From Halarchaeum nitratireducens (GTDB taxonomy: Archaea; Halobacteriota; Halobacteria; Halobacteriales; Halobacteriaceae), in contig NZ_BMOQ01000003.1 in NCBI RefSeq assembly GCF_014647155.1, positions 1 through 64,000 of the forward strand: a DNA stretch of 64,000 nt. Reading direction: 5' to 3'. The notes under the pieces were generated by a model. It did no database searches. It saw only the letters and a list, made by a program, of their open reading frames with translations, and was not told the origin of the DNA. The position numbers and the translations under genes are program-made. Shown here one piece after another: positions 1-64,000 of this stretch (within the stretch, counting starts at the first letter, position 1; each line of letters opens with the position of its first letter).

Positions 1-188
1 GAGTGCGCGAGCCTCTGGGAACACCGATTCGCCGCCTCGCTATTCATAATCGGAGAGTTGGTGGGATGAGGGCGGATTCCACCGACTCGTTCATTCGGTA
101 TTCGTTTGCCCGGAGAGCCACAGCGCTCTTCACCCGTTTCGGGGTGGATCGCTACGTTTAAGCGCGCCTGCCCGCTACGGTGAACCGC
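1..188. other. Intergenic region upstream of tRNA-Cys
   Basis: No convincing gene is visible here; it could hold the end of a gene lying outside the window. A TATA-like TTTAAG at about 158-163 lies about 26 bases before the tRNA 5' end and is the probable tRNA promoter. A second AT-rich patch (TTCATAATC, about 43-51) has no gene at the right distance. Confidence 0.4.
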
Positions 189-264
189 GCCAAGGTGGCA
201 GAGTCCGGCCTAACGCAGCGGCCTGCAGAGCCGCCCATCGCCGGTTCAAATCCGGCCCTTGGCT
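189..264 (+). tRNA. tRNA-Cys (anticodon GCA)
   Basis: A complete cloverleaf can be folded. The acceptor stem GCCAAGG (189-195) pairs perfectly with CCTTGGC (257-263). The anticodon arm is GCGGC-CTGCAGA-GCCGC with anticodon GCA. The T arm is GCCGG-TTCAAAT-CCGGC. The discriminator base is T264, as expected for tRNA-Cys, and no CCA is encoded. No intron is present. The D stem is weak (about two good pairs). A T-rich stretch (CCTTTT, about 270-275) follows and may terminate it. It converges with the KaiC-like gene. Confidence 0.95.
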
Positions 265-305
265 TCTCACCTTTTACCGTGGGCGGAAACCGGGAGTCGC
301 GCTGC

Positions 306-1760
306 TCACTCGCTCGGCTGTTCGGGCGTCCCACGGAGGATTCCGCGGAGCCCGGTGAGCGGGTCGCCGATCTTGATCCCGTGTTGCGTAATCTCGAACT
401 CGCGGAGGGTTCGCTGGAAGTCGCTGGTGCGTTTCTTGAGGACGCCGACGACTTTCCGTAGCTCGCCGTCCATCTCGATGTAGCGGAGGAAGACGATGTT
501 GTCGGCCAAGTAGCTGATTTCGCCTTCGGTGGCTTGGAAGTCACCGGTAACGGAGGCGATCTCCTCGATGAGGACGACGGTGACGCCCATGTTCTTGAGG
601 TACCGACAGAGCCGGTGGATCTCGGAGCGGAAGGTGTGCTCGTCGCCGCGGATGGAGAGTTCGTATCCGTTGATACCGTCGATCATCACGATCTGCGTGC
701 CAGCTTCTTCGACGTCTCGGCGGACGGTGTTGGCGAACTCCTGTGGTGTGTATTCGAGGGCTTCGATCTCCTCGATGGCGAGGGTTTCGCGCTCGATCAT
801 CCGATCGACGGGGATGTTGACGTCGGTGCAGCGTTCGAGAAACGTGCGTTCGTCCTCCTCGAAGAGGTAGATCGCGGAGCGTTCGCCGCGACCGGCGGCT
901 TCCTTCATGAACTGCGCGCCGGTCGTCGTCTTCCCGACGCCGGTCGGCCCGGAGATGATGGTGACGGTCCCGCGTTCGATTCCGCCGTGGAGTTGCTCGT
1001 CGAACTCCGGGATACCGGAGGGGATGGATTCGGACTCGAACGGCCGGTGATGATTCGGATCGAGTTCGGGGTAGACGCTGAGACCGCTATCGCGGATCCG
1101 GAGCGTGTGCGTGCCGCCGCGCGTTTTGGACCCGCGGAACTTGGGGACAGAGATCGTTCGCCCGGTTTCGCCGTTGTCGATCTCGATGACGCCGTCAGCC
1201 ATGAACTGGAAGTCCTCGTCGCTGTGATCGCTGGTCGCCTGCGTCGTGAAGACGAGAGTCGCGCCGACCTGTTCGAGGAAACGGGTGAGCGCGAGGATCT
1301 GCTTTCGGAGCTGGTACTCGTCGGGCGCGAGGTATCGTAACTGCGTCATCGGATCGATGACGACGCGGGTCGGCTCGACCTCACGGACGCGTTGGGTGAT
1401 GGTCTCCGTGAGCGAACGCTCCTCGACGGTCCCGGGATCGAAGACGTCGTACGTCCCGTCGTCGGTGAACGCGCTGGATTCGGGCGTGAGATCGAGGACG
1501 GTGATCCCCCCGATGTCGAGGCCGACGGCTGCGGCGTTGCGCCGGATGTCGGCCTCGGTCTCTTCGAGTGCGACGAGGAGGCAGTCTTCGCCCCGTTCGA
1601 CGCCGTCGATGAGGTACGCGAGCGCGAGGAGTGATTTCCCCGTCCCGGGCCGGCCGCGGAGCATGTAGCTTCGCCCGGGGATGAAACCGCCGTCGAGGAC
1701 CTCGTCGAGACCGGCTATCCCAGTGCTCGTGCGACCGTCACGGTCGTCGGTCGGTGACAC
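306..1760 (-). CDS. KaiC-like RecA-superfamily ATPase with two KaiC domains
   Basis: A 484-residue protein with two RecA/KaiC domains in tandem. Domain 1 has Walker A at residues 36-43 (GRPGTGKS) and the paired catalytic glutamates E66-E67. Domain 2 has Walker A at 271-278 (GPTGVGKT) and E301-E302. The C-terminal tail (GIKIGDPLTGLRGIL) resembles the segment after KaiC CII. At the place of the cyanobacterial KaiC Ser431/Thr432 pair it reads S416-Y417, so only one hydroxyl site of that pair is kept in kind. It lies 32 bases downstream of a LOV sensor-kinase-like gene on the same strand, so the two are probably one operon. Archaeal KaiC-like proteins are generally signalling ATPases rather than proven clocks; the role here is inferred from the neighbour. 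No KaiA or KaiB is in the window. Confidence 0.9.
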   Translation of the reverse strand: MSPTDDRDGRTSTGIAGLDEVLDGGFIPGRSYMLRGRPGTGKSLLALAYLIDGVERGEDCLLVALEETEADIRRNAAAVGLDIGGITVLDLTPESSAFTDDGTYDVFDPGTVEERSLTETITQRVREVEPTRVVIDPMTQLRYLAPDEYQLRKQILALTRFLEQVGATLVFTTQATSDHSDEDFQFMADGVIEIDNGETGRTISVPKFRGSKTRGGTHTLRIRDSGLSVYPELDPNHHRPFESESIPSGIPEFDEQLHGGIERGTVTIISGPTGVGKTTTGAQFMKEAAGRGERSAIYLFEEDERTFLERCTDVNIPVDRMIERETLAIEEIEALEYTPQEFANTVRRDVEEAGTQIVMIDGINGYELSIRGDEHTFRSEIHRLCRYLKNMGVTVVLIEEIASVTGDFQATEGEISYLADNIVFLRYIEMDGELRKVVGVLKKRTSDFQRTLREFEITQHGIKIGDPLTGLRGILRGTPEQPSE

Positions 1761-1792
1761 GTCCCTGTATGAGTGGACGGCTCGAATAGCTC

Positions 1793-3214
1793 TTACCCCG
1801 CTTCGGTCGCGTTCAGGTGGATCGTGACGGTGGGGTGGTCGTCGCTCGCGTCGACCTCGAATTCGCCGCTCGACTGTTCGACGGCCCAGCGGAGCAACCA
1901 GAGTTCGAGCCGATCGAGGTGGTCGAGTGGCGTTTCGGCGTCACGGGCGACGATCTCGACGCCGTGACGCCGTAGCGTGCCGCTCCGGTCGGTGGCGGTG
2001 AGACGCACTTCGCCGTCGCGCTCACGGACCGCGACGTCGAGATCGATCTTCGAGACGTCCTCGAAGAGGGAGAAGAACCCGCGGAGAGCGGCGCGTAACG
2101 ACGGATGTCCGGAGACGACCGCCCGGTCGGGGAGGTCGGTGACGACGTCGGCGCGCGGGACCTGTCTTCTGAGCGCGTCCGCCTCGTTCTCGACGATCTC
2201 GACGACGTCGAACGATTCCCCCTCGGCGTCGCCGTCGGCGACGAGGGTGTCGAACTCGTACATCTGGGTGCCGATCTGGAGGAGCTCGTCGGCGGCCCGA
2301 CGGATCCGCTTTGCGTCCTCGGACGTGCTTTCCCCCGCTTCGATCCGCTCTGCGTACCCCTTGATCACCGTCATCTTGTTCCTGAAGTTGTGTCGGAGGA
2401 CGCGATTGAGCACGGAGAGCCGGAGCTCGTGGCGCTTGCGCTGGGTGACGTCCTGCTGGAACCCGAGGTAGTGGGTGATATCGCCCTCGTCGTCGCGGAT
2501 GGGGACGATGTCGAGTCGGTTCCAGAACGGCGTTCCGTCCTTTCGGTAGTTGAGGATCTCGGCGGAGACCGGGGCGTTGCGCTTCATGGCCTCGCGGATG
2601 GTCTCGACGGTCGATTCGTCCGTGTTCCGCCCTTGGAGGAAGCGGCAGTTCCGCCCGATCACCTCGTCGGTGTCGTAGCCGGTGATCCGATGGAAGGCCT
2701 CGTTCGCGTAGATGATGGGCGTGTCGTCCGCCTCCGCGTCCGCGATCGTGATACCTTGGGAGGCGGCTTCGATCCCCCGTCGGAAGAGTCGGAGGCGCTG
2801 TTCGCGTTCGGCGAGGCGAAGCGAGGCGCGACGCGTGCGGAGGTGGTTCTCGATGCGGCGGTGCAGTTCGTCGCGTCCGACCGGGAGCGACACGACGTCG
2901 TCAACGCCCACCACGTCCCAGACGCTCTCGTCGTCGCGGGTCGTCAAGAGTACGTGCGGGAGATAGACGGGGTCGGCGTCGCGGCTGTGTTCGACGATGG
3001 ACTCCCGGTCCGATCGAAGCGCCCGATCGTCGAGGAGGCAGATGTCGTATTCGGCGGGGAGGCCGCTCGCGTCGCTCGCGGATTCGACGGCGTAGTCGGC
3101 GGCGTCTTCGAGCCAGTCGGCGAGTAGCTCGCGGTCCCGGCCGGGCGACATGAGGAGGATCACCCGTTCCGTGACGTCTGGCTCGTGAAACACCCCCGTC
3201 GCCGCGTCGTCCAT
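1793..3214 (-). CDS. LOV-domain sensor with receiver-like N-terminus and degenerate histidine-kinase core
   Basis: A 473-residue soluble protein. Residues 17-127 look like a receiver domain: D62 sits in CLLDD, but the usual late Lys-Pro is replaced by SLP, so it is probably a pseudo-receiver. Residues about 143-258 are a PAS domain of LOV type: the photoactive-cysteine motif GRNCRFLQG puts Cys190 where flavin adducts form, with FMN-contact candidates N222, N232 and Q253. HisKA-like helices carry RVLRHNFRNKM (H275). The following ATPase region lacks a recognisable N box and has DRSGTL where a DxGxG box is expected, so kinase activity is doubtful. A TATA-like stretch lies about 25-30 bases upstream of the ATG. 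The KaiC-like gene follows 32 bases downstream. Blue-light sensing is inferred from the motif. Confidence 0.88.
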   Translation of the reverse strand: MDDAATGVFHEPDVTERVILLMSPGRDRELLADWLEDAADYAVESASDASGLPAEYDICLLDDRALRSDRESIVEHSRDADPVYLPHVLLTTRDDESVWDVVGVDDVVSLPVGRDELHRRIENHLRTRRASLRLAEREQRLRLFRRGIEAASQGITIADAEADDTPIIYANEAFHRITGYDTDEVIGRNCRFLQGRNTDESTVETIREAMKRNAPVSAEILNYRKDGTPFWNRLDIVPIRDDEGDITHYLGFQQDVTQRKRHELRLSVLNRVLRHNFRNKMTVIKGYAERIEAGESTSEDAKRIRRAADELLQIGTQMYEFDTLVADGDAEGESFDVVEIVENEADALRRQVPRADVVTDLPDRAVVSGHPSLRAALRGFFSLFEDVSKIDLDVAVRERDGEVRLTATDRSGTLRRHGVEIVARDAETPLDHLDRLELWLLRWAVEQSSGEFEVDASDDHPTVTIHLNATEAG

Positions 3215-3274
3215 GGCTTTGTTTTTGTCCCCCTGATACTTCTCTCTGTGGCTCGCCGGGCGTCCGCGGTGGGA

Positions 3275-3550
3275 TCAGACCCCGCTGACGGTCTCCCGGT
3301 AAGCTCGGATCGACGCGAGCGCGTCGTCGACGGCCGCGGCGATATCGTCGTCGTCCGCGTCCGACGCGATGTCTTGAAGCGCGTGCGTGTGTCGTGCGAG
3401 GCGGCCGTGGTCCGGCCCCTGATCACGCGTCGCGAGCGACGCGAGCGCGTCGGCCTGCGTGGCCAGCCGTTCGCGCAGGTCGTCGTCGTCGCAGTCGTTC
3501 GCGGCGGCTTCGAGCGTCTCGCTCGCGTCTCGGAGTTCGTCGATCACCAT
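3275..3550 (-). CDS. Small acidic helical haloarchaeal protein, function unknown
   Basis: A 91-residue, strongly acidic, all-helical protein with no cysteines, signal peptide or membrane segment. The two halves look alike (alternating Asp-rich turns and Ala/Leu-rich helices, ending IRAYRET), which suggests a helical hairpin or bundle. It resembles short haloarchaea-only families labelled with DUF7553-type names, but I cannot confirm which. A TTTAGG box around 3572-3580 lies about 27 bases upstream of the ATG, which fits a leaderless mRNA. It is divergent from uvrB and upstream of the LOV sensor on the same strand, with a 60-base gap, so co-transcription is possible but not shown. Confidence 0.6.
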   Translation of the reverse strand: MVIDELRDASETLEAAANDCDDDDLRERLATQADALASLATRDQGPDHGRLARHTHALQDIASDADDDDIAAAVDDALASIRAYRETVSGV

Positions 3551-3635
3551 ACCCGAAACTGAGCGAACGACCGCCTAAACGTTTCGACGCGTTCCCGGCA
3601 CGCCACTTACGTAGCCGCGTCGCCAAACGCGTCCA

Positions 3636-5693
3636 ATGAGTGACGCCGGCCCGCTGCAACCGGATCGCCCGGACGCCGAACGTGAGTTCCGCGTCGACGC
3701 GCCCTTCGACCCGGCGGGGGATCAACCGGACGCGATCGAGGCGCTCGCGTCGGGGTTCGAGGCGGGGATGGACGCCCAGACGCTCCTCGGCGTGACGGGC
3801 TCGGGGAAGACGAACACCGTCTCGTGGACGATCGAGGCGCTTCAGAAACCCACGCTCGTCATCGCGCACAACAAGACGCTCGCGGCGCAGCTCTACGAGG
3901 AGCTGAAGAACCTCTTTCCCGACAACGCCGTCGAGTACTTCGTCTCCTACTACGATTACTACCAGCCGGAGGCGTACGTCGAGCAGACGGACACGTACAT
4001 CGACAAGGACGCCTCGGTGAACGAGGAGATCGACCGCCTCCGCCACTCGGCGACGCGCTCGCTTCTCACGCGCGACGACGTGATCGTCGTCGCCTCCGTC
4101 TCGGCCATCTACGGCCTCGGTGACCCGTCGAACTACGTCGACATGTCGCTCTCCGTCGAGCGCGGTGAGACCATCGAGCGCGACGAACTCCTCTCCCGGC
4201 TCGTCGATCTGAACTACGAGCGCAACGACGTGGAGTTCACGCAGGGCACCTTCCGCGTCCGCGGCGACACCGTCGAGGTGTACCCGATGTACGGGCGCTA
4301 CGCGGTCCGCGTCGAGTTCTGGGGCGACGAGGTCGATCGCCTGACGAAGCTCGACCCGCTGGAGGGCGAGGTCGTCTCGGAGGAGCCCGCGGTGCTCTTC
4401 CACCCGGCCGAACACTACTCGATCCCCGAGCAGCGTCTGGCGGACGCGATGGCGGAGATCGAGGCGGACATGGAGGAGCGCGTCGCCCAGTTCGAACGCG
4501 AGGGCGACCTGCTCGCCGCCCAGCGGATCGAGGAGCGCACCACCTTCGACTTGGAGATGCTCCAAGAGGCCGGCTACTGTTCCGGGATCGAGAACTACAC
4601 GCTCTACTTCTCCGATCGGGAGATGGGGGACGCCCCCTACACCCTGTTGGACTACTTCCCGGACGACTTCCTCACCGTCATCGACGAGTCCCACCGGACC
4701 GTCCCGCAGATCAAGGGCCAACTCGCGGGTGACAAGGCGCGCAAGGAGAGTCTCGTCGACAACGGCTTTCGCCTCCCGACGGCGTACGCGAACCGCCCGT
4801 TGAGCTTCGAGGAGTTCGAGGCGAAGACGGATCGAACGCTGTACGTCTCGGCGACGCCGGGGGACTACGAGCGCGAGGTCTCCGGACAGGTCGTCGAGCA
4901 GGTCGTCCGTCCGACGTACCTCGTCGACCCCGCCGTGGAGATCTCGCCCGCCGACGGACAGATCGACGACCTCCTCGCACGCATCCGCGAGCGCGCGGAT
5001 CGCGACGAGCGGACGCTCGTGACGACGCTGACGAAGCGGATGGCGGAGGATCTCACGGAGTACTTGGAGGAAGCGGGCGTCGCGGTCGAATACATGCACG
5101 ACGAGACGGACACCTTGGAGCGCCACGAACTCGTCCGCGGGCTTCGCCTCGGCGAGTTCGACGTCCTCGTCGGCATCAACCTCCTCCGCGAGGGCCTCGA
5201 CATCCCCGAAGTCTCGCTCGTGGCCGTCCTCGACGCCGATCAGCAGGGGTTCCTCCGCTCGCGGACGAGTCTCATCCAGACGATGGGGCGCGCGGCGCGC
5301 AACGTGAACGGCAAGGCCGTCCTCTACGCGGACGAGACGACGGACGCGATGGCGGACGCCATCGCGGAGACCGAGCGCCGCCGCGAGATCCAACAGGCGT
5401 TCAACGAGGAGCACGGGACGACGCCGACGACGATCGACAAGGCGGTCTCGGACGCGAACCTCCCCGGCTCGAAGACGGACACCGGGGGCGCGACGGGCGG
5501 CGAGACGCCCGCGGACGCCGAGGCCGCGGCCGAGCGCGTCGCCGAGCTCGAAACCAGGATGGAAGACGCCGCCGCGAACCTGGAGTTCGAGCTCGCGGCC
5601 GACATCCGCGACCGGATCGCCACTCTCCGATCCGAACACGACCTCGACGGCGACGACGAGGGAGTCGCCCCCGAACCGGACGCGGACTGGTAG
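3636..5693 (+). CDS. uvrB: UvrABC excinuclease subunit B
   Basis: 685 residues, the normal UvrB length. UvrB is the DNA-damage-verifying helicase-like subunit of nucleotide excision repair; it is loaded by UvrA and recruits UvrC. Visible motifs are Walker A GVTGSGKT near residue 52, the beta-hairpin region with [11 protein letters not shown], the helicase motif DESH, the [10 protein letters not shown] and QTMGRAARN motifs, and a C-terminal UVR motif (about 625-660) that contacts UvrC. A TATA-like CTTACG about 25-30 bases before the ATG suggests a leaderless transcript. The uvrC gene is 1.2 kb away on the other strand; uvrA is not in the window. In archaea this bacterial-type system is found mainly in mesophiles such as haloarchaea. 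Confidence 0.98.
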
Positions 5694-5699
5694 TCGCGG

Positions 5700-6803
5700 C
5701 TACTCGATCTCGACGTCGATCGCGTCGGCGTTCGCCGGCGTCTCGATCACGTCCTCGAGATCGAGCTCGACGAGGTCAACGGGGTTCGAGGTGAGCCCGC
5801 TCGCGTCGGTGCCGCGACCGCCGCGTCCACCGTCGATCCGCCGGCCGTAGCGGCCGACGAGCGACGTGAGCTCTTGGGGAACGACGTACGTCGTCGCCGC
5901 GCCGGCCCCGACGCGTTCGAGCGCGCGGAAGCCGCGCTCGATGAGCGCACGCTCGCCCATCGCCTCGGCCGCGCGGGCGCGGAGGACGGTCGCGGCGGCG
6001 TCGCCCTGCGCCTCCAAGACGCTCGCGCGCTTTTTCCCCTCGGCGCGGAGCACCGCGGCCGTCCGCTCGCCGAGCGCGCGTTCGACCGCGGCACCGCGCA
6101 CCCCCTGTGCGTCGAGGATGGCGGCCCGGCGGTAGCGCTCGGCGGCGGCTTGGCGCTCCATCGCGCTCACGACCCCCTCGCTCGGCATGACGCGCTTCAC
6201 CTCGACGGCCTCGACGGCGACGCCCCACGTCGCGACCGTCGCGTCGAGTTGCTCGTGGATCCGCTCGTTCATCGCCGTCCGGTCGCTGAGCGTCTCGTCG
6301 AGCGCCATGTCCCCGATGGTCGCGCGCAGCGACGTCTGTGCGAGGTAGGCGACGGCGTCGCGGTAGCCGTCGATTTCGAGGAACGCCTTCTCGGCGTCGA
6401 CGACGCTGAGGTAGACGACGGCGCTCGCGCGCACCGGCGAGTTGTCGCGCGTGATCGCCTCCTGCGTCGGCACCTCGACGGTCTGGGTGCGCGTGTCGAA
6501 GACCGCCGTCTCGGTCACGAACGGGACGACGAGGTTGATCCCGGGCCCGAGGATCCCCTTGTACGCCCCGAAGACGGTGTAGGGCCGGCGCTCGTAGGCC
6601 TGCACGATCTCCACGCTCTCGACGGCGACGACGACGAGGGCGCTCAGTGCGAGGACGAGGAGGACGGCGCCCGTCCCGATGCTGGCGGCGAGGGAGAGCG
6701 CGACGACCGCGAGGAGGCCGACACCGAGGTGCCAGCGTCCCACGCGGGCGCTCGCGCGCCCGAGCGAGCGGAAGAACCGCCGCATCGTCTCGTCCCCGGA
6801 CAT
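5700..6803 (-). CDS. SPFH/Band 7 (stomatin-like) membrane protein
   Basis: 367 residues. The N-terminus carries two hydrophobic stretches (about 27-62), followed by a Band 7/SPFH domain (about 65-215) beginning VEIVQAYERRPYTVFG and containing the GINLVVPF-type and QEAITRDN motifs. An Ala/Glu-rich helical, probably coiled-coil region follows (about 215-300), then an acidic tail. Such proteins assemble into ring or cage scaffolds at the membrane and often modulate proteases; no NfeD or protease partner is adjacent. It lies between uvrB (convergent, 6-base gap) and uvrC (same strand, 57 bases beyond this start). That position is probably chance. Confidence 0.9.
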   Translation of the reverse strand: MSGDETMRRFFRSLGRASARVGRWHLGVGLLAVVALSLAASIGTGAVLLVLALSALVVVAVESVEIVQAYERRPYTVFGAYKGILGPGINLVVPFVTETAVFDTRTQTVEVPTQEAITRDNSPVRASAVVYLSVVDAEKAFLEIDGYRDAVAYLAQTSLRATIGDMALDETLSDRTAMNERIHEQLDATVATWGVAVEAVEVKRVMPSEGVVSAMERQAAAERYRRAAILDAQGVRGAAVERALGERTAAVLRAEGKKRASVLEAQGDAAATVLRARAAEAMGERALIERGFRALERVGAGAATTYVVPQELTSLVGRYGRRIDGGRGGRGTDASGLTSNPVDLVELDLEDVIETPANADAIDVEIE

Positions 6804-6860
6804 ACACCGACCGTCCCGTTCAGTGCCCTTAGCCGTTGCCCCGTTCTCGTCCCCGCTCTC

Positions 6861-8600
6861 TCAGAGCCGCCGATCGATGCGCTCGGCGAGCGCGGGACCG
6901 ACCCCCTCCACGTCGCGGAGCTCCGTGACGCTCGCCGCCCGGACGCCCTCGACGCTCCCGAACCGTCGGAGGAGCCGCGTTCGGGTTTCGGGGCCGATCC
7001 CGTCGACGTCGTCGAGCGCGGTGTCGACGCTGTCGCGGAGGCTCTGGTGGTACTGAACGGCGAAGCGGTGGGCCTCGTCGCGGACGCGTTGGAGGACGTG
7101 CAACTGCGGGGCGTCCGACGCCCAGTCGTGCGTGCCTTCAGGCGTGATCACGACCTCCTCGCGCTTGGCGAGCGCGACTGCCGGGACGTCCCACTCCGCG
7201 TCGTCGAGGGCGTCCAGCGCCGCGTCCAACTGGCCGCGCCCGCCGTCGACGAGGAGGAGATCGGGGTCCGGCCGGTCGTCCCGTCCCGCGACGGCCCGCC
7301 GGGCGCGCCACGAGACGAGCCGATACATGTTCGCGTAGTCGTCGTTCTCCTCTTCGAGCTTCTTCCGCCGGTAGTCGCCCTTCTCGGCGCTCCCCTCGAC
7401 GAACGTCACGTCGCTCCCGACGACCGCCTTCCCCTGCGCGTGGCTGACGTCGACGCCCTCGATCCGCGCCGGCCGTCGGTCCAGTCCGAGCGCGTCACGG
7501 AGCGCCGAGAGCTCGTCCCGGCCACCCGCGCGCCGGTGGGCGTTCTTCAGCGCGAGATCGACGAGCTTCGCCTCGCGGCCCGCGCCGGGGACGCGGACGG
7601 CGACGCCCTCCGCGTCGAGCCACGCCCGCAGGTCGTCGTCGCTCGGGTCCTCGGGGAGCAAGAGCGCGTCCGGAAGCGCGCGCTCGGCGTAATACTGCGG
7701 GACGAACGCCGCGAGGACGTCCGCGACGCGCTCGTCGCCGTCCGGGGCGTCCATGCGGTGCTGATCGCGCTCGACGAGCTGGCCGCCCTCGCTGTGGAGT
7801 CGGGCGACCGTCGCGGCGTCGCCCTCCACGGCGACTCCGAGGACGTCCACGTGGCGCTCGCCGCCTCGCGAGGCGACGGCTTCCCCGCCGCCGCCGTGGA
7901 ACGCCTCGACGGCCGCTAGGCGGTCGCGGAGGTTCGCGGCCCGCTCGAACTCCTGCGCTCGGGCCGCCGCCTCCATCTCGCGCTCGATCGGGTCGGCGAG
8001 CGCGCCGGTCTCGCCCTCGAAGAAGCGACTCGCGGCCTCGACGGCCTCCGCGTACGACTCGCGGTCGATCGCGCCCGTGCAGGGCGCCGAACAGAGTCCG
8101 ATGTCGTGATCGAGACAGGGCCGCTCGCGGCCGTCGAACTTGTGGTCGGAACACCCGCGGAGGCCGTACGTCTCGCGGATCGCCTTCACGACCGTCTCGA
8201 CGCGCCCGCGGTCCGTGTAGGGGCCGTACGCCGTCGCGCCCTCGTCGGGATCCCGCGTCACCTCGATCCGCGGGAACGGGTGGTCGGTGAGTTGGACGAG
8301 CGGGTACGACTTGTCGTCCTTCAGCCGGACGTTGTACTTCGGCTGGTGGCGCTTGATCAGGTTCGCCTCCAGCAGGAGGGCCTGGGTCTCCGTGTCCGTC
8401 ACCGCGAAGTCGAGCTCGTCGGCCCGCTCGACCATCCGCGCGATACGTGCGCTCCGCGGATCGGCGTACGAACGCACCCGCGCGCGCAGGTCGACGGCCT
8501 TCCCGACGTAGAGCGTCGTGCCGTCGTCGCGCTGGAACTGGTAGACGCCGGGATCCGCCGGGAGGGACCGTGCGGCCCCGCGCACCGCCTCGTCGTCCAT
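6861..8600 (-). CDS. uvrC: UvrABC excinuclease subunit C
   Basis: About 579 residues from the chosen ATG (MDDEAV); a start five codons upstream (8615) is possible. UvrC makes both incisions in nucleotide excision repair. The N-terminal GIY-YIG nuclease is clear ([25 protein letters not shown], catalytic Tyr/Arg region within the first 45 residues). A UVR motif for UvrB contact follows (about 195-230). The C-terminal RNase H-like nuclease carries [16 protein letters not shown] and DEAHRFAV, supplying the Asp/Asp/His set. The end is a helix-hairpin-helix pair ([16 protein letters not shown] and [10 protein letters not shown]). It is separated from uvrB by the Band 7 gene. Confidence 0.97.
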
Positions 8601-8698
8601 CACCCGCGTTAGCACCCGCGGCCGTTTGAACGTCGCGTTCGCCCCGGACGCGCCCCCGTACCCACAGAGCCAAACGCCCGCGGTCCCACGGGCGACGT

Positions 8699-8959
8699 AT
8701 GAGCGACGACGACAGCGTCCGCGTCTGGTTCGTCGGCCGCGAGTACACCGATAAGGGGATGCTCACGGTCCGCTACGCGACGCCGGACGGCGAGGCGCGA
8801 TTCGAGAAACAGCAGTCGCTGAACGCGCCCGACCCGACCGCTGCCCGCGACGTCGACCCCGCGAAACTCACGCCGGTCGAGGACGCCGATCGCGCCGAGC
8901 GATACCGGCGCGAGGTCGAGCGCGTCCGCGAGTCGAACGCACCGGACGACCCCATCTGA
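8699..8959 (+). CDS. Short hypothetical protein
   Basis: 86 residues, acidic, soluble, with no cysteines. The first half is a likely beta-rich segment ([34 protein letters not shown]) and the second half is charged and helical. I do not recognise a family. It is divergent from uvrC and its stop codon is one base before the GTG of the next gene, so the two are very probably co-translated. Codon use is the same as the surroundings. Confidence 0.65.
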
Positions 8960-8960
8960 C

Positions 8961-9404
8961 GTGGCCGATGACGATCCGGTGTACGCGACGCGCGCGCTCG
9001 CCGAGGCGCTCTGCGACCTCGCCGCCGACGCCGATCCGAAGACGCTCTCGATCGCGCTCACGACGCGGCCCGCCGGCGAGCTCGACGCCGACGACGGAGC
9101 GGGCACGCCGCTCGCCGACGTGCCCGCTGATACCCCCGTGTTCGCCGAGTTCTACCTCCCCGACGCCGGCGGCGCTATCGCCGCGGTCTTCGGCGTCGAC
9201 CTCGCTACGCCGTCCGGTCGGACGCGCGGTCGGTTCCTCTCCCACCCGGAGGGCGACCCGAACCCGTCGCTGACCGACGACTTGGCGGCGCGGCTGCTCG
9301 TCGCCGTCCCGCCGTGGATCGCAGAAGACGTCCGCGCGTACGACCGACGCGGGCGCCGTGAGATCGTCCTCCTCGCCGCGAGCGCCCCCGAAGAGTCGAT
9401 CTGA
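8961..9404 (+). CDS. Hypothetical protein, GTG start
   Basis: 147 residues, acidic, soluble. It starts with GTG immediately behind the stop of the preceding 86-residue gene, which supports this start and translational coupling. The sequence has an N-terminal helix (ATRALAEALCDLAADADPK), a beta-rich middle containing FAEFYLPDAGGAIAAVFGV, and PPWIAEDVRAYDRRGRREIVLL near the end. The single Cys is not in a metal motif. No family is recognised. The following 96 bases before ftsY (convergent) hold no visible gene. Confidence 0.65.
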   Translation: MADDDPVYATRALAEALCDLAADADPKTLSIALTTRPAGELDADDGAGTPLADVPADTPVFAEFYLPDAGGAIAAVFGVDLATPSGRTRGRFLSHPEGDPNPSLTDDLAARLLVAVPPWIAEDVRAYDRRGRREIVLLAASAPEESI

Positions 9405-9500
9405 CGGTTTACCGATAAACGCCTCTCCTAGCCGCGCGTACGTCGAGCCGCCTTCGTCAGCGCTCGGTACGCGCGGGCCCCGCCGCCGCTCGGGCCGGTC

Positions 9501-10910
9501 TTACTCCAATCCGAGGAGGTCGTCGACGAGCTCCTCGGGGTCGAAGCGCTGCAGGTCGTCGTACCCCTGTCCCGTCCCGAGGAAGAGGATGGGCTTCCCG
9601 GTGACGTACGCGACCGAGATCGCGGCGCCGCCCTGCGAATCGGCGTCCGCCTTCGTCAGGATCGCGCCGTCGATCTCCGCGGCGTCGTCGAACTCCCGGG
9701 CGCGGTTGACCGCGTCCTGTCCGGCGACGGCCTCGTCGACGAACAGCGTCATGTCGGGATCGACGACGCGGTCGATCTTCGCCAGCTGCTCCATCAGGTC
9801 GTCAGAGGTGTGGAGGCGGCCCGCGGTGTCGCCGAGGACGACGTCGACATCGTTCGCCTCCGCGTACTCGACCGCGTCGTAGATGACGGCCGCCGGGTCG
9901 CCGCCTTGCTCGTGGGCGATGAGCTTCGTGTCGAGCGTCTCGGCGTGCTCGCGCATCTGCTCGTTTGCCCCCGCGCGATAGGTGTCGCCGTTGGCGATGA
10001 CCGACGAGAACCCCCGCTCGTCGAGGTAGTTCGCGAGCTTCGCGATGCTCGTCGTCTTCCCGACGCCGTTGATCCCGGTGAAGACGATCACCAGGGGCTT
10101 CTCGGCCTCGGTGACGCGCCGATCGAAGTCGAACTGGCCGACGCCGATGACCGAGAGTAACGCGTCGCGCAGCGCCTCGTCGACGAGATCGCCCGTCGAC
10201 TCCGTGAACTTCCGCTCCTGTCCGACGAGCTCCGTCCGGATCTGATCGAGGATGGCCTCGGCGACGCTCATCTCGACGTCGCTCTCCAAGAGCGCCATCT
10301 CGAGCTCCCAGAGGGGGTCCTCGAGGTCTTCCTCCTCGATGACGACCCGCCCGCGGACCGCGGACTTGGCCTTCTTCGCGAGGCCGAAGCCCGTCGTGGA
10401 CTCCTCGGACTCGCGCTCGTCGTCGCCGTCGCTCCCGCGTTCGGTGTCGGTCGCAGTCTCAGTCTCGCGCTCGACGTCCGCGGCCGCACGCTCGTCGGCC
10501 GACGTCGCTTCGGGTGCGGGCGTCGCGTCCGAGCCGGTGCCGACCTCGCCCTCGACGACATCCGCGTCGTCCGTCTCGGACGCGGCGTCCGTCGTCGGTG
10601 CTGCCGCCGCGGTCGCATTCGTGTCCGCGTCCGCCGTCGCGGGCCCGCTCGACCCCCCGCTCTCGGTGGCCGGCGTCTCCGAGTCTCCGCGTTCCTCGGT
10701 CGCGGCCTCGACAGCCTCCGCGTCCGGCTCGGCGGCGCCCGCCGTCGCTTCGCTCGGCTCCGCGGTCTCGGCGTCGGCCTCAGCGTCGGCGTCGGCCTCA
10801 GCGTCGGCGTCGGCCTCAACGTCGGCTTCGACCGCCTCGGCGTTCTCCTCTGCGACCTCCTCGGCGTCCTTGCGGAACCGACCGAGCTTCTCCTTCAGCC
10901 CGTCGAACAT
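9501..10910 (-). CDS. ftsY: Signal recognition particle receptor FtsY
   Basis: 469 residues. The SRP receptor docks ribosome-SRP complexes at the membrane. The first about 165 residues are a very acidic, low-complexity A domain with Glu/Asp/Ala tandem repeats. The NG domain follows: P-loop GINGVGKTT, the DTYRAGA box, DTAGRLHT, and TKADADSQGG for guanine specificity, ending GQGYDDLQRF. It is the last gene of the run rpl39e-rpl31e-eif6-pfdA-ftsY on the minus strand, with only 6 bases between pfdA's stop and this ATG. The acidic domain is longer than in bacterial relatives; such extensions are common in haloarchaea. Confidence 0.97.
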   Translation of the reverse strand: MFDGLKEKLGRFRKDAEEVAEENAEAVEADVEADADAEADADAEADAETAEPSEATAGAAEPDAEAVEAATEERGDSETPATESGGSSGPATADADTNATAAAAPTTDAASETDDADVVEGEVGTGSDATPAPEATSADERAAADVERETETATDTERGSDGDDERESEESTTGFGLAKKAKSAVRGRVVIEEEDLEDPLWELEMALLESDVEMSVAEAILDQIRTELVGQERKFTESTGDLVDEALRDALLSVIGVGQFDFDRRVTEAEKPLVIVFTGINGVGKTTSIAKLANYLDERGFSSVIANGDTYRAGANEQMREHAETLDTKLIAHEQGGDPAAVIYDAVEYAEANDVDVVLGDTAGRLHTSDDLMEQLAKIDRVVDPDMTLFVDEAVAGQDAVNRAREFDDAAEIDGAILTKADADSQGGAAISVAYVTGKPILFLGTGQGYDDLQRFDPEELVDDLLGLE

Positions 10911-10916
10911 GTCGGG

Positions 10917-11387
10917 TTATTCGCCGTCGCCGCCCTGCCCCTGCGACTGCTGCATCTGCTGTTGCATCATCTGTTGTTGGGCCTGCTGGGCCTGCTGTTC
11001 GAGCTGTGCGCTCTCCTCTTCGACCTCCGCGAGCTCCTCGCGGACGTCCTCGATGCGCTCGTCGAGCGTCTCCTTTTTGGCTTCCAGACTCTCGACGGCG
11101 CCCTCCTGGGTGCGCTCGGCCGAGTAGTCGGCGCCGAGCTCGACGATGACCTCGTCGATGTCCTCGACTTCCGCGCGGACGTACGCGCCGCCGCCGACCG
11201 GTACCTGCACCGTCGAGCCGGTCTCGATGGTGTTCAGGGCCTCGATGGCCTCGTCTGCCTCGCGCTTCTCCTCTCGCAGGCTCTCGACTTCCGCCTCGAG
11301 TTCGGCCTGTTCCTCTTCGAGGGCCTGAATCTGTTGGGAGAGTTCCTGCAGCTGCTGTCGACCGCCACCGCCGCCTCCGAGACTCAT
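10917..11387 (-). CDS. pfdA: Prefoldin subunit alpha
   Basis: 156 residues. Prefoldin is a hexameric jellyfish-shaped chaperone (two alpha, four beta) that hands unfolded proteins to the thermosome. Two long coiled-coil helices (about 9-50 and 95-135) flank the beta-hairpin segment STVQVPVGGGAYVRAEVEDIDEVIVELG, which is diagnostic. The N-terminus is glycine-rich and the C-terminus is a long Gln/Met-rich tail, probably disordered. It is placed between eif6 and ftsY; the beta subunit is not in the window. Confidence 0.95.
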   Translation of the reverse strand: MSLGGGGGGRQQLQELSQQIQALEEEQAELEAEVESLREEKREADEAIEALNTIETGSTVQVPVGGGAYVRAEVEDIDEVIVELGADYSAERTQEGAVESLEAKKETLDERIEDVREELAEVEEESAQLEQQAQQAQQQMMQQQMQQSQGQGGDGE

Positions 11388-11484
11388 GCGTGGAAGGGGG
11401 GCCGCGAGCGGGAAGTATCTTAGGATGTGGGTCCCGACGCCTCGCGGGCCGGCGAAAACGGGGTGCGTCGGCGTGAGCGAAGTC

Positions 11485-12147
11485 TCAGATGTAGCCGAGG
11501 GCGTCCTCGATACGGCCGAGCTCGGGGCCGGTCGTGTCCTCGCCGACCACGTAGCCGTGCGTGTTGGCGATGAGGCCGGAGCCGACGAGCGGCGCGCCGT
11601 AGTTGATCGTGCCGATGTCGGCGGGGACCCCGAGGACCTCCTCCAGCCGATCGAGCTCGTCGTCGGTCGTCTTCGGGTGACAGAGCACGCCGTCGTTCGT
11701 CGCGACGGCGGCCGTGCCGACCGTCTCGACGTCCGCGATGCGCCCGCGCGTCACGGGCACGTCGAGGGTGTCGGTCACCACTTCGACGGCCTCACGGCCG
11801 AGGTCCGGGTGGACGTACGCCCCCTGATCGTTGGCGAGGACGACGTTGCCGGCGGCGTTGACGCGTCCCGGGAGCGCCCCGACGGGGAGATCGGTCGCGT
11901 CGGCGATGCGCTCGCGCTCTCGGTCGCGGACGCGGCCGCTGACGAGGATTCCCGACGCGTTGCCGGTGGCGAGGGACCCGACGGTGCTCGACCCGCCGAT
12001 CCGGGTGGGGACGGCGGGCACGTCGAGCTCGTCCGCGACCGACTCGACGAGGTCGTCGTCGAGGTCCGGGCGGACGAGGACGCAACCGTCGGTCGCGCGG
12101 GCGAACACGCCGACGTACGGTGATCCGGAGAACGAAGCGCGGAGCAA
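11485..12147 (-). CDS. eif6: Translation initiation factor 6 (aIF6)
   Basis: 220 residues using a TTG start (12147-12145), giving [21 protein letters not shown], the family's normal N-terminus and length. Extending to the upstream ATG would add an unrelated Arg-rich stretch that runs antisense-free into rpl31e. aIF6 binds the large ribosomal subunit and blocks joining with the small subunit. The five-fold pseudo-repeat fold is visible from repeated patterns such as [28 protein letters not shown] and ASGILVSGR. It lies 7 bases beyond the rpl31e stop. In related haloarchaea a ribosomal LX/L18a gene commonly follows; here only about 97 bases separate it from pfdA. Confidence 0.95.
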
Positions 12148-12154
12148 GGTGGTG

Positions 12155-12436
12155 TTACTCGTCTGCGTGCTCGGCCTCGACGACCGTCTCGCCCTCCTCC
12201 TCGAAGCGGGCGGCACGTACGCGAAGCTTCCGCGGCGGGTTCTTGTTCGAGCGCGACCAGATGGCCTCGTTGATCGAGGGATCGAGGCGGACCTCCTCCT
12301 CGTCGACGGCGAAGTGCTTGGCGAGGTGCCCGCGAACGAGCGTCGCGGCCTTCCCGGCGCGTTCGTGCTTGGCGACGGCCTGCAGGTCGCGCAACGGGAC
12401 GGTGACGATGCGCTCCTCGAAGTCGCTGGCGCTCAT
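12155..12436 (-). CDS. rpl31e: Large-subunit ribosomal protein L31e
   Basis: 93 residues, a component of the 50S subunit near the exit tunnel. It matches the L31e pattern: [34 protein letters not shown], the [12 protein letters not shown] segment and PPRKLRVRA. Its ATG overlaps the last base of the rpl39e TAA stop, so translation is coupled. The C-terminal acidic tail is typical of haloarchaea. Confidence 0.97.
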
Positions 12437-12588
12437 TATTCGTCCGTGTCGCTACGCCGCCAGTGGCGGCGCTTCGGGTTTCGCTGCACGTCGCGGTCCG
12501 TCTTCATCATGACCCACGCCGGGACGCGGCTGTTCTGGCGCTCCAGCTTCGCCAGCCGCTTCTTTTTGGCCTTGGTCTTCTTGCCCAT
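12436..12588 (-). CDS. rpl39e: Large-subunit ribosomal protein L39e
   Basis: 50 residues, the exact size of L39e. The protein begins [19 protein letters not shown], continues through [11 protein letters not shown] and ends with the conserved [11 protein letters not shown]. It is strongly basic, unlike its acidic neighbours, as expected for a protein lining the exit tunnel. It is the first gene of the operon rpl39e-rpl31e-eif6-pfdA-ftsY. A CTTAAAA box at about 12615-12621 lies about 30 bases upstream of the ATG. Confidence 0.97.
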
Positions 12589-12691
12589 AGTGGTACGAAC
12601 GTTTCCCCGCCGCGCTTAAAACGTTGTTCTTCTCGACCCGGCACGCGCCGCCGCCCGACCAGTTAAGGACCTGTACGCGGACACCCCCAGT
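12589..12691. promoter_or_regulatory. Divergent promoter region of rpl39e operon and DUF7522-like gene
   Basis: A 103-base gap between divergent genes. A minus-strand TATA-like box (CTTAAAA on the plus strand, about 12615-12621) serves rpl39e, and a plus-strand box (AGTTAAGG, about 12660-12667) lies about 25-30 bases before the ATG at 12692. Both positions fit near-leaderless transcripts. Confidence 0.6.
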
Positions 12692-13132
12692 ATGGCCAAC
12701 GAAGACGCCGAGCTGGAACACGACCTGCTCTCAGAGGAGGCCCGCGAGCGGCTGCGCATCATCGCGCGCACCGCGCTCGGGGACAGCCTCCGCTCCGTGA
12801 CGTACTTCACGCACACCGACTACGAGCAAGTCTACCTCCGCTCGGACCTCGAACGCGACGCCGACCTCTCCGCGTTCATCGGCGCCGAGTGGCAGTCGTT
12901 CCAGCTCACCCAGGACGCCTACGCGGGCAGCGAACTGGGCGAGTACGACTACACGATCCGAGCGTTCAGTAACGGCTACCTCCTGCGCGTCACGACCGAC
13001 CGCGAGGGGGTCTTCCTGACGACGGACGGCCTGACCATGACGGACGTCGAGTCCTGCGCCGCCGCCCTGGAGGAGACCCTCGATCACTGGCGGGAGGGGA
13101 ACCTCGGCGAGGACGCGGACGACGCGGAGTAG
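12692..13132 (+). CDS. Haloarchaeal DUF7522-like protein
   Basis: 146 residues, acidic and soluble. The core RIIARTALGDSLRSVTYFTHTDYEQVYLRSDLERDADLSAFIGAEW is a pattern I associate with a haloarchaea-only family (DUF7522-type name; not verified). A second conserved-looking part is YDYTIRAFSNGYLLRVTTDREGVFLTTDGLT, probably beta-strands, followed by a C-terminal helix. No catalytic motif can be named. It has its own promoter, divergent from the ribosomal operon. Confidence 0.7.
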   Translation: MANEDAELEHDLLSEEARERLRIIARTALGDSLRSVTYFTHTDYEQVYLRSDLERDADLSAFIGAEWQSFQLTQDAYAGSELGEYDYTIRAFSNGYLLRVTTDREGVFLTTDGLTMTDVESCAAALEETLDHWREGNLGEDADDAE

Positions 13133-13151
13133 CGGACGACGCGGCGTCCCG

Positions 13152-13706
13152 CTACAGCGCGAATCGCTCGCGCGTCTCGTACTCCGGGCCCTCGTGCGTC
13201 AGCGTGCTCTCCGTCACCCGCACCTCCTCGACGCGCGCCGTCCCGATTTCGGGATCGCGCTCCCGGACGAGACGCCGCACTAGCTCCTTCCCGCCGCCGT
13301 GTCGCATCCGCGCGAGCGTGACGTGGGGCGTGAACTCGGTCCCGTCGGGGTCGAATCCCGCGGCCACGCACTCGCGCTCGACGGCGTCGTGGAGCGCCGC
13401 GAGCTCGACTGCGCCCGCCGTGAGGCCGAGCCACAGCACGCTGATGTAGTCGAGGCTCGGGAAGACGCCGAGCCCGCCGAACGTCGCGTCGAACGGCCCG
13501 ACGCGCGTCGACGCGACGGCGCGCTCGACCGCCGCCACCGTCTCCGCGTACGCCGACTCCTCGACGTCGCCGAGGAACTTCAGCGTCACGTGCGCCGTCG
13601 CGGGGTCGACGAAGTCGAGGCCGTCCGCGTCCGCGAACTCGGCCTGGAGCGCCCGTATCGGCTCGACGAGCGCGTCGGGGAGGTCGACGCTGACGAACAG
13701 CCGCAT
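13152..13706 (-). CDS. thpR: RNA 2',3'-cyclic phosphodiesterase
   Basis: 184 residues from the chosen ATG (MRLFVSVDLPD), which matches family N-termini; a frame extension 24 codons upstream would add unrelated residues across the promoter. It belongs to the 2H phosphoesterase superfamily (LigT/ThpR), which opens 2',3'-cyclic phosphates on RNA ends. The two HxTx motifs are present: HVTLKFLG (about residue 45) and HVTLARM (about residue 128). It converges with the upstream DUF7522-like gene (19 bases apart). Confidence 0.93.
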   Translation of the reverse strand: MRLFVSVDLPDALVEPIRALQAEFADADGLDFVDPATAHVTLKFLGDVEESAYAETVAAVERAVASTRVGPFDATFGGLGVFPSLDYISVLWLGLTAGAVELAALHDAVERECVAAGFDPDGTEFTPHVTLARMRHGGGKELVRRLVRERDPEIGTARVEEVRVTESTLTHEGPEYETRERFAL

Positions 13707-13759
13707 ACCGGCCTCTCGCACGGCGTAGCCCTTAACCCCGCGGGCCGCTAAACGGGACC

Positions 13760-14518
13760 ATGACCGACCGCGAGCCACGCGAGGGCGCGGATCATCGCTT
13801 CTCCGAGGGGCAGGGCTTCGACGACCCCTACGAGGGGTTCGATCTCGACCCGCCGGAACTCGACGTCGACCCGACCGAGGTCGACCCCGTTGACGACCGC
13901 GTTCTCGTCGACCTGCTCGACGACGCGAACATCGCCGCCGACCGCGTCGACGCCGACGCGCTCATCGACGTCGGGCTGAGCTACATGGGCATCAATCGCT
14001 TCGAGGAGGCCGTCGACGCCTTCGAGCGCGCCGCGCGCTTCGCCGACGACGAGACGGACGAGCAGGAGGCGCGGGTGAATCAGGGCGTCGCGCACGCCGA
14101 ACTCGAGGAGTGGGACGCCGCCGCGAGCGCCCACCGGGAGGCGCTCTACATCGACGAGGACGGCCCGTTCGCCGCCGAGGCGCAGACGAACCTCGCGTAC
14201 GCCCTCTGGGAGTACGGGAAGACCGAGGAGGCCTACCAGCACGCCGAGGACGCCGTCCGCAAGGACAAGCGCCTCCCGCACGGCTGGTACAACCTCGGCT
14301 TCATGGAGAACGAGCAGGGCCGTCACGAGCAGGCCCTCGACGCCCTCGACAACGCGATCCGCCTCGGCTTCAAACAGGCGGACGTCTACGAGGAGAAGGC
14401 CCGCGCGCTCGACGAGCTCGGGCGCGAGGAGGAGGCGACGGACGTCGTCGAACACGCCGAGGAGATCCGCGAACGTCAGGAGGAACGCCTCGTGGATCAG
14501 GAACGACAGCGCGAATGA
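13760..14518 (+). CDS. Tetratricopeptide-repeat protein
   Basis: 252 residues, strongly acidic, cytoplasmic. After an Asp-rich N-terminus (about 1-65) there are about five TPR units (about 70-235), for example LIDVGLSYMGINRFEEAVDAFERAARF, NLAYALWEYGKTEEAYQHAEDAVR and GWYNLGFMENEQGRHEQALDALDNAIRLG. TPR proteins are protein-protein adaptors. Its TGA overlaps the ATG of the next gene (ATGA), so it is co-translated with the DUF424 protein. Divergent from thpR. Confidence 0.92.
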   Translation: MTDREPREGADHRFSEGQGFDDPYEGFDLDPPELDVDPTEVDPVDDRVLVDLLDDANIAADRVDADALIDVGLSYMGINRFEEAVDAFERAARFADDETDEQEARVNQGVAHAELEEWDAAASAHREALYIDEDGPFAAEAQTNLAYALWEYGKTEEAYQHAEDAVRKDKRLPHGWYNLGFMENEQGRHEQALDALDNAIRLGFKQADVYEEKARALDELGREEEATDVVEHAEEIRERQEERLVDQERQRE

Positions 14519-14817
14519 GCGTCCGGCTCACTGAGCGCAACACCGACCGCGGTCTCCTCGTCGCCGCCGCGGACGCGGCGATCGTCGGCGAGACGTACGA
14601 CAACGGCACCGTCTCCGTCACCGTCGAGCCGTCCTTCTACGGCGACGCCGAGAGCGAGACGGACGCCGACGCCCTCGCGGCGAGCCTCGGGCGCGCGAGC
14701 GTCGCCAACCTCGTGGGCGATATCGCCGTCACGACCGCCATCGACGCCGGCTACGTCGCGGAAGCGAACGTCGTCGACCTCGGCGGCGTCCCGCACGCCC
14801 AGTACCTCCGGCTGTAG
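14515..14817 (+). CDS. DUF424 family protein
   Basis: 100 residues. The opening RLTERNTDRGLLVAAADAAIVGETYDNGTVSVTVEPSFYGD followed by an alternating helix (ALAASLGRASVANLVGDIAVTTAIDAGYV) and a terminal HAQYLRL is the DUF424 pattern, a widespread archaeal family without an assigned function, often near translation genes. The ATG overlaps the stop of the TPR gene by the ATGA arrangement, which fixes this start. A longer frame exists upstream but it is a shadow of the TPR gene. Confidence 0.88.
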   Translation: MSVRLTERNTDRGLLVAAADAAIVGETYDNGTVSVTVEPSFYGDAESETDADALAASLGRASVANLVGDIAVTTAIDAGYVAEANVVDLGGVPHAQYLRL

Positions 14818-14890
14818 GTTCGTCGCCGACGACGGCAACCGCTCGCGGTTCCGAAGCTACCAAACGTTCTCACGCGCTAGTACGCTCAAC

Positions 14891-16138
14891 ATGGGGACGC
14901 AGGAACAGAGCCCGCTCGACGTCGAGGCGCTCCGCGCGGACTTCCCGATTCTGGAGCGCGAGGTCGCCGACGGCGTGCCGCTCGTCTACTTCGATAACGC
15001 CGCGACGACCCAGACGCCCACGCGGGTCGTCGACTCCATCACCGACTACTACTACGAGTACAACTCGAACGTCCATCGGGGGATCCACCAGCTGAGCCAG
15101 GAGGCCTCGATCGCGTACGAGGAGGCCCACGATCGGATCGCCGAGCTCGTCGGCGCATCGGGCGCACGCGAGGAGATCGTCTTCACGAAGAACACGACGG
15201 AGGCGTTCAACCTCGTCGCCTACGCGTGGGGGCTGAACGAACTCGGCGAGGGCGATACGGTCGTCCTCACCGAGATGGAACACCACGCCTCGCTCGTCAC
15301 GTGGCAGCAGATCGCCAAGAAGACGGGCGCGACGGTCGAGTACATCCCGATCACCGAGGACGGCACGCTCGACATGGACGCCGCGGGCGACCTCATCGAC
15401 GACGACACGGCGATGGTCTCCGTCGTCCACGCCTCGAACGTCCTCGGGGCCATCAACCCCGTGGGGGACCTCGCCGAGATGGCTCACGAGCAGGACGCGC
15501 TGATATTCGTCGACGGCGCGCAGGCCGTCCCCAACCGCCCCGTGGACGTCGAGGCCATCGACGCCGACTTCTACGCCTTCAGCGGGCACAAGATGGCCGG
15601 CCCGACCGGCATCGGCGCGCTCTACGGGAAACGCCACCTCCTCGACGCGATGGATCCCTACCTCTTCGGGGGCGAGATGATCAAGAAGGTCACCTACGAC
15701 GACGCGACGTGGAACGACCTCCCGTGGAAGTTCGAGGCCGGCACGCCGAGTATCTCCGAGGGCATCGCGTTCGCCGAGGCCGCCGACTACGTCGACGACG
15801 TGGGCCTCGAGAACATCCGGGCTCACGAGGAGTACGTCACGGAGTACGCCTACGACGAGCTCTCGAAGCTCGACGGCGTGGAGATCTACGGCCCGCCCGC
15901 GGACCGTCGCGGCGGTCTCGTCGCGTTCAACGTCGAGGGCATCCACGCCCACGACCTCTCCAGCATCCTCAACGACTATGGCGTCGCCGTCCGGGCCGGC
16001 GATCACTGCACCCAGCCGCTCCACGACACCCTCGGCGTCCCCGCGAGCATCCGCGCTTCCTTCTACCTCTACAACACCCGCGACGAGGTCGACACCCTGA
16101 TCGAGGGCGTCGAGGGAGCCATCGACATCTTCCACTGA
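14891..16138 (+). CDS. sufS: Cysteine desulfurase SufS
   Basis: 415 residues. A PLP enzyme that takes sulfur from cysteine and hands a persulfide to a scaffold for Fe-S assembly. Group II features are seen: YFDNAATTQTPTRV, NVHRGIHQLSQEAS, HHASLVTWQ, the PLP lysine in FSGHKMAGPTGIGALYGK (about residue 233), and the persulfide Cys in RAGDHCTQPLH (about residue 372). The likely partner SufU is encoded 0.9 kb downstream on the same strand, separated by two small membrane genes. The sufB/C/D genes are not in the window. Confidence 0.97.
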   Translation: MGTQEQSPLDVEALRADFPILEREVADGVPLVYFDNAATTQTPTRVVDSITDYYYEYNSNVHRGIHQLSQEASIAYEEAHDRIAELVGASGAREEIVFTKNTTEAFNLVAYAWGLNELGEGDTVVLTEMEHHASLVTWQQIAKKTGATVEYIPITEDGTLDMDAAGDLIDDDTAMVSVVHASNVLGAINPVGDLAEMAHEQDALIFVDGAQAVPNRPVDVEAIDADFYAFSGHKMAGPTGIGALYGKRHLLDAMDPYLFGGEMIKKVTYDDATWNDLPWKFEAGTPSISEGIAFAEAADYVDDVGLENIRAHEEYVTEYAYDELSKLDGVEIYGPPADRRGGLVAFNVEGIHAHDLSSILNDYGVAVRAGDHCTQPLHDTLGVPASIRASFYLYNTRDEVDTLIEGVEGAIDIFH

Positions 16139-16210
16139 GCCGGCGGCTCGCGCCCCGGTGGCGCTCGTTCGACCCCGACCTTTATGCCGCCTCGCGGATT
16201 ACGTCGTACC

Positions 16211-16420
16211 GTGAAGGACAAGATCACGCGCGCCGTCAACCGCGCCAAGTACGCGGCGGTCGGAGCGGCGCTCGGTGCCGGTATCGGCGGACTGGTCAGT
16301 CGGAACGCGGCGAGCACGGGCGGCGCGCTCGGCGCGCTCGCGGGGGCCTTCCTCGGCGAGACGAGCGCCGGCGCGAAGAGCGCCTACGAGACGCTCACGG
16401 ACCGCGCCACCGAGGAGTAA
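16211..16420 (+). CDS. Small glycine-zipper membrane protein
   Basis: 69 residues from a GTG start. A CTTTAT box at about 16179-16184 lies about 28 bases before this GTG, which fits a leaderless mRNA; the in-frame ATG at 16184 sits on the box itself and is unlikely to be used. A basic N-terminus (KDKITRAVNRAKYAA) precedes an Ala/Gly-rich membrane hairpin with GAGIGGLVSR and GGALGALAGAFLGE, similar to glycine-zipper proteins. The TAA abuts the stop of the convergent gene with no spacer. Function unknown. Confidence 0.7.
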   Translation: MKDKITRAVNRAKYAAVGAALGAGIGGLVSRNAASTGGALGALAGAFLGETSAGAKSAYETLTDRATEE

Positions 16421-16885
16421 TCACTTTTTACCGCCGTCGTTCCCCTCTGACTGCGTCGCGTCCCCGTCGATCCAGCGCTCGCCGACGTACTCCTCGACGA
16501 GCAACAGGAGGCTGTAGCCGACGGTCGCCCAGCAGCCGACGGCGCTGAAGACGACCGGTTCGGGAACGGGGAACGCGTCCACGAGCCTGATCGCGGCGAG
16601 CGCGCCGAGCAGATTGCAGAACGTGGCGAAGAGGTGTACCATCTCGACGGCCGAGCGGACGTCGCGGCTGTCGCGCTCGACGCGCACGAGGAAGCCACCG
16701 AAGCCGTACCACGTGAGCGCGGCGAAGCCGACCAGCGATCCCGTGACGTAGCCGAGGACGTCGAGGTGCGTCGGGACGCCGAACTCGGCGATGAGGAACG
16801 CTCCCGCGCCCCAGATCGTGAGCGTGTAGCCGTACGCCCACGACTCGTCGAGGAGGGTCCGCGCGAGCCGGTCCCGATAGCCCAT
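16421..16885 (-). CDS. Four-helix membrane protein, unknown function
   Basis: 154 residues with four likely transmembrane helices (about 20-36, 42-64, 80-101, 110-130), a short Arg/Asp-rich loop between helices 2 and 3, and a polar C-terminus ending GGKK. No transporter or enzyme motif is recognised. It lies between the sufS and sufU genes on the opposite strand and shares a zero-base junction with the glycine-zipper gene. Confidence 0.7.
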   Translation of the reverse strand: MGYRDRLARTLLDESWAYGYTLTIWGAGAFLIAEFGVPTHLDVLGYVTGSLVGFAALTWYGFGGFLVRVERDSRDVRSAVEMVHLFATFCNLLGALAAIRLVDAFPVPEPVVFSAVGCWATVGYSLLLLVEEYVGERWIDGDATQSEGNDGGKK

Positions 16886-17060
16886 GCGCGACTCGTGCGT
16901 GTCCCACGGGGTAAAGCGCGGTGGGGCGAGCGTGACGCCGTGATGCGCCCACCACCGTCCGTCGTCAGCCGCCCGCCGCGATCGTCACCCGCGGCCGCCG
17001 GCCCGTCGCGTCCCGTACCGCCCGAGAACGCCGGCGACGGAACGTTTTTCCGCCGTACGT

Positions 17061-17072
17061 CCGTACGTACGG
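17061..17072. promoter_or_regulatory. Perfect 12-bp palindrome at the sufU start
   Basis: CCGTACGTACGG is a perfect palindrome, preceded directly by the half-copy CCGTACGT (17053-17060). It ends five bases before the sufU ATG, between a TATA-like GTTTTTC (about 17043-17049) and the start codon, so a bound protein would cover the transcription start. A metal- or redox-responsive operator is an inference from the gene's role. Confidence 0.45.
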
Positions 17073-17077
17073 TCATC

Positions 17078-17503
17078 ATGAGCATGGGTTCGGATATGTA
17101 CCGACAGCAGATCCTCGACCACTACCGGAACCCCCGGAACCACGGGGAACTCGACGAGCCGACGTTCAGCCACGAGGGGTTCAACCCCTCCTGCGGCGAC
17201 GAGATCGAGTTCGACGTCCAGCTCGCCGACGACGGGGAGACGGTCGAGAACGTCGCCTTCCACGGCGACGGCTGCGCGATCAGTCAGGCCTCGGCGAGCC
17301 TGCTCTCTCAGGAGCTCCCCGGGATGACGCTCGACGAGATCGACGAGCTCGACCGCGACGACGTGCTCGACCTCCTTGGAGTCGAGGTGACGCCGATGCG
17401 GATCAAGTGCGCGGTGCTCGCCGAGAAGGTCGTGCAGGACGGCGCGGACATCTACCGCGGCGAGAAGGAACTCGAAGCGACGTCGACCGAGGACGACGAG
17501 TAA
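17078..17503 (+). CDS. sufU: Fe-S cluster assembly scaffold SufU/IscU-like
   Basis: 141 residues from ATG 17078 (MSMGSDMYRQQILDHYRNPRNHG). The longer frame upstream lacks family similarity and crosses the promoter. The three conserved cysteines are present in SCGDEI, GDGCAISQAS and IKCAVLAEK, with the Asp after the first Cys that is required for cluster release or metal binding. The spacing with a long insert before the third Cys fits SufU rather than IscU. It would accept persulfide from SufS (sufS is 0.9 kb upstream). TATA-like GTTTTTC lies about 30 bases before the ATG. Confidence 0.95.
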   Translation: MSMGSDMYRQQILDHYRNPRNHGELDEPTFSHEGFNPSCGDEIEFDVQLADDGETVENVAFHGDGCAISQASASLLSQELPGMTLDEIDELDRDDVLDLLGVEVTPMRIKCAVLAEKVVQDGADIYRGEKELEATSTEDDE

Positions 17504-17558
17504 GCCTCCGGTCGATCCGACCGCAGTCGTTTTGCCGGCGGCGGCGGGAGTACGACCC

Positions 17559-18938
17559 ATGGACGACGCTATCGCGTTCGGCACGGACGGCTGGCGTGCG
17601 ACGCTCGACGTGTTCACGACGCCGCGGGTCCGCGCGGTCGCGCAGGCGACCGCCGATCACCTCGCGGACGCCGGACACGCGGACGGGACGGTCGCCGTCG
17701 GCTACGACGCCCGCCCCACCTCCCGCGAGTTCGCCGAGGAGATCGCCGACGTCCTCGCCGCGAACGGCCACGACGTCCTCCTCCCCGAGCGCGACTGCCC
17801 GACGCCGCTCGTCGCGCACGCCATCGTCGAGCGCGACCTCGCGGGCGCGCTCGTCGTGACGGCGTCGCACAACCCCCCGGAGTACAACGGCGTGAAGTTC
17901 ATCCCGGCCGACGGTGCGCCCGCCCTCCCGCACGTCACCGAGGCCATCGAGGCCCACCTCCGACCGCCGGAGGCGGACCCCGACGCCGAGCGCGGCGAGA
18001 TCACCGAGGTCGATCTCGTGACGCCGCACGCCGAGCACTGCCGGGCCCTCGTGGACGCCGACCTCGACGGCTTGGACGTGATCTACGACGCGATGCACGG
18101 GAGCGGCCGCGGCGTCACGGACCGCCTCCTCGAAGCCGCGGGCGCGACCGTCGAGCGCCACCGCTGCGAGCGCGACGACGACTTCGGCGGGACGCCCCCG
18201 GAGCCCGACGAGGCGAACCTCCAGGCGCTCGCGCTCGCCGTCCAAGAGCACGACGCGGACCTCGGGATCGCCAACGACGGCGACGCCGACCGGATCGCGG
18301 TCGTCACGCCCGAGCGCGGCTTCCTCGACGAGAACAGCTTTTTCGCCGCGACGTACGACTACCTCCTCGACGACCGGTCCGGGCCCGCCGTCCGCACCGT
18401 CTCGACGAGTTCGCTCGTCGACCGCGTCGCGGAGGCGCACGGCGAGACCGTCTACGAGACCGCGGTCGGCTTCAAGTGGATCGCGGAGGAGATGAAACAG
18501 CGCGACGCCCTGATGGGCGGTGAGGAGTCCGGCGGCTTCTGCGTCCGCGGCCACGTGCGCGAGAAGGACGGCGTCCTCATGGCGCTCCTCGCCGCCGCCG
18601 CGGCCGCCGAGGAGTCCTACGACGATCGCGTCGCCAGACTCCGCGAGGCGTACGGGAACGTCGTCCAGTCGAAGACCTCGGTGCGCTGTCCCGACGACCG
18701 GAAGGCCGCCGTCGTGCGCGACCTCGCCGACTCGCTCCCCGACGCCGTCGCGGGCGTCGACGTCGCCGGCGTGAACGACGCGGACGGCTTCAAGGTCCGC
18801 CTCGTCGACGACTCCTGGGTGCTCGTCCGTCCCTCGGGGACGGAACCGAAGATGCGCGTGTACGCCGAGGCCGACAGCGAGGCGCGCGTCCGCGAGCTCC
18901 TCGACGCCGGGCGCGACCTCGTCGAACCGCTGGTGTAG
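17559..18938 (+). CDS. Phosphoglucomutase/phosphomannomutase family protein
   Basis: 459 residues from ATG 17559 (MDDAIAFGTDGWRATL), the family's usual N-terminus. Four-domain alpha-D-phosphohexomutase: phosphoserine loop TASHNPPEYNG (about residue 102), metal loop NDGDADRI (about 245), sugar-binding GGEESGGF (about 328), and phosphate-binding RPSGTEPKMRVYAE near the C-terminus. It interconverts hexose 1- and 6-phosphates; the precise sugar (glucose, mannose or glucosamine) cannot be read from sequence alone. It begins 55 bases after sufU. Confidence 0.95.
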   Translation: MDDAIAFGTDGWRATLDVFTTPRVRAVAQATADHLADAGHADGTVAVGYDARPTSREFAEEIADVLAANGHDVLLPERDCPTPLVAHAIVERDLAGALVVTASHNPPEYNGVKFIPADGAPALPHVTEAIEAHLRPPEADPDAERGEITEVDLVTPHAEHCRALVDADLDGLDVIYDAMHGSGRGVTDRLLEAAGATVERHRCERDDDFGGTPPEPDEANLQALALAVQEHDADLGIANDGDADRIAVVTPERGFLDENSFFAATYDYLLDDRSGPAVRTVSTSSLVDRVAEAHGETVYETAVGFKWIAEEMKQRDALMGGEESGGFCVRGHVREKDGVLMALLAAAAAAEESYDDRVARLREAYGNVVQSKTSVRCPDDRKAAVVRDLADSLPDAVAGVDVAGVNDADGFKVRLVDDSWVLVRPSGTEPKMRVYAEADSEARVRELLDAGRDLVEPLV

Positions 18939-19427
18939 TTAGCGTAGGCGCCCGCGAAAGCGCCCCTCGTCGATCGCCGCGATCTCGAACCCCAGCGCCT
19001 CGTAGAACGGCCGGACGTCCGCGTCGAAGTCGGCGCTGAGCGGCCGCCAGCGCTCGGCCGCGGCCGCGATCAACGCGGTGCCGATCCCCTGCGCCCGACG
19101 GCGACGCCGCACGGCGATCGCGGCGACGTGCGCGCCCGACCGGTCGCCGTCCGCCGCGTCTTCGTTCCGAGCCGCCGCGCCTCCCGTGGTGTCGCCGTCG
19201 TCTCCCCGCCCGTTCGTCCCGCCGGGCCGTGCGCCCGCGGTGTCGGCGACGAGCGCGCCGATCACTCGGTCGTCGCTCACGGCGACCAACACCCCGTCCC
19301 CGTCGCCGTCGAGCTCGCGGTCGAGCAGGGCGTCGTCGACGGCGAGCACCGCGGCGTCGAGCACGCGTCGCACGGCGACGTGCTCGTCGGATCGCGCCGC
19401 GCGGACCGCGACGTCGCGTTCAGCCAC
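18939..19427 (-). CDS. GNAT-family N-acetyltransferase with low-complexity insert
   Basis: 162 residues. The acetyl-CoA-binding motif A is AAIAVRRRRRAQGIGTALIAAA (R/Q-x-x-G-x-G/A) and the ending FYEALGFEIAA is typical. Between the central strand (GALVADTAGA) and motif A lies a low-complexity Gly/Asp/Asn-rich insert of about 30 residues, probably a surface loop. Its ATG overlaps the 3' end of the SAMP2 gene by 8 bases, so the two are coupled. It converges with the phosphohexomutase gene. Substrate unknown. Confidence 0.88.
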   Translation of the reverse strand: MAERDVAVRAARSDEHVAVRRVLDAAVLAVDDALLDRELDGDGDGVLVAVSDDRVIGALVADTAGARPGGTNGRGDDGDTTGGAAARNEDAADGDRSGAHVAAIAVRRRRRAQGIGTALIAAAAERWRPLSADFDADVRPFYEALGFEIAAIDEGRFRGRLR

Positions 19428-19617
19428 CCTGGACGAGCCGGAGGACGGTCACGTGCTCGCTCTCCACCGGTTGGTCCTCCGGAACGGGGCGGCCGTCGAC
19501 CATCACCGACACCTCGTGGGGGCTGAGGTCCACGCGCTCCAAGAGATCCGCGTAAGACGCCCCCTCGACGTCGAACTCGTGGACGTCCTCCCCGACGACT
19601 TCGACGGTGACGCGCAT
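19420..19617 (-). CDS. samp2: Ubiquitin-like small archaeal modifier protein SAMP2
   Basis: 65 residues, beta-grasp fold, ending in the diglycine needed for adenylation and conjugation. The core LSPHEVSVMVDGRPVPEDQ and the end LRLVQGG match Haloferax SAMP2. SAMP2 is activated by UbaA and serves both in protein tagging and in tRNA thiolation. This copy contains no lysine at all, although in Haloferax a SAMP2 lysine (Lys58) is reported as a chain-building site. The ATG is at 19617-19615; longer upstream frames are antisense to rfcS. The GNAT gene overlaps the 3' end. Confidence 0.93.
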   Translation of the reverse strand: MRVTVEVVGEDVHEFDVEGASYADLLERVDLSPHEVSVMVDGRPVPEDQPVESEHVTVLRLVQGG

Positions 19618-19758
19618 ACGTGTGCGTGGACGCCGGCGCGTATCAGCGTGTCGTCCGCCGCCCACCGTCGCGCCCGGTGACGCCCGCTCGCCGCCCCGTC
19701 GACGTCCCCCGTTCGGCGCTTCGCGGCGCTTATGGGACGCGGGCGTCTTCGAACCGAC

Positions 19759-20721
19759 ATGGCAGACGCGGGGCGACAGGACATCTGGGTCGAGAAGTAC
19801 CGGCCGGAGACGCTCGACGACATCGTCGGCCACGAGGACGTCGTCTCGCGGTTGCGGAGCTACGTCGCGGAGGACGACCTCCCGAACCTCCTCTTCGCCG
19901 GCCCGGCGGGCACGGGCAAGACCACTGCGGCGACCGCCATCGCGCGCGAGCTCTACGGCGACGACTGGCGGGAGAACTTCCTCGAACTGAACGCCTCCGA
20001 CGAGCGCGGGATCGACGTCGTGCGCGATCGGATCAAGAACTTCGCGCGCGCCTCCTTCGGCGGCTACGACTACCGCGTGATCTTCCTCGACGAGGCCGAC
20101 GCGCTCACGAGCGACGCCCAGAGCGCGCTCCGGCGCACGATGGAGCAGTTCTCCAACAACGTCCGGTTCGTCCTCTCCTGTAACTACTCCTCGCAGATCA
20201 TCGACCCCATCCAGTCCCGCTGTGCGGTCTTCCGCTTCGCGGGCCTCAAGGACGACGCCGTCGCGGAGCGCGTCCGGCACGTCGCGGAGGCGGAGGGTGT
20301 CGACTACACCGAGGACGGCGTCGACGCGCTCGTCTACGCGGCTGACGGCGATATGCGACGCGCGATCAACGCCCTGCAGGCCGCCGCCGCCACGGGCGAG
20401 GCGGTGACGGAGGAGACCGTCTACGCGATCACGAGCACCGCCCGTCCCGAGGAGATCGAGGAGATGGTGACGGAGGCCATCGACGGCGAGTTCGTCGCCG
20501 CGCGCGCCACCCTCGACGACCTCCTGACGGAGCGCGGTCTCGCCGGCGGCGATATCATCGACCAACTGCACCGCTCCGTCTGGGAGTTCGATCTAGCCGA
20601 GAGACAGGCCGTGCGCCTCATGGACCGCATCGGCGAGGCGGACTACCGGATCGCCGAGGGCGCGAACGAACAGGTGCAGTTGGAGGCGCTGTTGGCGTCG
20701 GTGGCGCTGGAGAGCGAATAA
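19759..20721 (+). CDS. rfcS: Replication factor C small subunit
   Basis: 320 residues from ATG 19759 ([28 protein letters not shown]). The clamp-loader ATPase subunit that loads PCNA. RFC boxes are evident: Walker [23 protein letters not shown], Walker [11 protein letters not shown], the SRC arginine-finger motif ([10 protein letters not shown]) and the C-terminal collar region. No intein is present, although inteins occur in this gene in other haloarchaea. The PCNA gene lies at 53.4 kb in this window; the large subunit gene is not here. Confidence 0.97.
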
Positions 20722-20832
20722 CGCGGCGCCGAGCGCGGCGAGGGTTCGCGGGAACGCCGAGCGCGAACGGAGCGAGACGCGAGGGATGACGCGGCTCCGC
20801 AGGCGCCCCCGAACTACCGAACGGGGAGCCAT

Positions 20833-20911
20833 GCGGGACCGGAGGTCCCGCGTGTCCGTACGGGCGACTCTGGGGTCGCCCGTACGACGAATGCGACCCG
20901 TGCGGGTCGCA
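20833..20911. repeat. Three successive hairpins in the rfcS/hydroquinone-reductase convergent gap
   Basis: Hairpin 1 (20833-20851) has an 8-bp stem GCGGGACC/GGTCCCGC with loop GGA. Hairpin 2 (20857-20886) has a 12-bp stem CGTACGGGCGAC/GTCGCCCGTACG with a 6-base loop. Hairpin 3 (20892-20911) has an 8-bp stem TGCGACCC/GGGTCGCA with loop GTGC. All stems are perfect. They occupy the 199-base convergent gap and end 10 bases before the stop of the minus-strand gene. Confidence 0.75.
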
Positions 20912-20920
20912 CCGAGTCGC

Positions 20921-21934
20921 CTACGCGAGGTCGGCGGGCGGCCCGCCCGGGAGGTCGTCGCGGCCGTGCGGCGCGAAGAAGTCCGGATCGGGACCCACCG
21001 GGACGAGGTTCGAGGGGTTGACGTCCGGGTGGCTCCGGTAGTAGTGGTTCTTCACGTGGTCCATGTGGAGCGTCGCCTCGACGCCCGAGAGCTGGCAGAG
21101 CTCGCGGAGGTAGCCCCAGAGGTGTTCGTACTCCGCGATCTGTCGGCGGTTGCACTTGAAGTGGGTGTGGTACACCTCGTCGAACCGGTAGAGCGTCGTG
21201 AACATCGCCACGTCGGCGAGCGTGAGTCGGTCGCCGGCGGCGTAGCGCTGGTCGGCGAGGCGTTCGTTCCACGTGTCGAGCGCGTCGAAGAGGTCCGCGA
21301 CGGCGTCGTCGTAGGCCCCCTGCGATTTCGCGAAGCCGGCGCGATAGACCCCGTTGTTGATCACCGGGTAGATGGCGTCGATGACGTCGTCGATCTCCGC
21401 CCGGTAGCCCTCGGGGTAGAGTTCGACGTCGTTCTCGGCGTACGCGTCGAAGCCGGTGTCGAGCATCCGCATGATCTCCTCGGATTCGTTGTTCACGATG
21501 GTCTCCTCTTCCGTGTCCCAGAGGACGGGCACCGTGACGCGTCCCGTGTAGCCCTCGTCGGCCTCGGCGTAGATCTCGCGGAGGTAGTCGTGGCCGTACT
21601 GGGACTCCGCGGTGCACCCCTCCTTCTCGGAGGTGAACTCCCAGCCCTCGTCCTTTCGCACCGGATCGACGACGTCGACGCTGATCGCGTCCTCCAGTCC
21701 CTTCACGGCCCGCGTGAAGAGCGTGCGATGCGCCCACGGGCAGGCGTAGGAGACGTAGAGGTGGTAGCGTCCCGCCTCGGGTTCGGGACCGTCCGTCACG
21801 ACGTCGTCGGGGCCGCGTCGCGTTCCGGCGATCCAGTCCCGGAAGGACGTGGTGTCGCGCTCGAACTCCCCCGACTCGTCGCTCTGTATCTGCTCGACGT
21901 CGTATCGCCACTCCCCGTCGATCATTCGGGCCAT
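20921..21934 (-). CDS. Glutathionyl-hydroquinone reductase-like (GST fold) protein
   Basis: About 337 residues from MARMIDGEWRYD; an upstream frame start at 21961 is less likely. The thioredoxin-like domain carries the catalytic Cys in YACPWAHRTLFTRAVKGLE, diagnostic of the Xi-class (ECM4/YqjG) family that reduces glutathionyl-hydroquinones. Family segments are also visible in VPVLWDTEEETIVNNESEEI and the C-terminal helical domain. Haloarchaea use gamma-glutamylcysteine instead of glutathione, so the in vivo thiol is probably different. The gene converges with rfcS across a hairpin-rich gap. Confidence 0.92.
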   Translation of the reverse strand: MARMIDGEWRYDVEQIQSDESGEFERDTTSFRDWIAGTRRGPDDVVTDGPEPEAGRYHLYVSYACPWAHRTLFTRAVKGLEDAISVDVVDPVRKDEGWEFTSEKEGCTAESQYGHDYLREIYAEADEGYTGRVTVPVLWDTEEETIVNNESEEIMRMLDTGFDAYAENDVELYPEGYRAEIDDVIDAIYPVINNGVYRAGFAKSQGAYDDAVADLFDALDTWNERLADQRYAAGDRLTLADVAMFTTLYRFDEVYHTHFKCNRRQIAEYEHLWGYLRELCQLSGVEATLHMDHVKNHYYRSHPDVNPSNLVPVGPDPDFFAPHGRDDLPGGPPADLA

Positions 21935-22243
21935 ACGCGTGTGAAGGCGCGCGCGGCGCAAAAGCGCGGGGGACTCGGCGGGGCACGTGAATGGCCGGCG
22001 ATAGCGGCTGTGCGAGGGCGATACGGTGGCGTGGCGTGACGGCGTCCGTCGCGGTGACGTGGCGGAGAGGGGACGACAACGCGGCGGTGGCGGCGGGCCG
22101 CCCGTCCGTGCCTCACGCTACGTTCGGACGGCTTCGCCGCTCGGACGGAACCGGCGGGCTCGGTGGAATACTGAGGGCAAGCGTCGAAGGCGTGAGGGCT
22201 TAGTGCGGAAGCGTTTTGCCGTTCGGTCGGTCAGAAAGAGGCA
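21935..22243. other. 309-base gap upstream of alaS
   Basis: A very GC-rich gap between divergent genes. No protein gene or RNA cloverleaf is supported. A weak inverted repeat around 22125-22160 (GGACGGCTTCGCCG...GGACGG) can be drawn. Just before alaS, AAAGAGG (about 22235-22241) ends 2 bases before the ATG; its spacing is short for a Shine-Dalgarno site. No T-box or riboswitch-like structure was recognised. Confidence 0.4.
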
Positions 22244-25036
22244 ATGAGCGACCTCGAAGCGGAGTACCGCCTCGACTATTTCGAGGAGGAGGGGTTCCGT
22301 CGCGGGCAGTGTACGGAGTGCGGGGCGCACTTCTGGACCCGCGATCCGGACCGGGAGACGTGCGGGGAGCCGCCCTGCGAGGAGTACGGGTTCATCGACG
22401 ACCCGGGCTTCGACGAGGCGTACGAGCTCGGCGAGATGCGCGAGCGCTTCCTCTCCTTTTTCGAGGCGCACGATCACGAACGGATCGACCCGTATCCGGT
22501 CGCGGCGAACCGGTGGCGCGACGACGTCCTCCTGACGCAGGCCTCCATCTACGACTTCCAACCGCTCGTCACGTCGGGTGAGACCCCGCCGCCGGCGAAC
22601 CCGCTGTGCATCAGCCAGCCCTGCATCCGGATGCAGGACATCGACAACGTCGGCCGGACGGGTCGGCACACGATGGCGTTCGAGATGATGTCGCATACGG
22701 CGTTCAACGCCCGCGAGGACGTCGACGACGAGTACGCCTACGAGGGCGAGGTCTACTGGAAGGAGGAGACGGTCGCGTACTGCGACGAGTTCTTCGTCGA
22801 CATGGGCGCGGACCCCGAGGAGATCACGTACATCGAGGATCCGTGGGTCGGCGGCGGGAACGCCGGCCCGGCCTTCGAGGTCATCTACAAGGGCGCGGAG
22901 CTGGGAACGCTCGTCTTCATGTCGATGAGCGAGGACCCCGACGGCGAGTACGAGATGAAGGACGGGAACACGTACTCGCCGATGGACACGTACATCGTGG
23001 ACACGGGGTACGGCCTCGAACGGTGGACGTGGGTCTCGCAGGGGACGCCGACCGTCTACGAGGCGGTCTACCCGGACACGATCGCCTACCTGAAGGACGC
23101 GGCGGCGATCGACCACGGCGAGGAGGAAGAGGAGCTCATCCACCGCGCGGCGAAGCTCGCCGGCCACCTCGACATCGACGAGGTGGAGGACATGGACGCG
23201 GCGCGCGACAACATCGCGGACAAACTCGGCGTCGAGCCCGCGCGCCTCCACGAGCTGATGCGCCCGCTGGAGGACATCTACGCGATCGCGGACCACGTCC
23301 GAACGCTGGCCTACATGTTCGGTGACGGCATCGTGCCCTCGAACGTCGGGACGGGCTACCTCGCGCGGATGGTGTTGCGCCGCACGGCACGCCTGATCGA
23401 CGGCCTCGACGCGGACGTTGCACTCGACGACCTCGTGGATCGGCAGGCCAAGCGCCTCGACTACGAGAACCGGGAGACGATCCGCGACATCGTCCGCTCG
23501 GAGGTCCGTAAGTACGAGGAGACCTTAGAGCGCGGCTCCCGGAAGGTCGAGCAGCTCGCGGAGGAGTACGCGGAGCGCGGCGAGCCGATCCCGGCGAGCC
23601 AGCTCGTCGAGTTCTACGACAGCCACGGCCTCCAGCCGGACATGGTGACGGAGATCGCGGAGGACGTCGGCGCGCGCGTCGACGAGCCCGACGACTTCTA
23701 CTCGCTCGTCGCCTCCCGCCACGACTCGGGCGACGCCTTCGACGAGACCGAGGAGACGGACGCCCGCCTCGGCGACCTCCCGGACACGGAGGAACTCTAC
23801 TACGACGATCAGTACCGCGCGGAGTTCGAGGCCGTCGTGCTCGACGTCTTCGAGCGCGACGGCGAGGGCGAGGACGGCGGCCCGGCGTACGACGTCGTCC
23901 TCGATCAGACGATGTTCTACCCGGAGGGCGGCGGTCAGCCGGCCGACCACGGGACGCTCTCGACGGACGATATGACCGTTCAGGTGTCGGACGTGCAGAT
24001 GCGCGACGGCGTCGTCCTCCACCGGACGGACGAGGACCCGGGGAAGGGGGAGTTCGTCCGCGGCCAGATCGACATGAGCCGGCGGCGGCGGCTGATGCAA
24101 CACCACACGGCGACGCACGTGATCGGACACGCGGCCCGCGAGGTGCTCGGCTCGCACGTCCGGCAGGCGGGCGCGCAGAAGGGGACCGACTCCTCGCGGA
24201 TCGACATCAGCCACTACGATCGGCTCTCGCGCGACGAGGTGAAGGCGATCGAGCGCGTGGCGAACGAGATCGTGACGGACAACACGGTCGTCGAACAGGA
24301 GTGGCCCCACCGCAACGAGGCCGAATCGGAACACGGCTTCGACCTCTATCAGGGCGGGATCCCGCCCGGCGAGACCATCCGGCTGATCCACGTCGCCGAG
24401 GACGTGCAGGCGTGTGCGGGGACGCACGTCAAGCGCACCGGCGACATCGGCTCGATCCGGATCCTGAACACCGAGCGCATCCAGGACGGCGTCGAGCGGA
24501 TCACGTTCGCGGCCGGGATCGCCGCGCTCCAACACGACCAGACGCAGGAGGATTACCTCCGCGAGACCGCCGAGACGTTCGACGTCGCGCCGCCCGAGGT
24601 GCCCGAGACCGCCGCGCGCTTCTTCACGGAGTGGAAGGAGCGCGGTAAGCGGATCGAGGAACTGAAAGAACAGCTCGCCGAGGCCCGCGCGTCGGGCGGT
24701 GGCGGCGGCGAGGAGATCGAGATCGGCGAGTGGACGGCCGTGATCCAGCGCGTGGACGCGGACATGGACGAACTGCGCGCGACGGCGAACGCGCTCGTCG
24801 ACGACGGCAAGATCGCGGTCGTCGGGGGCGGCGCGGACGGCGCGCAGTTCGTCGTCGGCGTCCCCGACGGCGCGCCGGTGAACGCCGGGCGGGTCGTCGG
24901 CGAACTCGCCTCCCTCGTGGGCGGTGGCGGCGGCGGTCCCGCCGACTTCGCGCAGGGCGGCGGACCCGACGCCGAGGCGCTCGACGACGCGCTCGAATCC
25001 GCGCCCGACATCCTCCGCGACGCCGCAGGGGCCTGA
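22244..25036 (+). CDS. alaS: Alanyl-tRNA synthetase
   Basis: 930 residues, the usual archaeal AlaRS length. It has an archaea-type N-terminal extension with a zinc-like cysteine set ([12 protein letters not shown]), class II motifs in [25 protein letters not shown], the editing domain with [17 protein letters not shown] and [13 protein letters not shown] (zinc ligands), and the C-terminal oligomerisation domain with glycine-rich [15 protein letters not shown]. The editing motifs are intact, so it should clear mischarged Ser/Gly. The gene stands alone with its own upstream gap. Confidence 0.98.
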
Positions 25037-25129
25037 GACGGCGCTCGCGGCCGCGAACCGGCGTCCGCGATCGCGGCGAAACCCCGACCAGCGACAACGC
25101 TTTTCGGGCTGGGAACGTTTCACAGCACC

Positions 25130-25831
25130 ATGCAGTCGCTCCGCGTCGCGCTCCTGAACGCCGCCCACGACCCGGCGGACACCGCGCGGAACTTCCGGCG
25201 GGACGTCGACGCCGACCTCGTCGAGTTTCACGCCGCCGGCGGGGAACTCCCCGACTCGTACGACTTCGACGCCGCGATCGTCACGGGCTCGCGTTCGTCC
25301 GTGTATTGGGACGACGAGCAGGAATGGATCGCGCTGACCCGCGAGTGGGTCGCGGGCGCCGACGAGCGCGGGCTCCCCGTCCTCGGCGTCTGCTTCGGCC
25401 ATCAGCTCGTCGCCGAGGCGCTCGGCGGCACCGTCGAGGGGATGGACGAGTACGAGATCGGCTATCGCGAGGTCACTCACGACGGGAGCGATCCGCTCTT
25501 CGACGGCATCGACACCGAGTTCACGGTGTTCACGACGCACTCGGACGCCGTGACCGATCTCCCGCCGGGCGCGGACCTGCTCGCGGAGAACGAGTACGGC
25601 GTCCACGCCTTCCGTCGCGGGAACGCCTACGGCGTCCAGTTCCACCCCGAGTACGACACCCGTACTGCGGAACGCGTCACCGAGCGGAAGGACGACCTCG
25701 CCGACGACCGTAAGGCCACCGTGCTCGCGGGGATCGACGCCGAGCAGTACCGGGCGGCCTGCGAGGCCAAGCGGCTCTTCGACAACTTCTGCGAACTCGC
25801 CGCCCGCGACGCGCCCCCCGCCGCGGACTGA
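25130..25831 (+). CDS. Class I glutamine amidotransferase (GMP synthase-like)
   Basis: 233 residues, single amidotransferase domain. The nucleophile elbow is VLGVCFGHQLVAEALGG with Cys at about residue 87, and the His/Glu pair is in VQFHPEYDT. SYDFDAAIVTGSRSSVYWDD near residue 40 resembles the oxyanion region of the guaA-like group. No ATP pyrophosphatase domain follows, so it is a stand-alone enzyme, possibly hydrolysing a gamma-glutamyl bond rather than making GMP. Exact substrate unknown. Convergent with the DCC protein (6 bases between stops). Confidence 0.92.
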   Translation: MQSLRVALLNAAHDPADTARNFRRDVDADLVEFHAAGGELPDSYDFDAAIVTGSRSSVYWDDEQEWIALTREWVAGADERGLPVLGVCFGHQLVAEALGGTVEGMDEYEIGYREVTHDGSDPLFDGIDTEFTVFTTHSDAVTDLPPGADLLAENEYGVHAFRRGNAYGVQFHPEYDTRTAERVTERKDDLADDRKATVLAGIDAEQYRAACEAKRLFDNFCELAARDAPPAAD

Positions 25832-25837
25832 CGGCGC

Positions 25838-26355
25838 TCACTCTGTTCGGTCCCCCGGCCGGCGCGCCGGCGGACAGGCACGGACGATCTTCCCCCACCA
25901 GCTCCGCCGATCCGCGCCCCACCGGTAGAGCCCCTCGCGGAGCTCGCGATAGGTCTCGAACGCGCGCAGCTCCTCGACGAGCGGCTCCAGCTCGGGGTAG
26001 AGCCGGACGACGGTCTGCTCGACGGCCTCGCCCGCGGAGTAGACGGCGTCGTCCGTGAGGAGGTGGGCCGACGTCTCGTACTCTTCAGGGAGGCGCGCGC
26101 GCTGATCGGGCGAGAGCTCGGAGAAGCCGACGGGCTCGAAGTCGCCCCGGTCGAGTGCGCGCTCGACGCACCACGTGCAGAAGCCGCAGTCGTCGTCGTA
26201 GACGAGCCGCGGCGGGTGGTCCGTCTCGCCGCCGTCGGCGCGCGGCTCGCGGCGACCTCTCCCTGCTTGCTCGCTCTCTCCTCGGCCGTCGACGCGCGGC
26301 TCGCGGCTTCCGGTCGCCGTTCGTTCATTCCGCGTCGATTCGTCGTCGACGCGCG

Positions 26356-26359
<4 letters not shown>
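25838..26359 (-). CDS. DCC-family (DUF393) thiol-disulfide oxidoreductase-like protein
   Basis: 173 residues. The family motif YDDDCGFCTWCVERAL (DxxCxxC) starts at about residue 53, followed by the family pattern FSELSPDQRARLPEEYETSAHLLTDDAVYSAGEAVEQTV and a C-terminal Trp/Arg region. The first about 48 residues are a polar, Arg/Gly-rich stretch of low complexity; translation might begin at an internal start, but the present ATG overlaps the stop of the upstream cupin gene by 4 bases, which supports coupling. Convergent with the amidotransferase. Confidence 0.9.
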
Positions 26360-27247
<888 letters not shown>

Positions 27248-27511
27248 ACGCCTCGGTGAACGCGCGGGAGGGGAGCGGGGAGGGACGACTCGCGAGCCTG
27301 AGCGCCAGCGGTGACTCGGTCCGGACGAACGGCGACGCCGGGTCACGCGCGTGAACGAAGACGAACGCCGGGGGGAGCGGTGGGGAGCGCTCCGGACGGC
27401 GAGCGCGTCGCCGCTCGTGGGTGGCGCTCGGGAACGGACTCTCGCGTCGTCGCTACCGTCCGCGGCGGGATCGACGGACTCTCCCCTCGTCGCGGGTCTC
27501 GCCGGGCGGCG
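27248..27511. other. 264-base gap after ferredoxin
   Basis: A GC-rich intergenic stretch with no supportable gene. ACGCGCGTGAACG at the ferredoxin stop (27238-27250) recurs at about 27345-27357, suggesting a local duplication or simple drift in GC-rich DNA. No T-tract terminator was recognised on either strand. Confidence 0.35.
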
Positions 27512-27673
27512 TCACGCCCGGTCGATGTCGAGCTGCTCGCGGAGCTGTGAGAGCGCCTCCGAGTCCGCGAGCTCGTCCAGGCGCTCCTGGAAGTGCTCCT
27601 CGCAGAGAGCGACGCGCACACCGGACTTATCGACGGAGACGTCGGCGCTCCGGTCACAGTAGTGACAGCGCAT
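27512..27673 (-). CDS. Small zinc-finger-like DUF6757 family protein
   Basis: 53 residues from ATG 27673. The N-terminus MRCHYCDRSADV contains CxxC, and LCEEHFQERLDELADSE supplies a Cys and His, giving a likely single zinc site. The C-terminus is a helix ending LREQLDIDRA. This fits the haloarchaeal DUF6757 pattern. The codon frame extends 8 codons further up but that would run into the neighbouring PHP promoter region. Function unknown; nucleic-acid or protein binding is only a guess. Confidence 0.75.
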   Translation of the reverse strand: MRCHYCDRSADVSVDKSGVRVALCEEHFQERLDELADSEALSQLREQLDIDRA

Positions 27674-27715
27674 GCGCGTACCTCGGTGCCGTAGCACCTT
27701 AAGCCCGTGGCCGCC

Positions 27716-28600
27716 TCACCCCGGGATACGGCGGCGGAGACGGTGGTATTCGCCGCTGTCGATGCCGTCGACGCCGAGCGCGTCGTCGTGCGCGTCGCTC
27801 CCGCCGAGCGCGAGCAGGTCGTGTTCCTCGACGGCCCGTCGGACCCGCGCGTGACCGTCCGCGTGGTCGGCGGCGTCACGTCCGACCGGCCGGTCGTACG
27901 GGTAGTGGAGCTCGACGGCGTCGAGCGACGCACAGCGCGCGAGCGCGGCGTCCGGGTCGGCGTACCGGAGCGGGTGGGCGAGCCCGACGGCCCCGCAGGC
28001 GTCGGCGAGGAGGTCGCGGCCGCGCTCGAACGACGGGACGTCGCGGGCGACGTAGCACGGCGCGTCCTCGCCGATGAGGTCGGCGAACACCGGCCCGACC
28101 TCGTCGTAGGAGGTGTCGGGGTGGGCGACGACGGCGCGCGCGACGTGCGGGCGACCGAAGCCCGATCCGACGTCGAGCGCGAGGTCGATCCCCAGCTCCG
28201 CCTCGACGTTCTCGACGATCCGCCGGCCGCGCTCGATCCGGTCGCGTCCGAGGCGTTCGAGCTCTCCCCGGAGCGCGGACGTCTCGCGGACGCCGTAGCC
28301 GAGGAGGTCGACGCGTTCCGCGGGCGTCTCGACGCGCAACTCGATTCCGCGGACGATCTCGACGCCGCCGCGCTCGGTCAGCGGTGCGGGGAGGGCCGGA
28401 TGGACGGTGTCGTGATCGGTGACGGCGACGGCGGAGACGCCGGCGCGCTCGGCCGCGGCGGGTACGTCGGCGAGCGCCATCGACCCGTCGGAGGCCGTCG
28501 TGTGGACGTGGAGGTCGGCGTAGGGCACACCGATCCTACGGTCGAACGCGGCAAGAACGTACTCCACACGCCGTGGTAACACGTCACCCACCAAATTCAT
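27716..28600 (-). CDS. PHP-domain metal-dependent phosphoesterase
   Basis: 294 residues from ATG 28600 (MNLVGDVLPRRVEYVL). PHP motifs: DLHVHTTASDGSM, AVTDHDTVHPALP, HPLRYADP, and GGSDAHDDALG near the C-terminus, supplying the histidines and aspartates for a trinuclear metal site. It resembles the TrpH/RNase AM-like single-domain group that cleaves 3',5'-bisphosphates or RNA 5' ends; I cannot assign the exact substrate. A GTG start at about 28528, just before YADLHVH, is an alternative. Divergent from the DUF5789 gene with overlapping promoter space. Confidence 0.9.
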   Translation of the reverse strand: MNLVGDVLPRRVEYVLAAFDRRIGVPYADLHVHTTASDGSMALADVPAAAERAGVSAVAVTDHDTVHPALPAPLTERGGVEIVRGIELRVETPAERVDLLGYGVRETSALRGELERLGRDRIERGRRIVENVEAELGIDLALDVGSGFGRPHVARAVVAHPDTSYDEVGPVFADLIGEDAPCYVARDVPSFERGRDLLADACGAVGLAHPLRYADPDAALARCASLDAVELHYPYDRPVGRDAADHADGHARVRRAVEEHDLLALGGSDAHDDALGVDGIDSGEYHRLRRRIPG

Positions 28601-28629
28601 AATGATCGTCCCCAATAGATATGGTCGTA
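28601..28629. promoter_or_regulatory. Short divergent promoter between PHP and DUF5789 genes
   Basis: Two AT-rich boxes lie within about 35 bases: TTCATAAT (28596-28603), at about -30 from the plus-strand ATG 28630, and the minus-strand CATATCTATT (plus strand 28615-28624) about 15-24 bases before the minus-strand ATG 28600. The two promoters therefore overlap and probably compete. Confidence 0.5.
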
Positions 28630-28914
28630 ATGACGCTCCGAACGGCGACCGACCTGCTCGAAGACGCAACCTATCCGGCGACTATCGACGACCTGCGCGC
28701 GGCGTACGGAGAGGTGCGCATCGAACACCCCACGGGCGAGGAACGTCTCGGCGAGGTCCTCGAACGAACGGGTGACGACGAGTTCGCCGACGCGACGGCC
28801 GCGATCCACGCGGTGTACGGCGCAGTCGGGCAGGACGCGGTCGGCCGCGTCGGCTACTCCGATCGCGATCCGACCCCGATGGGCGTCGACGGCCCCGATC
28901 CGGTCTCGTTCTGA
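28630..28914 (+). CDS. DUF5789 family haloarchaeal protein
   Basis: 94 residues from ATG 28630 (MTLRTATDLL); an ATG three codons earlier (28621) is also in frame, but the TATA-like box spacing favours 28630. The pattern YPATIDDLRAAYGEVRIEHPTGEERLGEVLERTG is that of the DUF5789 family of small acidic haloarchaeal proteins with a winged-helix-like helix-turn pattern. Function unknown. Followed by another small haloarchaeal gene in the same orientation. Confidence 0.8.
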   Translation: MTLRTATDLLEDATYPATIDDLRAAYGEVRIEHPTGEERLGEVLERTGDDEFADATAAIHAVYGAVGQDAVGRVGYSDRDPTPMGVDGPDPVSF

Positions 28915-28986
28915 GCGGACCCGGGATTTTTGCCGCCCTCCGATACCCTCTTTACAATGCGAAAGGTACACACGGGTATCGGTACC

Positions 28987-29160
28987 ATGTCCATCGGATC
29001 ATACGACGAAGACGAACACGAGCGCCGCGAACGAAAGAATGCCGACGTCGACCTCAGCGAGGACGACGACCGAATCGAGTACCACGGCTCGATCACGTAC
29101 GACGCGGGCGATTCCGCCGAGGCGTTGCTCGATCAGTTCAAGCGGATGAAAGAGAACTGA
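28987..29160 (+). CDS. DUF5786 family haloarchaeal protein
   Basis: 57 residues from ATG 28987 (MSIGSYDEDEHERRERKNADVD). The remainder, IEYHGSITYDAGDSAEALLDQFKRMKEN, matches the DUF5786 family of very small acidic haloarchaeal proteins. In-frame ATGs at 28930 and 28957 exist, but TTTACAA at about 28950-28956 lies about 30 bases before 28987 and is a probable TATA box. A T5 tract (29164-29168) directly behind the stop may terminate the transcript. Confidence 0.8.
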   Translation: MSIGSYDEDEHERRERKNADVDLSEDDDRIEYHGSITYDAGDSAEALLDQFKRMKEN

Positions 29161-29170
29161 CTCTTTTTCC
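29161..29170 (+). terminator. T-tract terminator after the DUF5786 gene
   Basis: CTCTTTTTCC begins at the base after the TGA. Archaeal transcription commonly stops at such T-runs without a hairpin. The convergent gene ends at 29177. Confidence 0.5.
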
Positions 29171-29176
29171 CCGACG

Positions 29177-29860
29177 TCACCGGACCATCGACGCGACCCC
29201 GAGCACGGCGAGCACCGCCACCACGTGCCCGACGACCGCGACCACCAACAGCGGCGCGGGCGTCACGAACGGGACGAGGAGGAGTTGCAGGAGCCCGAAC
29301 GCCGCCGTCCGTCTGTCCGCGGCCGCGACCGCGCGCCGCGCGTGCTGGTCGAGGTCGAAGGCCAGCGTCCGCCAGAGCGCCGTCACGGCCGCCCACCAGC
29401 CGACGCCGATGCGATAGCAGACGTCCCAGCACACGAGGAGCGCCAGGAACGTCGCGGGCGCCGACGGTGGGTGCCCGAGCAGCGTCGTGACGAGCGCCGT
29501 CCCGTCGCGCGGGTCGACGACGAACAGGTACGTCAGCAGGGTGACGTACGCGACCACGCCCAGCACGGTCTCCACGCTCGACCCGAAGACGACGTGCGTG
29601 TAGGCGTCCGGGAGGTCCGCGCGGCGGAGGCGGCGCCCGAGGTCGAGCATGAGCGCGCTCCCCGCCGTGGCGACGATCACCGCCGCCGTCGCCGCCGGCA
29701 CCGCGGTCCACAGGTCGCTTACGCCGGCGAGCGCGAGCACCGCGCCCTCGAAGAGCGCGAACTGGACGGCGAGCGCGACCCGGTCCGGAACGTCGACGCC
29801 CGGGATCGCGCCGACGATGCTCTCGTACGTCCACGCCCGCCCGTAGTCGACGTCACGCAT
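29177..29860 (-). CDS. Multi-helix membrane protein (DUF7530-like)
   Basis: 227 residues with about five or six transmembrane helices. It opens with the soluble segment MRDVDYGRAWTYESIVGAIPGVDVPDR, which I associate with a haloarchaeal membrane family (DUF7530-type name, unverified). The aromatic pattern YRIGVGWWAAVTALWRTLAFDLD lies in a central loop before the last two helices. It overlaps the end of the SDR gene by 8 bases, so it is probably the second gene of an operon. Function unknown. Confidence 0.75.
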   Translation of the reverse strand: MRDVDYGRAWTYESIVGAIPGVDVPDRVALAVQFALFEGAVLALAGVSDLWTAVPAATAAVIVATAGSALMLDLGRRLRRADLPDAYTHVVFGSSVETVLGVVAYVTLLTYLFVVDPRDGTALVTTLLGHPPSAPATFLALLVCWDVCYRIGVGWWAAVTALWRTLAFDLDQHARRAVAAADRRTAAFGLLQLLLVPFVTPAPLLVVAVVGHVVAVLAVLGVASMVR

Positions 29861-30833
29861 CGCGGCGCCCGCCCGTGTCTCCGCCGTGCGTCGCGGGCGT
29901 CTCCCCGTACGCGAGCAGGGCGTCGCGCACCGCCTCGTCGAACGGCGTCAGCGGGACGGGGACGTGCTCGCGGATCGCCCCGTCGTCCGCGACGACCGGG
30001 TTCTTCAGGCCGCGCACGAGCGGCCGGACGACCGACCTGGGCGCGTCCGTCACGAGATCGATCCAGTACGCCGAGAGCGTCGGCGTGAGCACCGGTATCG
30101 GGATCACGCGGAGGCGTCGGCCCATGAGCGACGCGGTGCGTTCGAGCATCGCCTCGTACGTGAGTACCTCCGGGCCGCCGATCTCGTAGGTGCCGTCCGC
30201 GGTCGCGGGCGCGTCGAGGACGCCGACGAGATACGCGACGACGTCCCCGATCGCGATCGGTTGGCAGGGCGTCCGCACCCACTTCGGCGTCACCATCACC
30301 GGCAGGCGCTTCGCCAGCTGATGGACGACGTCGAACCCCGTCGATCCCGCCCCGACGACGATCGCGGCGCGCAGCGTGGTGAGGTCGAAGTCGGCCTCGC
30401 GGAGGACGCCCTCCACCTCGCGGCGCGAGCGCAGGTGTGCGCTCAGGTCGTCGCCGTCCGCGCCGAGCCCGCTGAGGTAGACGACGCGTGACACGCCGGC
30501 CGCGTCGCTCGCGCCCGCGGCGTTCGTTCGTTCCGCGGCGTCCCCACCGGACGCCGCGTGCGCGAAGTTCCGCGCGGCCGTCCGGTCGCGCTCCGCGAAC
30601 GCGTCGCCCGCCCCCATCGAGTGGACGAGGTAGTACGCGGCGTCACACCCCTCGAAGACGCCGTCGAGGCTAGCCGGATCGAGCAGATCGCCGACGACGA
30701 CCTCCACCCCCGCCGGCGGATCGTACCGCTCCGGGTCACGGACGAGGGCGCGGACGTCGTGGCCCGCCTCGACGAGTTCCGGGACGAGGTGTCCCCCGAT
30801 GAAGCCGGTCGCGCCGGTCACGAGCACGCGCAT
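29853..30833 (-). CDS. NAD(P)-binding SDR-like (NmrA/epimerase-type) protein
   Basis: About 326 residues from MRVLVTGATGFIGGHLVPELVEAGH, a textbook Rossmann nucleotide motif at the N-terminus; a start five codons upstream is possible. Further family traces: DLLDPASLDGVFEGCDAAYYLVHSM, VSRVVYLSGLGADGDDLSAHLRSR, and TPCQPIAIGDVVAYLVG. The catalytic YxxxK of classical SDRs is not evident, as is usual in atypical SDR/NmrA-like proteins that act on quinones or carotenoid-like substrates. A low-complexity Ala/Gly stretch sits near residue 100. It overlaps the downstream membrane gene, suggesting a membrane-linked substrate. Confidence 0.88.
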   Translation of the reverse strand: MRVLVTGATGFIGGHLVPELVEAGHDVRALVRDPERYDPPAGVEVVVGDLLDPASLDGVFEGCDAAYYLVHSMGAGDAFAERDRTAARNFAHAASGGDAAERTNAAGASDAAGVSRVVYLSGLGADGDDLSAHLRSRREVEGVLREADFDLTTLRAAIVVGAGSTGFDVVHQLAKRLPVMVTPKWVRTPCQPIAIGDVVAYLVGVLDAPATADGTYEIGGPEVLTYEAMLERTASLMGRRLRVIPIPVLTPTLSAYWIDLVTDAPRSVVRPLVRGLKNPVVADDGAIREHVPVPLTPFDEAVRDALLAYGETPATHGGDTGGRRDA

Positions 30834-30857
30834 ACTGTCCCGTCGCACGTCACCCGC

Positions 30858-31736
30858 TTAAACGTCGTCCCACCCGGGCGTCGGCGGCGCGCCGCGCGCC
30901 CCCTCGACCGCCCCGGCCAGTCCCGGTTCCGCGTCGTCCCCGCCCGCCTCGCCCTCCTCCCTCCGATTTGCCCACTCCGCGGCCGCCTGCCCGACCCACG
31001 AATCCGCCCCCGCGGCGCGCTCTTCGTAGGTCTCGCGCTTCTCCGGGGCGATCGCGGCCGTCCCGGGCGCGCTCGCCGCCGCGACGCCGACGAAACGCGC
31101 GCGCTCCGCCCGCGTCAACTCGCCCGCGCGCAGGCGTTCGACCGCGCCCGTCAGCTCGTCGGGGTCCGGATAGCAGAACACCTTCTCGCCGAGCGCCTGC
31201 GGCCCGAGCAGGACGCCCGCGTCCGCCGGGGGCTCGCCGCCGACGAGGCGCTCGCCCCCGAAGGCGTCCTCGACGCGTTCGCACTCCGTCTCGGCGTCCA
31301 GCGCGAGGTTGTGCCCCGGGTAGTCGCCACACTCCGTGGGATAGAGATCCGTCTCGTGAATCCGACACTGCAGGGTCTCGGGATCGAGGAACGCACACGA
31401 CGGGAGCCAGCGCGCGTCGCCGTCGAACGGCGCGACGGGCTTCGGCGGCTTTCGCAGGCCGACGAAGAAGACCGGTCGGTCGCCGATCGCGGCGAGCTCG
31501 TGGCCGTCCACCGTCACGCGGTCGTCCCCCGGGGCGGGCGTCCAGAGCCGCGGCGTCAGCGCGTCGCCGTAGCCGGCGTCGACGAACGCGCGGACGTCCT
31601 CGCGGGTCAGCGGGACGAGGTTGTACGTGTCGTCGAGCGCGGGACGCGCCCCGCGATGCTCGCGGTCCCCGGGGGCGTCGGCGAGCGGGCGCCAGTCGAT
31701 GCAACACCCCGCACACCCCTCGCAGTTCACCTCCAT
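30858..31736 (-). CDS. YkgJ-family cysteine-cluster protein
   Basis: 292 residues from ATG 31736. The N-terminus CEGCAGCCIDWRPL is the Fe/Zn-cluster motif of the YkgJ (UPF0153) family, and the matching second half is PSCAFLDPETLQCRIHETDLYPTECGDYPGHNL, giving eight or so conserved cysteines. The C-terminal 90 residues are a polar, Ala/Arg/Gly-rich extension that ends TPGWDDV. Family members are probable metal-cluster proteins with unknown activity. Divergent from the small CxxC protein at 31813. Confidence 0.88.
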   Translation of the reverse strand: MEVNCEGCAGCCIDWRPLADAPGDREHRGARPALDDTYNLVPLTREDVRAFVDAGYGDALTPRLWTPAPGDDRVTVDGHELAAIGDRPVFFVGLRKPPKPVAPFDGDARWLPSCAFLDPETLQCRIHETDLYPTECGDYPGHNLALDAETECERVEDAFGGERLVGGEPPADAGVLLGPQALGEKVFCYPDPDELTGAVERLRAGELTRAERARFVGVAAASAPGTAAIAPEKRETYEERAAGADSWVGQAAAEWANRREEGEAGGDDAEPGLAGAVEGARGAPPTPGWDDV

Positions 31737-31812
31737 GCCGTGGCCGTTGGCGTCACCGGACGGAAAGCCTTCTCCCCGACAGGGCGAAGGGGCCGGCGCC
31801 CCGAACGACGCC

Positions 31813-32028
31813 ATGAGCAAGCGACGCTGCGACGCCTGCGAGGCGCGCGTCGAAGTCCCCGGTGGCGTCGGGGACTTCTGGGACTTCGGTTCGCTGGAGA
31901 AGGCCGGTCCGGGGGGACTGACGCTCGAACTCGACGACGGGAGCAAGTTCTTCCTCTGTTTCGACTGTATCGAGGCCCTCCCGGAGGACCCGACGCGCGC
32001 GGACGTCGACGCGCTCACCCCGGAGTGA
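31813..32028 (+). CDS. Small CxxC protein, haloarchaeal (DUF7561-like)
   Basis: 71 residues from ATG 31813 (MSKRRCDACEARVEVPGGVGDFW). Two CxxC pairs, CDAC at residue 6 and CFDC at about residue 53, should bind a zinc. The pattern PGGLTLELDDGSKFFLCFDCIEALPEDP fits a small haloarchaeal family (DUF7561-type name, unverified). It is divergent from the YkgJ gene. The frame upstream of this ATG runs antisense to that gene and is rejected. Confidence 0.75.
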   Translation: MSKRRCDACEARVEVPGGVGDFWDFGSLEKAGPGGLTLELDDGSKFFLCFDCIEALPEDPTRADVDALTPE

Positions 32029-32098
32029 CGCCCGCCGCGCCCGCCACCGTCTCGCCGAGCGCGGGGGTTAAGACGCGCGACGGCGTCACGAACACGCA

Positions 32099-33931
32099 GT
32101 GAACCCGGTGCGCATCCACGACGAGTTCCCCGCGCCCGCCTACCGGGGCGCGCAGGAACGCGCGCTCGCGGACGTCCGCGACGCCTTCGCGGCGGGCAAC
32201 GACGTCGTCCTCGTGCGCGCGCCCACCGGGTCCGGGAAGTCGCTCATCGCCCGCGCGATCATGGGGTGCGCGCGGACCGTCGACGAGGCCGATCCGCATC
32301 AGGCAACGGGCGCGTACTACACGACGCCGCAGGTCTCGCAACTCGACGACGTCGCGGACGACGACCTGCTCGACGATCTCAAGGTCATCCGCGGGAAGAA
32401 CAACTACACCTGCATCCTCTCGGACGAGGAGGGGACGCCGGTCGACCGCGCGCCGTGCGCCCGCGAACGCGGCTACGACTGCGCGGTCAAACACCGCTGT
32501 CCGTACTTCTCGGCGCGCGCCGTCGCCTCCGCGCGCTCGCACGCCGCGATGACGCTCGCGTACTTCATGCGGACGGCCGGGAGCGAGGTGTTCCGCAAAC
32601 GCGACGTCTGCGTCATCGACGAGGCCCACGGCTTAGCCGAGTGGGCGGAGATGTACGCGACGGTCGAACTCGGTCCGCGGACCGTCCCCCTCTGGGACGA
32701 CCTCCGCGTCCCCGACGTCGACGGCGCGGAGGCGGCCGCGCGCTTCACCGACGCCCTCGTCTCGACCTGCGAGTCCCGCAAGGACGAACTGCTCGGCGCG
32801 GACGAACTCGACGCCGAGGAGGCCGCCGAGCGCGACCGACTGCAGGAGCTCATCAGCGAGGCGTCGTGGTTCGCGGAGGACTACCGCGACCCCGAGTCCG
32901 CGACGACGTGGGTCGTCGATCAGGCCGACGACGGCACCATCACCGCGAAGCCGATGAACCCCGCCCGGTACCTCCGTCACACCGTCTGGGACCGCGCGAA
33001 CCGCTTCGCGCTCCTCTCCGCGACCATCCTCGATAAGGAGTCGTTCTGCCGCGCCGTCGGCCTCGACCCCGCGACCGTCGCGCTCGTCGACGTCGAGCAC
33101 ACCTTCCCCGTCGAGAACCGCCCCCTCTACGACGTGACTCGGGGGAAGATGACCTACGAGGAGCGCGACGACACCCTCCCGAAGGTCGCGCGCACCCTCG
33201 CGCGGATCATGGCCGCGCACCCCGACGAGAAGGGAATCGTCCACTGTCACTCCTACGCGATACAGGACGCCCTCGTCGACGAACTCGCCTCGCTCGGCGT
33301 GTCGGATCGGGTCCGCGCGCACGGCAGCGACACCCGCGACGCCGACTTGGAGGCGTGGAAGGCCAGCTCGGAACCCGAGGCGTTCCTCTCGGTGAAGATG
33401 GAGGAGGCCCTCGACTTGGAGGGCGACCTCGCGCGCTGGCAACTGCTCTGCAAGGCGCCGTTCCTCAACACGAACGACTCGCGCGTCGCGCGCCGCCTCG
33501 AGGAGGGCCAGTGGGCGTGGTACTTCCGCAGCGCGCTCCGCACGGTCATCCAGGCGGCGGGCCGAGTCGTCCGCGCGCCGGACGACCACGGCGCGACGTA
33601 CGTCGCCGACGACTCGATCCTCGACGTCTTCGAGCGCGCACGCACCGACATGCCGCCGTGGTTCCGCGAACAGGTCGATCGCATGACGACCCCCGACCTT
33701 CCCGCGCTCGACGCCGACGCCGCCACCGCGAACGTCTCCCCCGGTTCCCCGACCCCCGTCGGTGGCGGGACGTCCACTCGAACCGAGGGTGGGGCGGGCG
33801 GTCGCGGCCGACGCTCGGGCGGCGGTGGCGAGCGACCGTCGAGTGACCCCGCCGGCGGCGCGAGCGGCGACGGCGACGCCGACGACACCGAGCGACGGAG
33901 TCCGATGGCGGACGTCTGGGACGTCGACTGA
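32099..33931 (+). CDS. Rad3/XPD-like ATP-dependent DNA helicase
   Basis: 610 residues from GTG 32099 (MNPVRIHDEFPAPAYRGAQERAL). Superfamily 2 helicase: Q-like RGAQ, Walker A APTGSGKSL, a cysteine cluster CILSD...APCARERGYDC...HRCPYF that fits the Fe-S site of XPD/DinG helicases, DEAH box VIDEAHGLAEW, motif V/VI region QAAGRVVRAPDDHGATYVAD. The C-terminal about 90 residues are Gly/Ser/Thr-rich and probably disordered. Such helicases unwind 5'-3' in repair. It stands alone, about 70 bases after the CxxC gene. Fe-S assembly would depend on SufS/SufU. Confidence 0.93.
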   Translation: MNPVRIHDEFPAPAYRGAQERALADVRDAFAAGNDVVLVRAPTGSGKSLIARAIMGCARTVDEADPHQATGAYYTTPQVSQLDDVADDDLLDDLKVIRGKNNYTCILSDEEGTPVDRAPCARERGYDCAVKHRCPYFSARAVASARSHAAMTLAYFMRTAGSEVFRKRDVCVIDEAHGLAEWAEMYATVELGPRTVPLWDDLRVPDVDGAEAAARFTDALVSTCESRKDELLGADELDAEEAAERDRLQELISEASWFAEDYRDPESATTWVVDQADDGTITAKPMNPARYLRHTVWDRANRFALLSATILDKESFCRAVGLDPATVALVDVEHTFPVENRPLYDVTRGKMTYEERDDTLPKVARTLARIMAAHPDEKGIVHCHSYAIQDALVDELASLGVSDRVRAHGSDTRDADLEAWKASSEPEAFLSVKMEEALDLEGDLARWQLLCKAPFLNTNDSRVARRLEEGQWAWYFRSALRTVIQAAGRVVRAPDDHGATYVADDSILDVFERARTDMPPWFREQVDRMTTPDLPALDADAATANVSPGSPTPVGGGTSTRTEGGAGGRGRRSGGGGERPSSDPAGGASGDGDADDTERRSPMADVWDVD

Positions 33932-33956
33932 CTCCCGCGCGGCCTCGGGAGGCCGA

Positions 33957-34040
33957 TCAGACCGCGGAGAGGACGTACGCGACGGTCGAGAACAACATCA
34001 GGGCGGCGAGGAACAGCGCGATGTACTGTTGGCGCTCCAT
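33957..34040 (-). CDS. 27-residue single-helix membrane microprotein
   Basis: Reads MERQQYIALFLAALMLFSTV and onward to a TGA; 27 residues: a short charged N-terminus and one hydrophobic helix spanning nearly the whole chain. A TAAAAAC-type A/T patch lies just upstream of the ATG. Its resemblance to the next microprotein (34085-34171) in size and layout suggests both are real. It may be the last member of the NMD3-Trm5 operon (44-base gap). Function unknown. Confidence 0.5.
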   Translation of the reverse strand: MERQQYIALFLAALMLFSTVAYVLSAV

Positions 34041-34084
34041 ACCGACGGTACGGTGCTCAACGCCTAAAAACGACGGGACCCGTT

Positions 34085-34171
34085 CTACCCGAGCGCCCAG
34101 ACGACCGCCGCGCCGACGACGAGCAGCGCCAACAGGAGCGCGAGCCAGACGTGGCGTTCGCCCTCACCCAT
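34085..34171 (-). CDS. 28-residue single-helix membrane microprotein
   Basis: Reads MGEGERHVWLALLLALLVVG and on to a TAG; 28 residues with a charged N-terminus and one hydrophobic helix. Its ATG lies two bases beyond the Trm5 TGA, with GGGTGA-type purines inside the trm5 end available as a binding site, which supports translation. Together with the 33957-34040 gene it forms a pair of tiny membrane proteins. Function unknown. Confidence 0.5.
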   Translation of the reverse strand: MGEGERHVWLALLLALLVVGAAVVWALG

Positions 34172-35378
34172 CGCCGATCGTGGCGTCCAGCACGCCGTGA
34201 ACGACGCCCTCGCTGTGCGTCTTCACGACGCGCGATTCGACGTTCGAGACGCCGACACCGCGCTCGTCGCAGACCGCGCGGACGCGCTCGATCGACCGCG
34301 CGGGGAACAGCCCCTCGGGACACGCCGTGTGGACGTGCACCGTCCCCGACCCGTCGAGGGCGTCGAGCGCCGCCGCGAGGTAGTCGCTTCGCGGGTCGGT
34401 TCCCCCGCCTCTCCCACGTTCGCCCCCTGCACGCCCATCCCACTCGCTCTCGTCTCCTGCACGTCCGCTCATCTCGCGTCCGTCCGCAGCTTCGCCCGGC
34501 TCCGTGCCGCTCGTCGCCCCGCGGTCGCCGCCCGCCGGCGCGTCGGCCGCCGCGTCGCTTCGCCCCGCGCTGTATCCGCCGAGGCTGTCGTAGTACCCCA
34601 TCACGACGCGCTCGACGGGGTCGACGCTCTCGTACTCGCGGCAGTCGCCGAGCACGCACTCGACGCGCCCCGCGACGCCGTTCAACTGGGCGTTCTCCGC
34701 GAGGTATCGGAAGGCGGTCGGGTTCCGCTCGACGGCGGTCACGCTCGCGCCGGCGCGCGCCATCGGGAGCGCGAAATACCCCACGCCGGCGAACATGTCG
34801 AGGACGCGCTCGCCCTCGCGCGCGACCTCGCCCATCCGGGCCCGCTCGGCCTTGTTGCCCGGCGAGAACATGACTTCCGCGAGGTCGAGGGCGTACTTCG
34901 TGCCGTGCTCGGTGTGGATCGTCTCCGTGTCGCCGCTCCCCGCGACGACCGTCACCGCGGGCTCGCGCGCCTCGCCGCGCACGCCGTCGCGCGCGAGCAC
35001 CGTCTCCGCCTCCCCGTGGAGGTCGAGGAGGACCTCGCCGACGGTCGTCCTGTCGGCCGGGTCGTAGCCGTCCGGGAACGTGACGAGAACGACGTCACCG
35101 ACCACCGCCCACGACGACGGCGCGGCCGCGATCGCCTCCTCGTCCCACCCGCGCTCGCGGAGGCGGTCGTCGAGGCCCGCCGTCCTGAACGCGGGGTCGT
35201 CCTGCTCGATCAGGGCGTCGAACGTCGTCGCGCGCGGTTCGGCGAGGACGGGCAACTCGACGCGCTCGGCGTCGTGCGCCGTGACCCTCCGGGCGTCGTC
35301 GTAGACCCCCTCGGCTTCGAGGCCGTCGAGTTTCGCCTCGGTCTCGGTCTTCGGAACGACGACGGCGAGCGCGTTCAC
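34164..35378 (-). CDS. trm5: tRNA (guanine37-N1)-methyltransferase Trm5
   Basis: 404 residues from GTG 35378, which overlaps the NMD3 TGA (GTGA). It makes m1G37, needed for reading-frame maintenance. Family signs: HGTKYALDLAEVMFSPGNKAERARMGE, SAM motif VLDMFAGVGYFALPMAR, the ERNPTAFRYLAENAQLNGV segment, GDCREY, and the NPPY-like motif replaced in the region VERVVMGYYDS. Between MGYYDS and the final domain there is a polar insert of about 60 residues, rich in Gly, Asp, Ser and Arg. Frames further upstream are shadows of nmd3. A microprotein follows immediately. Confidence 0.93.
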   Translation of the reverse strand: MNALAVVVPKTETEAKLDGLEAEGVYDDARRVTAHDAERVELPVLAEPRATTFDALIEQDDPAFRTAGLDDRLRERGWDEEAIAAAPSSWAVVGDVVLVTFPDGYDPADRTTVGEVLLDLHGEAETVLARDGVRGEAREPAVTVVAGSGDTETIHTEHGTKYALDLAEVMFSPGNKAERARMGEVAREGERVLDMFAGVGYFALPMARAGASVTAVERNPTAFRYLAENAQLNGVAGRVECVLGDCREYESVDPVERVVMGYYDSLGGYSAGRSDAAADAPAGGDRGATSGTEPGEAADGREMSGRAGDESEWDGRAGGERGRGGGTDPRSDYLAAALDALDGSGTVHVHTACPEGLFPARSIERVRAVCDERGVGVSNVESRVVKTHSEGVVHGVLDATIGDG

Positions 35379-36469
35379 GACGGCAGGACGTGGAGACCCG
35401 CGCGCGATTTCAGCACCGGTACCTCGGCATCGTCCGTGTCGAGGTAGTCCGGACGCGCGACCGTCACGGACGCGTACGTCTCGGGGTCGAGGACCTGCAC
35501 GGCGTTCTCGTCCTCGACGGCGACGAGCGTCGTCTCCGCCGCGTCCTCCCGCGTCCCGAGCTTCCGGGCCTCGGGGGCGTCCCCGACCTCGTGATTCGCC
35601 TCGTAGGGCTCGCCGGTCGTCAGGCGCACGCCCTTCAGGTTCCCCTGCACGGAGCGCACGAGCACCGGCCCCCCGTCGTCGTCCGCGAGGTCGATGACGT
35701 CGCCGGGAACGAACGCCGGGAGCCGAACGGCGAACGTCACCCGATACACCTCGTTGCCGTCCTCGTCCTCCGTCACGAGCGTCTCCGAGGAGTCGTACGC
35801 TCCGCCGAGCTCCTCCGTGAGCTTTCGCGCGACGTTCTTGCCGATCTTGGTGTCGGAGAGCTTGAGATCGAGGCCCTCGGGCTTCTCCGAGACCTCCGTG
35901 ACGAACGCGTTCCGATCGCCGGTGGCCTCCATCGAATCGGTGATCTCCTCGGCGATCTCCCGGGCGCGCCCCGTCTCCTCGCTCGTCGGCGTCCGATCCC
36001 CGACGGCGCGTACCTGCACGACGCTCGCGTAGTAGTCGCCCGCGATCCGACCGCATCGCTGACAGGTCTGCCTCCCGATCTTCACCGGAACGGTGAACTC
36101 CTCGACGCGGGGTTCGCCGCGGACGACGCCGGAGAACTGACAGTGCATCCGGATCGTCGTCTCGTCGACCTGCTCGGGGTCGACGCCCCACGAGACGTCC
36201 TCCGCGTCGACGTGGACGCCGAGCGCTTCCGAGACGGACTCGATGGCGACGTCCGTGTAGTCGCGCGCGCCGACGTCCTCCCAGCGGTTGTCGCGTTCGA
36301 CGGCCCCGCAGTGCGCGCAGACCGTCACCTCCACGCGGTCGGGCCGATCGACGAGGTCGAAGTCCTCGAAGTAGCAGTCGTTGCAGAGCGCCCGCTCGCG
36401 GCGAGTGTGCCCCGTCGCTCCCTCGGGGGCGGGATCGCCACAGCGCGGGCAGAAAACGGCATCGCTCAT
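35375..36469 (-). CDS. nmd3: Ribosome export/maturation protein NMD3 homologue
   Basis: 364 residues. The N-terminal zinc ribbons are clear: FCPRCGDPAPEG, CNDCYFEDFDL, VCAHCGAVERDNRW, and CQRCGRIAGDYY. The rest contains the NMD3 core and a C-terminal OB-like part. In eukaryotes NMD3 is the 60S export adaptor; in archaea it probably acts in large-subunit maturation and may cooperate with aIF6, also encoded in this window. Its stop overlaps the trm5 GTG, so the two are coupled. Confidence 0.93.
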   Translation of the reverse strand: MSDAVFCPRCGDPAPEGATGHTRRERALCNDCYFEDFDLVDRPDRVEVTVCAHCGAVERDNRWEDVGARDYTDVAIESVSEALGVHVDAEDVSWGVDPEQVDETTIRMHCQFSGVVRGEPRVEEFTVPVKIGRQTCQRCGRIAGDYYASVVQVRAVGDRTPTSEETGRAREIAEEITDSMEATGDRNAFVTEVSEKPEGLDLKLSDTKIGKNVARKLTEELGGAYDSSETLVTEDEDGNEVYRVTFAVRLPAFVPGDVIDLADDDGGPVLVRSVQGNLKGVRLTTGEPYEANHEVGDAPEARKLGTREDAAETTLVAVEDENAVQVLDPETYASVTVARPDYLDTDDAEVPVLKSRAGLHVLPS

Positions 36470-36719
36470 GTTGGCCCGAATACGGCGCGAGAACGGTTAA
36501 AGTCGGTCCTTCCGCGCCCGACCTCGGTGGCGCCGCGCTTCGAGCACGGCGCCGCGGGGCTGGCCGGCGTTTCGCTCGCCGTCGCGCCCCGTCGCTCGCC
36601 GCGCCGTCGACGGCACCGGCGCGAGTGGCGTCCGAGTCTCTACCGACACCGGCGGTGGTCCCCCGTTATCGATCCACCGTGGGGACGGCTTTTAGTCTCA
36701 CGTCGCCAACGACGAGTGT
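36470..36719. other. 250-base divergent gap between nmd3 and htpX
   Basis: GC-rich with no supportable gene. A GCTTTTAG box at about 36688-36695 lies about 25-30 bases before the htpX ATG. On the minus strand, TTAACC (plus strand GGTTAAAG, about 36495-36502) is placed about 27 bases before the nmd3 ATG. GGCGCCGCG at about 36529 and 36551 is a short repeat. Confidence 0.45.
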
Positions 36720-37607
36720 ATGGAGTGGCACACGGACTGGGGCCTGCGGGCCCGGATGGTCCTGACGATGGTCCTGCTGTTCGTCCTCTACCTCGTCTTC
36801 GCGGGAGCGCTCGTCACGTACCTCGGCGGCGGTCTCCTCTTGATGGCGCTCTTCATCGGGGGGTTCTCGGTCGTCCAGTACTTCTTCAGCGATCGGCTCA
36901 CGCTCTGGAGCATGGGCGCGCGCGAGGTCACGGAGGACGAGTACCCTCACTTACACGGTACCGTGGGACGACTCGCGCAGGGCGCGGACCTCCCGAAACC
37001 CGATGTCGCCGTCGTCGACTCGCGCGTCCCGAACGCGTTCGCCACGGGGCGCTCGAAGAACCACGCCGCGGTCTGCGTCACGACCGGCCTGCTCGAGACG
37101 CTGAACGACGAGGAGCTCGCGGGCGTCCTCGCGCACGAACTCGCGCACATCAAACACCGCGACATGGCGGTGATGACCGTCGCGTCGTTCCTCTCGACGA
37201 TCGCGTTCGTCATCGTGCGCTGGGGGTGGCTCTTCGGCGGCAACAGCCGCGACCGGAACGCCGCGCCGGTGTGGGTCGCCATCGTCGTCTCGCTCGTCGT
37301 CTGGATCGTCTCCTACCTGCTCATCCGCGCGCTCAGCCGCTACCGGGAGTACGCCGCGGACCGCGGCGGGGCGCTCATCTGTGGCAACCCCGCGGCGCTC
37401 GCCTCCGCGCTGCTCAAGATCGACGGCCGGATGGACCGCGTGCCGACGGAGGACATGCGCGAGCAGGCCGAGATGAACGCGTTCTTCATCATCCCGCTCT
37501 CGGGGGGGACGCTCACCAAACTGTTCAGCACGCACCCGTCGACCGAGAAGCGCGTCGAACGCCTCCGCGCGCTGGAACGCGAGATGGAGACCCGAACGAG
37601 CGCGTGA
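36720..37607 (+). CDS. htpX: Zinc metalloprotease HtpX
   Basis: 295 residues. Membrane-bound M48 peptidase for quality control. Two N-terminal transmembrane helices (about 12-31 and 34-53), zinc motif HELAHIKHRD (about residue 140), another helix pair (about 155-210), and the third-ligand Glu in SRYREYAADRGGALI. The C-terminus FSTHPSTEKRVERLRALE is typical. The TGA overlaps the ATG of pspAB (TGATG), so translation is coupled and a shared membrane-stress role is likely. Confidence 0.97.
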   Translation: MEWHTDWGLRARMVLTMVLLFVLYLVFAGALVTYLGGGLLLMALFIGGFSVVQYFFSDRLTLWSMGAREVTEDEYPHLHGTVGRLAQGADLPKPDVAVVDSRVPNAFATGRSKNHAAVCVTTGLLETLNDEELAGVLAHELAHIKHRDMAVMTVASFLSTIAFVIVRWGWLFGGNSRDRNAAPVWVAIVVSLVVWIVSYLLIRALSRYREYAADRGGALICGNPAALASALLKIDGRMDRVPTEDMREQAEMNAFFIIPLSGGTLTKLFSTHPSTEKRVERLRALEREMETRTSA

Positions 37608-38203
37608 TGGGGCTCTTCGACACCGTCCGTGACGTCCTCGGTCTCAGCGCCGAGGCGGACGCGACGCGACCCGCGGACCCCGAGGACTTCTTCCAGTTGA
37701 ACGCGGCGTCCGTCACGATGGAGGCCGATCTCGACTACCGACCCGCCGATCGGGCCGGCCTCTGTCTCTCCGCCATGGACTCGACGGACTTCCGGAGCAC
37801 CCTCCGCGACGTCGAGGACGTCCTGGAGGGCGGGGGGTTTAGCGAGATCCGCACGGACGATCACGGCTACACGTGGGCCGTCGTCGACCGCGACGACATC
37901 ACCGACCTCACGACCGAACTCTACGTCGCCGCGGACACGCTCGCCGACCGCGGCTACGGCGATCGGCTCCTCGCCGCCGTCTTCCCGTTCGATCCCCTCG
38001 ACGGCGGTCGCCCGATCTACTGGGTCTACTCGTTCAAGCGCGGGTCGTTCTACCCGTTCGCGCCCGCCGGCGATCACGAGCGTGATTCGAGCACCGAGGT
38101 GACGCTCCAATCCGTCCTCGACGGGGAACTCGACGTCGAATCCGACACCGCGTACTGGTACCCTCTCTGGTCCGACGCCCCCGGTGGCCACCCCTGGGAG
38201 TAG
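37607..38203 (+). CDS. pspAB: PspA-associated protein PspAB
   Basis: 198 residues starting MGLFDTVRDVLGLSAEADATR. The body FFQLNAASVTMEADLDYRPADRAGLCLSAMDSTDF, and GYTWAVVDRDDITDLTTELYVAADTLADRGYGDRLLAAVFPF, is the family pattern. PspAB proteins are linked with the PspA/phage-shock membrane system in archaea and actinobacteria, though PspA itself is not in the window. It is coupled to HtpX by a one-base overlap, which strengthens the membrane-stress reading. Confidence 0.9.
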   Translation: MGLFDTVRDVLGLSAEADATRPADPEDFFQLNAASVTMEADLDYRPADRAGLCLSAMDSTDFRSTLRDVEDVLEGGGFSEIRTDDHGYTWAVVDRDDITDLTTELYVAADTLADRGYGDRLLAAVFPFDPLDGGRPIYWVYSFKRGSFYPFAPAGDHERDSSTEVTLQSVLDGELDVESDTAYWYPLWSDAPGGHPWE

Positions 38204-38329
38204 CGGATCTGCTCTTCTCGCTTGAACGTTCGCCTCGACCCGACGAGCGACCGGTTCACGCCTCGTAGTTTCACTTTCACCCTCCTGTGTACGAGGGTTT
38301 ATCCCCACGGGCGCACAACGGAGGGGTAC

Positions 38330-39364
38330 ATGCCCGATGTAGACCTCGAGGAGCTCTCCGGCGTCGGCCCCGCGACCGCCGAGAAGCTCCGTGACGCCGG
38401 CTACGATTCCTTCCAGAGCATCGCCGTCGCCAGTCCCGGCGAGCTCTCCAACACCGGTGACGTCGGCGAGTCCAGCGCCAGCGACATCATCCAGAGCGCG
38501 CGAAAACACGCCGACATCGGCGGATTCGAGAGCGGCACGTCCGTTCTCGAACGCCGCGAGCAGATCGGCAAACTCACGTGGGGCGTCCCCGAGGTCGACG
38601 ACCTCCTCGGCGGCGGCGTCGAGACGCAGTCCATCACCGAGGTGTACGGCGAGTTCGGCGCTGGGAAGTCCCAGGTGACCCACCAGCTCTCCGTCACCGT
38701 CCAGCTCCCCGAGGAGCACGGCGGCCTCGAAGGATCCGCAATCTTCGTCGACTCCGAGGACACCTTCCGCCCCGAGCGGATCGACGACATGGTGCGCGGC
38801 CTCGACGACGACGTCCTCGCCGACACCATGGAACTCCACGGTATCGAGGAGGGCGACCCGACCGACGACGCGGACCTCGACGAACTCGTCCGGCGCGTCC
38901 TCGACAAGATCCACGTCGCCAAGGCGTTCAACTCCAACCACCAGATCCTCCTCTCCGAGAAGGCCAAGGAGGTCGCCCAGGAGAACGAGGACACCGACTG
39001 GCCGGTCCGCCTGCTCTGCGTCGACTCGCTCACCGCACACTTCCGCGCGGAGTACGTCGGTCGGGGCGAACTCGCCGACCGCCAGCAGAAGCTCAACAAG
39101 CATCTCCACGACCTCCTGCGGATCGGCGACCTCCACAACACCGCGGTCGTCATCACGAACCAGGTCCAGTCGAACCCCGACTCGTTCTTCGGCGACCCGA
39201 CGAAGCCCATCGGCGGGAACATCCTCGGACACACCTCCACGTTCCGCATCTACCTCCGCAAGTCCAAGGGGGACAAGCGGATCGTTCGGCTCGTCGACGC
39301 GCCGAACCTCGCGGACGGCGAGGCGATCATGCGCGTTCAGGACGGCGGCCTGAAACCCGAGTAA
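38330..39364 (+). CDS. radA: DNA repair and recombination protein RadA
   Basis: 344 residues from ATG 38330 ([20 protein letters not shown]). Archaeal RecA/Rad51 recombinase: N-terminal helix-hairpin-helix (about 6-60), Walker [13 protein letters not shown], the strand-exchange loop region and Walker [15 protein letters not shown], and [12 protein letters not shown] near the end. A GTTTATCC box at about 38296-38303 lies about 30 bases upstream, and GGAGGGG (38320-38326) gives a Shine-Dalgarno-like site 3 bases before the ATG; this start is therefore preferred over upstream in-frame codons. No intein present. Confidence 0.98.
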
Positions 39365-39373
39365 CACGCGTCG

Positions 39374-39658
39374 CTACTCGATCAGGCGCTCCTTTCGCGC
39401 CCGCGAGAACTGCTTGATCTCGTACTCCCGGCTCATCGCCGCGCTCTTGGTCTCGTACGCCTCGGTGTGTCGGAGTTCCACCGGCGTCCGCCCGCGCGTG
39501 TATTTCGCACCCTCGCCGGCGTCGTGCTCTCGCACGCGGCGCTCGACGTCCGTCGTGTACCCCGTGTAGAGACTTCCGTCGGCACATTCGAGGACGTAGA
39601 CGTAGTGCACGTCGCCTACTCCCCGCCGCGTCGGATTGACCGTTTCGCTCGTCGTCAC
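39374..39658 (-). CDS. GIY-YIG nuclease domain protein (YhbQ type)
   Basis: 94 residues from GTG 39658, which overlaps the LarB stop (GTGA). An alternative GTG at 39610 gives 78 residues beginning directly at the domain [25 protein letters not shown], so the first 16 residues may not be translated. The single domain has the GIY-YIG elements YVYVLEC and LYTGYTTD, Arg in ERRV, and Glu in [15 protein letters not shown]. Family members are probably small repair nucleases. Converges with radA. Confidence 0.85.
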
Positions 39659-40422
39659 TCCGCGCGCGCCGCCGCGATCCGCCGGGCGATCAGGCCGGCC
39701 TGTGCGCCCGCGACGAATCCCGCGTCGACGTTCACGGCCGACAGTACCGTACAGGACTGCAACATCCCGAGCATCGCGGCCTCGCCGCGTCCGCCGTGGC
39801 CGTATCCCGTGGAGACGGGCAGCCCGATCACGGGCGCGTCGAGCAGTCCGGCGACGACGGTCGGAAGCGCGCCCTCCCTCCCGGCGGCGACGACGACGAC
39901 GTCGCACGCGCGCAGTTCGTCGACCCGATCGAGGAGGCGTGCGATGCTGGCGACGCCGACGTCCTCGACCCGCATCGTTCGCGCCCCCATCTCCGTCGCC
40001 ACGGCGTCGGCCTCCCCCAGCGCCGCGGCGTCGCTCGTCCCGCCCGAGACGAGGCCGACAGTGGCGTCCAACGCGGGCGGCTCGAACGCCGGCGCGTGGG
40101 CGACGACCACCCGTGCGCGCTCGTCCACGGTCACGTCGGCGTCGGGGTGTTCTTCCGCCATCGCCGCGCGGACCGCGGCCCGCCGCTCGTCGTCGGCGCG
40201 CGTGACGAGCGCGCGGCCGGCCGTCTCCATCGCGGTCGCGGCGAGCGCGCCGACCTCCGCCGGGGTCTTGCCCTCGGCGAGAACAGCCTCCGGGACGCCG
40301 CGACGGGTCTCGCGGGCGGCGTCGAACCGCCCCGCGTCCGTCGTCGCGTACCCCGCGAGCTCGGCCTCGGCTTCCGCGACCGACAGCTCGCCGGCCGCGA
40401 GCTGTTCGAGCACGTCACGCAT
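39655..40422 (-). CDS. larB: LarB-like nickel-pincer nucleotide biosynthesis protein
   Basis: 255 residues from ATG 40422 ([14 protein letters not shown]). N-terminal helical part, then the AIR carboxylase-like Rossmann domain with [35 protein letters not shown]-type segment and [27 protein letters not shown], diagnostic for LarB/NCAIR mutase-like proteins. LarB carboxylates and hydrolyses nicotinic acid adenine dinucleotide in the synthesis of the lactate racemase cofactor. LarE is encoded 4.7 kb away; LarC is not in the window. Divergent from the DUF1931 histone-like gene. Confidence 0.92.
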
Positions 40423-40506
40423 AAACGACCCGTCGCCCCCCAAATACAGGTGGGTTTCGCTTCCCGATCCCCGGACAGAAGCCCCTCTCACGTCAGTTTA
40501 TGGGAA

Positions 40507-40522
40507 GCCTTATTAACAAGGC
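40507..40522. promoter_or_regulatory. Palindrome overlapping the DUF1931 TATA box
   Basis: GCCTTATTAACAAGGC is a 16-bp near-perfect palindrome (arms GCCTT/AAGGC, centre TTAA, one mismatch pair). Its TATTAA core lies about 26 bases before the ATG of the DUF1931 gene, where the TATA box is expected. A regulator bound here would directly block TBP. Confidence 0.5.
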
Positions 40523-40540
40523 AAGTAAAGCAAACGCCGT

Positions 40541-40708
40541 ATGGCAGACCTCATCGTTAAGGCCGCCGTGAAGGAAGCGCTCGAGGAGAAGAACGTCGCG
40601 TCCGACTTCTACGATGCGCTCGACGAGAAGGTCGAGGACCTCCTCGACGACGCCGCCCGCCGCGCCGAGGAGAACGGTCGCAAGACCGTTCAGCCGCGCG
40701 ACCTGTAA
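40541..40708 (+). CDS. DUF1931 family histone-fold-like protein
   Basis: 55 residues: MADLIVKAAVKEALEEKNVA at the start, and EENGRKTVQPRDL at the end. This is the DUF1931 family of small archaeal proteins with a histone-like fold; the closing RKTVQPRDL corresponds to the histone-fold C-terminal loop and helix start. DNA binding is a family inference. The start is fixed by the TATA-like box 26 bases upstream. A palindrome sits on that box. Confidence 0.9.
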   Translation: MADLIVKAAVKEALEEKNVASDFYDALDEKVEDLLDDAARRAEENGRKTVQPRDL

Positions 40709-40732
40709 ACCAGACCTCTCCGTTCCTCCGTT

Positions 40733-41434
40733 TTATTCGACCGCGTAGTCGTATCGCTCGACGCCGTCGTCCGTTCCCACCAGCACCGCGTCGGCGAGGC
40801 CGACGAACAGGCCGTGCGCGACGACGCCCGGGATACCCGCGATATCGACCGCGAGCGCGTCCGGGTTGGCGAGCGCGCCGAACGCACAGTCGAGCACGAG
40901 GTTCCCGTTGTCCGTCACCACCGGCCCGTCCTTGTGCGCCGCGGCGCGGAGCGTCGGTTCGCCACCGAGGTCGTCCAGCGCGGCCTCGATGGGCCGGCGG
41001 GCGGACGGGAGCACCTCGATCGGGACCGAGGCGTCGAGCCCCCGGGCGGCCTTCGTCGGGTCCGCGACGACCAGGAACCGGTCCGCGGAGGCGTCGACCA
41101 CTTTCTCGCGGGCGTGCGCCGCGCCGCCGCCCTTGATCAGCGCGCCGGTCGCCCGATCGAACTGGTCGGCGCCGTCGATGGCGACGTCGACGCTCTCGAC
41201 GTCGTCCAGCGTCGTCAGGGGGACGCCGACCTCGCGGGCGAGCTCGCGCGATTGGAAGCTCGTCGCCACGCCCGTCACGTCGAGGCCGGCGTCCACCCGA
41301 CGCCCGAGCGTGCGGATCGCGTGCGCCGCCGTACTCCCCGTTCCGAGGCCGACGACGTCGCCGTCGTCGACCGCCTCCGCCGCCCGCTCGCCAGCGTGTC
41401 GTTTCGCCGTCTCGCCCCCGCCAGTGCGCTTCAT
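40733..41434 (-). CDS. rpiA: Ribose-5-phosphate isomerase A
   Basis: About 233 residues from MKRTGGGETAKRHAG; another ATG three codons upstream (41443) is possible. Interconverts ribose 5-phosphate and ribulose 5-phosphate. Motifs: GLGTGSTAAHAI, DVAIDGADQFDRATGALIKGGGAAHAREK (active-site Asp and Lys/Glu), and the C-terminal half with DNGNLVLDCAF and GIPGVVAHGLFVG. Length and layout are normal. Flanked by the histone-like gene (convergent) and orc/cdc6 (same strand, 71-base gap). Confidence 0.97.
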   Translation of the reverse strand: MKRTGGGETAKRHAGERAAEAVDDGDVVGLGTGSTAAHAIRTLGRRVDAGLDVTGVATSFQSRELAREVGVPLTTLDDVESVDVAIDGADQFDRATGALIKGGGAAHAREKVVDASADRFLVVADPTKAARGLDASVPIEVLPSARRPIEAALDDLGGEPTLRAAAHKDGPVVTDNGNLVLDCAFGALANPDALAVDIAGIPGVVAHGLFVGLADAVLVGTDDGVERYDYAVE

Positions 41435-41505
41435 ACCCGCCACCTACGACCGGGAGCCCAAAAACGGTCCGAAGGGGCCGAACCCGAATCGCTCACTCTC
41501 CTCCA

Positions 41506-42627
41506 CTACAGCCGGCGCTCGACGGCGTCGGCGTCGTGTGCGAGCGTCAGCGTCCGCGAGCGTCCGCGCCCCTCGAGGCTCTCGTAGCGCGCGTCGATGA
41601 GGTCGAGTCGGTCGAGCTTGTTCACGAGCTCAGTGTACCGCGTGTACCCCAGGTCCGTCCGCTCGGCGAACGCGTCGTAGACGTCCCCCGCCCGGTCGCC
41701 GTCGTGCGCCGCGACCGTTTCGAGGAGGGCGCGCTCGACGTCGCTCAGCGCCTCGATGTCGCGCGTGAGCCGGTGGTTGCGCGCGCGCTCGCTCACCGCC
41801 TCGACGTCCTCGATCGAGACCGTCTCGGAGGCCCGCGATTCCGCGTGGAGGCCGGCGCGGCGCAGCATGTCGATGCCGACGCGGAGGTCACCCGCCTCGG
41901 CGGTCTGCTCTGCCACCCGATCGAGGACGCTCATCGGGAGCGCGCCGTCGCGGAAGCCGACGCGGACGCGCTCACCGAGGATGTCCGCCACCTCCTCGCG
42001 GTCGTAGATCGGGAAGTACGCCTCCTCCGGCCGGAAGACGGACTGCACGCGCCCGTCCAGGGCTTCCACGACGTCGAGGTCGGTGTCCGAGGAGACGAGG
42101 ACGACCCCGACCTTCGCCCCCGGATGCGTCTCGTGGGCGCGCAACAGCGAGTAGAGCGTATCGCTCGCCTCGTTCTCGTAGAAGAGGTAGTTGACGTCGT
42201 CGAGCGCGACGACGAGCACCTCCTCCTCGTCGACGAGGCGGTCCGCGACCTGCCCGAAGAGCTTCTTGAACGACACCCCGGACGAGGGCGGTTCGTAGTC
42301 GAAGATCGACTGGAACACCCGCGAGAAGACGCCGTAGCGCGTCCCGTCCACCTGGCAGTTGACGCGGACGGGCCGGACGCCCGGCTGCCCGCCGAGCTCG
42401 CCGAAGAGCTTCTGGATCGCCGTGGTCTTACCCGTCCCCGGGGGCCCGCGGACGATGGCGTTCAGCGGTCGGTTCCCCCGGACGGCGGGGCGGAGGGCGT
42501 ACTGGAGCGTCTGGAGTTGCGACTCGCGGTGACGGAACGCCTCGGGCACGTAGTCGATCTCGAAGACGTGCTCGTCGCGGAACACCGACTCGTCCCACGA
42601 CAGCATCCCGTCCGAGTCGTCGGCCAT
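41506..42627 (-). CDS. cdc6: Orc1/Cdc6 family replication initiator
   Basis: 373 residues from MADDSDGMLSWDESVF; a start seven codons upstream (42648) is possible. AAA+ ATPase: Walker A VRGPPGTGKTT, Walker B VVALDDVNYLF, sensor 1 VVLVSSDTDLD, and Arg-rich sensor 2, then a winged-helix domain at the C-terminus (ALSDVERALLETVAAHD...YTRYTELVNKLDRLDLI). No origin-recognition-box repeats were seen next to it, so it may be one of the paralogs not physically linked with an origin. Confidence 0.95.
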   Translation of the reverse strand: MADDSDGMLSWDESVFRDEHVFEIDYVPEAFRHRESQLQTLQYALRPAVRGNRPLNAIVRGPPGTGKTTAIQKLFGELGGQPGVRPVRVNCQVDGTRYGVFSRVFQSIFDYEPPSSGVSFKKLFGQVADRLVDEEEVLVVALDDVNYLFYENEASDTLYSLLRAHETHPGAKVGVVLVSSDTDLDVVEALDGRVQSVFRPEEAYFPIYDREEVADILGERVRVGFRDGALPMSVLDRVAEQTAEAGDLRVGIDMLRRAGLHAESRASETVSIEDVEAVSERARNHRLTRDIEALSDVERALLETVAAHDGDRAGDVYDAFAERTDLGYTRYTELVNKLDRLDLIDARYESLEGRGRSRTLTLAHDADAVERRL

Positions 42628-42708
42628 CGCCGTGACGTGGGTCCGCACGCCACATAAGCCTTCGCGGGCGATCGCCGCCGCCGCATCACCCCGCTTTCCC
42701 GACGCCCC

Positions 42709-44697
42709 TCACGGTCCGTCCCCGTCGAACTTCGCCAGCAGGTCCTCGTAGAACGCCGCGTCGTCCGCTTCGCCGGCGAGCTTCTCGACGATGAGCTCCG
42801 GGGTCGAGCGCGCGAGCAGGTCCTTCACCGGCGAGCGCTCGACGACGAGCTCGCCGTCCTTCAGACCGACCGCCCGGATCCCGTCCACGTCGACCTCGTA
42901 CTCCGCGGCGTCGCGGATCTCGCCCGCGAGGTGGGAGACGAAGACGCCCGTCGCGCCCGCGCCGTGGAGCGCTTCGAGGATGCCCGCGACGATCTTCGCG
43001 GACGCGCCCGGCTCGGTGATCGACTCCAGCTCGTCGACGAGCACGCACTTCGCGTCCGCGCCCCGCGTGAGCGCCGCGAAGTCGCGCAGCGTCGACTCGA
43101 AGGCCCCGGCGTCGAGCGTCCCCTGGCTCTTCGCGTGGTAGTGGAGCTCCTCCACTGCGGGGACGCGCGCCGACTCGGCGGGCACCGGCAGTCCCATGTG
43201 CGCGAGCACGACGACGACGGCGACGAGGTCGAGGGTGCTCGTCTTCCCGCCCGAGTTCACCCCGGAGAGGAGCGCGACGCCGTCCACCGCGTAGTCGACC
43301 GGCTCGACGTCGTCGAACGGTACGTCGAGCAGCGGCGAGCGCCCGCCCTCGATCTCGAAGCCCACGCCGCCGCGCTCCGCGGGCGTGCAGTCGAAGTCCG
43401 CGCAGAAGCGCGCGACGGCGAGCTCGACGTCCAGCTCGAGGGCGTCCCGCACGAGCACGCTCGCACCCGCTCGCAGGTCCGCGAGCCGCCCCGCGAGGTC
43501 GCGCTTGCGTTTGGCCGCGCGCCGATCGCGTTCGGCGACGAGCGCCTCCCGCAGCCGCGAGACTGCCTCATCGCGGCGCTCGACGGGATACGTCGGCTCG
43601 TCGCCGAAGATCCGCACCGCGCGCTCGGCCTCGTCGTTCCGGAGCGCGAGCGCGTCGCGGACGTGCTCGCGCGCCGCCGCCACCGCCGCCGCGTACTCGT
43701 CGGCGAGCTCGCGCGAGAGCAGCGAGTCGACCCCCGCGCCGCGTTCGACGAGCGAGAGGAGGTCCGCGCCCTCGATGGTGACGTCCCGCTCCTCGATCGC
43801 CGCCCGCAGCCGGTCGTTCGCCACCGACTCGGCGGTCGAGACCGCGGCGTCGAGGTCGTCGACGGCGACGTTCAATCGCTCCAGCTCCTCGTCGCCCGCG
43901 ACGCTCCCGTCCGCCGCGAGGTCGTCGAGCGCGTCCTCCAACTCGTCGAGGTCGAGCGGCGCGTCGACGCCCGCGCGTCGGTGGACGGCGGCGGCCGCGC
44001 GCAGCGACGCGCGATTCGTCGCGAAGAACGCGAGCGCGCGCTCCGGGATGTGCTCCGCCGGGTGGTCGAACGCGCTCGGGTCGACCGTCACGTCCCCCTC
44101 GATGGCGACGCCCGCGAACGCCTCGTCGAGCGCGACCACCGACGAGTAGCCGCGCGCGAGGTCCGCGAGCCCGCGCGCGTCGTCGACGATCTCCACGGGG
44201 AGCTCCGGGAACGCCGCCGTCGCCGCCTGATACGTCTCGGCGTCGGCGGTGGCGAGACAGCGATCCCGGACGGTGACGTCGTCCGGCCGCTCGATCGGCT
44301 CGACGTCCGCGAGCGCCTCCGCCACCGAGGGGTCGAGCGACCGCTCGTGCGCCCGCTCGGCGAACGCCGCGACCTCCTCGATCCGCGAGGCCGACGCCGT
44401 CGGGTAGAGCGTCGCCAGGCGGTGCTCCGCGTACGTCGTCGTCGCGCGCTCCTGCAACAGCCCGAGCACCGCGTCGTACACCTCGCGGGCGCGGTCGGTG
44501 GCGAGGAACCCGCCGGGATCGTCGTGGCGCGCTCGGATCGCGCCGCGGACGATGCGCGCCGCGCGTCCGGTCGAGATCCCGGGCGCGGACGCCACGGCGG
44601 CGACGTCCTCGCGTTCGAGCGCCCCCGCCGGGTCGTCGAGCTCGCGGAGCCGCTCGGCCGTCTTCGCGCCGACGCCGGGCACGTCCTCCAAGTCCAT
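42709..44697 (-). CDS. MutS-like ATPase with N-terminal helix-hairpin-helix
   Basis: 662 residues from MDLEDVPGVGAKTAERL; an ATG at 44718 adds MPPDSPA. Residues 1-60 hold an HhH pair (GVGAKTAERLRELDDP and APGISTGRAARIV). The C-terminal ATPase of MutS type has GVNSGGKTSTLDLVAVVVVLAHMG, LVDELESITEPGAS, and GVFVSHLAGEIRD, preceded by a long helical lever region. It lacks the MutS mismatch-recognition (FxE) domain and no Smr domain is seen. It resembles MutS2-like/MutSB proteins of haloarchaea; role in DNA recombination is an inference. Confidence 0.88.
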   Translation of the reverse strand: MDLEDVPGVGAKTAERLRELDDPAGALEREDVAAVASAPGISTGRAARIVRGAIRARHDDPGGFLATDRAREVYDAVLGLLQERATTTYAEHRLATLYPTASASRIEEVAAFAERAHERSLDPSVAEALADVEPIERPDDVTVRDRCLATADAETYQAATAAFPELPVEIVDDARGLADLARGYSSVVALDEAFAGVAIEGDVTVDPSAFDHPAEHIPERALAFFATNRASLRAAAAVHRRAGVDAPLDLDELEDALDDLAADGSVAGDEELERLNVAVDDLDAAVSTAESVANDRLRAAIEERDVTIEGADLLSLVERGAGVDSLLSRELADEYAAAVAAAREHVRDALALRNDEAERAVRIFGDEPTYPVERRDEAVSRLREALVAERDRRAAKRKRDLAGRLADLRAGASVLVRDALELDVELAVARFCADFDCTPAERGGVGFEIEGGRSPLLDVPFDDVEPVDYAVDGVALLSGVNSGGKTSTLDLVAVVVVLAHMGLPVPAESARVPAVEELHYHAKSQGTLDAGAFESTLRDFAALTRGADAKCVLVDELESITEPGASAKIVAGILEALHGAGATGVFVSHLAGEIRDAAEYEVDVDGIRAVGLKDGELVVERSPVKDLLARSTPELIVEKLAGEADDAAFYEDLLAKFDGDGP

Positions 44698-44737
44698 CGC
44701 CGGTGAATCGGGCGGCATCGGAAAAAAGCCCTCGCCC

Positions 44738-45070
44738 TCAGTAGTGCGCGTACTCCTCCGGGTAGAGCAGTGCCTTCCGCCAGCGCCACGCCGCGCCGAC
44801 GGCCCGCACCACCGCCCCGACGACGAGCGCGGGGACGTAGCAGGCGAGTACGAGACCGAGCGTCCACGTCGCGCCGTCGCTCGCGAGGCCGAGCGCCTCG
44901 AACGCCGTCGTCGCGGCGTCGACGAGTAGCGCTCCCGGAACACCGAGCACGCCGAGCGTGGCGTTCGTGCCGACGAGTGCGTGCGTCAGGACGAGCAGTG
45001 CGAGCGTCGCGAACGACCACCAGACGGCGCGTCCGCTCACCCAGCGCGCGACGTCGTCGATGTCGAACAT
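44738..45070 (-). CDS. Small membrane protein, unknown function
   Basis: 110 residues from MFDIDDVARWVSGRAVWWSF. Two or three hydrophobic helices (about 13-35, 50-62 and 73-92), followed by the charged tail WRWRKALLYPEEYAHY. The frame extends 14 codons upstream but the ATG at 45070 follows a TTAAAA-like box at about 25-30 bases. It probably forms a unit with the MutS-like gene (40-base gap). No motif recognised. Confidence 0.7.
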   Translation of the reverse strand: MFDIDDVARWVSGRAVWWSFATLALLVLTHALVGTNATLGVLGVPGALLVDAATTAFEALGLASDGATWTLGLVLACYVPALVVGAVVRAVGAAWRWRKALLYPEEYAHY

Positions 45071-45162
45071 CGGGCGTTCGGACGCGCCCCGACGGCTTAA
45101 AACGCCCGTCACGGCTCGCCTGACCGGTACACGGAAGGCGGTGGCGACCGGAGACGAGAGAC

Positions 45163-45990
45163 ATGACTGTCGAGGCCAAACTCGACGCGGCCCGCGACGC
45201 CCTCGCCGAGCGCGACGGCGTGCTCGTCGCGTTCAGCGGCGGGGTCGACTCCGCCGTCGTCGCCGCCATCGCGCACGACGCGCTCGGCGACGACGCCGTC
45301 GCCTGCACCGCGAAGAGCGAGACGCTCCCCGAGGCCGAACTCGCGGACGCGAAACGCGTCGCCGAGGAGATCGGGATCCGCCACGAGCTCGTCTCCTTCA
45401 GCGAACTCGACGACCCAAAATTCGTCGAGAACGACGGCGAACGCTGCTATCACTGCCGCTCGATGCGCCTCTCCGAGATGTTCTCGGCGGCGCGCGACCT
45501 CGGCATCGACACCGTCTGCGACGGCACGAACGCCTCCGACCCCGGCGAGAGCCACCGCCCCGGCCTCCGCGCCGTCGACGAACTCGACGCCTACTCGCCG
45601 CTACGCGCGGCCGATATCACGAAGGACGAGGTCCGGGAGATCGCCGAGCGATACGACCTGAGCGTCGCCGAGAAGCCCTCGATGGCGTGTCTCTCCTCGC
45701 GTATCCCGACCGGTCTCGAAGTCACCGAGGAGAAGCTCTCGCGCGTCGAGAGGGCCGAGAAACTGCTCCGGACCTGGGGGTTCGAGCAGTTCCGCGTCCG
45801 CGACCACGACGGCCTCGCGCGCATCGAGGTCGCCCCCGAGGAACTCGACGTCGCCCTCACCACGGAGTTCGCCGCGGCCGCCCGCGAACACCTCTCGGAC
45901 GTCGGCTTCGAGCACGTGACGCTGGACCTACACGGGTATCGGACGGGATCGGTGTCGTCGGGGAGTGAGACGGCGGACGCCGACGACTGA
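45163..45990 (+). CDS. larE: LarE sulfur transferase, three-cysteine type
   Basis: 275 residues. PP-loop ATPase with AFSGGVDSAVV at residue 23. LarE inserts sulfur into the pyridinium dicarboxylate made by LarB. Besides Cys176 in SMACLSSRIPTG, the position of the sacrificial Cys in the Lactobacillus enzyme, it has Cys95 and Cys98 in ERCYHCRSM. In other LarE proteins such a three-Cys set holds a [4Fe-4S] cluster, allowing catalytic turnover; that is an inference here. LarB is 4.7 kb upstream; no larC or larA seen. Downstream is the hairpin-rich element. Confidence 0.94.
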   Translation: MTVEAKLDAARDALAERDGVLVAFSGGVDSAVVAAIAHDALGDDAVACTAKSETLPEAELADAKRVAEEIGIRHELVSFSELDDPKFVENDGERCYHCRSMRLSEMFSAARDLGIDTVCDGTNASDPGESHRPGLRAVDELDAYSPLRAADITKDEVREIAERYDLSVAEKPSMACLSSRIPTGLEVTEEKLSRVERAEKLLRTWGFEQFRVRDHDGLARIEVAPEELDVALTTEFAAAAREHLSDVGFEHVTLDLHGYRTGSVSSGSETADADD

Positions 45991-45995
45991 CACAT

Positions 45996-46300
45996 CCATC
46001 TTTTTCCCGCTCGGGTTCGCCTGCGGCGAACCGCTCGCGCCAAAAACATGGGTGAAAAAGGCCGCGACGCTACGCGTCGCGGGGAATCGCGCTCACTACC
46101 GGGTCCTTCGGACCGCTCGTTCGCGCGAACAGCAACGTTCAGCACATCCGCTACAGCTAACGTCGCGGTTCGGTCTGCGGTCCAGCGTACTCGCGCGAAG
46201 CGCGAGTTTCACCGAGCGACGAAGTCGCTCGGCCTTTTTCACCCATGTTTTTGCGAGTCGAGGGTCGCGCGGAGCGCGACCCCTCCGCGCAAAAAGATGG
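45996..46300. repeat. Hairpin-packed 305-bp element between larE and tatC, MITE-like
   Basis: Bounded by 10-bp inverted ends CCATCTTTTT (45996-46005) and AAAAAGATGG (46291-46300). Inside is a perfect 23-bp inverted repeat: 46041-46063 (starts CAAAAACATGGG) and 46231-46253 (starts GGCCTTTTTCAC). Many perfect stems with three-base loops lie between: GTTCGCC/GGCGAAC (about 46014-46030), CCGCGACGC/GCGTCGCGG (46062-46082), GGTCC/GGACC (46102-46114), ACTCGCGC/GCGCGAGT (about 46189-46207), CCGAGCGAC/GTCGCTCGG (46212-46232), and GGGTCGCGC/GCGCGACCC (46262-46282). No transposase is present. The outer T-runs could terminate larE and tatC. Confidence 0.8.
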
Positions 46301-46301
46301 T

Positions 46302-47423
46302 CTAGTTCCCGGTCCACCTGAGGAGCCCCAGCGTCCCCTCGAAGAGGACGATCATCGTGGCGGCGACGACGACGGGCGCGACGCCGGTCGGGTCGGGCGT
46401 GGCGAGGAAGGCGACGCCCGCGAACGCCCCCCAGAAGAGGAGGCGGCGTTCGGCGAGCCACCGCCGCGTCGTGAGCCCCATCATGATGGCGAGCATGACG
46501 AACAGCGGGATCTGGAAGACGATGGCGAGGTACGCCATCAGGACGAGGATGAGGTTGAACGTCGACCCGAGGGCGAGCGCGGCGTTGGCGACGCTCGTCG
46601 AGTAGTAGAGGAAGTACGACATCACGCTCGGGACGACGACGAAGTAGGCGAAGACGATGCCGACGACGGCGAGCACGAGGCTGGTCGGGATCGCCGCGAG
46701 GTAGTAGCGCCGCTCGTGGGGGTAGAGACCAGGGCGCATGAACGCGTACGTCTCGTAGACGATGACGGGGAGCGCGACGACGACGCCGGCGATGGAGGCG
46801 ACCTTGAACTGCGTGACGATGAGTTCGAGCGGCGCGTAGACGTGCGGTTGCGCGGTCGAACTCGCCGGCAGGACGCCGTCCCAGATGAACGTGATGAGAG
46901 TGTCGCCCCACGGGAAGCAGAGCGCGCTCACGACGCCGGCGACGAGGACGACGATCCCGAGGCGGCGCACCATCTCCTCGACGTGGACGGCGATCGGCTG
47001 CTCCTGATCGGTCTCCGGCGCCCCGCCGAGCACGCCCCCTTCCTCCTCTGCGGGAGGCGTTTCCGCGCCGTCGTGTTCCTCGATCGGGGGGCCCTCGTCC
47101 GCGACGGTCGGGCCCTCGTCGGGAACGGACGGATCGCCGGTTTCCGGGACCGAGTCGGGCGGATCCGCGTAGCCGCCGTCGGCCGCGCCGTCCGCACTGT
47201 CAGCCGAGCCGCCCGCGCCGTCGGTCGAGTCGCCCTCGGAGGCGCCGTCGGCGCTCGTGGCGTCACCGTCGGTCGTCGCACCGTGGGAGGCCGTCGAGTC
47301 GCCCTCGCTCAGGTCGGTGGCGTCCGGCTCGGTCGAACCGGCGTCCACCGCCTCGGCGCGGGCGACGTCCTCGCCGTCGGCGTCGTCCCCGTCGTCGGAC
47401 GGCCCGTCCGGTGCGTCTCCCAT
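46302..47423 (-). CDS. tatC: Twin-arginine translocase subunit TatC (single, TatCo-like)
   Basis: 373 residues from ATG 47423; a frame extension further up is over the promoter. The first about 145 residues are a Gly/Asp/Glu/Ser/Thr-rich acidic extension with no predicted structure. The TatC core follows: LGIVVLVAGVVSALCFPWGD, FMRPGLYPHERRYYLAAIP, and the six-helix pattern ending in WLAERRLLFWGAFAGVAFLATPDPTGV. TatC is the twin-Arg signal receptor; Tat is the main export path in haloarchaea. Divergent from tatCt. A TATAACG box (minus strand) is about 27 bases upstream. Confidence 0.95.
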   Translation of the reverse strand: MGDAPDGPSDDGDDADGEDVARAEAVDAGSTEPDATDLSEGDSTASHGATTDGDATSADGASEGDSTDGAGGSADSADGAADGGYADPPDSVPETGDPSVPDEGPTVADEGPPIEEHDGAETPPAEEEGGVLGGAPETDQEQPIAVHVEEMVRRLGIVVLVAGVVSALCFPWGDTLITFIWDGVLPASSTAQPHVYAPLELIVTQFKVASIAGVVVALPVIVYETYAFMRPGLYPHERRYYLAAIPTSLVLAVVGIVFAYFVVVPSVMSYFLYYSTSVANAALALGSTFNLILVLMAYLAIVFQIPLFVMLAIMMGLTTRRWLAERRLLFWGAFAGVAFLATPDPTGVAPVVVAATMIVLFEGTLGLLRWTGN

Positions 47424-47515
47424 TCTCTGCCTACGATTGGCGACGTGGGCGTTATAGGCTTTCTTTTGGGTGCCGACGGGAAGATTGATAACGGGAAACC
47501 GGCTACCGGACACAA
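47424..47515. promoter_or_regulatory. Divergent promoter region of the two tatC genes
   Basis: A 92-base gap. On the minus strand CCTATAACG (about 47449-47457) sits about 27 bases before the tatC ATG. On the plus strand AGATTGATAACG (about 47481-47492) lies about 25-35 bases before the tatCt ATG. Shared control of the two Tat channels is therefore plausible. Confidence 0.55.
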
Positions 47516-49813
47516 ATGAGCGACTCGGGGGTCATCAGCGAGGACACGGCCCGCGCTGTCGACAAGGGGCGCGAGACGATCGGCGTCGTCGTCGGGGCCG
47601 CGCGCAAGCGCCTCCAAGTCGTCTTCATCGCGTTCGTCGTCGGGCTCTTCGGCGGCATCATGGCGATGCGGACGTACATCTGGCCCGCGTTGAAACGCGA
47701 CCTCATCACGAAGCTCGGTCTCGATTCGAGCGTCGAGGTCATCTTCCAGACGCCGTTCGACGTCATCCTCCTGCAGGTGAAGATCGGGATGGTCGTCGGC
47801 GTCCTGCTCGCCCTCCCGATCCTGCTCTACTACGCGAAGGGGCCGCTCGCGGAGCGCGACATCGTCCCCGACGTCTCGCTCTCCGTCTGGCACCTCGCGG
47901 GCGGCGCGCTCGTCGCGCTCTTCCTCGCGTTCGTCGGCGTCGCGTACGCCTACGAGCTGTTCTTTCCGCTGATGTTCGAGTTCCTCGCGGGGAACGCCAT
48001 GAGCGCGAACATCAAGCCGATGTACTCCATCGTCGCGTGGACGCAGTTCATCCTCGTGCTCGCCATCTCCTTCGGCGTCGCCGCCCAGCTCCCGCTCGTG
48101 ATGACGGCGCTCTCTTACCTCGACGTCGTCCCCTACGAGACGTTCCGCGACTACTGGAAGCACGCCGTCGTCGCCATCTTCGTCTTCGGCGGGCTGTTCT
48201 CCCCGCCCGATCCGTTCACCCAGATCATGTGGGCGGTGCCGCTGCTCCTCCTCTACGCGGTCAGCCTCTACCTCGCGAAGGTCGTGACGCTCGCCCGCCG
48301 CGGGAGCGAGCGGGTCGACCTCCGCGCCGAACTCCGCGGGCGCTGGAACGTCCTCGCGGGGAGCGCGGTCCTCGGCTTCCTCCTCGGCTACGGCTTCTTC
48401 GGCTACGGCGGCGCCGCCGCGGTGAACGACGCGCTCGCCCGCGCCGCGGCCGCCGACCTCCCGCTCGTCGGCGGGGCGCTCGACGCGTTCGCCGCCCGCG
48501 GCGTCCCGACCGCGACCGCTCTCGTCGGGCTCGGCCCCGACGCCTCGCTCGCCGTCGTCGGCGCCGTCGTCGCGCTCCTCGCGCTCGTTCTCGTGCTCGC
48601 CTACGCGGTCTACGACGCCATCGCCGCGGCCGCCCGCGCCGAGTCCGCGGTCTACGGCGGGCGCGCCCCGAAGCCCGAGAACATAAACCTCGACGTGCTC
48701 GACGCCGCGGGCGTGCGCGCCGCCCCGGACGAGCGCTTCGACGCGATGGACGAGGAAGAGGCCCTCGAACTCGCAAACGGGGCGATGGAGGCCGGCGAGA
48801 AGGAGAAGGCCGGTGCGATCCTCGATCGTTTCGACGAGGCCGAGGCCCGCGCCGCGGCCGAGAGCGAGGGCGAGGAGAGCGGGGACGGCACCGACGGGGC
48901 GGACGAGGCCGCGGCGGCCGAGGAGTCCGGCAACGTCTTCTCCCGGACGAGTGCGGGGATGCTCGACGCCTTCACCGAGGAGGAGACGACCGAGGACGAC
49001 ATCGGCGGCTACTACCACGACCTCCAGTTCATCCTCGGAAGCCTGCGTTCGCGGCTCTTCTGGCTCGTCGGCTGGTTCATGCTCGTCCTCGCGGTCGTCT
49101 TCGGGTTCCTCTACCGGGGCGGCCTCGGGTTCGTCCGCGACGACTTCATCGGGCGCATCCCCGCCGGGGCCCTCCAGGGGAACCCGGAGGCGCTCGGCTG
49201 GCCGGTCGCCCTCCACCCCGTCGAGGCGCTGATCTTCTCCGTGAAGCTCTCGACGGTGGTCGCCGCGATCGCCACGATCCCTCTCGTCCTCTTCTTCATC
49301 TGGCCGGCGCTGCGCGAGCGCGGGTTCATCGCGGCGCGTCGCGGCGTCGTCACCGTCTGGGCGGGCGCGATCGGCGTCACGATCGTCGCGGGGAGCGTCC
49401 TCGGCTACATCTACGTCGCGCCGACGATCATCTCCTACCTCGTCTGGGACGCCCTGCAGGCGCAGGTCATCATCAGCTACCGGATCAGCGACTTCCTCTG
49501 GCTCGTCTTCATGACCACGGCCGGGATCGGCCTCCTCGCCACGGTCCCGGTGACGATGTGGCTCGCGCACTGGTCCGGCGTCGTCGGCTACCCGAGCATG
49601 CGCCGGCGCTGGCGGGTCTTCGTCCTCGCCGCGTTCGGCTTCGCCGCGCTCGTCACCCCCGACAGCCTCTACACGATGGTCGTCGTCGGTGCGCCCATCG
49701 CCGTCGCCTTCTTCGTCGGTCTCGCCGGCCTCTGGATCGTCACCCTCGGCGGCCGGCGCGGCGGCGGTGGCGCGACCGCCGACGAACCCGCGCCCGAGCG
49801 ACGCCCGGCGTAA
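47516..49813 (+). CDS. tatCt: Fused double TatC, TatCt
   Basis: 765 residues: two TatC domains in one chain, a haloarchaeal speciality. Domain 1 covers about 25-270 (PTFE-type segments FQTPFDVILLQVKIGM, PLTFVFG-like FVFGGLFSPPDPFTQIMW). The linker includes two extra membrane helices (about 280-300 and 340-370) and an acidic stretch (about 390-495, EEESGDGTDGADEAAAAEE). Domain 2 covers about 510-745 (LGFVRDDFIGRIP, PVALHPVEALIFSVKLSTVV, FAALVTPDSLYTMVV). Divergent from tatC. No tatA gene is adjacent. Confidence 0.96.
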   Translation: MSDSGVISEDTARAVDKGRETIGVVVGAARKRLQVVFIAFVVGLFGGIMAMRTYIWPALKRDLITKLGLDSSVEVIFQTPFDVILLQVKIGMVVGVLLALPILLYYAKGPLAERDIVPDVSLSVWHLAGGALVALFLAFVGVAYAYELFFPLMFEFLAGNAMSANIKPMYSIVAWTQFILVLAISFGVAAQLPLVMTALSYLDVVPYETFRDYWKHAVVAIFVFGGLFSPPDPFTQIMWAVPLLLLYAVSLYLAKVVTLARRGSERVDLRAELRGRWNVLAGSAVLGFLLGYGFFGYGGAAAVNDALARAAAADLPLVGGALDAFAARGVPTATALVGLGPDASLAVVGAVVALLALVLVLAYAVYDAIAAAARAESAVYGGRAPKPENINLDVLDAAGVRAAPDERFDAMDEEEALELANGAMEAGEKEKAGAILDRFDEAEARAAAESEGEESGDGTDGADEAAAAEESGNVFSRTSAGMLDAFTEEETTEDDIGGYYHDLQFILGSLRSRLFWLVGWFMLVLAVVFGFLYRGGLGFVRDDFIGRIPAGALQGNPEALGWPVALHPVEALIFSVKLSTVVAAIATIPLVLFFIWPALRERGFIAARRGVVTVWAGAIGVTIVAGSVLGYIYVAPTIISYLVWDALQAQVIISYRISDFLWLVFMTTAGIGLLATVPVTMWLAHWSGVVGYPSMRRRWRVFVLAAFGFAALVTPDSLYTMVVVGAPIAVAFFVGLAGLWIVTLGGRRGGGGATADEPAPERRPA

Positions 49814-49830
49814 CGAACACGTCGTTTAAC

Positions 49831-49846
49831 TATTCGGGTTCGAATA
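49831..49846. promoter_or_regulatory. Inverted repeat upstream of the RHH gene
   Basis: TATTCG-GGTT-CGAATA has 6-bp perfect arms with a 4-base spacer. It lies between the TATA-like TTTAACTA (about 49825-49832) and the ATG at 49854, covering the expected transcription start. RHH proteins bind such repeats as dimers, so autoregulation is likely by inference. Confidence 0.55.
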
Positions 49847-49853
49847 CTCGACT

Positions 49854-50048
49854 ATGCCCAAGATATCCGTCGACGTCCCGCAGGAGCTCCTCGACGACCT
49901 CGACGACCACGTCGGCGACGACGGGAAGTTCGTGAACCGATCGGACGCCGTGCGCGCCTCGCTCCGCAAGACGCTCGACGTCCTCGACGACATCGACGCC
50001 CGGCACGGCCGCCTCTCCGACGAGTACGACGCCGAGGACGATGCCTGA
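49854..50048 (+). CDS. Ribbon-helix-helix (CopG-family) regulator
   Basis: 64 residues. The N-terminus MPKISVDVPQELLDDLDDHV is the DNA-contacting strand and first helix; FVNRSDAVRASLRKTLDVLDDI is the second helix of the RHH fold. Short acidic C-terminal tail. The gene overlaps the start of the transporter gene by 8 bases, so they are one operon. A 16-bp inverted repeat upstream (49831-49846) is a candidate operator. It may sense a purine precursor or metal; the ligand cannot be read from sequence. Confidence 0.9.
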   Translation: MPKISVDVPQELLDDLDDHVGDDGKFVNRSDAVRASLRKTLDVLDDIDARHGRLSDEYDAEDDA

Positions 50049-50754
50049 CGGCGAAACGCCGCTCGCCACCGGCCGGGTCGTCCTCGTCGCGCTCTTCGTC
50101 ACGGCGCTCGTCACCGCGCAACTGACCGCCGCGAAGATCCTCGCCTTCGACATCCCCGTCTCCCTCCCCGTCACCGGGAGCACGCTCGTGATGCCGGGCG
50201 CGGCGCTCGCCTACGCGCTCACGTACTTCGCGAGCGACTGCTACAGCGAACTCTACGGCCGCCGGGCCGCCACCGTCGTCGTCAACACCGGCTTCGCCAT
50301 GAACCTCGTGTTGCTCGCCCTCGTCTGGTCGACGATCCTCGCGCCCGCCGCGGCCTCTTCCATCGACCCCGGCACGTTCGCCGCCGTCCTCGGCTCCTCG
50401 ACGAGCATCGTCGCCGGCTCGCTCTGTGCGTACCTCGTCAGCCAGAACTGGGACGTCTTCGTCTTCCACGCCCTCCGCCGGCGCACCGACGGCGCATACC
50501 TCTGGCTACGCAACATCGGCTCGACGGCGACGAGTCAGGCCATCGACACCGTCCTCTTCGTCGGCGTCGGCTTCTGGCTCGCCCCGACGCTCCTCGGTGG
50601 CCGCCCGCTCCCCGGGAGCGTCCTCGCGTCGCTGATGGTCGGACAGTACCTCCTCAAACTCCTAATCGCGCTCTGCGATACGCCGTTCGTCTACGCCGTC
50701 GTCGCCCTCCTCGGCGACCGCCGGCGGGGCGGACGCGTCACGCCGACGGAGTAA
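50041..50754 (+). CDS. Queuosine/archaeosine precursor transporter (YhhQ/VUT family)
   Basis: 237 residues with about six or seven membrane helices. The family signature is VTALVTAQLTAAKILAFDIPVSLPVTGSTLVMPGAALAYALTYFASDCYSELYG with DCYSE, then AYLVSQNWDVFVFHALRRRTDGAYLWLRNIGSTATSQAIDTVLF. These VUT-type carriers take up queuosine precursors; in archaea preQ0 or a related base for archaeosine at tRNA position 15 is the expected cargo. It shares an operon with the RHH regulator (8-base overlap). The stop abuts the convergent cupin gene's stop. Confidence 0.9.
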   Translation: MPDGETPLATGRVVLVALFVTALVTAQLTAAKILAFDIPVSLPVTGSTLVMPGAALAYALTYFASDCYSELYGRRAATVVVNTGFAMNLVLLALVWSTILAPAAASSIDPGTFAAVLGSSTSIVAGSLCAYLVSQNWDVFVFHALRRRTDGAYLWLRNIGSTATSQAIDTVLFVGVGFWLAPTLLGGRPLPGSVLASLMVGQYLLKLLIALCDTPFVYAVVALLGDRRRGGRVTPTE

Positions 50755-51288
50755 TCACTCCATCTCGTCCCTTTCCCCTCTCGCCGTCGTCTCCGCGGAC
50801 GTCGACCCCGCCGACGTCGCCTCGGCGTACGACCGCGCGTCGCTCTTCTTGAACCACGCCTCGAAGTCGCGTTCGCCCGCACCCGGCGCCCCGCCGACCA
50901 TCACGCCCACGCCCTCGCCGTCGGGGTAGCGGACGACCTCCGGCTCCGCCATCGTCGAGACGACGAGGTATCTGAGGGCGTCGTCGCCATCGTTCACCAC
51001 CCGGTGTCCGCCAGCCTCGCCCGTCGGGAACGCCGCGTAGTCGCCGGCCTCGATCGCGTATTCGCCGTTCGCGGTGCGCAGGCGTCCCCCGCCCGCGAGC
51101 ACGTAGAGCGCCTCCTCGTTCGCCGCGTGGTAGTGGTACGGCCACGCCGAGTCCCCGGGCGCGAGCTCGTAGAGGCTACACCCGAGCGCGTCGCCGCCCG
51201 CTGCCGCGCCCAGTTTCTTCCGCCGGAAGGTCATCCGATCGGTGTCCGTCCCCGTCCAGTCGAGGTCGGTCGCGTCCACAGGCTCCAT
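50755..51288 (-). CDS. Cupin-domain protein
   Basis: 177 residues. The cupin motif 1 is YHYHAANEEALYVLAGGGRLRT (His, His, Glu) at about residue 50, and motif 2 is GEAGGHRVVNDGDDALRYLVVS. The protein ends with an Ala/Ser/Thr/Glu-rich low-complexity tail. Related to the second cupin in the window (26356-26823) only through the domain; this one has no zinc ribbon. Function unknown. Confidence 0.88.
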   Translation of the reverse strand: MEPVDATDLDWTGTDTDRMTFRRKKLGAAAGGDALGCSLYELAPGDSAWPYHYHAANEEALYVLAGGGRLRTANGEYAIEAGDYAAFPTGEAGGHRVVNDGDDALRYLVVSTMAEPEVVRYPDGEGVGVMVGGAPGAGERDFEAWFKKSDARSYAEATSAGSTSAETTARGERDEME

Positions 51289-51330
51289 ACCGACCCCTCG
51301 CTCGGCGGCGTCAAAAAGACCGCACGGCCG

Positions 51331-52107
51331 CTACTCCTCGATCGGCTCCGCGAACCCGAAACGCGGCTTCACGTCCGTCACTTCGACGCGGAGTTCGTCG
51401 CCCGCCTCGGCGCCGTCGACGAACAGGGTGAACCCCTCGACCTTGGCGATGCCGTCGCCCTCCTCGCCGACGTCCGTGACCTCGACGGTGAGTTCGTCCC
51501 CGACGCGTACCGGGCCGGTCAGTTTGTTCTTCCCGACGACGTACACCTCGGAGGACGACTCCCGCGAGGCGTCCGGGCTCGTCGTCCGAGAGAACGCGAA
51601 CTCGCGTTCGACGTCCGCCTGGAAGTCCGCGAGGTCCTGCCCCTGGAAGACCTTCACGGCGAAGTTCCCGCCCTCGCCGAGGAGGTCGTCCGCGGTTTCG
51701 AGGGCTTGGCGGGCGAGGTGGACCGATCGGGCGTGATCGAGGTTGTACTCGCCGGTCATGTTCGGCGCCATGTCGGAGACGACGACGTCCACGCGACCGT
51801 CGGCGGCCTCGCGGATCGCCGCTCTCGTCTCGTCCTCGGTCATGTCGCCCCTGATCGTCTCGACGGGCGCGTCGCCGCGCTCCACGTCGTCGATCCGCTG
51901 GAGGTCGACGCCGATGACCCGTCCGTGCGCCCCCGCCTCCTCCGCGGCGACCTGGAGCCACCCGCCCGGCGCCGCGCCGAGGTCGACCACCGTGTCGCCG
52001 CGCTCGATGAGGTCGAACGACCGATCGAGCTGTTTCAGCTTGTACGCCGAGCGCGCGCGATACCCCTGCTGTTTCGCCCGGTTGTAGTAGTCGTCTTTTC
52101 CGGCCAT
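51331..52107 (-). CDS. rlmE: 23S rRNA 2'-O-methyltransferase RlmE (RrmJ) with TRAM domain
   Basis: 258 residues from MAGKDDYYNRAKQQGYRARSAYKL; upstream frame is antisense to the oxidoreductase. FtsJ-type core (about 8-200): DLGAAPGGWLQVAAEE (SAM), VVVSDMAPNMTGEYNLDH, and the catalytic K-D-K-E set including K37-type Lys and Lys in FAVKVFQGQD. The C-terminus (about 195-258) is a TRAM RNA-binding domain, VGDELTVEVTDVGEEGDGIAKVEGFTLFVDGAEAGD; this fusion is typical of archaeal homologues. It methylates the A-loop U of 23S rRNA or an equivalent site. Confidence 0.95.
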   Translation of the reverse strand: MAGKDDYYNRAKQQGYRARSAYKLKQLDRSFDLIERGDTVVDLGAAPGGWLQVAAEEAGAHGRVIGVDLQRIDDVERGDAPVETIRGDMTEDETRAAIREAADGRVDVVVSDMAPNMTGEYNLDHARSVHLARQALETADDLLGEGGNFAVKVFQGQDLADFQADVEREFAFSRTTSPDASRESSSEVYVVGKNKLTGPVRVGDELTVEVTDVGEEGDGIAKVEGFTLFVDGAEAGDELRVEVTDVKPRFGFAEPIEE

Positions 52108-52230
52108 GATGGCCGAAACGAGGGCGCCGCGCCGTTTACTCCCTTCGCTCGGCCGCGCCGCCGCGCCGGGAGGGCGACCGGATCGACCGCGCGCCCGATC
52201 GCTTAACATCCCGTCGTTCGTGGGTCCCGT

Positions 52231-53271
52231 ATGGCTCACATCGGTATCGTCGGCGCCGGCCCGGCGGCGGCCGCGCTCGCACACGTCGTCGACGGGGAGA
52301 CGGACGCCGACGTGACGGTACTGGAGAAGTCCGGCGGCGTCTGCGGGCGGGCCGCGACCAGACGCCGCGACGACGTCACGTACGACTACGGCGCGAACTA
52401 CCTCCGCGACGACGACGCGCGCGTCAACGACCTCGTCGCCGACGTGCTCGGGACCGACGGCCTCGCGGACGTCACCGACCCGGTCTACACCTTCGACGCC
52501 GACGGCGACGTCTCGCCCGGCCGCGACGACGATCGGCGTAAGTGGAGTTACGCCGCGGGGCTGACGCAGATCGCAAAGCGGCTCTTCGCGGGGACGGACG
52601 CGACCGTCCACCGCCACACGCGCGCCGAGACGCTCGACCGGAACGCCGAGACCGAGACGTGGTCGGTCGTCGACACCGACGGCGAACGCTGGGGTCCCTT
52701 CGACGCGCTCGTCTGCGACCCACCCGCACCCCAGACCGCCGCGCTCCTCCGCGACGCGGCGTGGGACGCCGAGGCCCGCGAGACGCTGCACGCCGCCGCG
52801 GCTGCCGTCCCCTTCGACTCCATCTACACCGCCGTCCTCCACTACCCCTTCGAGATCGAGGCGCCGTACTACGCCCTCGTGAACCCCGAGAAGGACCACG
52901 CGGTCGGCTGGATCGCCCGCGAGGCGTGCAAGCCCGGCCACGTCCCCGACGGCGAGAGTGTCCTCGTCGTCCAGGCGAACGCCGACTGGAGCGCGGCGCA
53001 CTTCGAGGACTCGCCCGACGAGAACGCCGCCGCGCTCGCCCGGATCGCCGCCGACATCCTCGACGACGACCGACTCGCCGACCCCGATTGGACGGACACG
53101 CAGGGGTGGCGTTACGCCCTCCCGCGCGACGGCGTCGCCGACGCCCCCGTCGCCGCCGCGCGCGAGCACGACCTCCACGTCGTCGGCGACTGGGTGGCCG
53201 GCGCGCCGCGACTCCACGCCGCGCTCCGCTGCGGGCTCGACGCCGGCGATCGGCTCGCCGCGCGGTACTGA
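52231..53271 (+). CDS. FAD-dependent amine oxidase-like (renalase-type) oxidoreductase
   Basis: 346 residues. The N-terminus MAHIGIVGAGPAAAALAHVV is a GxGxxA/G flavin-binding Rossmann motif with the Glu-rich end VTVLEKSGGVCGRAATRR, then YDYGANYLRDDD (FAD contact). C-terminal DWVAGAPRLHAALRCGLDAGDRLA is the second FAD motif. The general layout fits the renalase-like/phytoene-desaturase-like flavoproteins; substrate unknown. Divergent from rlmE across a 123-base gap with a GCTTAAC box at about 52200-52206. Confidence 0.9.
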   Translation: MAHIGIVGAGPAAAALAHVVDGETDADVTVLEKSGGVCGRAATRRRDDVTYDYGANYLRDDDARVNDLVADVLGTDGLADVTDPVYTFDADGDVSPGRDDDRRKWSYAAGLTQIAKRLFAGTDATVHRHTRAETLDRNAETETWSVVDTDGERWGPFDALVCDPPAPQTAALLRDAAWDAEARETLHAAAAAVPFDSIYTAVLHYPFEIEAPYYALVNPEKDHAVGWIAREACKPGHVPDGESVLVVQANADWSAAHFEDSPDENAAALARIAADILDDDRLADPDWTDTQGWRYALPRDGVADAPVAAAREHDLHVVGDWVAGAPRLHAALRCGLDAGDRLAARY

Positions 53272-53385
53272 GTCCGCTTCGCTCCCCGCACGTGCCGGGC
53301 CCCGTCGCGTCCCGCGGTCCGCACTCTCACGCGTGCGCGCGCATCCGGGGGTTTATTGTACGGGCCAGTCCTACCGACGTCCAAG

Positions 53386-54129
53386 ATGTTCAAGGCGATC
53401 GTGAGCGCCGACACGCTCCGGGACACGCTCGACTCCGTGAGCGTGCTGGTGGACGAGTGCAAGATCCACCTCAACGACGACGGCCTCGAGATCCGCGCCG
53501 TCGATCCCGCGAACGTCGGGATGGTGGACCTGACCCTCTCCGCGGACGCCTTCGAGTCCTACGAGGCCGACGGCGGACTCATCGGCGTCGACCTCTCGCG
53601 GCTGGAGGACATCGCCGGGATGGCCGACGCCGGCCAGCTCGTCCAGCTCGAACTGGACGAGGAGACCCGCAAGCTCCACATCCAGATCGAGGGCCTCGAA
53701 TACACTCTCGCGCTCATCGACCCCGACAGTATCCGTCAGGAGCCCGACCTCCCCGACCTCGACCTCCCCGCGCAGGTCGTCGTCGAGGGCGCGGACATCG
53801 ACCGCGCCGTCCGGGCCGCCGACATGGTCTCCGACCACATCGCGCTCGGCGTCGACGCCGAGAAGGAACTCTTCTACGTCGACGCCGAGGGCGACACCGA
53901 CGACGTCCACCTCGAACTCGAACGCGAGGACCTCATCGACTTGGAGGCCGGCGACGCGCGCTCGCTCTTCAGCCTCGACTACCTCAAGGACATGAACAAG
54001 GCGCTCCCCAAGGACGCCGAAGTCACCCTCGAACTCGGCGAGGAGTTCCCCGTCAAGCTCCACTTCGACTTCGCCGAAGGGTTGGGATCTGTCACGTTCA
54101 TGTTGGCGCCCAGAATTCAGTCGGACTAG
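53386..54129 (+). CDS. pcn: Sliding clamp PCNA
   Basis: 247 residues from ATG 53386 ([25 protein letters not shown]). DNA polymerase sliding clamp; forms a trimer. It includes [19 protein letters not shown], the interdomain loop region [31 protein letters not shown], and the C-terminus [27 protein letters not shown] box (53351-53357) lies about 30 bases before the ATG, consistent with a leaderless mRNA. A T5 run at about 54142-54146 follows the stop. Loaded by RfcS-containing clamp loader (rfcS also in this window). Confidence 0.98.
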
Positions 54130-54202
54130 ACGCTCCAGCGATTTTTGACGAGACGTCGGACGCTCGCGTAAGACCCACGTGCTCGCGTCGCCACGCACAC
54201 GT

Positions 54203-54451
54203 ATGCACCGTGCGCACGCGCTCGCCGGCGCGCTGTTCGTCGTCGCCGCGGCCTGCCTCGCCAATCCGCTCTACGCCGCGGCGATTCCGGAGGCGAACGT
54301 CCTCGGACACACCGCGTTGGCCGGCGACGCGGCGGCGTTCGCGCCCGATCTCCGCTATCTCGCCCGCCTCGCGCTGAGCGCCTGTGGCGTCCTCGCGCTC
54401 GTCTTCGCGCTCGCGTCGCTCTTCGCCGGCGCCCTCCCGGACGAGCGCTGA
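54203..54451 (+). CDS. Two-helix membrane protein, unknown function
   Basis: 82 residues from MHRAHALAGALFVVAAACLANPLY; a longer frame starts 8 codons upstream. Two transmembrane helices (about 6-25 and 54-76) with a conserved-looking extracellular loop containing AAIPEANVLGHTALAGDAAAFAPDLRYLAR. The gene lies between pcn and the glycosylase gene on the same strand. Function unknown. Confidence 0.7.
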   Translation: MHRAHALAGALFVVAAACLANPLYAAAIPEANVLGHTALAGDAAAFAPDLRYLARLALSACGVLALVFALASLFAGALPDER

Positions 54452-54492
54452 GGACCGCACGGCTCTTTCGCCGCCGGCGCGTCCACTCGCCT

Positions 54493-55122
54493 ATGAGCGA
54501 TCCCGCCTTCCCTGACCCCGACGACGCCTATCCGATCGAGCCGGGCTGTGCGCGCTGTCCCGCCCTCGTCGAGGCCCGCGAGTGTATCGCGTGGGGCAAC
54601 GGCCCCCCCGACGCGGACGTCGTCGCGGTCGGTGAAGCGCCGGGCGCGGGTACCCCGGACGAGGACCGGTGGCGGGGCGGCAACTGGACCGGGATGGCGT
54701 ACACGGCGCGTCACTCCGGCAGGATCGTCCGCGAGCTGTTCGCGGATTCGGGACACACCGACGTCTTCTACACGAACGCGGTGAAGTGCTTCCCCCCCGA
54801 CGGCGAGGGGTCGAACAGGGAACCGCGAGAGGCGGAGCTGTCGAACTGCTTCACGCACCTCGAAGCCGAGTTGGAGGCCGTCGATCCGTCGGTCGTCGTC
54901 ACCACGGGGAAACACGCGACGCGGGTCATGTTCGACGCCGCGGGGCGCGACCTCGACTCGTTCCTCGACACCGTCCTCGATCCCGTCGCCTGTCCGTCGC
55001 TCGGCGCGACGGTGCTCCCGGTGCTCCACCCCGCCTACCAGCACATGTGGCTCTCGCGCCTCGGCTACGACTACGACGAGTACGCGGCGGAACTCGGATC
55101 GCTCCTCGACGACCACTGTTGA
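54493..55122 (+). CDS. Uracil-DNA glycosylase, Fe-S type (family 4/5)
   Basis: 209 residues. Motif A is AVGEAPGAGTPDEDRWRGG (GEAPG) and motif B is LPVLHPAYQHM. Four cysteines fit the Fe-S site: two in PGCARCPAL, one in NAVKCFPP, one in LSNCFTHLEAE. The enzyme removes uracil from deaminated DNA; in haloarchaea, with high GC genomes, this matters. The catalytic Asp/His pattern resembles family 4/5, exact family uncertain. Convergent with asd (10 bases between stops). Confidence 0.93.
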   Translation: MSDPAFPDPDDAYPIEPGCARCPALVEARECIAWGNGPPDADVVAVGEAPGAGTPDEDRWRGGNWTGMAYTARHSGRIVRELFADSGHTDVFYTNAVKCFPPDGEGSNREPREAELSNCFTHLEAELEAVDPSVVVTTGKHATRVMFDAAGRDLDSFLDTVLDPVACPSLGATVLPVLHPAYQHMWLSRLGYDYDEYAAELGSLLDDHC

Positions 55123-55132
55123 TCGACTCCCG

Positions 55133-55714
55133 CTACGCGATGACCGTCTCGCCCGCCGTCACGCGATCGCCGACGGCGACGGCGACATCCGTCGCGTCGT
55201 ACTCGGGCGGGAGGAGGACGTCGACGCGCGAGCCGAAGGAGATGTGGCCGACCCGCTCGCCCCGCGCGACGGTGTCGCCGGGTTCGACGGCGGGGTGGAC
55301 GCGGCGGGCGAACGCGCCCGCGATGAGGTCGAGTTCGTAGCCGTCGGTGGTGATCCGGACGCGCTCGTTGCGCTCGGACTCCTTCGAGAACGCGGGGCGG
55401 TGTGCGCCGGGCCGGTGGTCGACGGACGCCACGACGCCGTCGAGCGGCGCGCGGTTCACGTGGACGTCGGTGACGTTCATGAAGACGCCGACGCGGACGC
55501 GGCCGTCCTCGACCCGAAGGACGCTGACGCGACCATCGGCGGGTGCGACGACGCCCGACTCGGGGACGTCCCGGTCCGGATCGCGGTGGAACCAGAGCAC
55601 GAAGCAACCGAGGGCGGCGCAGGCGAGGCCGGCGGGCGCGAAGACGAACAACAGGGGGACGGCGAGGGCGAGCGGCGGGACCGCGTACCGCCGCGCGCCG
55701 GGCGCGAGACGCAT
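55133..55714 (-). CDS. asd: Archaetidylserine/phosphatidylserine decarboxylase
   Basis: 193 residues from MRLAPGARRYAVPPLALAVPLLF. An N-terminal hydrophobic hairpin (about 9-40), then the short-type PSD pattern: FHRDPDRDVPESGVVAPADGRV, FMNVTDVHVNRAPLDGVV, and GHISFGSRVDVLLPPEY, where the Ser of FGSRV is the self-cleavage site producing the pyruvoyl group. Forms archaetidylethanolamine in haloarchaeal lipids. Start chosen because the upstream in-frame ATG (55741) adds unrelated residues over the shared promoter with priL. Confidence 0.92.
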   Translation of the reverse strand: MRLAPGARRYAVPPLALAVPLLFVFAPAGLACAALGCFVLWFHRDPDRDVPESGVVAPADGRVSVLRVEDGRVRVGVFMNVTDVHVNRAPLDGVVASVDHRPGAHRPAFSKESERNERVRITTDGYELDLIAGAFARRVHPAVEPGDTVARGERVGHISFGSRVDVLLPPEYDATDVAVAVGDRVTAGETVIA

Positions 55715-55802
55715 GTCGGGTGGTGTGGCCCGCCGCGCCAACCCTCTTGCGGTCCCGCCGGATCGGGCGCTTTATCGGCGTCCGCACCCACCCACGTTTC
55801 GT

Positions 55803-56855
55803 ATGGAACGCCGCCACGCCCGATACCCCTTCCTCGGTGACGCCCGTCGCGCCGTCCAGGAGGCGGGCGTGGACCTCGTCGAGGTCGTCCGCGAGGAGGA
55901 CGCCGTCGTCGAGCGCGCGACCGAGCGCGTCACTGCGGCGATCACCGACCGGGACGTCGGCGAGTCGGTCGCGTCCGACCGCGTCGAACTCCTCTCTTAC
56001 CCGGTCGCGCGCGTCATCGTCTCGCTCGTCGATCAGAACGTCTGCACGCGCTACTACGCGGAGGCCGAGGCCTCGCGGGCCGCCGAGCGCTTCCGCGAGG
56101 ACTTCGGGCGCGAGGACGGGCGCGCCGCGATCACGCGGACCGCGCTCCTCCGAGAGTTCGATGTCGGGGACGCCGTCACCCCGCGACGCGACGGCGGCTT
56201 CCTGATCGGCGTCGCCGCCTACCTCCGCTACGCGTCGTCGCTGCGCGGCGACGAGTGGCGCCTCGTCAACCGCGCGCTCGATCGGGGCGACGTCCCCGTG
56301 AGCGAACCCGAACTCGACGACCTCCTCCGGGAGGCCGTCGAGGAGCGCGTGAAGGAGGGCCTCCCCCTGAACGTCCCGGACGCCATCGGCGACGCGCTCG
56401 ACGGGGCGGTCGCGTCGGTCACTGAGACGCTCGCGGACCTCGATCTCACCACGGAGATCGACACCGTCGTTCCCGACCTCTTCCCGCCCTGCATGCAACA
56501 CCTCCTCGACGCCGTCCAGCGCGGCGACCACCTCGCGCACCACTCCCGGTTCGCGCTGACGGCCTTCCTCGGGAACATCGGGCTCTCGACGGACGAGATC
56601 GTGGAGCTCTACGAGGTAAACCCCGGGTTCGGCGAGGAGATGACGCGCTATCAGACCGACCACATCAAGGGCGAGTCGAGCCCGACGGAGTACACCGCGC
56701 CGTCGTGCGCGACGATGCAGGCCTACGGCGACTGCGTGAATCCGGACGCGCTCTGCGAGCACATCAGTCACCCGCTCGGCTACTACGAGGCGAAGATCGA
56801 CGACGCCGACGAGGAGGAGTTGGAGGATTGGCGCGACGAACGCGAGGCCGAGTGA
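55803..56855 (+). CDS. priL: DNA primase large subunit PriL
   Basis: 350 residues from ATG 55803 (MERRHARYPFLGDARRAVQEAG). Iron-sulfur cysteines: FPPCMQHLLDA, SCATMQAYGDCVNPDALCEH (C-terminal domain). The N-terminal half has the helical PriL pattern LLSYPVARVIVSLVDQNVCTRYYAEAEASRAAERFRED. It extends primer synthesis by PriS (not in the window). A GCTTTAT box at about 55769-55775 lies about 30 bases before the ATG. The upstream frame is antisense to asd. Confidence 0.97.
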   Translation: MERRHARYPFLGDARRAVQEAGVDLVEVVREEDAVVERATERVTAAITDRDVGESVASDRVELLSYPVARVIVSLVDQNVCTRYYAEAEASRAAERFREDFGREDGRAAITRTALLREFDVGDAVTPRRDGGFLIGVAAYLRYASSLRGDEWRLVNRALDRGDVPVSEPELDDLLREAVEERVKEGLPLNVPDAIGDALDGAVASVTETLADLDLTTEIDTVVPDLFPPCMQHLLDAVQRGDHLAHHSRFALTAFLGNIGLSTDEIVELYEVNPGFGEEMTRYQTDHIKGESSPTEYTAPSCATMQAYGDCVNPDALCEHISHPLGYYEAKIDDADEEELEDWRDEREAE

Positions 56856-56886
56856 CGCGGGGGCTCGACTCGACTCGTGCGGATTC

Positions 56887-57090
56887 TCAGTCCTGCTTCG
56901 TCGAGAGGTAGTAGCCCGCGCCGGCCATCACGAGGATGAAGGCGACGATGGCGCCGACGACGGCGTACGCCCCGCTCTCGGTGAGACCCGCGGTGCTCAC
57001 CTCGCCGCCGAGGATGACGACGGCGACGAAGACCGCGACGGCGACGAGCGTGACCCCCGCCTCGACGGCGGTTTCGCATTCCATGTACAT
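56887..57090 (-). CDS. Two-helix membrane protein (DUF7472-like)
   Basis: 67 residues from MYMECETAVEAGVTLVAVAVF; an ATG two codons later is possible. Two hydrophobic helices (about 12-31 and 41-61) with a short loop STAGLTESGAYAVV. Fits a haloarchaeal small membrane family (DUF7472-type name, unverified). Ends 31 bases after the priL stop, converging. Function unknown. Confidence 0.7.
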   Translation of the reverse strand: MYMECETAVEAGVTLVAVAVFVAVVILGGEVSTAGLTESGAYAVVGAIVAFILVMAGAGYYLSTKQD

Positions 57091-57209
57091 ACCCCCTGTT
57101 CCCGGAGTGCGCGCAAAAGCGTGGCGGTCCGGGCCGGACCGAACCGCCGTTCTCGGTCGGCACACGGGCCGGTGATGGCCTTTTAGCGCTCGATCGCCTA
57201 CGTTCTCGT

Positions 57210-57842
57210 ATGGTGTCCACGAAACCCACCAGCACCACACACTCGCGGCTCGCGCCCCTCTCGCCGGGCGGTCCGACGGACAGCCGAGCGGCCCGCGCGC
57301 GCAGCGAACCGATGGCGGTCGTCGCGCTCGGCGGCGCCCGCTACGACGTCGTCGTCCGCGGCGGCACGGCCTACACGGTCGACCTCGACGTCGGGACGTG
57401 CGACTGCCCCGATCACACGTATCGCGGCCGACGCTGCAAGCACCTCCGCCGCGTCGCCATCGACGTCACCGCGGGCCGCGTCCCCGCGCCCGGCGAGCGC
57501 GACGCCGCCTGTGCCGACTGCGGCGCGCCGTGCTTCGTCGCCGCCGCCGCTCCCGATCCGGTCTACTGCGAGGACTGCACGCTCGACCCGGGCGACCTCG
57601 TCCGCGATCGCGAGCGCGGCGACGTCCTCGCCGTCGTCGAGACGATGTCGGCGCGGGCACGCGACGTCGCCGTCGGCGACCACACCGTCGCCACCCATCC
57701 GACGAACGACGGCTATGACCCCGACGACGTCGTCGTCGAGGCCTGCTATCCGCTCCGCGATCCGACGCCCCAGCGCCTCCGCGAGCGCGGCGTCCGCTCG
57801 TACGCCTTCCCGCGCGGGCGTCTCGCGCGCCTCCCGCGATAG
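57210..57842 (+). CDS. SWIM zinc-finger protein
   Basis: 210 residues. After an Ala/Arg/Ser-rich N-terminus, the SWIM motif CDCPDHTYRGRRCKHLRRVAID (CxCx(n)CxH) is at about residue 70. A second metal-like site CADCGAPCFV...CEDC is at about 103-128. The rest has no recognised fold. SWIM domains mediate DNA or protein interaction, and in archaea they occur in small proteins with unknown roles. The first in-frame ATG is used; an internal ATG at about residue 35 (MAVVALGG) is possible. Convergent with hjc. Confidence 0.85.
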   Translation: MVSTKPTSTTHSRLAPLSPGGPTDSRAARARSEPMAVVALGGARYDVVVRGGTAYTVDLDVGTCDCPDHTYRGRRCKHLRRVAIDVTAGRVPAPGERDAACADCGAPCFVAAAAPDPVYCEDCTLDPGDLVRDRERGDVLAVVETMSARARDVAVGDHTVATHPTNDGYDPDDVVVEACYPLRDPTPQRLRERGVRSYAFPRGRLARLPR

Positions 57843-57874
57843 GCCACGTACTCCGAGAGCGAGCGCATCTCATC

Positions 57875-58360
57875 TCAGAGCATCTCGGTCGCCTCCTCGA
57901 CGCTCAGCACGCCCCGCGCGACGGCTTGGAGGACGCCCTCGATGTCCGCGTCCTCGTCGCCCTCGCCCGCGGCCCGCAGGTCGGGGATCGTGTCGCCCTC
58001 GTCGAGGGCCGTCTCCTTTTTCACGCGGTAGTTCCCGCCGTCCGTGACGTGGAGGTCGCTCGGGTGGAAGAAGTACCAGTCCTCCCGGTCGAAGCGAACG
58101 CCGATCTTCGGCCGCGCGCCGAAGCTCTGCGAGAAGTAGACGAGGGCCTCGACTTCCTCCCCGGTGAGGTAGATTGGATCGCCCGCGGAGGACTTCGCCT
58201 CGACGGCGTAGAAGACGTCGCCGTCGCCCGCGAGGACGTCGGGGAGTTCGCGCGTCGTCGCGGCCCCCGAAGCGGGGGCGCGCATCACCGCGAACCCGGC
58301 CTCGTCGAGGCGGTTGACGAGCTCGCGCTCGCGGCGATCGCCCTTCTCGTTTCGCACCAT
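57875..58360 (-). CDS. hjc: Holliday junction resolvase Hjc
   Basis: 161 residues. Archaeal junction-resolving nuclease: [27 protein letters not shown] (catalytic Glu and Arg), [21 protein letters not shown] (PD-x(n)-ExK) and [18 protein letters not shown]-terminal acidic extension contains helix SVEEATEML. The domain length is normal plus a 25-residue tail. Lies in the replication/repair-rich part of the window. Confidence 0.95.
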
Positions 58361-58448
58361 ACCGCCACTCCCCGCCCCGCGGAGATAAACCGGGCGATGC
58401 GGCCGGGAAGCCCGACGCTTAATCGATCGGCGGCCGAACGTCCGACCA

Positions 58449-59279
58449 GTGAGCGACGGTCACGACGGCGAGTCGACGGTCCCGACGAGCGAGGACGCAG
58501 CGTCCGCCGGCGCGTCCAGCACGGACATCCTCGCCCGACAGATCCGCTCCGGGCTGAACGAACTGGAGCGGCCGGCTGACGGGCTCTTGCTCTCCGGGCT
58601 CTCGGCGGGCCTCGACATCGGCTTCGGCCCGCTGTTCATGGGCGTCGTCCTCACCTTGACCGCCGGCCTCTACGATCACGCCGTGCGGACGTTCCTGACC
58701 GCCAACGCCTACGCGATCGGGTTCGTCTTCGTCATCCTCGGGCGCTCCGAACTCTTCACCGAGCACACGACGCTCGCCGTCCTCCCCGTCCTCGACCGGC
58801 GCGCGTCGCTCGGTGCGCTCGCGCGGCTCTGGAGTCTCGTCTACGTCGGGAACGTCGTCGGCGCGAGCGTGTTCGCCGTCGCGATGGTGTGGCTCGCGCC
58901 CGCCTACGGCATCGTCGAGCGCTCCGCGCTCGTCGAACTCGCCGCCCCGCTCCTCGCGCACGGCCCGCCGGAGGTGTTCGTGGGCGCCATCCTCGCCGGC
59001 TGGCTGATGGGCCTGCTCTCGTGGCTCGTCGCGGGCGCGGACAGCACCCTCTCGCGCTTCGCCGTCGTCTGGCTCGTCACCGCCGCGATCGGGCTCGCCC
59101 ACCTCCCGCACTCCATCGCCGGGACCGCGGAAGTGCTCGGCGGCGTCCTCGTCTCCGACGCGTACCCCCTCACCGCCTTCCTCCGGTTCCTCGTCGTCGC
59201 CACCGCGGGGAACGTCCTCGGCGGCACCGTCTTCGTCGCCCTCCTCAAGTACGGCCACGTCGTCCGCGGCGGGGAGTGA
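58449..59279 (+). CDS. Formate/nitrite transporter (FNT) family channel
   Basis: 276 residues from GTG 58449. About six transmembrane helices after a soluble N-terminus of about 45 residues. FNT signs: [42 protein letters not shown] (characteristic of this subfamily, YfdC-type), NVVGASVF and [18 protein letters not shown]. It probably conducts small monovalent anions; substrate unassigned. A GCTTAAT box at about 58415-58421 lies about 30 bases before the GTG, so a leaderless start is likely. Confidence 0.92.
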
Positions 59280-59347
59280 CGTCCGGGAAGCCGGCACCTA
59301 GCGACACAGCGAGAACATATTTGCCGCCGCCGGTCGATGTCCCGCCC

Positions 59348-59854
59348 GTGACGTTCTTCGTTCCGTTCGACGGGTCGGTGCTCTCGCGGACCGCGCTCGT
59401 CCGGGCCGTCGAGTTCGCCGACGCCTTCGAGGAGCGCGTCGTCGCGGCGGCGGTCATCCCGGCGGGAAACCGCGACTACGCCCGAGAGCGGGGATGGCTA
59501 CACCCGGACGAGTCGTTCGACCGCTCGCGTATCGTCGCCAGACTCCACCAACAGGTCGCATCGATCGCCCCCGCGGCCGACTTCGAGCACGTCATCGTCG
59601 ATCGCTTCGCTCCCTCCGGCACGATCGCCGGCGAACTGCGCGACCTCGCCCGCGACGAGGACGCCTCGATCGTGTTCATCGGAAGCGAGAACGCGGGCGG
59701 CATCTCGTCCACGCTCGGGAGCGTCGGCGCCTCCGTCGCCGCCGAGGACGCCTACGACATCCACATCGTCCAGAACGGGGACCCCTCTGACATCTCGATG
59801 CTCACCGACAAGTCCCCCGCGCACCACGAGAAGTCGGACTTCTACCTCCCGTAG
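59348..59854 (+). CDS. Universal stress protein (UspA family)
   Basis: 168 residues from GTG 59348 (VTFFVPFDGSVLSRTALVRAVEFAD). UspA fold: N-terminal strand FVPFDGSVLSRTALVRA, C-terminal pattern DASIVFIGSENAGGISSTLGSVGASVAAEDAYDIHIVQNG, where the ATP-binding G2xG9xGS-type signature is only partly kept (GSENAGG...GSVGASV). A CATATTTG box at about 59315-59322 lies about 28 bases before the GTG. Follows the FNT gene by 68 bases. Confidence 0.88.
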   Translation: MTFFVPFDGSVLSRTALVRAVEFADAFEERVVAAAVIPAGNRDYARERGWLHPDESFDRSRIVARLHQQVASIAPAADFEHVIVDRFAPSGTIAGELRDLARDEDASIVFIGSENAGGISSTLGSVGASVAAEDAYDIHIVQNGDPSDISMLTDKSPAHHEKSDFYLP

Positions 59855-59877
59855 TCGGGCGCCGCTCTCTATCGGCA

Positions 59878-59981
59878 TTCGCGTATTAGCGGCGCCCTCG
59901 CTGTCGCTCGTCGTCGCAGACGGCGCTCACGGCTGGCGCCGTTCGCGTATCGGCGACGCCCTCACTCCGCTCGGTTGTCGC
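59878..59981. repeat. Imperfect direct repeat in the usp/ahcY gap
   Basis: Two ~40-base units, 59878-59917 and 59942-59981, both starting TTCGCGTAT and ending in TCGC, offset by 64 bases. They match at about 80 percent, allowing a one-base gap. The second unit ends at the ahcY stop. No hairpin arrays like those at 46 kb are present. Origin by local duplication is likely. Confidence 0.5.
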
Positions 59982-61265
59982 CTACGTCCCGTGACGCCAC
60001 GACCCCATGTACTCCTCCTGTTCGGTCGAGAGCACGTCGTGCTCGATGTTCTCCGCGTCCAGTTTCGTCTCCGCGACCTCCCGATCGAGCTCGTCGGGGA
60101 CGCCGTGGAGGCCGGCGTCGTACTCCCCCCCGTTCTCGGCGAGCTCGCGGACGCAGACCGCCTGCACGCCGAAGGACTGGTCCATGACCTCGACGGGGTG
60201 ACCGAGCGCCACCGGCGACGCGAGGTTGACGAGACGCCCCTCCGCGAGGACGTTCACGCGCGACCCGTCCTCGAGTTCGTACTCGCGGACGCCCTCGCGG
60301 GCTTCGCGCTCGCTCACGGCGAGCTCGGAGAGCTCCTCCAGATTTATCTCGACGTCGAAGTGTCCGGCGTTCGCGAGGACGACGCCGTCCTGCATGCTCG
60401 CGAAGTGCTTCTCCGTGATGACGTCGCGGTTGCCCGTCGTCGTGACGAAGACGTCGCCCACCTTCGCGGCCTCGTCCATCGGCATGACCTCGTAGCCCTC
60501 CATGTGGGCCTCCAAGGCGCGCCGCGAGTCGACCTCCGTGACGACGACGTTCGCGTTCTGCCCGGCGGCCTTCTTCGCCACGCCGCGCCCGCAGTAGCCG
60601 TAACCGGAGACGACGACGGTCTTGCCCGCCCACGAGAGGTTCGTCGTCATCGCGATGTTCGCGAGCGCGGACTCCCCGGTGCCGTGCACGTTGTCGAAGA
60701 GGTGCTTCATCGGGGTGTCGTTCACGTTGAACATCGGATACTCCAGCGCGCCCTCCTGATCCATCGCGCGGAGGCGATGCACGCCCGTCGTCGTCTCCTC
60801 CGTGCCGCCGACGATGTCCTCAATGAGTTCGGGGTACTCCTCGTGGATGCGGAAGACGAGGTCGCCGCCGTCGTCGACCGTGATCGTTGGCTCGTGGCCG
60901 ATGACGGCGTCCATCGCCTCGTAGTACGCCTCGTCGTCCACGCCGCGCTTCGCGTACGACGTGATGTTCTCGTGGGCGTCGAGTGCCGCGCTCACGTCGT
61001 CGTGCGTCGAGAGGGGGTTACAGCCCGTGACGGCCACGTCGGCACCCGCCTCGGCGAGCGTCTCGACGAGGACCGCGGTCTTCGCCTCGACGTGGAGCGC
61101 CATCCCGATCCGGTGGTCGGCGAGGGGTTCGCCCGCCGCGAACCGCTCGCGCAGCGCGGTGAGGATGGGCATGTGTTCGAGCGCCCAGTCCATCTTCCGT
61201 CGCCCCTCCTCGACGTGCGCGTCCACGTCGTCGAGGCGGTCGCTGATAGGTGCGGCCGTGTCCAT
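59982..61265 (-). CDS. ahcY: S-adenosylhomocysteine hydrolase
   Basis: 427 residues from ATG 61265 (MDTAAPISDRLDDVDAHVEEG); longer frame upstream is intergenic. NAD-dependent enzyme that splits SAH into adenosine and homocysteine. Motifs: RIGMALHVEAKTAVLVETLAEAGADV, GVDDEAYYEAMD, FNVNDTPMKHLFDN(V)HGTGESA, the NAD motif VVSGYGYCGRGVAKKA, and the C-terminal KLD. The next gene on the same strand encodes an SAH/5'-deoxyadenosine deaminase (gap of 111 bases), suggesting shared use of SAH. Confidence 0.98.
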   Translation of the reverse strand: MDTAAPISDRLDDVDAHVEEGRRKMDWALEHMPILTALRERFAAGEPLADHRIGMALHVEAKTAVLVETLAEAGADVAVTGCNPLSTHDDVSAALDAHENITSYAKRGVDDEAYYEAMDAVIGHEPTITVDDGGDLVFRIHEEYPELIEDIVGGTEETTTGVHRLRAMDQEGALEYPMFNVNDTPMKHLFDNVHGTGESALANIAMTTNLSWAGKTVVVSGYGYCGRGVAKKAAGQNANVVVTEVDSRRALEAHMEGYEVMPMDEAAKVGDVFVTTTGNRDVITEKHFASMQDGVVLANAGHFDVEINLEELSELAVSEREAREGVREYELEDGSRVNVLAEGRLVNLASPVALGHPVEVMDQSFGVQAVCVRELAENGGEYDAGLHGVPDELDREVAETKLDAENIEHDVLSTEQEEYMGSWRHGT

Positions 61266-61376
61266 ACCCCGGCAACGACGGGCCGGGGGGAAAGCGCTTC
61301 GATACCGCGCGTGGGCGCGCGTCACGCCGGCGTCGTCCGTCGGTCCGCGGGCGCTCGCCGCCCCCGCGAGCACCGT

Positions 61377-62666
61377 CTACTCAGCCCGGGCGACGAGGTC
61401 CCGCGCGTGCTCGGCGGCGCGCTCGCGCACCGCGTCCTCGTCCAGCGTCTGCACCTCGCCGTCGCGCACGAGCACCTCGCCGTCGCACACTGTGTGTCGG
61501 ACGTCGCTCCCGCGCGTCGCGTACGCGAGGTTCGACACCGCGTCGTGCGTCGGCGTCAGGTGCGCCGCCTCGAAGTCCACCACCGCGAGATCGGCCTTCC
61601 GTCCGACCGCGATCCGTCCCGCGTCGAAACCGAGCGCGTCCGCGCCGCCCGCGGTCGCCATCTCCACGACCGCCTCCGCGGGCACCGCGCTCGCGTCCCC
61701 GGCGGCGTGCTTCCCGAGCATCGCCGCGTCGCGCATCTCGTCGAAGAGGTCGAGGTCGTTGTTCGACGCCGCGCCGTCCGTCCCGAGCGCGACCGTCACG
61801 CCCGCCTCGCGGTAGGCCGGAATCGGCGCCGCGCCTGACGCGAGCTTCATGTTCGACGCCGGGCAGTGTACCACGGCCGTTCCGCGCTCGGCGAGCAGTT
61901 CGATCTCCGTCGCGTCGCTGTGCACGCCGTGCGCGATGAAGTCGGCGCCACCGAGCATCCCCGCGTCGTCCGCGTATTCGAGCGGGCGCTCGCCGCGCTC
62001 CGCGACGATCGGGTCGACCTCGTCGCGCGTCTCGTTCGCGTGGAAGTGCAACGGCACCCCGATCTCGCGGGCCTCGGGAACGTACTCCCGGAGCAGGGCC
62101 TCGTCGACCGTCGTGAGGCTGTGCGGACTGTACATCGTCCGGATCCGGCCGTCCGCGTAGCCGTCGTACTCGCGGGCGAACGCGAGGCTCTCCTCGTGGT
62201 CGGCGCGCGCCGCGTCCTCGCCCTTCCCGACGCCGACGACGCCGTGTCCGAGTCGGGCGCGCAGTCCCGCGTCGGCCACCGCCTCGGCCACCTCGTCCAT
62301 CGAGAAGTACATGTCCGCGAACGCCGTCGTCCCCGCCTTCACGAGCTCGACGAGCGCGAGCTCCGTCCCCGCGCGGACGTCCGCGTCCGTCAGCTCCGCC
62401 TCGACCGGCCAGACGTCCTCGCGGAGCCACGCGTCGAGGGGCTTGTCGTCCGCGTACCCCCGTAGCAGGGTCATCGCCGCGTGGCAGTGCGCGTTCACGA
62501 GCCCGGGCATCACCAGACAGCCCGCCGCGTCCAGCGTCTCGTCGCCCGCCTCGACGTCGCCCACGGCGACGATCTCGCCCGACTCGTCGTCCACCAGCAC
62601 GTCGCCCTCGCGCACCGAGAGGTCCGGGTGGAGGACGCGACCGTCCGCGATACGGAGCGTGGTCAT
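61377..62666 (-). CDS. dadD: Amidohydrolase: SAH / methylthioadenosine / 5'-deoxyadenosine deaminase-like
   Basis: 429 residues from MTTLRIADGRVLHPD; upstream frame is over the promoter. Amidohydrolase superfamily: metal motif LVNAHCHAAMTLLRG, HFHANETRDEV, FIAHGVHSDATE, HCPASNMKLASG and ALGTDGAASNNDLDLF, all diagnostic of the TrzN/MtaD/DadD group. In archaea this enzyme deaminates adenosine-containing by-products such as 5'-deoxyadenosine and SAH to inosine forms. Lies just upstream of ahcY on the same strand. The symbol is tentative. Confidence 0.88.
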   Translation of the reverse strand: MTTLRIADGRVLHPDLSVREGDVLVDDESGEIVAVGDVEAGDETLDAAGCLVMPGLVNAHCHAAMTLLRGYADDKPLDAWLREDVWPVEAELTDADVRAGTELALVELVKAGTTAFADMYFSMDEVAEAVADAGLRARLGHGVVGVGKGEDAARADHEESLAFAREYDGYADGRIRTMYSPHSLTTVDEALLREYVPEAREIGVPLHFHANETRDEVDPIVAERGERPLEYADDAGMLGGADFIAHGVHSDATEIELLAERGTAVVHCPASNMKLASGAAPIPAYREAGVTVALGTDGAASNNDLDLFDEMRDAAMLGKHAAGDASAVPAEAVVEMATAGGADALGFDAGRIAVGRKADLAVVDFEAAHLTPTHDAVSNLAYATRGSDVRHTVCDGEVLVRDGEVQTLDEDAVRERAAEHARDLVARAE

Positions 62667-62780
62667 GTCCGATAGTTCGGATGGTCTCGCCTCAATCCGT
62701 CGGTTTCGCGGGTCACCGATCACCGACGCGCCCCCGACGCTCACCGCTAACGCTTAGGTCTCCCCCTGCCACGTACCCGC

Positions 62781-63629
62781 ATGAAGATCGCCGTCCCGAA
62801 CAAGGGTCGCCTCCACGATCCGACGCTCGACTTGCTCGAGCGCGCGGGCCTCGCCGTCGAGGCCGGCGCCGATCGCCAACTCTACGCGGACACCGTCGAC
62901 CCCGACGTGAGCGTGCTGTTCGCGCGCGCCGCCGACATCCCCGAGTACGTCGCGGACGGCGCGGCCGACCTCGGCATCACCGGCTACGATCAGCACCGCG
63001 AGTCCCGGGTCGACGACGTCAGCGATCTCCTCGACCTCGAATACGGCTCCTGTCGACTCGTCCTCGCCGCGCCCGAGGACGGCGGTATCGACGCCCCGGC
63101 GGACCTCGACGGCCTGACCGTCGCCACCGAGTTCCCGAACGTCACCGCGGACTACTTCGACGGGAAGGACATCGACGTCGACGTCGTCGAGGTGACGGGC
63201 GCGACCGAGCTCACCCCGCACGTCGAGATGGCCGACGCCATCGTCGACATCACCTCGACGGGGACGACCCTCCGCGTGAACCACCTCGCGGTCGTCGACG
63301 AGGTGCTCGACTCCTCCGTGCGCCTCTTCGCCCGCGACGACGTCGCCGACGACGCGGACGTCGATCGCGTCGTCACCGCCCTCCGTTCCGTCCTCGACGC
63401 CGCCGGCAAGCGCTACGTGATGTTGAACGTCCCGCAGGATCGACTCGACGCCGTCGAGGACGTCCTGCCGGGGATGGGCGGCCCGACCGTCATGGACGTC
63501 GAAGGGGACGACAGCGTCGCCGTCCACGCCGTCGTCGACGAACGCGACGTCTTCGCCACCGTCGCCGAACTGAAGGCGGTCGGCGCGCGCGACATCCTCG
63601 TCACAGAAATCGAACGCCTCGTCGAATAG
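62781..63629 (+). CDS. hisG: ATP phosphoribosyltransferase, long form
   Basis: 282 residues. First step of histidine synthesis. [24 protein letters not shown] at the N-terminus, [12 protein letters not shown], the PRPP site [16 protein letters not shown], and a C-terminal HisG_C regulatory domain (about 205-282) with [22 protein letters not shown]. The long form is feedback-regulated by histidine and needs no HisZ. It stands alone with no other his genes nearby. Confidence 0.97.
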
Positions 63630-63636
63630 AACGACC

Positions 63637-63800
63637 TTTTGCAGCGCTCGGCGCGCGTCGCCCGCCGTCGCTTGCAAAAGCTCGACCAAAACCTTCTCGC
63701 TCCTTACAGTCGCTCGTCGGCCCGCGAGCCGCCGGCTCGCGGCGAACTGGCGACCTTCCGGGTCCTATCGGACCACTCGTTCGCCGGACGCTAGTCCTGT
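63637..63800. repeat. Intergenic hairpins related to the 46-kb element
   Basis: After hisG, CTTTTGCA (63636-63643) and TGCAAAAG (63673-63680) form an inverted pair; CCGCGAGCC/GGCTCGCGG (63722-63742) is a perfect 9-bp stem with a three-base loop. The segment 63758-63784 matches 46099-46124 almost base for base (CCGGGTCCT..CGGACC.CTCGTTCGC). The two loci therefore share a repeat family. Confidence 0.6.
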
Positions 63801-63828
63801 GGAACGTTCGGTACAGCCGATCTACTCA

Positions 63829-63984
63829 TCAGATGAATATTAGATGGCAGAGTAAGAGGATGGCAAATAGCGCGCCCACAAAGAAATCCACCAGTCCAAG
63901 AATGTCAGACTCCGACCGACCTATTCTCTCGACTACAGCGCCAACGAGAGCAGACGCAAGGATGAGAAGTGCCCCAATTTGCCA
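63829..63984 (-). CDS. Possible small membrane protein or remnant at window end
   Basis: An open frame of 51 codons with no ATG start; a TAG precedes it in frame. It encodes WQIGALLILASALVGAVVER followed by a short polar loop and a second hydrophobic stretch ending LLLCHLIFI. Two clear transmembrane helices. Base composition here is far less GC-rich than the rest. It may be the decayed end of a gene, a gene using a non-standard start, or a chance frame. Confidence 0.25.
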   Translation of the reverse strand, partial: WQIGALLILASALVGAVVERIGRSESDILGLVDFFVGALFAILLLCHLIFI

Positions 63985-64000
63985 CTACTCCACAAAACTA

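Follow-up and report, generated by a model that had tools for sequence, protein, structure and literature searches.

In cyanobacteria, sensor kinases are partners of KaiC systems: SasA, the N-terminal domain of which is a KaiB-like thioredoxin fold and not a receiver, reads KaiC, and CikA combines a GAF domain and a histidine kinase with a C-terminal pseudo-receiver that binds KaiB. The pseudo-receivers of CikA and KaiA both touch clock proteins (PMC12632262, PMC6378743). Among archaea, KaiC-like ATPases have been proposed as signalling hubs that gather many and varied input and output domains (Makarova, Galperin and Koonin 2017, as relayed in PMC5847659), and in Haloferax volcanii the KaiC homologue cirC adjoins a PAS sensor gene annotated fixL, with light-dependent transcript levels for four cir genes, cirC included (Maniscalco 2014, PMC3941300). 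The pairing of KaiC with a PAS sensor is itself already noted there in passing. LOV histidine kinases, in which a canonical LOV domain precedes a histidine-kinase region, are known from bacteria. For archaea, LOV domains from Lake Diamante have been described without mention of KaiC, and an archaeal LOV domain was shown to photocycle in high salt (Valle 2025, PMC12202551). The authors of a 2025 review were aware of no published study of archaeal pseudo-receiver function (PMC12632262). Our searches of the open-access literature returned no paper joining a LOV domain, KaiC and haloarchaea, and the sole paper combining KaiC, LOV domain, archaea and histidine kinase was on bacterial clocks.

The stretch analysed here (the window), 64,000 nucleotides of Halarchaeum nitratireducens, carries on its minus strand a LOV gene (1793–3214; 473 aa) followed by a gene for a two-domain KaiC-like ATPase (306–1760; 484 aa, GTG start). 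Both gene positions were confirmed, and the 32 bp from the LOV stop codon to the KaiC GTG (1761–1792), partly conserved in a sister genome (G003), hold no intervening gene, in agreement with the spacing given by an earlier sequence-only reading of this DNA. The predicted LOV protein runs from an N-terminal pseudo-receiver (psREC) through a LOV domain and DHp-like helices to a degenerate CA (HATPase) domain. Like Haloferax cirC–fixL, the locus sets a two-domain-sized KaiC homologue (52.7 kDa in the case of cirC) beside a PAS-type sensor; unlike here, no psREC, LOV domain or pseudokinase is given for the Haloferax partner in the accessible text of Maniscalco 2014. From size and context, rather than from a sequence comparison, we infer that cirC belongs to the same KaiC family and that the window's ATPase is of the CirC type. 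The sister genome keeps the same order of a DUF7553 gene, the LOV gene and KaiC (91% identity for KaiC and 80% for the LOV protein). The DUF7553 gene (3275–3550, minus strand; PF24430, E = 3.3e-26) lies 60 bp upstream of the LOV gene and was seen only at these two loci, which rules it out as a member of a conserved module. On the other side, a tRNA-Cys gene (189–264, plus strand) converges on KaiC near the contig end, and the sister contig likewise ends about 245 bp beyond KaiC, as would be expected if an rRNA operon (5S–tRNA-Cys) had collapsed in both assemblies.

The ATPase contains two KaiC domains (PF06745 in two stretches, E = 2.3e-83) with their motifs intact on the minus strand, namely the Walker A motifs of CI (GRPGTGKS, G36–S43; 1632–1655) and CII (GPTGVGKT, G271–T278; 927–950) and the catalytic Glu pairs E66/E67 (1560–1565) and E301/E302 (855–860), bearing out the earlier description of a double-domain KaiC with both sites complete; its dN/dS against the sister genome is 0.11. 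The clock overtone of that description did not survive comparison with clock KaiC. The clock model TIGR02655 scored 163.8 against a cut-off of 546.25, KaiB exceeded its cut-off in none of 59 genomes, this one included, and the KaiA-binding C-terminal tail is absent, the protein ending about 4 residues past a match that stops near KaiC residue 490–496. At the phosphosite (Ser416/Tyr417, 510–515, minus strand, corresponding to KaiC S431/T432), Ser431 is kept, and Tyr occupies the Thr432 position throughout the 13 proteins aligned. A clock is not supported on these counts and, given that archaeal KaiC proteins can show kinase activity (PMC5520375), a KaiC switch is the sober reading. In RefSeq several of these two-domain proteins go under the gas-vesicle name gvpD, which is probably an annotation error.

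The LOV domain (residues 137–262; 2429–2806, minus strand) carries the motif GRNCRFLQG, with the adduct-forming position at Cys190 (codon 2645–2647, minus strand), and all of the flavin-contact residues N222, N232 and Q253. It matched many chains of solved LOV photoreceptors (best E = 2.9e-35, over residues 141–260), and the family model NF052652 (YtvA_fam) scored 157.8 bits over the LOV part, under its whole-protein cut-off. The LOV signature reported from the sequence is thus genuine, and the protein is likely to be a blue-light sensor, with flavin binding predicted from the retained residues. Its LOV domain is under purifying selection (dN/dS 0.24 against the sister genome).

That the protein is also a working kinase, as the label 'photosensor-kinase' in the sequence-only reading had implied, did not hold. 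Although a canonical LOV domain precedes a histidine-kinase region, as in LOV histidine kinases, here the CA domain is degenerate: Pfam gave a sub-threshold HisKA match (PF00512, E = 1.4e-4) over the DHp-like helices (2225–2428, minus strand) and no HATPase_c match in the LOV protein. The phospho-acceptor His275 (RHNFRN; 2390–2392, minus strand) is kept, whereas in the CA region (1796–2224, minus strand) the N-box Asn is absent and the G1 and G2 glycines are replaced. These lost ATP-binding motifs rule out an ordinary LOV histidine kinase, and by sequence the protein is a putative pseudokinase from which signalling by its own phosphorylation would not be expected. The loss is shared with the sister species and is therefore not a sequencing error. 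Nor is the gene a decaying pseudogene: dN/dS is about 0.24 over the LOV protein as a whole (psREC 0.28, DHp 0.19, CA-like part 0.23), and the value for the CA-like part indicates that the degenerate domain is constrained. Among 97 aligned KaiC-adjacent kinases, the phospho-acceptor His is present in all 97 and the N-box Asn in 92, and the N-box, G1 and G2 features are lost together in the window protein, its sister ortholog and the protein of locus L127.

A wider search for relatives of the LOV protein, across 392 genomes of the class, recovered eight proteins without ATP motifs (the window's and those of genomes G003, G216, G191, G143, G301, G066 and G208), forming one clade (support 99.7) in which the N-box Asn and the second G1 glycine are lost and a Glu replaces the G2 glycine ('LELW' type), with the LOV Cys and DHp His kept in all eight. 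Other LOV kinases in related genomes mostly have normal ATP motifs. No KaiC lies within about 8 kb of the pseudokinases of G066 and G208, and the one of G301 (locus L219) adjoins a KaiC match spanning only residues 10–141, possibly a KaiC remnant. The receptor can thus exist without an adjacent KaiC, and the two members without KaiC nearby weaken an exclusive link between LOV pseudokinases and KaiC. The clade appears to be undescribed in the literature searched.

The N-terminal region (residues ~11–135; 2810–3184, minus strand) is the psREC domain. Its profile (A2) matched many receiver domains (best PleD, E = 4.1e-13), and Pfam Response_reg matched none of 31 psREC family members. The window psREC retains the receiver Asp and Thr and has lost the acidic pair and the Lys, which sets it apart from a canonical receiver; among 97 members, the acidic pair is missing in 96, the Lys in 96, the Asp is kept in 93, and the full five-residue active site (acidic pair, Asp, Thr/Ser, Lys) occurs in one. 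Judged from these residues, psREC classifies as a pseudo-receiver under the definition of PMC12632262, and the family appears undescribed in the literature searched, with parts of known kinds. Like CikA, the protein thus joins a predicted pseudo-receiver to a sensor-kinase architecture; unlike CikA, it has no GAF domain, bears its psREC at the N terminus of a LOV/PAS protein and has no KaiB to bind. It also differs from SasA, with its KaiB-like thioredoxin-fold N terminus: among the 60 psREC-profile matches listed, none was a KaiB-like chain, and since receivers were matched instead, a KaiB/SasA-like N terminus is ruled out. Structure prediction on two sequences gave a mean pLDDT of 38.9, and one scan of genome contigs matched only two loci, both bacterial. 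At three loci checked (L073:3218-5014, L091:6542-8128 and L067:2757-4808), the psREC next to KaiC is joined to GAF–BAT–HTH_10 regulators in place of a kinase; such fusions, of the bacterio-opsin activator type, may give KaiC a direct link to transcription factors.

To place the pair in a wider context, we used profiles made from the window protein to survey gene neighbours at 120 loci, almost all of which surround KaiC (122 haloarchaeal KaiC genes). KaiC homologues were found in 25 of 40 relatives' genomes (E<=1e-60) and, class-wide, in 242 of 392 genomes (1e-90). A non-canonical psREC lies within 600 bp of at least 112 of the 122 KaiC genes by an automated count that misses some true cases, the window's own among them. 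Partners of the form psREC–(PAS)n–kinase stand directly downstream of KaiC (75), divergently upstream (20) or in tandem upstream (3), some tandem pairs having a 1-bp overlap of coding sequences (Haloarcula pelagica, with LOV, and Halarchaeum) and others being closely spaced (Halorussus, Haloferax larsenii). Within the 40 relatives, 41 psREC matches were found in 26 genomes, and 33 of the 41, by comparison of coordinates by hand, are within 3 kb of KaiC (~0.08 expected); six unlinked copies inspected in context had no KaiC nearby, and presence of psREC and of KaiC were associated across genomes (Fisher P = 1.1e-7). For the closest relatives of the LOV protein in the 392 genomes, 28 of 30 have KaiC sequence in the flank retrieved, one of these a fragment. 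With the same pair and order in the sister genome and the partnership recurring across relatives, chance adjacency is ruled out, the conservation on which the idea of a light-to-KaiC operon depended is confirmed, and KaiC is paired with a psREC–PAS/LOV protein almost throughout the haloarchaea surveyed.

Related arrangements were seen beyond the haloarchaea. Phormidesmis (L157:5827-8994) and an Acaryochloris plasmid (L180) carry a KaiC of the haloarchaeal type that shares 49–51% identity with that of the window and has a psREC-kinase beside it. Variovorax (L158:7388-9163), Agrobacterium (L181) and Sphingomonas (L184) carry a more distant KaiC (35–38% identical), immediately followed by a kinase or hybrid kinase. 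In Halorussus halophilus (L183:2827-3429), a canonical HalX response regulator, a candidate module output, lies upstream of KaiC and a psREC–PAS-kinase.

Sensors are interchangeable in the partner slot, and LOV is one of several found there. The Cys-LOV motif is present in 18 of 98 full psREC...kinase partners, and a Cys-LOV protein lies within 2.6 kb of 24 of the 122 KaiC genes. On the KaiC tree, LOV occupancy needs 11 changes, at least 9 of them by well-supported branches, and LOV occurs in the slot in several separate KaiC lineages. About six of the 47 LOV motifs in 40 genomes are found no more than 3 kb from KaiC, where 0.09 would be expected, a comparison among related loci in which the statistics are only a guide. 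Because 4 of the 22 PAS_9 places in the window's own genome are LOV, the 18/98 share may be mere sampling of PAS types, and we do not claim that the slot favours LOV above other kinds of PAS domain. Eight KaiC-adjacent LOV-like partners (loci L107, L111, L116, L117, L121, L122, L123 and L126) carry Pro where the adduct Cys would stand but retain every flavin contact, and their domains fall in a single group of the LOV tree. A haloarchaeal Cys-less LOV-like domain with a redox-active flavin is known (PMC4682037), and these Pro variants are possible redox sensors.

Taken together, the locus is best read as one version of a signalling module conserved in haloarchaea, in which a KaiC-like ATPase is paired with a partner that starts with psREC, continues with exchangeable PAS or LOV sensors and closes with an effector that can likewise be exchanged, namely a histidine kinase, a BAT-type HTH regulator or, in this genome, a pseudokinase. 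As psREC is the constant part while sensors and effectors vary, it is the part that would dock on KaiC. We estimate at roughly 0.5 the probability that the sensor, in this genome a blue-light pseudokinase, docks through psREC and acts on KaiC by direct contact, the contact being proposed because the partner's own CA domain lacks ATP-binding residues. Under blue light, Cys190 of the LOV domain would form an adduct with flavin, the effect would travel through the helical DHp dimer and psREC to KaiC, and the ATPase or autophosphorylation activity of KaiC would be altered, with effects on a presumed downstream target. The light-to-KaiC relay suggested by the sequence-only reading is in this way retained as a coupling, supported by conserved adjacency, near-universal pairing and LOV in several KaiC lineages, and loses its kinase and clock parts. 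More tentative is the fuller proposition that a kinase-independent blue-light receptor acts on the KaiC ring via a dedicated psREC, and that psREC is a general adaptor connecting haloarchaeal KaiC proteins on one side with sensors of light, redox and other cues and on the other with kinase or DNA-binding outputs.

Traffic could also run the other way, with KaiC upstream and controlling its partner, much as cyanobacterial KaiC is read by SasA, and with LOV only tuning that output. The intact kinase motifs of most partners (N-box Asn in 92/97) and the output-like BAT-HTH_10 DNA-binding regions that end some others would fit KaiC acting on its partner, and in other species such loci speak for signals that run both ways or from KaiC to the partner; for the window, whose partner has no ATP motifs yet is constrained, phosphotransfer output from its own ATP is improbable, and we regard this arrangement as rather unlikely here. 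Retention of His275 in all eight clade members despite the loss of ATP motifs, in a genome with many other PAS proteins, would suit a pseudokinase that pairs with another histidine kinase, or a DHp phosphorylated on His275 by another kinase, with KaiC a further member of the complex; as gene position singles out no second kinase and the conserved neighbour is KaiC, we give this somewhat less credence. Shared mobility or operon convenience, with no direct coupling, would accord with the many copies on haloarchaeal plasmids and the clustering of signalling genes in these genomes, but the partnership persists while gene order flips among tandem downstream, divergent and upstream placements, and psREC is nearly confined to KaiC neighbourhoods, making simple co-location very improbable. 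A light input to a KaiC-based circadian or diurnal timer would draw on KaiC superfamily membership and on the light-dependent cir transcripts of Haloferax volcanii (PMC3941300); set against the lack of any KaiB over cut-off in the 59 genomes, the missing KaiA-binding tail, the Tyr at Thr432 and the low TIGR02655 score, it has the slightest chance of these readings.

The locus offers a compact case for studying KaiC input: the stimulus of the sensor, blue light, is known, the receptor itself is expected to lack kinase activity that could complicate an assay, and KaiC is adjacent. Docking of psREC on KaiC, if real, would account for well over 100 haloarchaeal gene pairs and a few cyanobacterial ones through one adaptor, and it would provide a ready handle for the control of KaiC by light. 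In a partnership that recurs across the haloarchaea, light may thus act on KaiC-based signalling directly, and not via a kinase relay.
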